From contig JAGGVT010000052.1 of the NCBI GenBank assembly GCA_021157815.1, positions 1 through 18,206 of the forward strand: a DNA stretch of 18,206 bases, written 5' to 3'. The position numbers and the translations under genes were made by a program. Shown here one piece after another: positions 1 to 18,206 of the stretch. How positions within the stretch are numbered: position 1 is the stretch's first letter; every line of letters starts with the position of its first letter. The DNA is from a bacterium. Its GTDB lineage: Bacteria > JAJVIF01 > JAGGVT01. The notes under the pieces were generated by a model. That model was not told where the DNA came from and made no database searches. It saw only the letters and a list, made by a program, of their open reading frames with translations.

Positions 1-122
1 GAATAACAATCTTCTGTAATTCCGGAACAAGCTTCTGCCATTCCGGAACAAGCACGGGATGACAATCTACTTATATGAATAACAATCTTCTGTAATTCCG
101 GAACAAGCTTCTGTCATTCCGG
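1..122. repeat. Nested direct repeats, 46 bp x2 with an internal 14-mer x3
   Basis: Positions 1-46 and 77-122 are the same 46-bp sequence with one difference (C at 38, T at 114). Within it the 14-mer ATTCCGGAACAAGC occurs at 19-32, 40-53 and 95-108, so the block is a repeat inside a repeat, with a palindromic TTCCGGAA core. It runs off the left edge of the window, so its full extent is unknown. No ORF crosses it. It looks like a degenerate relative of the palindromic element at 116-136, which is a type of intergenic repeat common in many bacterial genomes. Confidence 0.85.
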
Positions 123-136
123 GCTTGACCCGGAAT
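116..136. repeat. Palindromic dispersed-repeat hairpin (ATTCCGGG...CCCGGAAT)
   Basis: ATTCCGGG (116-123) and CCCGGAAT (129-136) form a perfect 8-bp stem around the loop CTTGA. The wording CATTCCGGGCTTGACCCGGA is a familiar dispersed intergenic repeat in many bacterial genomes. The T-rich run after it could allow terminator activity for a gene to the left, but the hairpin sits about 45 bp upstream of the promoter of the next gene and more likely is simply a repeat copy. Confidence 0.7.
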
Positions 137-158
137 CCATTTTTATGTGATATCAAAC

Positions 159-186
159 TTTTTTACGATAGGAATTGTCGTATAAT
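159..186 (+). promoter_or_regulatory. Candidate sigma-70 promoter for the small secreted protein gene
   Basis: A consensus -10 box TATAAT lies at 181-186, 39 bp before the start codon at 226. The -35 region is only a T-run (159-164, 16-bp spacing), so the match is weak on that side. The start codon has a good Shine-Dalgarno sequence GAGGTG at 212-217. Confidence 0.5.
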
Positions 187-225
187 ATATATGGATAGAG
201 TTTTACATGGCGAGGTGATTACAAA

Positions 226-729
226 ATGAAAAAAGTAGCAATGATTATTTCAATTGCGCTTTTTCTGGCAGTGTTAAGCGCATCCGCATTAGCTGACGTT
301 TACTGGAATGATGGCACGACATCACAAATCCAGTATCCGGGAAATTATGCGATTAGGGGATATTTTCCTGATTTGTCAGGCAGTACTCCTGTTTATTTAA
401 TCCCCAATAATTCAATCCCAATATACGGACAGAACTACTCAAGGCAAAAATACTACGGCAGCTATCAAAACTACTACAATCCATACAATCGCGGTTACTA
501 CCAACGATATCAGAGGATTGGACGGGGAACGACAACCATATGGGGTATGCAGGACAACTCAATTATCCAATGGAATAGTATGAGCCCTGAGAAGTATGAA
601 TGGAGCAGGGGAGTACCGCCGCCATCATGGTACAAGCCTTATGTTTATGGGCCTCCAAAAACCACCGATCAGTTCAATAATTCGAGAGTGGAAGAAGAAT
701 CAGAAGAAAGAGAAGGCAAGATAGATTGA
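226..729 (+). CDS. Small secreted Tyr/Asn-rich protein of unknown function
   Basis: A 167-residue protein that I do not recognise. Residues 1-23 form a clear Sec signal peptide: KK, then a hydrophobic core, then ALA before Asp24, so the mature protein is periplasmic or outside the cell. The middle (about residues 68-98) is very rich in Tyr, Asn, Gln and Arg, with repeated YY and NY pairs. A proline-rich stretch follows (PPPSWYKPY, GPP), and the C-terminus is strongly acidic (EEESEEREG). This composition fits a surface-exposed or low-complexity adhesive or scaffold protein, but that is inference. The start at 226 is supported by GAGGTG nine bases upstream and a TATAAT box at 181. It is a single-gene unit: a strong hairpin follows 8 bp after the stop, and the next gene has its own promoter-like sequence. 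Confidence 0.75.
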   Translation: MKKVAMIISIALFLAVLSASALADVYWNDGTTSQIQYPGNYAIRGYFPDLSGSTPVYLIPNNSIPIYGQNYSRQKYYGSYQNYYNPYNRGYYQRYQRIGRGTTTIWGMQDNSIIQWNSMSPEKYEWSRGVPPPSWYKPYVYGPPKTTDQFNNSRVEEESEEREGKID

Positions 730-736
730 AACTGTG

Positions 737-772
737 AAATAGCACCATGCTTTAGCGTGGTGCTATTTGTAA
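737..772 (+). terminator. Stem-loop terminator after the secreted protein gene
   Basis: Positions 737-750 pair with 755-768 in a 14-bp stem (one T-G pair) closed by a TTTA loop. It begins 8 bp after the stop codon. The U-tract is short (ATTTGT), so it is a moderate intrinsic terminator. Confidence 0.7.
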
Positions 773-866
773 TCGTTGTGCTATTCACAATTAGATTAAA
801 CCTCCAGTCCTTTTTTCATATCTCATAGATTAACCAAATACTGGTACGCACGATTTAGCGCGCATG

Positions 867-901
867 TGTTAAAATCTCTGCCATTCAACACATAGGAGAG
901 G
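867..901 (+). promoter_or_regulatory. Candidate extended -10 and ribosome binding site of the acylase gene
   Basis: TGT-TAAAAT at 867-875 fits an extended -10 (TGn plus a one-mismatch TATAAT). No good -35 is visible, as expected for extended -10 promoters. AGGAGAGG at 894-901 is a strong Shine-Dalgarno site directly before the ATG at 904, but the resulting leader would be short (about 20 nt). Confidence 0.4.
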
Positions 902-903
902 TT

Positions 904-3252
904 ATGCTTTTACGATTCATATCTCTGGCATTATTGATTGCGGTAACCACATTCCCGACTCCTGCTTCAGGGGGGACATTCGATTCAGGAAAGACATCGG
1001 ATTCCGGCATTTCAATATCATTGCCGGGATTGACTGACAGCGTCCGCATTTACAGGGATAGTTACGGTACTCCCTATATAATCGCATCGAACGAGCATGA
1101 TCTTTTTTACGCTCACGGTTACATGCAGGCAGCGGACAGGCTGTTTCAGCTGGATGGCATACGGCGTATCCCGCAGGGAACAACCGCGGAACTCATTGGC
1201 AGAGACCAGCTCAGCATGGATATGTGGTTTCGTAAAATCGGACTCGATAGAACCGCTAGAAAATCACTCGAAATACTTGACCCTAAAACCAGATTTATGC
1301 TTGATACATTCTCGGATGGTGTAAACGCTTACATAGAAAATAATCAAAACTCTCTGCCGTTGGAATTTTTGCTGCTTGGATATAAGCCTGAGCCGTGGAC
1401 ATCGTATGACAGCCTTTCTGTAATGTACCTGATTTCATGGTGGCTTTCAGTTGGGCTATATCAGGAGATGTTTTACGATGACCTTGTCAACGTATTTGGC
1501 GAGGATATAGCATCCGCGCTTTATCCCGGGATACCATCGCGGGATGAAATAGACAAACTGGTCGAGGAGAAACGAAACCCTGAAGAACCGCGAGAAGTAT
1601 TCAAGCCCTACAAATGGCGTGTGCCGTATCCAAAGCGGGTACGAGGAACAAACTGCTGGATTTTATCCGGCTCGAAAACTAAAAACAAACGGCCAATTCT
1701 GGCGAATGACCCTCATCTTGAGCTGTTCTCGCCGGCAATATGGTATGAAATCGGATTGAGCTGTCCAGAGTGGAATGTAACAGGCGTTGTGTTTCCCGGA
1801 CTGCCGCTTCCACAAATAGGAACAAACGGGAAAATAGCATGGGGCGCTGCGAGTTTTCCATCTGATGTTCAGGATTTATATTGCGAAAAAGTGAATCCTG
1901 ACAACAAGCACCAATATGAATACAACGGCGAATGGCGCGATTATAAAATCACAAAGTCAAAAGTTAAGGTAAAAGGAGGCAAGGAAATATCGTTTAATAT
2001 TCTTGAGAGTGTAAACGGGCCGGTTGTGCAGGGAAGCACAAAATACAATCTTGCGCTGGCATGGACAGGATTCGAGCCAGCGGATGATCTTCACTCGTTT
2101 TACAAGATAGCAAAATCCGAAAACGTGGAACAGTTTAAAGAAGCATTACGAACTTTCAGGGCGATTCCCCAGCATTTCTTCGCGTTTGACCTTAACGATA
2201 ACATAATACATGTACAGCCCGGACGCCAGGTAATTCGCGATGGTTTCAACGGTGACATTCCTCAGGATGGCGGTAATCCTGAAAGGAAATGGAGTGGGTT
2301 TATTCAATATGATGACATGCCTTATGAGAAGAATCCCAAAAGGGGATTCATGAACAACTCGAACAATTTCCCGCCCATCGACAGAGGAATTGATCTTGGC
2401 ATAACCTTTCCGTTGCCAATGCGCTTTGAACGTGTGCAGGAATTTCTGGAATCGCGTAACGATTTCACTCCTGAGGACATGGCGAAAATGCAGACTGACA
2501 CATTGAATCCCATGGCGCGTAAAATTCTACCTTTGATGCTTTCCCGACTTGAAGGCTTTGACCTTGGCGATTTTGAATCTTACGCCAAACTTTTAAGAGA
2601 GTGGGATTATGATGAATCGAGCGATTCAATCGCCGCTACTATCTATAACCAGTGGTGGACTGAACTGCCGAAACATATTTTCAACAACAAGATGGGATTG
2701 TACGCGTTAAGTTATCGCGATTACACGAATCAATACTCGATGGCTTTGATTGATATATTCGAAAACGGGGAATCATCGGTTTTGTGGAAATGGCTTGAAA
2801 TCGGCAATGAGGATAACCTCAACGTTCTGTGCAAACTGGCTTTTGATCTCGCAATCAAGCAACTGACCAAAGATTATGAATATGACAGGGAAAACTGGAA
2901 ATGGGGAAAGGTGCATAAGACACATTTCGCTCATCCATCGAAAGTTGAATTCCTTGTGGATGGCGGCAGCTATGGAGTAGGGGGCAGCCAATATTCAATT
3001 AATGTAACTCACTATTTCCCATCAATGGGATATGAGGCTACATTCGGAGCAAGTTACAGGTTTGTGGCATCTGTTGGCGAGAATAATAAAATTGTGGCAA
3101 AGAGCGTACTACCCCCGGGAAACTGGGCGGCGCCTTTATCTCCGCATTTCAAAGATCAAATCAAGATGTGGGTAAACGGTGAGATGAAAGACCTTTGTGT
3201 CTATCCAGATGAGATGAGCAATCTGCCACTTGCGGTGGTTTTAAAACCGTAA
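904..3252 (+). CDS. Penicillin-acylase-family Ntn hydrolase, secreted
   Basis: A 782-residue precursor of the penicillin amidase family (PF01804): amidases cleaving acyl amides such as penicillins, cephalosporins or acyl-homoserine lactones. Residues 1-23 form a signal peptide, so it acts outside the cytoplasm. The alpha-chain part carries the family motif AHGYMQAADRLFQLDGIRR (about 70-88). The alpha/beta boundary is at Gly248-Thr249 in RGTNCW. The beta-chain follows with LANDPHL (about 267-273), the PGLPLPQIGTNGKIAWG block (298-314), the NNSNNFP oxyanion-hole segment (484-490) and an FERV Arg (510). The C-terminal DGGSYGVGGSQ and YRFVASVG blocks are also typical. Length and motif order are normal. 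Odd point: the N-terminal nucleophile after self-cleavage, nearly always Ser, is Thr here (codon ACA, 1648-1650). Substrate cannot be told from sequence. The start has a strong SD (AGGAGAGG). Confidence 0.93.
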   Translation: MLLRFISLALLIAVTTFPTPASGGTFDSGKTSDSGISISLPGLTDSVRIYRDSYGTPYIIASNEHDLFYAHGYMQAADRLFQLDGIRRIPQGTTAELIGRDQLSMDMWFRKIGLDRTARKSLEILDPKTRFMLDTFSDGVNAYIENNQNSLPLEFLLLGYKPEPWTSYDSLSVMYLISWWLSVGLYQEMFYDDLVNVFGEDIASALYPGIPSRDEIDKLVEEKRNPEEPREVFKPYKWRVPYPKRVRGTNCWILSGSKTKNKRPILANDPHLELFSPAIWYEIGLSCPEWNVTGVVFPGLPLPQIGTNGKIAWGAASFPSDVQDLYCEKVNPDNKHQYEYNGEWRDYKITKSKVKVKGGKEISFNILESVNGPVVQGSTKYNLALAWTGFEPADDLHSFYKIAKSENVEQFKEALRTFRAIPQHFFAFDLNDNIIHVQPGRQVIRDGFNGDIPQDGGNPERKWSGFIQYDDMPYEKNPKRGFMNNSNNFPPIDRGIDLGITFPLPMRFERVQEFLESRNDFTPEDMAKMQTDTLNPMARKILPLMLSRLEGFDLGDFESYAKLLREWDYDESSDSIAATIYNQWWTELPKHIFNNKMGLYALSYRDYTNQYSMALIDIFENGESSVLWKWLEIGNEDNLNVLCKLAFDLAIKQLTKDYEYDRENWKWGKVHKTHFAHPSKVEFLVDGGSYGVGGSQYSINVTHYFPSMGYEATFGASYRFVASVGENNKIVAKSVLPPGNWAAPLSPHFKDQIKMWVNGEMKDLCVYPDEMSNLPLAVVLKP

Positions 3253-3257
3253 TGATT

Positions 3258-3311
3258 GAGACCTCTGAAAAAGAAAGGGCTACAAGAAAACATGACTTTA
3301 TCAGAAGTCTC
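3258..3311. other. Intergenic inverted repeat between acylase and phosphodiesterase genes
   Basis: GAGACCTCTGA (3258-3268) can pair with TCAGAAGTCTC (3301-3311), 10 of 11 positions, across a 32-nt loop, just after the acylase stop codon. There is no T-run after it, so it is not a standard intrinsic terminator. The rest of the 170-bp gap (3312-3422) is AT-rich, with no promoter I would defend. Confidence 0.4.
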
Positions 3312-3422
3312 CCATTATAACGCTAAAGGCATTATCTATATCTGCTAAAGGACTATGCAAATATGTATTTATAGCGTAAAATTATTCTTTGATGTGTTGC
3401 ATAAAAAAAGCGGGACAAATAA

Positions 3423-5288
3423 ATGAAAATTCAAATAAAAACATACATCCTGATTTTAATAACAATTGGTCTTTCGTTGTCGTGTTCATCAGGGAATGTA
3501 AACGCGCCAAAGTATGATGTCGCGCAACTTGACATAGCGACAGCGCGAGAACGAATGATAAAGGCTGATCAGAAAATACTTTTGTATGGCTTGGACGGCT
3601 TAACCTGGTGCAAACTTGATGCCTACCGAAAACGCGGAATGCTGCCGAATTTTGACAAAATTATAAAAAAAGGCTCATCAGGCAAACTGGAATCTATCAA
3701 CCCGATGTTCTCCATTTCACTGTGGACAACAGTGGTTACAGGCGTCGATTTCGATACTCACGGAGTTCAATACTTCTACAAGATCGGCAAAAACGGGTCG
3801 ATGCTGCCATACACAAGCATCGACAGGAAAGTAAAAGCGTTGTGGAATATCATGGATGATTTGGATGAGCCGTCCGGATGGGTCTCCTGGTGGGGGAGTT
3901 GGCCGGCTGAACCAATTAAGGGATTCAACATCTCGAACTACTTCATTGCTGATTTCGGTTTCAGGGATGTAGAGGAATTGAGCCTTTTCTATCCAGCGGA
4001 TATTTCAGATGAACTTCGCGCCTTGAAAAAGACATACACTGCCGAGTGGGGCGAAACGAAAGCGGACAGGGTCATTGGCGATTTAAGCAGGATTAACAAG
4101 GGCAATCTTGGCAAAGATTACTGGGGCGATTTCAAGTATGGTAGTTTAAACTGGGTTTACGAGAACAAGAAAAACGATTTTCTATATAATTTTCTGAGAA
4201 ACGATTATCGCAACGATGCACTCGCAGTTAATTCGGGATTGCAGATGATGAAGAAATTCGACACTCGCCTGACAGGAATATACTGCAATGGCGTTGATGG
4301 TGTCAGCCATAAATTCTGGAAATATGACAACATCGACATCGCCGCTCCCAAAGAGGCAACGGTAACTCCTGAGGAAAACCTTATGTTTGGTAAAATACTG
4401 AGCGAATATTACTCATATCATGATGAACTCCTCGGACAGGTTCTTGATTCGTTAGATGATAAAACAACTCTGATAATCGTTTCGGACCATGGATTTCAGT
4501 ATGTGCCGAAATCGAATTACATTTCCCTCAACCCGCTTCTTAACAAACTTGGATTTATATCGTTTAAAGACGATGACAAGATTGATCTGGCAACAAGCCT
4601 TGTTCATGAGATCACCGTAAAGCCCTGGGATAAAAAGCGATTTATCAGAATCAACAAGCGGTCGAATGATTTTAAAGACCTTGATGGAACTCCGCTTGGC
4701 GCTGTTAAAGCTGGAAAAGAAGAGGCGGAAGTTCGCAAAAACCTGATTGACGCTCTGAAGAATCTCACGCTAAAAAATTCCGGCATGCGATTGTTCAAGG
4801 AGGTTCGTGAGCCTACAGCAAAAGAGATAAACGAAAACGATGGCCAGGGCGATATTATCGCGCTATTGAATCGAGCGCTGTTTGAATCAAATTTCAAGGA
4901 TGAAATATTATTTCCAGATGGCTCATCTATTTCTCTCGATATGATTGCAATCAGAAATTATCACTCGGGGAATCATGACCAGTTCGACGGCGTTATAATC
5001 ATGGTTGGCCCACTTGCGAAAGAAGGTTACGAAATCAAAAACGCTAGAATGTATGACATAGCGCCGACAATACTGGCAATGCTGGGACTCCCGGTAGCAG
5101 ATTACATGCTGGACAACGGTAAAGTACTGACAGACCAGTTAAAAGATGAATTCGTCAAGGAATTTCCCGTGCAGGTAGTTGAAACATACGGTGAATTCAC
5201 AAACGCATTTTTTGGGCTTGATGTATCAACATCATCCGCAGATGATGAAATCCGCCGTGCCTTGCAGGGCCTTGGATATATGCAGTAA
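3423..5288 (+). CDS. Type I phosphodiesterase / nucleotide pyrophosphatase-like lipoprotein
   Basis: A 621-residue protein of the alkaline phosphatase superfamily, type I phosphodiesterase/nucleotide pyrophosphatase branch (PF01663), a two-metal hydrolase of phosphoester or phosphodiester substrates. Residues 1-20 are a lipoprotein signal with lipobox LSLSC, giving lipidated Cys21. Metal and catalytic residues appear in family order: Asp58 in YGLDGLTW, nucleophile candidate Ser97 in MFSISLWTTVVTG, Asp292 and His296 in VDGVSHKFW, Asp355-His356 in VSDHGF and His518 in GNHDQFDG. DIAPTILAMLGLPV (about 545-558) is the standard C-terminal signature. The protein is therefore probably active and tethered to a membrane facing the periplasm or exterior. 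The start at 3423 has only a weak SD (GCGGGA). The gene ends 11 bp before the first 8-bp repeat array. Substrate unknown; some relatives act on nucleotides, others on phosphonates or phospholipid head groups. Confidence 0.9.
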   Translation: MKIQIKTYILILITIGLSLSCSSGNVNAPKYDVAQLDIATARERMIKADQKILLYGLDGLTWCKLDAYRKRGMLPNFDKIIKKGSSGKLESINPMFSISLWTTVVTGVDFDTHGVQYFYKIGKNGSMLPYTSIDRKVKALWNIMDDLDEPSGWVSWWGSWPAEPIKGFNISNYFIADFGFRDVEELSLFYPADISDELRALKKTYTAEWGETKADRVIGDLSRINKGNLGKDYWGDFKYGSLNWVYENKKNDFLYNFLRNDYRNDALAVNSGLQMMKKFDTRLTGIYCNGVDGVSHKFWKYDNIDIAAPKEATVTPEENLMFGKILSEYYSYHDELLGQVLDSLDDKTTLIIVSDHGFQYVPKSNYISLNPLLNKLGFISFKDDDKIDLATSLVHEITVKPWDKKRFIRINKRSNDFKDLDGTPLGAVKAGKEEAEVRKNLIDALKNLTLKNSGMRLFKEVREPTAKEINENDGQGDIIALLNRALFESNFKDEILFPDGSSISLDMIAIRNYHSGNHDQFDGVIIMVGPLAKEGYEIKNARMYDIAPTILAMLGLPVADYMLDNGKVLTDQLKDEFVKEFPVQVVETYGEFTNAFFGLDVSTSSADDEIRRALQGLGYMQ

Positions 5289-5299
5289 ACGAAAGGAAA

Positions 5300-5459
5300 G
5301 TTAGTAAGTTAGCAGGTTAGTAGGTTAGCAGGTTAGCAAGTTAGCAGGTTAGCAGGTTAGTAGGTTAGAAAGTTAGCAGGTTAGCAGGTTAGTAGGTTAG
5401 CAGGTTAGCAGGTTAGCAGGTTAGTAGGTTAGTAGGTTAGCAGGTTAGTAGGTTAGCAG
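5300..5459 (+). repeat. Array 1: 20 tandem copies of an 8-bp unit (GTTAGYAG)
   Basis: Exactly 20 contiguous 8-bp units, 160 bp, beginning 11 bp after the phosphodiesterase stop codon. The consensus is GTTAGCAG. Position 6 is C in 12 units, T in 7 and A in 1; position 8 is A rather than G in units 1, 5 and 9. Reading position 6 gives T C T C / C C C T / A C C T / C C C T / T C T C, a 32-bp higher-order pattern. The unit length is not a multiple of three, so stop codons (TAG forward, TAA reverse) recur in every frame and the array cannot be translated. There are no spacers, so this is not CRISPR. Confidence 0.97.
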
Positions 5460-5595
5460 GTTGTAGTGAATCCCTGATTCGTGGAGATCGCATTACCAGG
5501 TAAAATATATTATAAAAAGCTAACTAATTTATGAGCATTATGCTATAATTAAAGTTATAAAAGTAGTGGATTAAATACATATAATTGAGCGTTAA
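5460..5595 (+). promoter_or_regulatory. Upstream region of the radical SAM gene with an extended -10 box
   Basis: After array 1 the 136-bp gap is AT-rich and carries TGC-TATAAT at 5541-5549, a perfect extended -10 motif about 47 bp before the ATG at 5596. A -35 match is not convincing. The Shine-Dalgarno signal is weak (TTGAGCG around 5585). No hairpin terminator for the gene upstream of the array is visible here. Confidence 0.55.
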
Positions 5596-7074
5596 ATGAA
5601 CATTCTTCTTATATACCCGAAATTCCCAGACACTTTCTGGAGCTTTAAGCATGCGCTTAAATTCATCCACAAGCAAGCGACATTACCACCGCTTGGTTTG
5701 ATTACTGTCGCCGCTATGCTTCCTGAAAAGTGGAACAAAAAACTGGTAGATCTTAATATCGAGAAATTGACCGAAAAGGATATCGAATGGGCTGATTGTG
5801 TCTTCATCAGCGGAATGATTGTTCAGAAGGAATCCGTTTTGAAGATTATCAATACCTTCCGGGAAAAAGGTATTACAATTGTAGCGGGTGGTCCGTTATT
5901 TACAATCGAACCTGATAGTTTCGATATGGTCGATTACCTGATATTGAACGAAGCTGAAATAACGCTGCCAAAATTCCTTGATGATTTTCAAAATGGAAAA
6001 GCTAAACACATATACACAACCACTGAATTTCCTGATATAAAAGATACACCAGCTCCAATGTGGGAACTTCTCAATTTAAAACGCTATGCCACGATGAGCA
6101 TTCAGTTTTCTCGCGGATGCCCTTTCCATTGTGATTTCTGCAACGTAACTGCGCTTTTTGGCCATAAGGTACGGCTTAAAACCGCTGAACAGATAATCAA
6201 TGAGCTGGACTCTCTTTTCAAACTTGGATGGCGCGATGGCGTGTTTTTTGTGGATGATAATTTAATCGGAAACCGTAAACGCCTGAAAGAAGATCTTTTG
6301 CCGGCTTTGATCGAGTGGCAGAAAAACAAAAAGGGAATTCCGTTTAACACCGAGGTTTCAATTAATCTTGCTGACGATGAAGAAATGATGCAGTTGATGG
6401 TCGATGCCGGTTTCGACACTGTATTCGTAGGCGTCGAAACTCCTGATGAGGACAGCCTTATTGAGTGCAGCAAGAAGCAGAACAAGAATCGCGATATGGT
6501 TGCGGATATTAAACGCATGCAGCATTTTGGCTTGCAGGTTCAGGGCGGATTCATTGTGGGATTTGATAATGACACCGAATCAATTTTCCAGCGCCAGATT
6601 GATTTTATCCAGAAAAGCGGAATTGTAACAGCGATGGTAGGACTTCTCCAGGCTCCTCCAGGCACAAAACTGTATGATAGGTTGAAGCGTGAAAATCGTA
6701 TAATAGGGGATACATCGGGGGATAATGTTGATGGCACCACAAACATTATTCCGAGAATGAATATTGATACTCTAAGAGAAGGATACAAAAATATACTCGA
6801 AAGCATATACGCGCCAAAGCCATATTACCAGCGTGTCACAACATTCCTTCGGGAATACAAAGCTCCGAAAATAAAAACCCCGATTCGAGCGCATAGTATA
6901 ATGGCAATGTTAGAATCAATCGTTCTGCTGGGAATCATCGGAAAAGAGCGAAAATACTACTGGAGACTAATTTTATGGACATTCGTAAGGCGTCCAAAAC
7001 TAATCTCTATCGCGTTTACGCTTGCAATCTACGGACACCACTTCAGAAAAATCTGCGATATGCATGTAGTGTAA
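5596..7074 (+). CDS. B12-binding-domain radical SAM protein (DUF4070-type)
   Basis: A 492-residue cytoplasmic enzyme with an N-terminal cobalamin-binding fold (about 1-135; opening NILLIYPKFPDTFW and the PPLGLITVAAMLP block), then a radical SAM core. The cluster ligands are Cys175, Cys179 and Cys182 in RGCPFHCDFC (CxxxCxxC). The core continues through the VFFVDDNLIGN strand (about 217-227), VFVGVETPDEDSL and GGFIVGFDNDT. The C-terminal approx. 130 residues match the DUF4070-type tail seen in this family. Relatives include the hopanoid C-2 methylase HpnP and many uncharacterised proteins, so a methyltransfer reaction on an unactivated carbon is the likely chemistry, but the substrate is unknown and no hopanoid genes are nearby. 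It is transcribed alone from an extended -10 promoter; the 230-bp gap to proS contains a long hairpin and another promoter. Confidence 0.9.
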   Translation: MNILLIYPKFPDTFWSFKHALKFIHKQATLPPLGLITVAAMLPEKWNKKLVDLNIEKLTEKDIEWADCVFISGMIVQKESVLKIINTFREKGITIVAGGPLFTIEPDSFDMVDYLILNEAEITLPKFLDDFQNGKAKHIYTTTEFPDIKDTPAPMWELLNLKRYATMSIQFSRGCPFHCDFCNVTALFGHKVRLKTAEQIINELDSLFKLGWRDGVFFVDDNLIGNRKRLKEDLLPALIEWQKNKKGIPFNTEVSINLADDEEMMQLMVDAGFDTVFVGVETPDEDSLIECSKKQNKNRDMVADIKRMQHFGLQVQGGFIVGFDNDTESIFQRQIDFIQKSGIVTAMVGLLQAPPGTKLYDRLKRENRIIGDTSGDNVDGTTNIIPRMNIDTLREGYKNILESIYAPKPYYQRVTTFLREYKAPKIKTPIRAHSIMAMLESIVLLGIIGKERKYYWRLILWTFVRRPKLISIAFTLAIYGHHFRKICDMHVV

Positions 7075-7122
7075 ATTATTTATCCCAATTGTAATATGAT
7101 AATAAATAATATTCGGAACGCT

Positions 7123-7189
7123 GACAGACTTGGGACTGTTGAAAAGGCCTACGGTACTAACAAGGTTTTTCAACAAGCCCAGACTTGTC
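7123..7189. repeat. Long imperfect inverted repeat upstream of proS
   Basis: Arms 7123-7145 and 7167-7189 match at 17 of 23 positions as reverse complements; the inner nine (TGTTGAAAA with TTTTCAACA) are perfect and the loop is 21 nt. It lies 48 bp after the radical SAM stop codon and could act as that gene's transcript end, but the run after it is not T-rich. It resembles a short palindromic intergenic element rather than a T-box: I see no AGGGTGG-type antiterminator box near proS. Confidence 0.55.
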
Positions 7190-7208
7190 CGCATTTTCTA
7201 AAATTTAA

Positions 7209-7239
7209 TTTACGCAATCTTCACTCCGATTGTTATAAT
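7209..7239 (+). promoter_or_regulatory. Candidate extended -10 promoter of proS
   Basis: TGT-TATAAT at 7231-7239 is a perfect extended -10 element. A poor -35-like TTTACG lies at 7209-7214 with 19-bp spacing. Transcription would start near 7246, giving a leader of about 60 nt that begins after the hairpin at 7123-7189. Confidence 0.6.
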
Positions 7240-7304
7240 GATTTCTTTTATAAGGACTTGATTTCGGATTGATTTCCGCTTTCAAACCAAACAATGTGGA
7301 GTAG

Positions 7305-9053
7305 ATGATGAAACTGAGCCATTTCCTGATGCCGACCTTGAAAGAGGTGCCCTCCGAGGCTGATACGCGCGCGCACAGCCTGATGCTTCGCGCGGGGTTG
7401 ATTAGACGTCTCACCGCTGGAGTACATTCGTTTCTGCCTCTTGGATGGCGCGTGATGAAAAATATCGAGCGTATTATCCGCGAGGAGCAAAATCGTTTCG
7501 ATTGCCAGGAAATAAACATGCCGGTTTTAAATCCGCGTGAATTATGGGAAGAATCCAATCGATGGACTGATTTCGGAGATGTTCTTTTTCGCTTGAAAGA
7601 CCGCAGGGGTAGAGACCTATGTCTTGGTCCAACACATGAGGAGGTAATTACAGACCTTGCGCGCTCGTTCATCACAAGTTATCGTGAACTTCCGCAAACA
7701 TGGTATCAAATTCAAACCAAATTTCGTGATGAGGCTCGCCCACGAGCGGGTGTAATTCGCGGACGCCAGTTCACCATGATGGATGCATATTCATTCGATT
7801 ATTCGCAGGAAGGCCTGGATAAATCGTATGAAAACCAACGGATTATCTACGAGAGAATTTATAATCGATGTGGGCTGGAATACTCGTTGGTAGGTGCATC
7901 ATCCGGATTAATGGGCGGAACAGGAAGCCAGGAATTCATGCAGCTTACTCCCGATGGCGAGGACACTGTCATTACCTGCGAGAAATGCGGGTACGCAGCC
8001 AACAGTGAGGTAGCGCAAAGCAGATTGAATCAGGTAAGTGAGGTCGTTGAGAATCCTCATGAACCTGAGGACGTTCACACGCCTGATAAAAAAACAATAG
8101 CCGCTGTTTCAGAATTTCTTGGTGTTCGACCAATGGACTTGATGAAATCAGTGCTTGTAATGGCTGACGACAAACCTGTACTAGCGTTGATTCGCGGTGA
8201 TCTTGAGGTAAACGAGACAAAACTTATGACCGCAATAGGCGCTGAATACAGAGCGATGGAGCCTCATGAAATAGTTGAAATGGCAGGAGCGGATGCCGGA
8301 TTCATTGGTCCTATCGGATGGAAAACAAAACCCTGGATTATTGTTGATGAATCGATTGTGGAAGGCGCATCTTATATTTCTGGCGCGAATAAGAATGATT
8401 ATCATATTAAGAATATTGTACCTGGCCGCGATTTTTCCATGAAGACAGTGAAAGATATCCGTGTAGTTAAAGATGGAGAGGGGTGTCCGAATTGCGACTC
8501 CAAAATAAAAATAAGTCGCGCGGTGGAACTTGGCCATATTTTCAAACTGGGAACGAAATATTCAAAAGCAATGGGCGCGAAATACACTGATTCTGAAGGC
8601 GCGGATAATCCGCTGATAATGGGCTGTTACGGAATCGGGCTTGAACGAATAATGTCAGGCGCTGTGGACACTCACGCGGATGATTTTGGAATAATCTGGC
8701 CTGCTACAATCGCGCCGTTTGATTTTATAATCATCTCACTCATGCAGACTGAATCATCGATCATGGAAACCGCTAAGAATATCTATGAAAAACTGAAGGG
8801 ACTTGGCAAGGATGTTTTATGGGATAACCGGGAATATAATCCGGGTGTTAAATTCAAGGATGCTGATTTAATCGGAATTCCAATTCATCTTGTAATCGGA
8901 AAGAACTTTTTAAAGGATGGATTGGTTGAGATTAAGATTCGCAAAACAGGCGAGAGAAGGAAAATCAAACCTAAGGTCGCGATTGAGGAGTTGATGAAAA
9001 TCCATCATGAGCTGATCAACGAGTTGAATGATAGCGCGGATCAGGTGAAATGA
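7305..9053 (+). CDS. proS: Prolyl-tRNA synthetase, bacterial type with editing domain
   Basis: A 582-residue class II aminoacyl-tRNA synthetase that charges tRNA-Pro, in full bacterial (ProS type 1) architecture. The opening TLKEVPSEADTRAHSLMLRAG is diagnostic. The proline-binding TxE loop is Thr110-His-Glu112, motif 2 is FRDEARPRAGVIRGRQF (140-156), and motif 3 is GCYGIGLERIM (440-450). The INS (YbaK-like) editing domain against mischarged alanine fills about 225-390 and keeps a Lys (281, DLMKSVLV) where the E. coli domain has its important Lys. Two CxxC pairs (Cys225/228 and Cys394/397) border this domain and may bind zinc. The anticodon-binding domain is about 465-570. Two adjacent ATGs exist (7305 and 7308); the GTGGAG site at 7296-7301 is better spaced for 7308, which would drop one Met. 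The gene is monocistronic, ending in a palindrome at 9083. Confidence 0.98.
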   Translation: MMKLSHFLMPTLKEVPSEADTRAHSLMLRAGLIRRLTAGVHSFLPLGWRVMKNIERIIREEQNRFDCQEINMPVLNPRELWEESNRWTDFGDVLFRLKDRRGRDLCLGPTHEEVITDLARSFITSYRELPQTWYQIQTKFRDEARPRAGVIRGRQFTMMDAYSFDYSQEGLDKSYENQRIIYERIYNRCGLEYSLVGASSGLMGGTGSQEFMQLTPDGEDTVITCEKCGYAANSEVAQSRLNQVSEVVENPHEPEDVHTPDKKTIAAVSEFLGVRPMDLMKSVLVMADDKPVLALIRGDLEVNETKLMTAIGAEYRAMEPHEIVEMAGADAGFIGPIGWKTKPWIIVDESIVEGASYISGANKNDYHIKNIVPGRDFSMKTVKDIRVVKDGEGCPNCDSKIKISRAVELGHIFKLGTKYSKAMGAKYTDSEGADNPLIMGCYGIGLERIMSGAVDTHADDFGIIWPATIAPFDFIIISLMQTESSIMETAKNIYEKLKGLGKDVLWDNREYNPGVKFKDADLIGIPIHLVIGKNFLKDGLVEIKIRKTGERRKIKPKVAIEELMKIHHELINELNDSADQVK

Positions 9054-9082
9054 TACTTACGGATTGTTGTTTGGGATTTATT

Positions 9083-9120
9083 AATGTAGGGGTGGGTTTT
9101 AAACCCACCCCTACATTTTT
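9083..9120. terminator. Perfect 17-bp palindrome with T-tail, proS terminator and dispersed repeat
   Basis: AATGTAGGGGTGGGTTT (9083-9099) is the exact reverse complement of 9101-9117, and TTTTT follows (9116-9120). It starts 29 bp after the proS stop and is a strong intrinsic terminator. The arms have A-runs on the other side, so it is less obvious as a terminator for the minus strand. The wording GTAGGGGTGGGTTT...ACCCACCCCTAC is that of a dispersed palindrome family seen in many bacterial genomes, so a repeat copy is probably serving as terminator. Confidence 0.8.
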
Positions 9121-9160
9121 ATCACCGTTTTATATTTCCAAATTTATTCAAAAACCAAAC

Positions 9161-9320
9161 CTGCTAACCTGATAACCTACTAATCTACTAACCTACTAAC
9201 CTGCTAACCTGCTAACCTACTAACCTGCTAACCTACTAACCTGCTAACCTGCTAACCTGCTAACCTGCTAACCTACTAACCTGCTAACTTATTAACCTGC
9301 TAACCTGCTAACTTATTAAC
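9161..9320 (-). repeat. Array 2: 20 tandem copies of the same 8-bp unit, inverted
   Basis: Twenty contiguous 8-bp units (CTGCTAAC on the plus strand, GTTAGCAG on the minus), 160 bp, the same unit and copy number as array 1 but in opposite orientation. Read on the minus strand from 9320, the variants are: GTTAATAA in units 1 and 4, T at position 6 in six units including ATTAGTAG in unit 18, and GTTATCAG in unit 19; the rest are the C form. The order of variants differs from array 1, so it is not a recent exact copy. The first 21 bp (9300-9320) overlap the end of the DUF502 gene. Flanking sequences differ from those of array 1. Confidence 0.97.
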
Positions 9321-9959
9321 CTTCACCTCATCTCCTAAAACCTGCGGAGCGAGAGCGCCAAGCGATAGAAGCACTTTGCTCATCTCCTCGAAAGTCAAAT
9401 CACACTCAAAGACATCATCAACCGGGATTAAATAGTTAAAACCCGTTGCCGGCATCGGCGTGGATGGAAAATATATCATTACATGCGAAACGTCATTTAT
9501 CATAAAAGATTTTTTGCTCGACAAAAGCCCCATAACCATCATGTTCGCATACTTGACCAGAACGACCTCACCGAAGCTGCCAATCTTCTCGTCCTTTTTA
9601 CCGATAAAGCCAACGATTTGCTCGGCTGTGTTATAGACAGTATTAACGACTGGAAAATGATCCATAATTTTTTTGGCATTATCCTGAAAACGGATTTTAG
9701 CGTATCGCCTTATCATATAACCGAAAAGAGCAATTATCAAAATTACCAAAAGGTAACTTAAAACAAGAATCGCGGTGTGTGAAAATCCGATTTCAGTTGA
9801 TATCTTGCCAAGTATATGCCCAATAAAGCTGCTTTTACCGAGAAGAACATTAATCTTCACAACCAGCCAGCCAAGGAGTCCAAAGGTAATCATCAACGGC
9901 AAAAGAGTGATGAGACCATAAAGAAAATGGTTGCCGAATCGCTTAAGTAAAGCTTTCAT
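9300..9959 (-). CDS. DUF502 family inner-membrane protein
   Basis: A 219-residue integral membrane protein of the DUF502 (PF04367) family, function unknown. Using ATG at 9959, the protein starts MKALLKRFGNHFLYGLITLLPL, the standard family beginning, with two membrane segments (about 13-38 and 60-83). The conserved soluble part contains HFPVVNTVYNTAEQIV, YFPSTPMPATGF and PVDDV. An upstream TTG at 10055 would add 32 residues, but these do not resemble the family and the candidate promoter lies inside that stretch. The last codons (V-N-K-L-A-G and the TAG stop) are written entirely in units of the 8-bp repeat array, so the array has replaced or been grown from the original 3' end. It is convergent with proS and divergent from the activase operon. 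Confidence 0.88.
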   Translation of the reverse strand: MKALLKRFGNHFLYGLITLLPLMITFGLLGWLVVKINVLLGKSSFIGHILGKISTEIGFSHTAILVLSYLLVILIIALFGYMIRRYAKIRFQDNAKKIMDHFPVVNTVYNTAEQIVGFIGKKDEKIGSFGEVVLVKYANMMVMGLLSSKKSFMINDVSHVMIYFPSTPMPATGFNYLIPVDDVFECDLTFEEMSKVLLSLGALAPQVLGDEVKVNKLAG

Positions 9960-10026
9960 AGATAAACCGCCATAATATGAGTTCTCAAAACAAATATTAC
10001 TGATTAAATTCAATTCAGTTTCATTA

Positions 10027-10055
10027 ATTATATCGACTCTTGACGCTGGATACAA
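10027..10055 (-). promoter_or_regulatory. Candidate promoter for the DUF502 gene
   Basis: On the minus strand, TTGTAT (10055-10050) and TATAAT (10032-10027) are separated by 17 bp. Transcription would start near 10020, about 60 nt before the ATG at 9959. This supports the shorter DUF502 start. Confidence 0.45.
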
Positions 10056-10161
10056 AATTTCACCGGGAATTTAGTATTTTCAGCCATTACTCCACTCTTT
10101 AATGCAATGTATGTGCCATACTTAAAAATTCAATGAATTGGAAATATTCCCACAATATGCA

Positions 10162-10223
10162 TTAACACTTAATCATTCATGATATAATAAAATGTTTAAT
10201 TAGGATTAAATTCCGTTCGGAGG
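10162..10223 (+). promoter_or_regulatory. Candidate promoter and strong RBS of the activase-like operon
   Basis: TATAAT lies at 10183-10188 with a -35-like TTAACA at 10162-10167 (short, 15-bp spacing). GGAGG at 10219-10223 is a consensus Shine-Dalgarno site 8 bp before the ATG at 10232. The divergent gap 9960-10231 otherwise holds only AT-rich sequence and the DUF502 promoter. Confidence 0.5.
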
Positions 10224-10231
10224 ATTGAACA

Positions 10232-11200
10232 ATGGCTCGCGCGGGGATTCCACTCGCATTGGAAAACTGGACATATCTGCCTCTCTTCAAATCTTTTCTT
10301 GAGGGATTGGGGCAGAAAGTTATAATCAACGCACCTACAAACAGGGCGCTTGTCGAACTTGGAAGCAAGGCGATTGTTGATGAAACCTGCCTGCCATGCA
10401 AAATTGAAGCGGGAGCGGCCCTTACGCTTGATTCGGAAGTCGATTTCCTTTTCATTCCACGTCTCGTGAGTTTGAAAAAAGGCGTTACAAATTGTCCGAA
10501 AATGATCGCTATGCCTGATCTTCTTCGCAATAGATGCAAGATGGACATTATGGATCCTCTTGTTGACATACGCCGTGATAAAAAAAGCCTGATTAGAGCT
10601 GTAAGGGAGACTGGAGAGAAGTTTAATCCTGATGGCCACCAGGTTTACAAGGCATGGTACAAAGCGCTTTATACCTATCACCACTACAAGCATTTACTGA
10701 GAAGCCATCTGACACCCAGAGAAGCTAATGCGGTTCTCAATGGTGAAAATCTGGTTCAGCCAAAACCTGTTAAGAACCAGATTAAAATCGCTTTGGTTGG
10801 CCATAACTACAATCTAAACGACCAATTCACCAGTTTTGACATTGTAAGCAGGTTGCGAAAAGAAGGAGCGTTTGTATATACGCCGGATTCTATTTCAGAA
10901 CGCATTATCAATCGCATGAACAGAATGTTGGAAAAGGAAATATTCTGGATTCATGAAAGGAAACTTTTTGGCGCTGCCATGTATTACATTTATCGTGAAA
11001 GAGTTGACGGGATTATTGCTATCACCAGTTTCAACTGCGGTACAAGCGCGGTTACATTCGAGTTTATAAATCACGAATCGGAAAAAATGCGCGTGCCGAT
11101 TATGCATCTTGTAGTGGACGAACATACCCAAGAAGCCGGATTATTAACGAGGATTGAAGCTTTTATGAGCCTCATTAAATGGAAGAGGGGTGAAACCTAA
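10232..11200 (+). CDS. DUF2229-type activase-related protein (HgdA/B-like fold)
   Basis: A 322-residue cytoplasmic protein matching the DUF2229 part (PF09989) of the large CoA-substrate-specific enzyme activases. The opening RAGIPLALENWTYLPLFKSF fits the family's GIPRaL start. Cysteines lie at family-like places: Cys53 and Cys56 in DETCLPCK, Cys88 in TNCPKM and Cys269 in TSFNCG. The end has DEHTQEAGLLTRIEAF (296-311), the DEH-AG-TRxEAF signature also found at the end of the next gene. The cysteines could hold an iron-sulfur cluster, as in HgdA/HgdB and double-cubane proteins. First gene of a three-gene operon: its TAA overlaps the next ATG by one base (TAATG at 11198-11202), so translation is probably coupled. 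No dehydratase activity should be assumed. Confidence 0.82.
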   Translation: MARAGIPLALENWTYLPLFKSFLEGLGQKVIINAPTNRALVELGSKAIVDETCLPCKIEAGAALTLDSEVDFLFIPRLVSLKKGVTNCPKMIAMPDLLRNRCKMDIMDPLVDIRRDKKSLIRAVRETGEKFNPDGHQVYKAWYKALYTYHHYKHLLRSHLTPREANAVLNGENLVQPKPVKNQIKIALVGHNYNLNDQFTSFDIVSRLRKEGAFVYTPDSISERIINRMNRMLEKEIFWIHERKLFGAAMYYIYRERVDGIIAITSFNCGTSAVTFEFINHESEKMRVPIMHLVVDEHTQEAGLLTRIEAFMSLIKWKRGET

Positions 11201-12342
11201 TGAAAAGAGATAAAGTCACATTTCCCCACATGGGGAATATTTATGTTGGACTTGATGCGCTGTTTGAACGTTTTGGATATGATGTTATCGTTCCGCCCAA
11301 AATAACACAGGATACAATTCGCACCGGAAGTAAACACGCACCTGAAGGAATGTGTGTACCGTTTAAATATGTTCTTGGTAATTTTATTCAAGTCATGGAA
11401 AAACAGGATGTTGATTATGTTTTAATGGCGGGTGGTATCGGGCCATGCCGTTTTGGTTTTTATGGCCATATGTCAAAGCTCATTCTGACCAAGCTTGGTT
11501 ACACTCCAAAGTTCATAATTCTTGAACCACCCGCGGGAAGATGGTTTAATTTCACTATAGACGTGCTTAAACTTGCGCACTGGCGAATTAAAGATATTAT
11601 GCCGGCGATTCATTGGTCAGTTGCAAAAATGGAACTTACAGACAGGCTTGAGGAAGAACTCTATATGAAGCGAATTGCTTATGAACCGCAAAAACGAAAA
11701 GCTGAAAAACTTTACATAAAGTATGTAAATCGTATTTTCAAAGCTGATACATACGAAAAACTTGATGAAATTAAAAAGGATGCTTTCGAGGAATACGAAT
11801 CAGCAATCCCTATTGATAATGATCGTGATGATATTATTGATATTGAAATTACCGGCGAAATTTTCATCCTGCTGGAACCTTTCTCGAACATGGATATTGT
11901 CCGTAAACTGGGTGAAATGGGTGTACGGGTCAGCAGGACATCATCCAGCTCGAAATGGATTAGGGACCGGATTCTTACTTTCCTTGCCGACAAGAACAAG
12001 GAGAAAAGTTTCGAGCGTGCCATAAGAAAAGCTGAGCCGTGGATGAAGGTTCCGTTTGGCGGTGAGGGAATTGAAACAATAGGACATACTGTCGAAGCGG
12101 CTGAAAAGGGATTTGATGGCATTATTCAGGTTATGCCTTTCAGCTGCATGCCTGAGGTCAGCGCAAAGGATGTGCTTCCCGATGTGGCGAGAGAAGTCGG
12201 AATACCTTTCTACTCTTTTATTTTCGATGAACACACAGGCGGAGCTGGTTTCCAGACAAGGCTTGAGAGTTTTGTGGAACGTGCCCGTGATGTAAAAAAT
12301 AAAAACAGGAAATCGGATCGTACTGTCGTTACGGTCGCTTAA
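11200..12342 (+). CDS. 2-hydroxyacyl-CoA dehydratase (HgdB)-like / CoA protein activase
   Basis: A 380-residue cytoplasmic protein of the HgdB-like group, of the kind commonly named CoA protein activase. Family landmarks are TFPHMGNIYVGLDALFERFG (7-26), Cys52 in EGMCVPFK, Cys83 in GGIGPCRFGFYG, Cys316 in MPFSCMPE and the closing DEHTGGAGFQTRLESF. The three Cys positions and the ending parallel those of the preceding gene (52/53, 83/88, 316/269), so the two look like paralogous partners that could form a heterodimer sharing or each holding a cluster. The middle (about 140-215) is charged and helical-looking. Coupled by TAATG overlap to the gene before, with GAGGGGTG near 11184, and 12 bp from the ATPase gene after. 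Reaction unknown: low-potential electron transfer is the family's general role. Confidence 0.82.
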   Translation: MKRDKVTFPHMGNIYVGLDALFERFGYDVIVPPKITQDTIRTGSKHAPEGMCVPFKYVLGNFIQVMEKQDVDYVLMAGGIGPCRFGFYGHMSKLILTKLGYTPKFIILEPPAGRWFNFTIDVLKLAHWRIKDIMPAIHWSVAKMELTDRLEEELYMKRIAYEPQKRKAEKLYIKYVNRIFKADTYEKLDEIKKDAFEEYESAIPIDNDRDDIIDIEITGEIFILLEPFSNMDIVRKLGEMGVRVSRTSSSSKWIRDRILTFLADKNKEKSFERAIRKAEPWMKVPFGGEGIETIGHTVEAAEKGFDGIIQVMPFSCMPEVSAKDVLPDVAREVGIPFYSFIFDEHTGGAGFQTRLESFVERARDVKNKNRKSDRTVVTVA

Positions 12343-12354
12343 ACAGGTGAAGGT

Positions 12355-13383
12355 ATGGGTTATTATCTTGGAATAGATGTCGGTTCAATTTCAACAAACC
12401 TTGTTCTTATGGATGAGAACAATGTTGTGTATCACCAAATCTACCTTCGCACTGAGGGCCAGGCGATAAAAGCGGTAAAGAAAGGGCTTTTGGAATTAAG
12501 AGACAAGGTTGGAATTGAATCATCGGAAATCCTTGGGGTTGGCACAACTGGAAGCGGGCGCGAGCTTGCAGGAGTTATTGTTAATGCCGACATTGTTAAG
12601 GACGAAATCACCGCTCACGCTGTCGCTACACTTGAAACTGTCAGTCCTGATATTCGAACGATACTGGAGATAGGCGGACAGGACTCGAAAATAATTATTT
12701 TGCAGGACGGAATTCCTGTCGATTTCGCAATGAACACAGTTTGCGCATCCGGAACAGGAAGTATGCTTGATAACATTGCGGGTCGTGTGGGAATCGAAAT
12801 TGAGGATATTGGCCCGAAAGCTATTAAATCGAAGAATCCGGCTGATATAGCCGCAAGATGCGCTGTTTTCGGCGAAAGCGATTTTATCCATGCGCTGCAG
12901 ATGGGGATTCCCATGAATGATGTTATCGCCGGACTGTGCAATGCGCTTGTTAGAAATTACCTTAACAACGTTGGAAAAGGAAAGGAAATAAAACCTCCTA
13001 TCGTTTTTCAGGGTGGAGTAAGTGAGAATGCCGGAGTGATAAAGGCATTTGAAGAGGCTCTTGAATATAAGCTCATTATTCCTGAACATAACAAAGTGAT
13101 GGGCGCAGTTGGAATGTGTTATCTCGCGAAACGGAAAATTGAATCTCTTGCCAGTGAAATGTCCTTACAAATTGATTATCCTGAATCAGGGGGTACTGCA
13201 ACGGCAACACAAACCATGCCAAGGTTGACAAAATTCTACGGCTTGGAACTTATTGATGTTGCATTTGAGACAAAAACGTTTAAATGTGATGGTTGCGCCA
13301 ATATGTGCCGAATTGTCCGGGCGTATAAAGACGGTGATGTAATCGCGACATGGGGCGACAGGTGCGGCAAATGGTCAACTTAA
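12355..13383 (+). CDS. BadF/BadG/BcrA/BcrD-type ATPase (dehydratase activase) with Cys-rich tail
   Basis: A 342-residue ASKHA-fold ATPase, relative of HgdC, which couples ATP hydrolysis to one-electron transfer from a [4Fe-4S] cluster bridging two subunits. Visible motifs: phosphate-1 loop GIDVGSISTN (6-15), EIGGQDSKII (105-114), NTVCASGTGSMLD with Cys130, and AARCAVFGESDF with Cys169. These two cysteines match the bridging-cluster ligands of HgdC. FQGGVSEN (218-225) is the adenosine-side loop. A C-terminal extension has four more cysteines (311, 314, 318, 337: CDGCANMC and GDRCGKW), the Cys-rich segment that in large fused activases sits between the BadF and DUF2229 domains. It is the third gene of the operon, with SD AGGTGAAGG before ATG 12355, and a terminator hairpin follows the stop by 11 bp. 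Confidence 0.93.
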   Translation: MGYYLGIDVGSISTNLVLMDENNVVYHQIYLRTEGQAIKAVKKGLLELRDKVGIESSEILGVGTTGSGRELAGVIVNADIVKDEITAHAVATLETVSPDIRTILEIGGQDSKIIILQDGIPVDFAMNTVCASGTGSMLDNIAGRVGIEIEDIGPKAIKSKNPADIAARCAVFGESDFIHALQMGIPMNDVIAGLCNALVRNYLNNVGKGKEIKPPIVFQGGVSENAGVIKAFEEALEYKLIIPEHNKVMGAVGMCYLAKRKIESLASEMSLQIDYPESGGTATATQTMPRLTKFYGLELIDVAFETKTFKCDGCANMCRIVRAYKDGDVIATWGDRCGKWST

Positions 13384-13394
13384 ATAATGGTAGT

Positions 13395-13432
13395 AAAAAA
13401 GGGGACTTTATTATTGGTGAAAGCCCTTTTTT
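13395..13432 (+). terminator. Intrinsic terminator of the activase-like operon
   Basis: A-run plus GGG and CTTT (13395-13409) pairs with AAAG, CCC and a T6 run (13420-13432), leaving a two-base bulge (GA) and a 10-nt loop. The T6 ends at 13432, 28 bp before the next start codon. It should reduce read-through into the CoA-transferase gene. Confidence 0.75.
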
Positions 13433-13460
13433 ACGGATAGAACGACTGGAAGTATAAATT

Positions 13461-14204
13461 TTGAATGGCGACTTTATTGAAATTCTAGAACAACTTCCAG
13501 CTAATCCATTAATCGCAATCGGAGGATTCCTTACACTTCGTAAACCAATCGCTCTCATAAAAAAACTATCAAATTCAAAAGTTGATGGATTGGTAATCCT
13601 TTCATTATCAGGAAGTTTTGAAATTGACTTGCTTCTAGTGTCAGGGAAAGTAAACGAGATAATCGCGCCTTATGTTGGCGGTGAATCAATCGCTCCGGTT
13701 ACTCCTGTATTCAGGGATACATGCATGAAAGGGGAGATTATCGCGGAGCCGTGGGATACCGCAATACTGGTGAAAGCGCTTAAAGCATCTGTTGATGATC
13801 TTCCTTTCATAGACTGCGAAACAATCAACGGAACAGATATACCTGCAAATAACCGGAGAATGACAGAGTATTTCGCGACAGCTTATACCAGCGCTTTTGT
13901 GCGTATCAATGCGATTAAACCAAACCTTGCGTTAATTCACGCATCATACGCCGACAACGCTGGCAACGCGTGTTTTAACGGATCGCCATGGGGAGATATT
14001 CTCCTTGCTAACGCATCTGAAAAGGTGATTGTTAGTGTCGAGGAGTATAAAACAGAAGAGGACAATTCTGAATCGGATAATATTATTCCAGTTGACCAAA
14101 TCAACTTGATGCTTGAAATACCCAATGGGGCAAAACCATTTGACTCCCACGGTTATTATTATCTCGATATGAAACAGTTGGAAAACGGCATTAAAAAAAA
14201 ATAA
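13461..14204 (+). CDS. CoA-transferase subunit A-like protein (glutaconate CoA-transferase A type)
   Basis: A 247-residue protein of the family I CoA-transferase group (PF01144), closest in wording to GctA. Evidence: AIGGFLTLRKPIALIKKL (about 18-35), the ILSLSGSFEIDLLLVSGKVNEIIAPYVG block, ADNAGNACFNGSPWGD, VIVSVEEYK and the EIPNGAKPFDSHGYYYLD ending. Start is TTG at 13461: the in-frame codon at 13455 is a stop, the only ATG near it (13465) is out of frame, and GGAAG at 13448-13452 is well spaced. In glutaconate CoA-transferase the catalytic Glu is on subunit B, and no B gene is present downstream, where the opposite-strand glycosyltransferase begins. It is therefore either an orphan that pairs with a B encoded elsewhere or a protein with a non-transferase role. 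It follows the activase-like operon after a terminator. Confidence 0.85.
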   Translation: MNGDFIEILEQLPANPLIAIGGFLTLRKPIALIKKLSNSKVDGLVILSLSGSFEIDLLLVSGKVNEIIAPYVGGESIAPVTPVFRDTCMKGEIIAEPWDTAILVKALKASVDDLPFIDCETINGTDIPANNRRMTEYFATAYTSAFVRINAIKPNLALIHASYADNAGNACFNGSPWGDILLANASEKVIVSVEEYKTEEDNSESDNIIPVDQINLMLEIPNGAKPFDSHGYYYLDMKQLENGIKKK

Positions 14205-14214
14205 CACGGTGGCC

Positions 14215-14256
14215 TTTCCATGGGAAATTAATGTAACCCGGCATCCCCTTGCCGGG
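14215..14256. other. Two short hairpins between convergent genes
   Basis: TTTCC/GGAAA (14215-14219 and 14223-14227) and a stronger CCCGGCA/TGCCGGG (14237-14243 and 14250-14256, 6-nt loop) lie between the ends of the CoA-transferase gene and the GT87 gene. Neither strand has a T-run after the stem, so intrinsic terminator function is uncertain; they may act as Rho-linked or stabilising ends for both convergent transcripts. Confidence 0.5.
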
Positions 14257-14262
14257 GAAACC

Positions 14263-16368
14263 CTAGAAATCTGTCACATTAATCCGATAAAACCGACCAT
14301 CGTTCAACCCGCAGCCCCTTTCGGATATGAAATACAGATACTCACGAGAAGAGGAAATATATTTCTTATAGAAAGCAGGGGAATAATCGCGCGCAGGATG
14401 GTATGTGATTCTGTCCAGTTTTTTAGTATCAATGTTAAGGACAAATATATCAGTATTGCCTGAATCTTTTTCAACAGTAAATGAGATTAATTCTTCTTCG
14501 GCGGAAACATCAAAATCGCGAATATGATTTGGACTTTGATATAGCGTTTCAAAAAGAGCGCCATCATCTGTGATGTCAATACGTTTGATATTGCAGTGTT
14601 CATTGCCTTTTTCAATGCAGTATATATTCCCGGATGATTTAATCCGAGTAGCATAGACGCCATTAAATACCTTCTCATCGAGTGTGCCATTTGAAGATAT
14701 CTGGATATGAGTTTTATATTCGCCATCGGCTAATGCTGATACCGCCAGTATTGATGATGTTTCCTGAAACATGTAATCAAGATTGACAATGTAGCCAATG
14801 CTTTGGAATTTCTCCAAATCAAATTCGTTATCAGTTAGAATTTTAGTGCCGTGCATTATTCTAATAAATTCGGATTTGCTGTTAGACGACAGGCATACTA
14901 ATCTACGATCCCATTTCTTATATTGATAACACGGCATGAATTGGTCATCTGGAAACTGGTGAGCGTATCTGGCAAGATTTATATCATAATTGCCATTACT
15001 TATCTGGCTAAAATATATGATACCCTTTGAAACCCTCAATTCATCCGGGAATCCTGTTGTGGAAATTCCTGTGACAGGCTCAATCTTGTCATTTACAGAA
15101 TAATCACTGGAAAGAGAATAGGGGATTACAAGCGAAACTAACAATATGGAAATTACCGCAAATCCTGCATATCTTCGATTAATTGAATGTCTAAAATAAT
15201 GCAGTATTACTGCAAATACACAAATAATGCAGATTAATTCAATGTAGTCTATATGATAAAAATATCCGAATATCAAAAATGTGAAAATGCTTATAAACAT
15301 GAAAACCACATAAATGCTCAGCAGTCTTGAAATAACCAGAAAGGGTGGGATTAATAAAACATACTGGTATGATGATGTTACCGGAGAGACAAGCATCGAT
15401 GCCATCAGAAAGAAAGAAGCGCAATCGACATCATTAACTCGCTTGTCGTTTCGCATGGCTGAACTGATGAATGAAAATAAGGCAATCAAAATCAGTGATA
15501 TAAACATCCTCAGGAAACTAAACATGAAAGGTGAATTGAATGCAGGTTCCTGATTTCGAAAAGGGTCATGTACAAAGAGATTCCTCAGCAGCACTGTATA
15601 TGATCTGAAACCGTGATGAAATGGATTTTGAATTTCACCGGACAGAGTGGCGGGAAGGACAAGATTGAAATAAGGCTCGTATATCTCAGGGCTTATCGAA
15701 TAGATAACAAGATGAGGTATCGTAAATCCAATAACCATTCCGGTAACGATTTTCCAACGCCTGCTCATGATAGCAGGAATAATCATAAACAGCGGGAACG
15801 GTTTAACCGATGATGCCAAACCGATTATAACTCCCGCTGCAAGATGCCTGTTTTTATGCCACAGGAACAATCCAAGCGACACCATGAAAAGAATAAACAG
15901 ATATGCCTGACCCATAAGAATATTATTGAATACAGGGGTTACGAACGAAAGTCCCAGAAGAAGAACAATATGAAATCGTATGTTATACGTTCTATGTAAT
16001 AGGTAAATAGATCCAATAAGAAAAAGCAAATTAAGAACTGACCAGAGCGATTTAGCCGCATCAGGTTTAAGTAAAGTTACAGGTGCATAGAGTATAAGCG
16101 TTGGCGGTGTGTGAGGAACGTATGAAACAATCGTGTTTTCAATGCCGTAAATGTTCGCTTGGCGCTTTAGATGCCGATTGTCGTAGATATTGGACAGGTT
16201 TTTGCCATCAGAAAACATACTCGATGCAGTATAGTAATTTGCGAAATCGGATTTATTTTTCGAAATATCGGAAAGCAGGAAAAGCGATAAATATATGATA
16301 AACAATACAATTAAAGCAATTAGTATGATATCCCTGTGATTAATTATTTTTTCGATATTGTGAATCAT
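14263..16368 (-). CDS. GT87 (DUF2029) membrane glycosyltransferase fused to a TolB/PD40-like domain
   Basis: A protein of 701 residues from ATG 16368. The N-terminal approx. 420 residues are a polytopic GT-C enzyme of the GT87/DUF2029 type: catalytic-loop Asp in SDFANYYTA (about 40-48), TPPTLILYAPVTLLKPDAAKSLW, NNILMGQAYLFILF and LAAGVIIGLASSVKPFPLFMI match this family, which uses polyprenyl-phosphate sugars on the outer face of the membrane. The remaining approx. 280 residues are soluble and rich in beta strands, with repeats such as DFDVSAEEELISFTVEKDSG, DIFVLNIDTKKLDRIT and SPAF...YLYFISERG that resemble PD40/TolB propeller blades. That fusion is uncommon in my experience. An alternative TTG start at 16395 would add 9 residues and overlap the upstream gene; the ATG has a weak SD (CTGGAA) and leaves a 13-bp gap. 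Second gene of the operon. Confidence 0.82.
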   Translation of the reverse strand: MIHNIEKIINHRDIILIALIVLFIIYLSLFLLSDISKNKSDFANYYTASSMFSDGKNLSNIYDNRHLKRQANIYGIENTIVSYVPHTPPTLILYAPVTLLKPDAAKSLWSVLNLLFLIGSIYLLHRTYNIRFHIVLLLGLSFVTPVFNNILMGQAYLFILFMVSLGLFLWHKNRHLAAGVIIGLASSVKPFPLFMIIPAIMSRRWKIVTGMVIGFTIPHLVIYSISPEIYEPYFNLVLPATLSGEIQNPFHHGFRSYTVLLRNLFVHDPFRNQEPAFNSPFMFSFLRMFISLILIALFSFISSAMRNDKRVNDVDCASFFLMASMLVSPVTSSYQYVLLIPPFLVISRLLSIYVVFMFISIFTFLIFGYFYHIDYIELICIICVFAVILHYFRHSINRRYAGFAVISILLVSLVIPYSLSSDYSVNDKIEPVTGISTTGFPDELRVSKGIIYFSQISNGNYDINLARYAHQFPDDQFMPCYQYKKWDRRLVCLSSNSKSEFIRIMHGTKILTDNEFDLEKFQSIGYIVNLDYMFQETSSILAVSALADGEYKTHIQISSNGTLDEKVFNGVYATRIKSSGNIYCIEKGNEHCNIKRIDITDDGALFETLYQSPNHIRDFDVSAEEELISFTVEKDSGNTDIFVLNIDTKKLDRITYHPARDYSPAFYKKYISSSREYLYFISERGCGLNDGRFYRINVTDF

Positions 16369-16381
16369 TTTGATTCCAGCT

Positions 16382-17998
16382 CTAAGGATGAACAATCGTT
16401 ACTTCGTCATAAACACTTTCAGGGATGCGATAAATCCTGACCGTTGGGCCAACATACTTCTCTGACGGTTCAACTTCGTGAACCAGTTCACCAATCGATT
16501 CAAGCGAGTCGTAGTAATTGCGCCAGACTTTGTAGATATCCGGAAATGATGTCTGGCTGGGCGATCCGGGTTGATATCGTGAGTAAACTCCTGAGTTGAT
16601 AATCACATATTCAGGTTTGTTTTTTACAATCAAATCAAGCGGTGAATCCTTAGTGCGAAAACTAGTGCCGTACCACGGAGTTATGATGAAAAACAAATAT
16701 GCCGGTTCATTGAAATATGCGCTTTGAATATGCTGCTGTTTTAGATAAGGCCCATCTTTTTCGATAGCAAGCTTTGATCCACGCGGGATATTTCGGTTAA
16801 TCCATGCGCGAGCGACCTCGCGTGTGTCGGGTTTAAGGCTTTCACTATATATCTTCGCGCAGGATATTATGGGCTGAATCAGAAGCACAGCGAGAACGAC
16901 AATACCAAATGAACGATGATAGAGCGAACGTGAAAAAAAATATCGAATAAAAACGGTTGAAAACAAGAGCGCGAATATCAACAATGGAATCGCGTATCTA
17001 TCGGCAGTTACAGGCCATTGTCCATGTAAGATAAGGATTAAAAGCGGAAATGTAATTAACGCGATTGTCCAAATCTTGTTATTTCTGAAAGATATGAGTA
17101 ACCCAATTATTCCAGCAATGAAAAACATCCATCCAGTGCCGTTGATTAAATGCCTGATAAGTTCAACCGATGGATGCCGTCCCGCCTCCATCCCGATATG
17201 ACCCTCGCCAAGGTGAAATGAAATCTCCTTGAACTGAAATACAAACTGCGAGAAATCAATAATTATGAACGGATTGAAAACGAAAAACGAGACAAGGAAG
17301 GATGTGAAGATATATATTAGAGATTTGAGTTTAAATTTTTCCTTTGGCAGCGTGTCTGCGAAATAGATGATCAAAAGCGGGATTATCATTAGGGCATAAT
17401 TGTATTTGGTCGCGGTGGCGAGTCCCGCCATGACCGCTGCCCAGTAGATAAACGATGCTTTCTTATCTTTAAAATGATAGATGGATAAAAAGTAAATCGA
17501 CACGCTTGCGAAAAACAGCGCTGGAATATCGGGAGTAATATACTGCCCGTGTTTGATTAAAAGTGGCGTAATCGAGGCAAGGCACAATACAAAGAGCGCT
17601 GATTTATTATCAAGCCAGTTCTTCACAGTCAGATAGAAAAAGTACCCGATTCCAGTGCTCATCGCGGCGACAAGCAATCGTCCCCAGTAGTGGAACTCGC
17701 CACGGTGAGTTGAATAGTACTTAAAATAGTCCTCACCGTTATTGAACGTTCCGGCAATTTTTCCAAGCAGGTAGATAATCTCATACTCGATTGCCAGAAG
17801 GTACATCAGAAGCGAAGGCCAGTGGAAGAAGTGAGGATTGTAATCGCCGTTTAAAACTACACTGACAGCGCGCGAAACAACGATAGGCTCATCCGGATGA
17901 TAAATCCCCGGAAGTCCATGCCTGATTCCGATTAATCTCAGCACGAATCCGAACACAAGAATAAAAGCAACCAAAAGGCTTTCTCGTTTAATCCTCAT
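16382..17998 (-). CDS. GT39-like (PMT/ArnT-type) polytopic glycosyltransferase
   Basis: A 538-residue integral membrane protein of the GT-C, PMT/GT39 group, transferring sugar from polyprenyl-phosphate donors to protein, lipid or polymer acceptors at the outer membrane face. After the first membrane segment (about 8-25) comes the catalytic-loop Asp-Glu pair, D36-E37, in GIYHPDEPIVVSRA, followed by FHWPSLLMYLLAIEY, typical of the family. About ten further hydrophobic segments extend to about residue 360 (AVLLIQPIISCAKIYSE). A soluble C-terminal part (about 370-538) follows with NRNIPRGSKLAIEKDGPY and PEYVIINSGVYSRYQPG, as in the periplasmic domains of this family. Acceptor unknown. First gene of a minus-strand pair; the start ATG at 17998 has no clear SD, so initiation may be leaderless or weak. 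The next gene starts 13 bp after its stop. Confidence 0.9.
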   Translation of the reverse strand: MRIKRESLLVAFILVFGFVLRLIGIRHGLPGIYHPDEPIVVSRAVSVVLNGDYNPHFFHWPSLLMYLLAIEYEIIYLLGKIAGTFNNGEDYFKYYSTHRGEFHYWGRLLVAAMSTGIGYFFYLTVKNWLDNKSALFVLCLASITPLLIKHGQYITPDIPALFFASVSIYFLSIYHFKDKKASFIYWAAVMAGLATATKYNYALMIIPLLIIYFADTLPKEKFKLKSLIYIFTSFLVSFFVFNPFIIIDFSQFVFQFKEISFHLGEGHIGMEAGRHPSVELIRHLINGTGWMFFIAGIIGLLISFRNNKIWTIALITFPLLILILHGQWPVTADRYAIPLLIFALLFSTVFIRYFFSRSLYHRSFGIVVLAVLLIQPIISCAKIYSESLKPDTREVARAWINRNIPRGSKLAIEKDGPYLKQQHIQSAYFNEPAYLFFIITPWYGTSFRTKDSPLDLIVKNKPEYVIINSGVYSRYQPGSPSQTSFPDIYKVWRNYYDSLESIGELVHEVEPSEKYVGPTVRIYRIPESVYDEVTIVHP

Positions 17999-18067
17999 GA
18001 ACGAATTGTATCAAATGGAAAATGAAATAGCAGAAGGTTTTAGAGCCTGTAGGGAAAGGTCATTTTT

Positions 18068-18118
18068 CCATCTCATCCCCCCCTTAATCCCCCCGCGAGC
18101 GGGGTGAGTTTTTTTTTG
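18068..18118. other. GC-rich hairpin with T9 tail upstream of the glycosyltransferase operon
   Basis: C-runs followed by CCCCGC-GA-GCGGGG (about 18092-18105) form a short perfect stem, then TGAG and a run of nine T. On the plus strand this has intrinsic-terminator form, yet no plus-strand gene ends in the window before it. The CTCATCCCC and GGGGTGAG flanks can extend the pairing. It may be a dispersed C-rich repeat copy in the 208-bp upstream gap (17999-18206), which otherwise holds only a possible minus-strand TATAAT at 18125-18120. Confidence 0.5.
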
Positions 18119-18169
18119 CATTATAAACAATATATCTGATCTATATACTATCGAAGGGGAGAAACAACA

Positions 18170-18206
18170 CTCTCCCTCCCCGCTCGTCGAAGACCCTGAG
18201 CGTAGC
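18170..18206. repeat. Left edge of a probable dispersed intergenic repeat
   Basis: The last bases (TCCCCGCTCGTCGAAGACCC and the following TGAGCGTAGC) read like the TCGAAG...CCTGAGCGTAG class of short palindromic intergenic repeats common in bacterial genomes. The element is cut by the window edge, so its partner arm cannot be seen. Confidence 0.4.

Follow-up and report, generated by a model that had tools for sequence, protein, structure and literature searches.

Two tandem arrays of one 8-bp unit, equal in length and inverted with respect to each other, lie at gene ends on either side of a radical SAM–proS segment in the window, i.e., the whole stretch of 18,206 nt of bacterial DNA analysed here (contig JAGGVT010000052.1 of assembly GCA_021157815.1). 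Do the two arrays belong together as the borders of that segment, or are they members of a larger family with a positional rule of its own? The relevant features are collected in Table 1.

Table 1. Arrays, genes and palindrome at and between the two array loci of the window.
Feature	Position	Strand	Remarks
Type I phosphodiesterase/nucleotide pyrophosphatase gene	3423..5288	+	PF01663, 2e-27
Array 1: 20 octamers GTTAGYAR, 160 bp	5300..5459	+	19/20 units perfect
Radical SAM protein gene, B12-binding and DUF4070 domains	5596..7074	+	inter-array segment
proS, prolyl-tRNA synthetase	7305..9053	+	tRNA-synt_2b, tRNA_edit, HGTP_anticodon; inter-array segment
Palindrome GTAGGGGTGGGTTTTAAACCCACCCC, GTAG-headed, followed by T's	~9087..9120	+	REP-like, terminator-like; between proS and array 2; read from the sequence
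Array 2: 20 octamers, 160 bp	9161..9320	-	16/20 units perfect GTTAGYAR
DUF502 gene	9300..10055	-	PF04367, full profile matched at residues 102-204 of 251

A preliminary description had placed the arrays at these coordinates, on opposite strands and with the same length and number of units, and this is what we found, provided that degenerate units are included in the count of 20 for both (in array 2, GTTAATAA, which occurs twice, ATTAGTAG and GTTATCAG). The order of the unit variants and the outer flanks do differ between the two arrays. The unit had been given as GTTAGYAG, but is better written GTTAGYAR when the whole genome is considered. Two-unit matches number 27 in the window against 0.00 in shuffled sequences, so that the arrays are not there by chance. 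It had also been noticed that each array starts at the 3′ end of a gene and reads in the sense direction, and the gene ends agree with this: the stop codon of the phosphodiesterase gene is located 11 bp upstream of array 1, and the DUF502 gene runs into array 2, with its TAG stop (9302-9300) and its last residues (KVNKLAG) consisting of array sequence. The DUF502 gene shows no visible truncation, since the whole of its Pfam domain lies well ahead of the array-derived end. Two other repeats were seen in the window: positions 7120-7195 hold a copy of a dispersed repeat with CTGTTGAAAA and a TTTTTCAACA arm (related 12-mers recur in the intergenic DNA covered, with up to 69 occurrences), and positions 5-122 hold AACAAGCTTCTGYAATTCCGG tandem repeats with a 21-bp unit, in two short blocks.

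The window is one contig (C63) of a draft genome of 3.22 Mb in 221 contigs, which is 90.9% complete. Exact matches to three successive units amount to 1,437 in this genome, and there is none to the reversed pattern. The same search in 58 other genomes, which include three from the same class, returned no match, and comparable arrays were absent from 195 kb of same-class relatives. In all, we identified 81 arrays with four or more units in the 1.47 Mb that were read (46% of the genome, in 121 stretches partly picked for holding arrays, plus searches); they have between 5 and 41 units with a median of 19, degenerate units counted. Scaled by the exact matches, the genome would carry about 118 arrays in total, at a slightly lower number of loci, since three pairs of arrays sit at matching contig ends. 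Most units are GTTAGCAG, GTTAGTAA, GTTAGCAA or GTTAGTAG. The exact correspondence of 20 with 20 units, noted in the preliminary description, loses its significance in this company: 19 of the 81 arrays have 19–21 units, and the equal length of the two window arrays is unremarkable given the family median.

Genes were called with a home-made, simple ORF caller scored on hexamers. For 46 of 77 arrays examined, the array starts between −21 and +14 bp from the stop codon of a gene on its own strand; array and stop codon overlap in 22 genes. The most frequent offset, shared by 14 arrays, is exactly −5: here, the gene terminates at the TAG contained in the first GTTAG. Amongst the 62 arrays that lie between two called genes, 39 are anchored at a stop, where 2.8 were expected under a null model that puts each array at a random place in its own intergenic gap, in random orientation (20,000 simulations; maximum 10). 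On the 3′ side of the arrays, by comparison, the nearest convergent stop codon is 19 bp away. None of 68 arrays checked is located inside a called gene. As regards phase-variation repeats, in which a reading frame or promoter is switched by the number of units, the GTTAGYAR unit puts TAG or TAA into every reading frame, and the arrays are situated past stop codons. It is this polarity, rather than the window pair, that is the strong pattern: most arrays begin at or near a stop codon and carry GTTAG on the coding strand, and their lengths differ by whole 8-bp units. The genome-wide family with a fixed orientation at gene ends that had been surmised from two arrays is, therefore, strongly supported; the search for other arrays and the tally of their orientations, both proposed at the time, revealed neither a random orientation nor a genome devoid of further arrays.

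Not all arrays follow a protein gene. At the 5′ side of 25 of the 77 arrays there is a divergent gene start instead of a stop codon. In the 19 such cases tested, the array is on the non-coding strand at a median distance of 72 bp from the start, with few within 50 bp; these arrays are nearer to the start than random (KS p 0.013), albeit that the effect is far weaker than the stop codon rule. Three arrays occur behind a terminator, and one (L064) behind a sequence like the 3′ end of a tRNA, which was noticed on reading and not by a scan. Antisense termination of the Rho type was considered and rejected, because only 13 of 62 arrays are located between convergent genes.

The same rule operates in a prophage. 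The sequence L136 (IMGVR_UViG_3300016457_001200) matches G000:C167:8528-12288, a prophage late region; its identity to contig C167 is 100% in the first 2.1 kb of the comparison. Three consecutive prophage genes, for portal, prohead protease (with a match that scores just under the Pfam cut-off) and capsid, are each flanked by an array and end at −5, −5 and +3 from it, respectively. The phage genes of such a late stretch normally lie close together. Since the three genes end flush with arrays, acquired DNA, too, has been colonised by arrays, under the same positional rule. A dispersed repeat of ~200 bp, with more than 25 genomic copies at 80–98% identity, was seen just downstream of arrays; in L136, it is on the minus strand, at about bases 890-1115 of the 3.6-kb query.

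It is next to inconceivable that the arrays are chance microsatellites or an artefact of the assembly. Arrays are frequently found at contig ends, and copy numbers in a draft are uncertain, but the wholly one-sided tally of triple-unit matches, their absence from the 58 other genomes and the excess of stop-anchored arrays over expectation all count against chance and artefact, while an independent metagenome assembly carries the same arrays.

The inverted orientation of the window pair follows from the convergence of the two host genes. Arrays of both orientations occur throughout the genome, and a functional bracket around the radical SAM–proS segment is not supported. The preliminary description had also raised the prospect that recombination between the two arrays flips this 3.7-kb segment, for which they would seem suited as 160-bp inverted repeats of high identity. 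However, the segment contains proS and no recombinase, and neither an inverted contig nor an inversion junction was seen; we consider an invertible segment very improbable. One place in the assembly has some bearing on it. Two contigs (G000:C166:48-191 and C137:19-178; L092 and L107) agree in the flank upstream of an array and in its first 12 units, while the later units and the downstream flanks differ. One upstream flank with two downstream flanks could result from recombination between arrays, but can be read equally well as a branch in the assembly. A duplex of array 1 with array 2 within one long transcript is possible in principle, provided that transcription passes the hairpin-plus-T's between proS and array 2.

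Alternatively, the arrays could be 3′ UTR elements under selection, the sense RNA forming, by self-pairing immediately behind the stop codon, a long zipper that would insulate against re-initiation by ribosomes or shield the 3′ end of the mRNA, in the manner of the ribosome termination structure. GUUAGC is self-complementary if wobble pairs are allowed, and the computed folds of the two window arrays are much more stable in sense than in antisense RNA (−39.7 versus −6.5 and −41.0 versus −7.4 kcal/mol), with z-scores of −8.0 and −9.1 for the respective sense folds against shuffled sequences. Over 66 arrays, the values are −25.3 (sense) versus −4.7 (antisense) per 100 nt, and stable structures right behind stop codons are widespread (PMC7518266). 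As single-stranded DNA, the arrays do not fold on either strand, and orientation is thus structurally relevant only as RNA. The z-scores, however, become meaningless against periodic controls with permuted units: equally good folds are obtained for 30 of 60 octamers in which the bases of the unit are rearranged, and GTTAGYAR ranks 86th of 210, so that the fold follows from composition and periodicity. Moreover, the first 80 nt of the arrays are barely more stable than ordinary post-stop sequence (−20.0 versus −17.1), the majority of genes do without an array, and copy number varies. With permuted units and ordinary post-stop sequence so nearly equal, the folding is no evidence of selection, and we have discarded RNA structure as proof of it; a selected 3′ UTR element is the chief alternative to the reading preferred below, but a minority one to which we allow limited weight.

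How do arrays originate? Local birth from seed sequences was rejected: isolated units are almost missing after the stop codons of genes that lack an array (three of 953 in the bin from +0 to +9), by which growth from such seeds seems unlikely. Encroachment that overwrites the 3′ UTR was likewise dismissed, since terminators are still present behind the arrays. They occur behind seven of 42 stop-flush arrays (some of these seven cases may be REP hairpins), at a median distance of 35 bp, as compared to 94 of 517 ordinary stops with a median of 36 bp, over an antisense background of 6%. That the distance to the terminator is the same with and without an array suggests, on small numbers, that the array was inserted as a block between stop codon and terminator. 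No empty site turned up in the relatives compared, the nearest of which are from the same class only.

Once in place, arrays seem to change in length. The variants of the unit match each other less than expected at lag 1 (z −7.2) and more than expected at lags 2 and 4 (z +5.1 and +4.3, respectively), which fits with duplication of unit pairs. The copy-number change expected from the preliminary description is supported by whole-unit differences between near-identical copies of a locus: contigs with identical flanks have 18 versus 23 and 19 versus 29 units, and L136 and C167 differ at one array (4 versus 9 units) and at a second, where L136 is 120 bp (15 units) shorter, although copy numbers derived from assemblies are prone to repeat miscounts and any single case could be an assembly error. 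A comparison of the first four units with the last four shows the former to be cleaner in 37 arrays and the latter in nine. Addition of units by a reverse transcriptase, telomerase-like or retro, was rejected as unlikely, as the ~91% complete genome gave no RVT_1 match. XisH, suggested by earlier work on other repeats (PMC4679880), gave no match in the genome either, but the control genomes gave none as well, so that this negative carries no information.

A further candidate for dispersal is provided by the HUH (Y1) transposases of REP palindromes, for which the GTAG in GTTAGTAG could serve as a recognition site, the arrays travelling as parts of REP clusters. The genome has nine Y1 transposase genes, two of which (L188 and L189; G000:C182 and C85) are surrounded by GTAG/GTAA-CCCGG...CCGGG palindromes in a REPtron-like manner. 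Palindromes of the CCCGG...CCGGG type occur within 80 bp behind 15 out of 74 arrays, as compared to 40 out of 478 ordinary stops, and REPs are found mainly downstream of genes (PMC3733652). Nevertheless, arrays are not a regular companion of the eight Y1 loci inspected, which yielded just one array of two units and one of nine, and many array units lack GTAG. Several unrelated repeat families succeed the arrays, at odds with spread by Y1 enzymes and with a fixed composite; for the same reason, we abandoned the idea that the array forms the 5′ portion of a single, fixed mobile element. The Y1 transposases appear to be tied to the REP palindromes rather than to the arrays, and we think it rather improbable that they spread the latter.

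The reading that we prefer, with middling confidence, is that of a polar, lineage-specific array family, inserted in blocks at stop codons, altered by slippage and mostly neutral. Array blocks would be inserted after the stop codon and ahead of the native 3′ UTR or terminator, rather than grow from local seeds; slippage or unequal exchange would subsequently lengthen or shorten them, often by two units per step, with the gene-proximal end staying clean and the distal end decaying. The array itself would encode no product. Gene ends would capture copies of array DNA through a strand-biased process tied to transcription and translation, and such capture may be the reason for the stop codon anchor: where ribosomes leave the transcript, the coding strand may be most exposed and R-loops likeliest. 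Most copies would then be neutral passengers in the 3′ UTR. The genome is a favourable one in this respect, since resequencing could trace the birth and growth of its arrays, which occur in large numbers, have many units, meet stop codons with near base precision, vary in length and extend into a prophage.

Similar arrays are rare elsewhere. A scan for nearly four units in one genome each of 84,980 species, a collection that may omit the window's own records, returned just 25 stretches, from Moorena, Bacteroidota, Gammaproteobacteria and a few others. Sixteen of the 25 arrays start between −21 and +30 bp from the point where a long ORF ends on the same strand (not all independent cases, since there are copies amongst the Moorena loci), versus two the opposite way and 3% of random points. 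In three Moorena genomes (L114, L132 and L135), near-identical array flanks were seen behind ORFs of different length. The Moorena loci suggest that an array-carrying element was moved or inherited in that genus.

Dispersed tandem arrays of short units are known from cyanobacteria as short tandemly repeated repetitive sequences (STRR), which are heptamers. Amongst the matches listed in a literature search for the literal GTTAGYAR units, all look unrelated. GTAG REPs with their RAYTs are likewise high-copy, dispersed and mainly downstream of coding regions (PMC3733652), and REP-like palindromes and Y1 transposases are both present in this genome; REPs, however, are palindromes of 20–40 bp with GTAG at one end, and the GTTAGYAR arrays are not palindromic as DNA. 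The TAACTGA heptamers of marine Beggiatoaceae, Cyanobacteria and Bacteroidetes, with 169 sets in one genome (MacGregor 2015, PMC4679880), share with GTTAGYAR the anchor at a gene edge, the fixed orientation, the stop codons in the repeat and the patchy occurrence over unrelated phyla, but they mostly have 2–6 units and are found just before start codons, whereas GTTAGYAR follows stops.

The closest parallel is offered by the heptamer arrays of GGGAATC in Xanthomonas and GGGGA(T/C)T in Nostoc, which are subject to the same polar rule and to which Rehm et al. (2015) assigned no function (PMC4692102). These are located at a mean of 28 nt from the ORF on their 5′ side and 160 nt from the next, are on the non-coding strand near gene starts, vary in length and are not associated with any functional class of host genes (PMC4692102). 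Repeat families with different units, in unrelated bacteria, are placed at gene edges by a single polar rule, and a shared cause, mutational or selective, is suggested by it; this convergence is the interesting part. Tandem repeats could be captured at stop codons, with fixed polarity and across phyla, by a process that senses where translation ends, and this could account for the origin of both GTTAGYAR and GGGAATC, the families arising independently by way of the exposed coding strand, an R-loop or a linked repair pathway, and perhaps for TAACTGA at starts, a generalisation that we put forward tentatively and would not expect to hold. The GTTAGYAR family is a real, new variant of a kind already described. 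Like the Rehm arrays, it is high-copy and mostly intergenic with a single short unit per genome, and its downstream arrays are placed as in those, on the coding strand, 0–50 bp past the stop codon and in some cases overlapping it (PMC4692102). It differs in that GTTAGYAR lacks the run of three Gs needed for quadruplexes, whereas the Rehm units are G-rich, and in that its arrays have a median of 19 units versus a preferred number of four (PMC4692102), for which we place it with the wider kind and not in the G4 family; it is, moreover, an octamer with a tighter anchor (often 0 bp), in a deeply separate lineage and also in a prophage.
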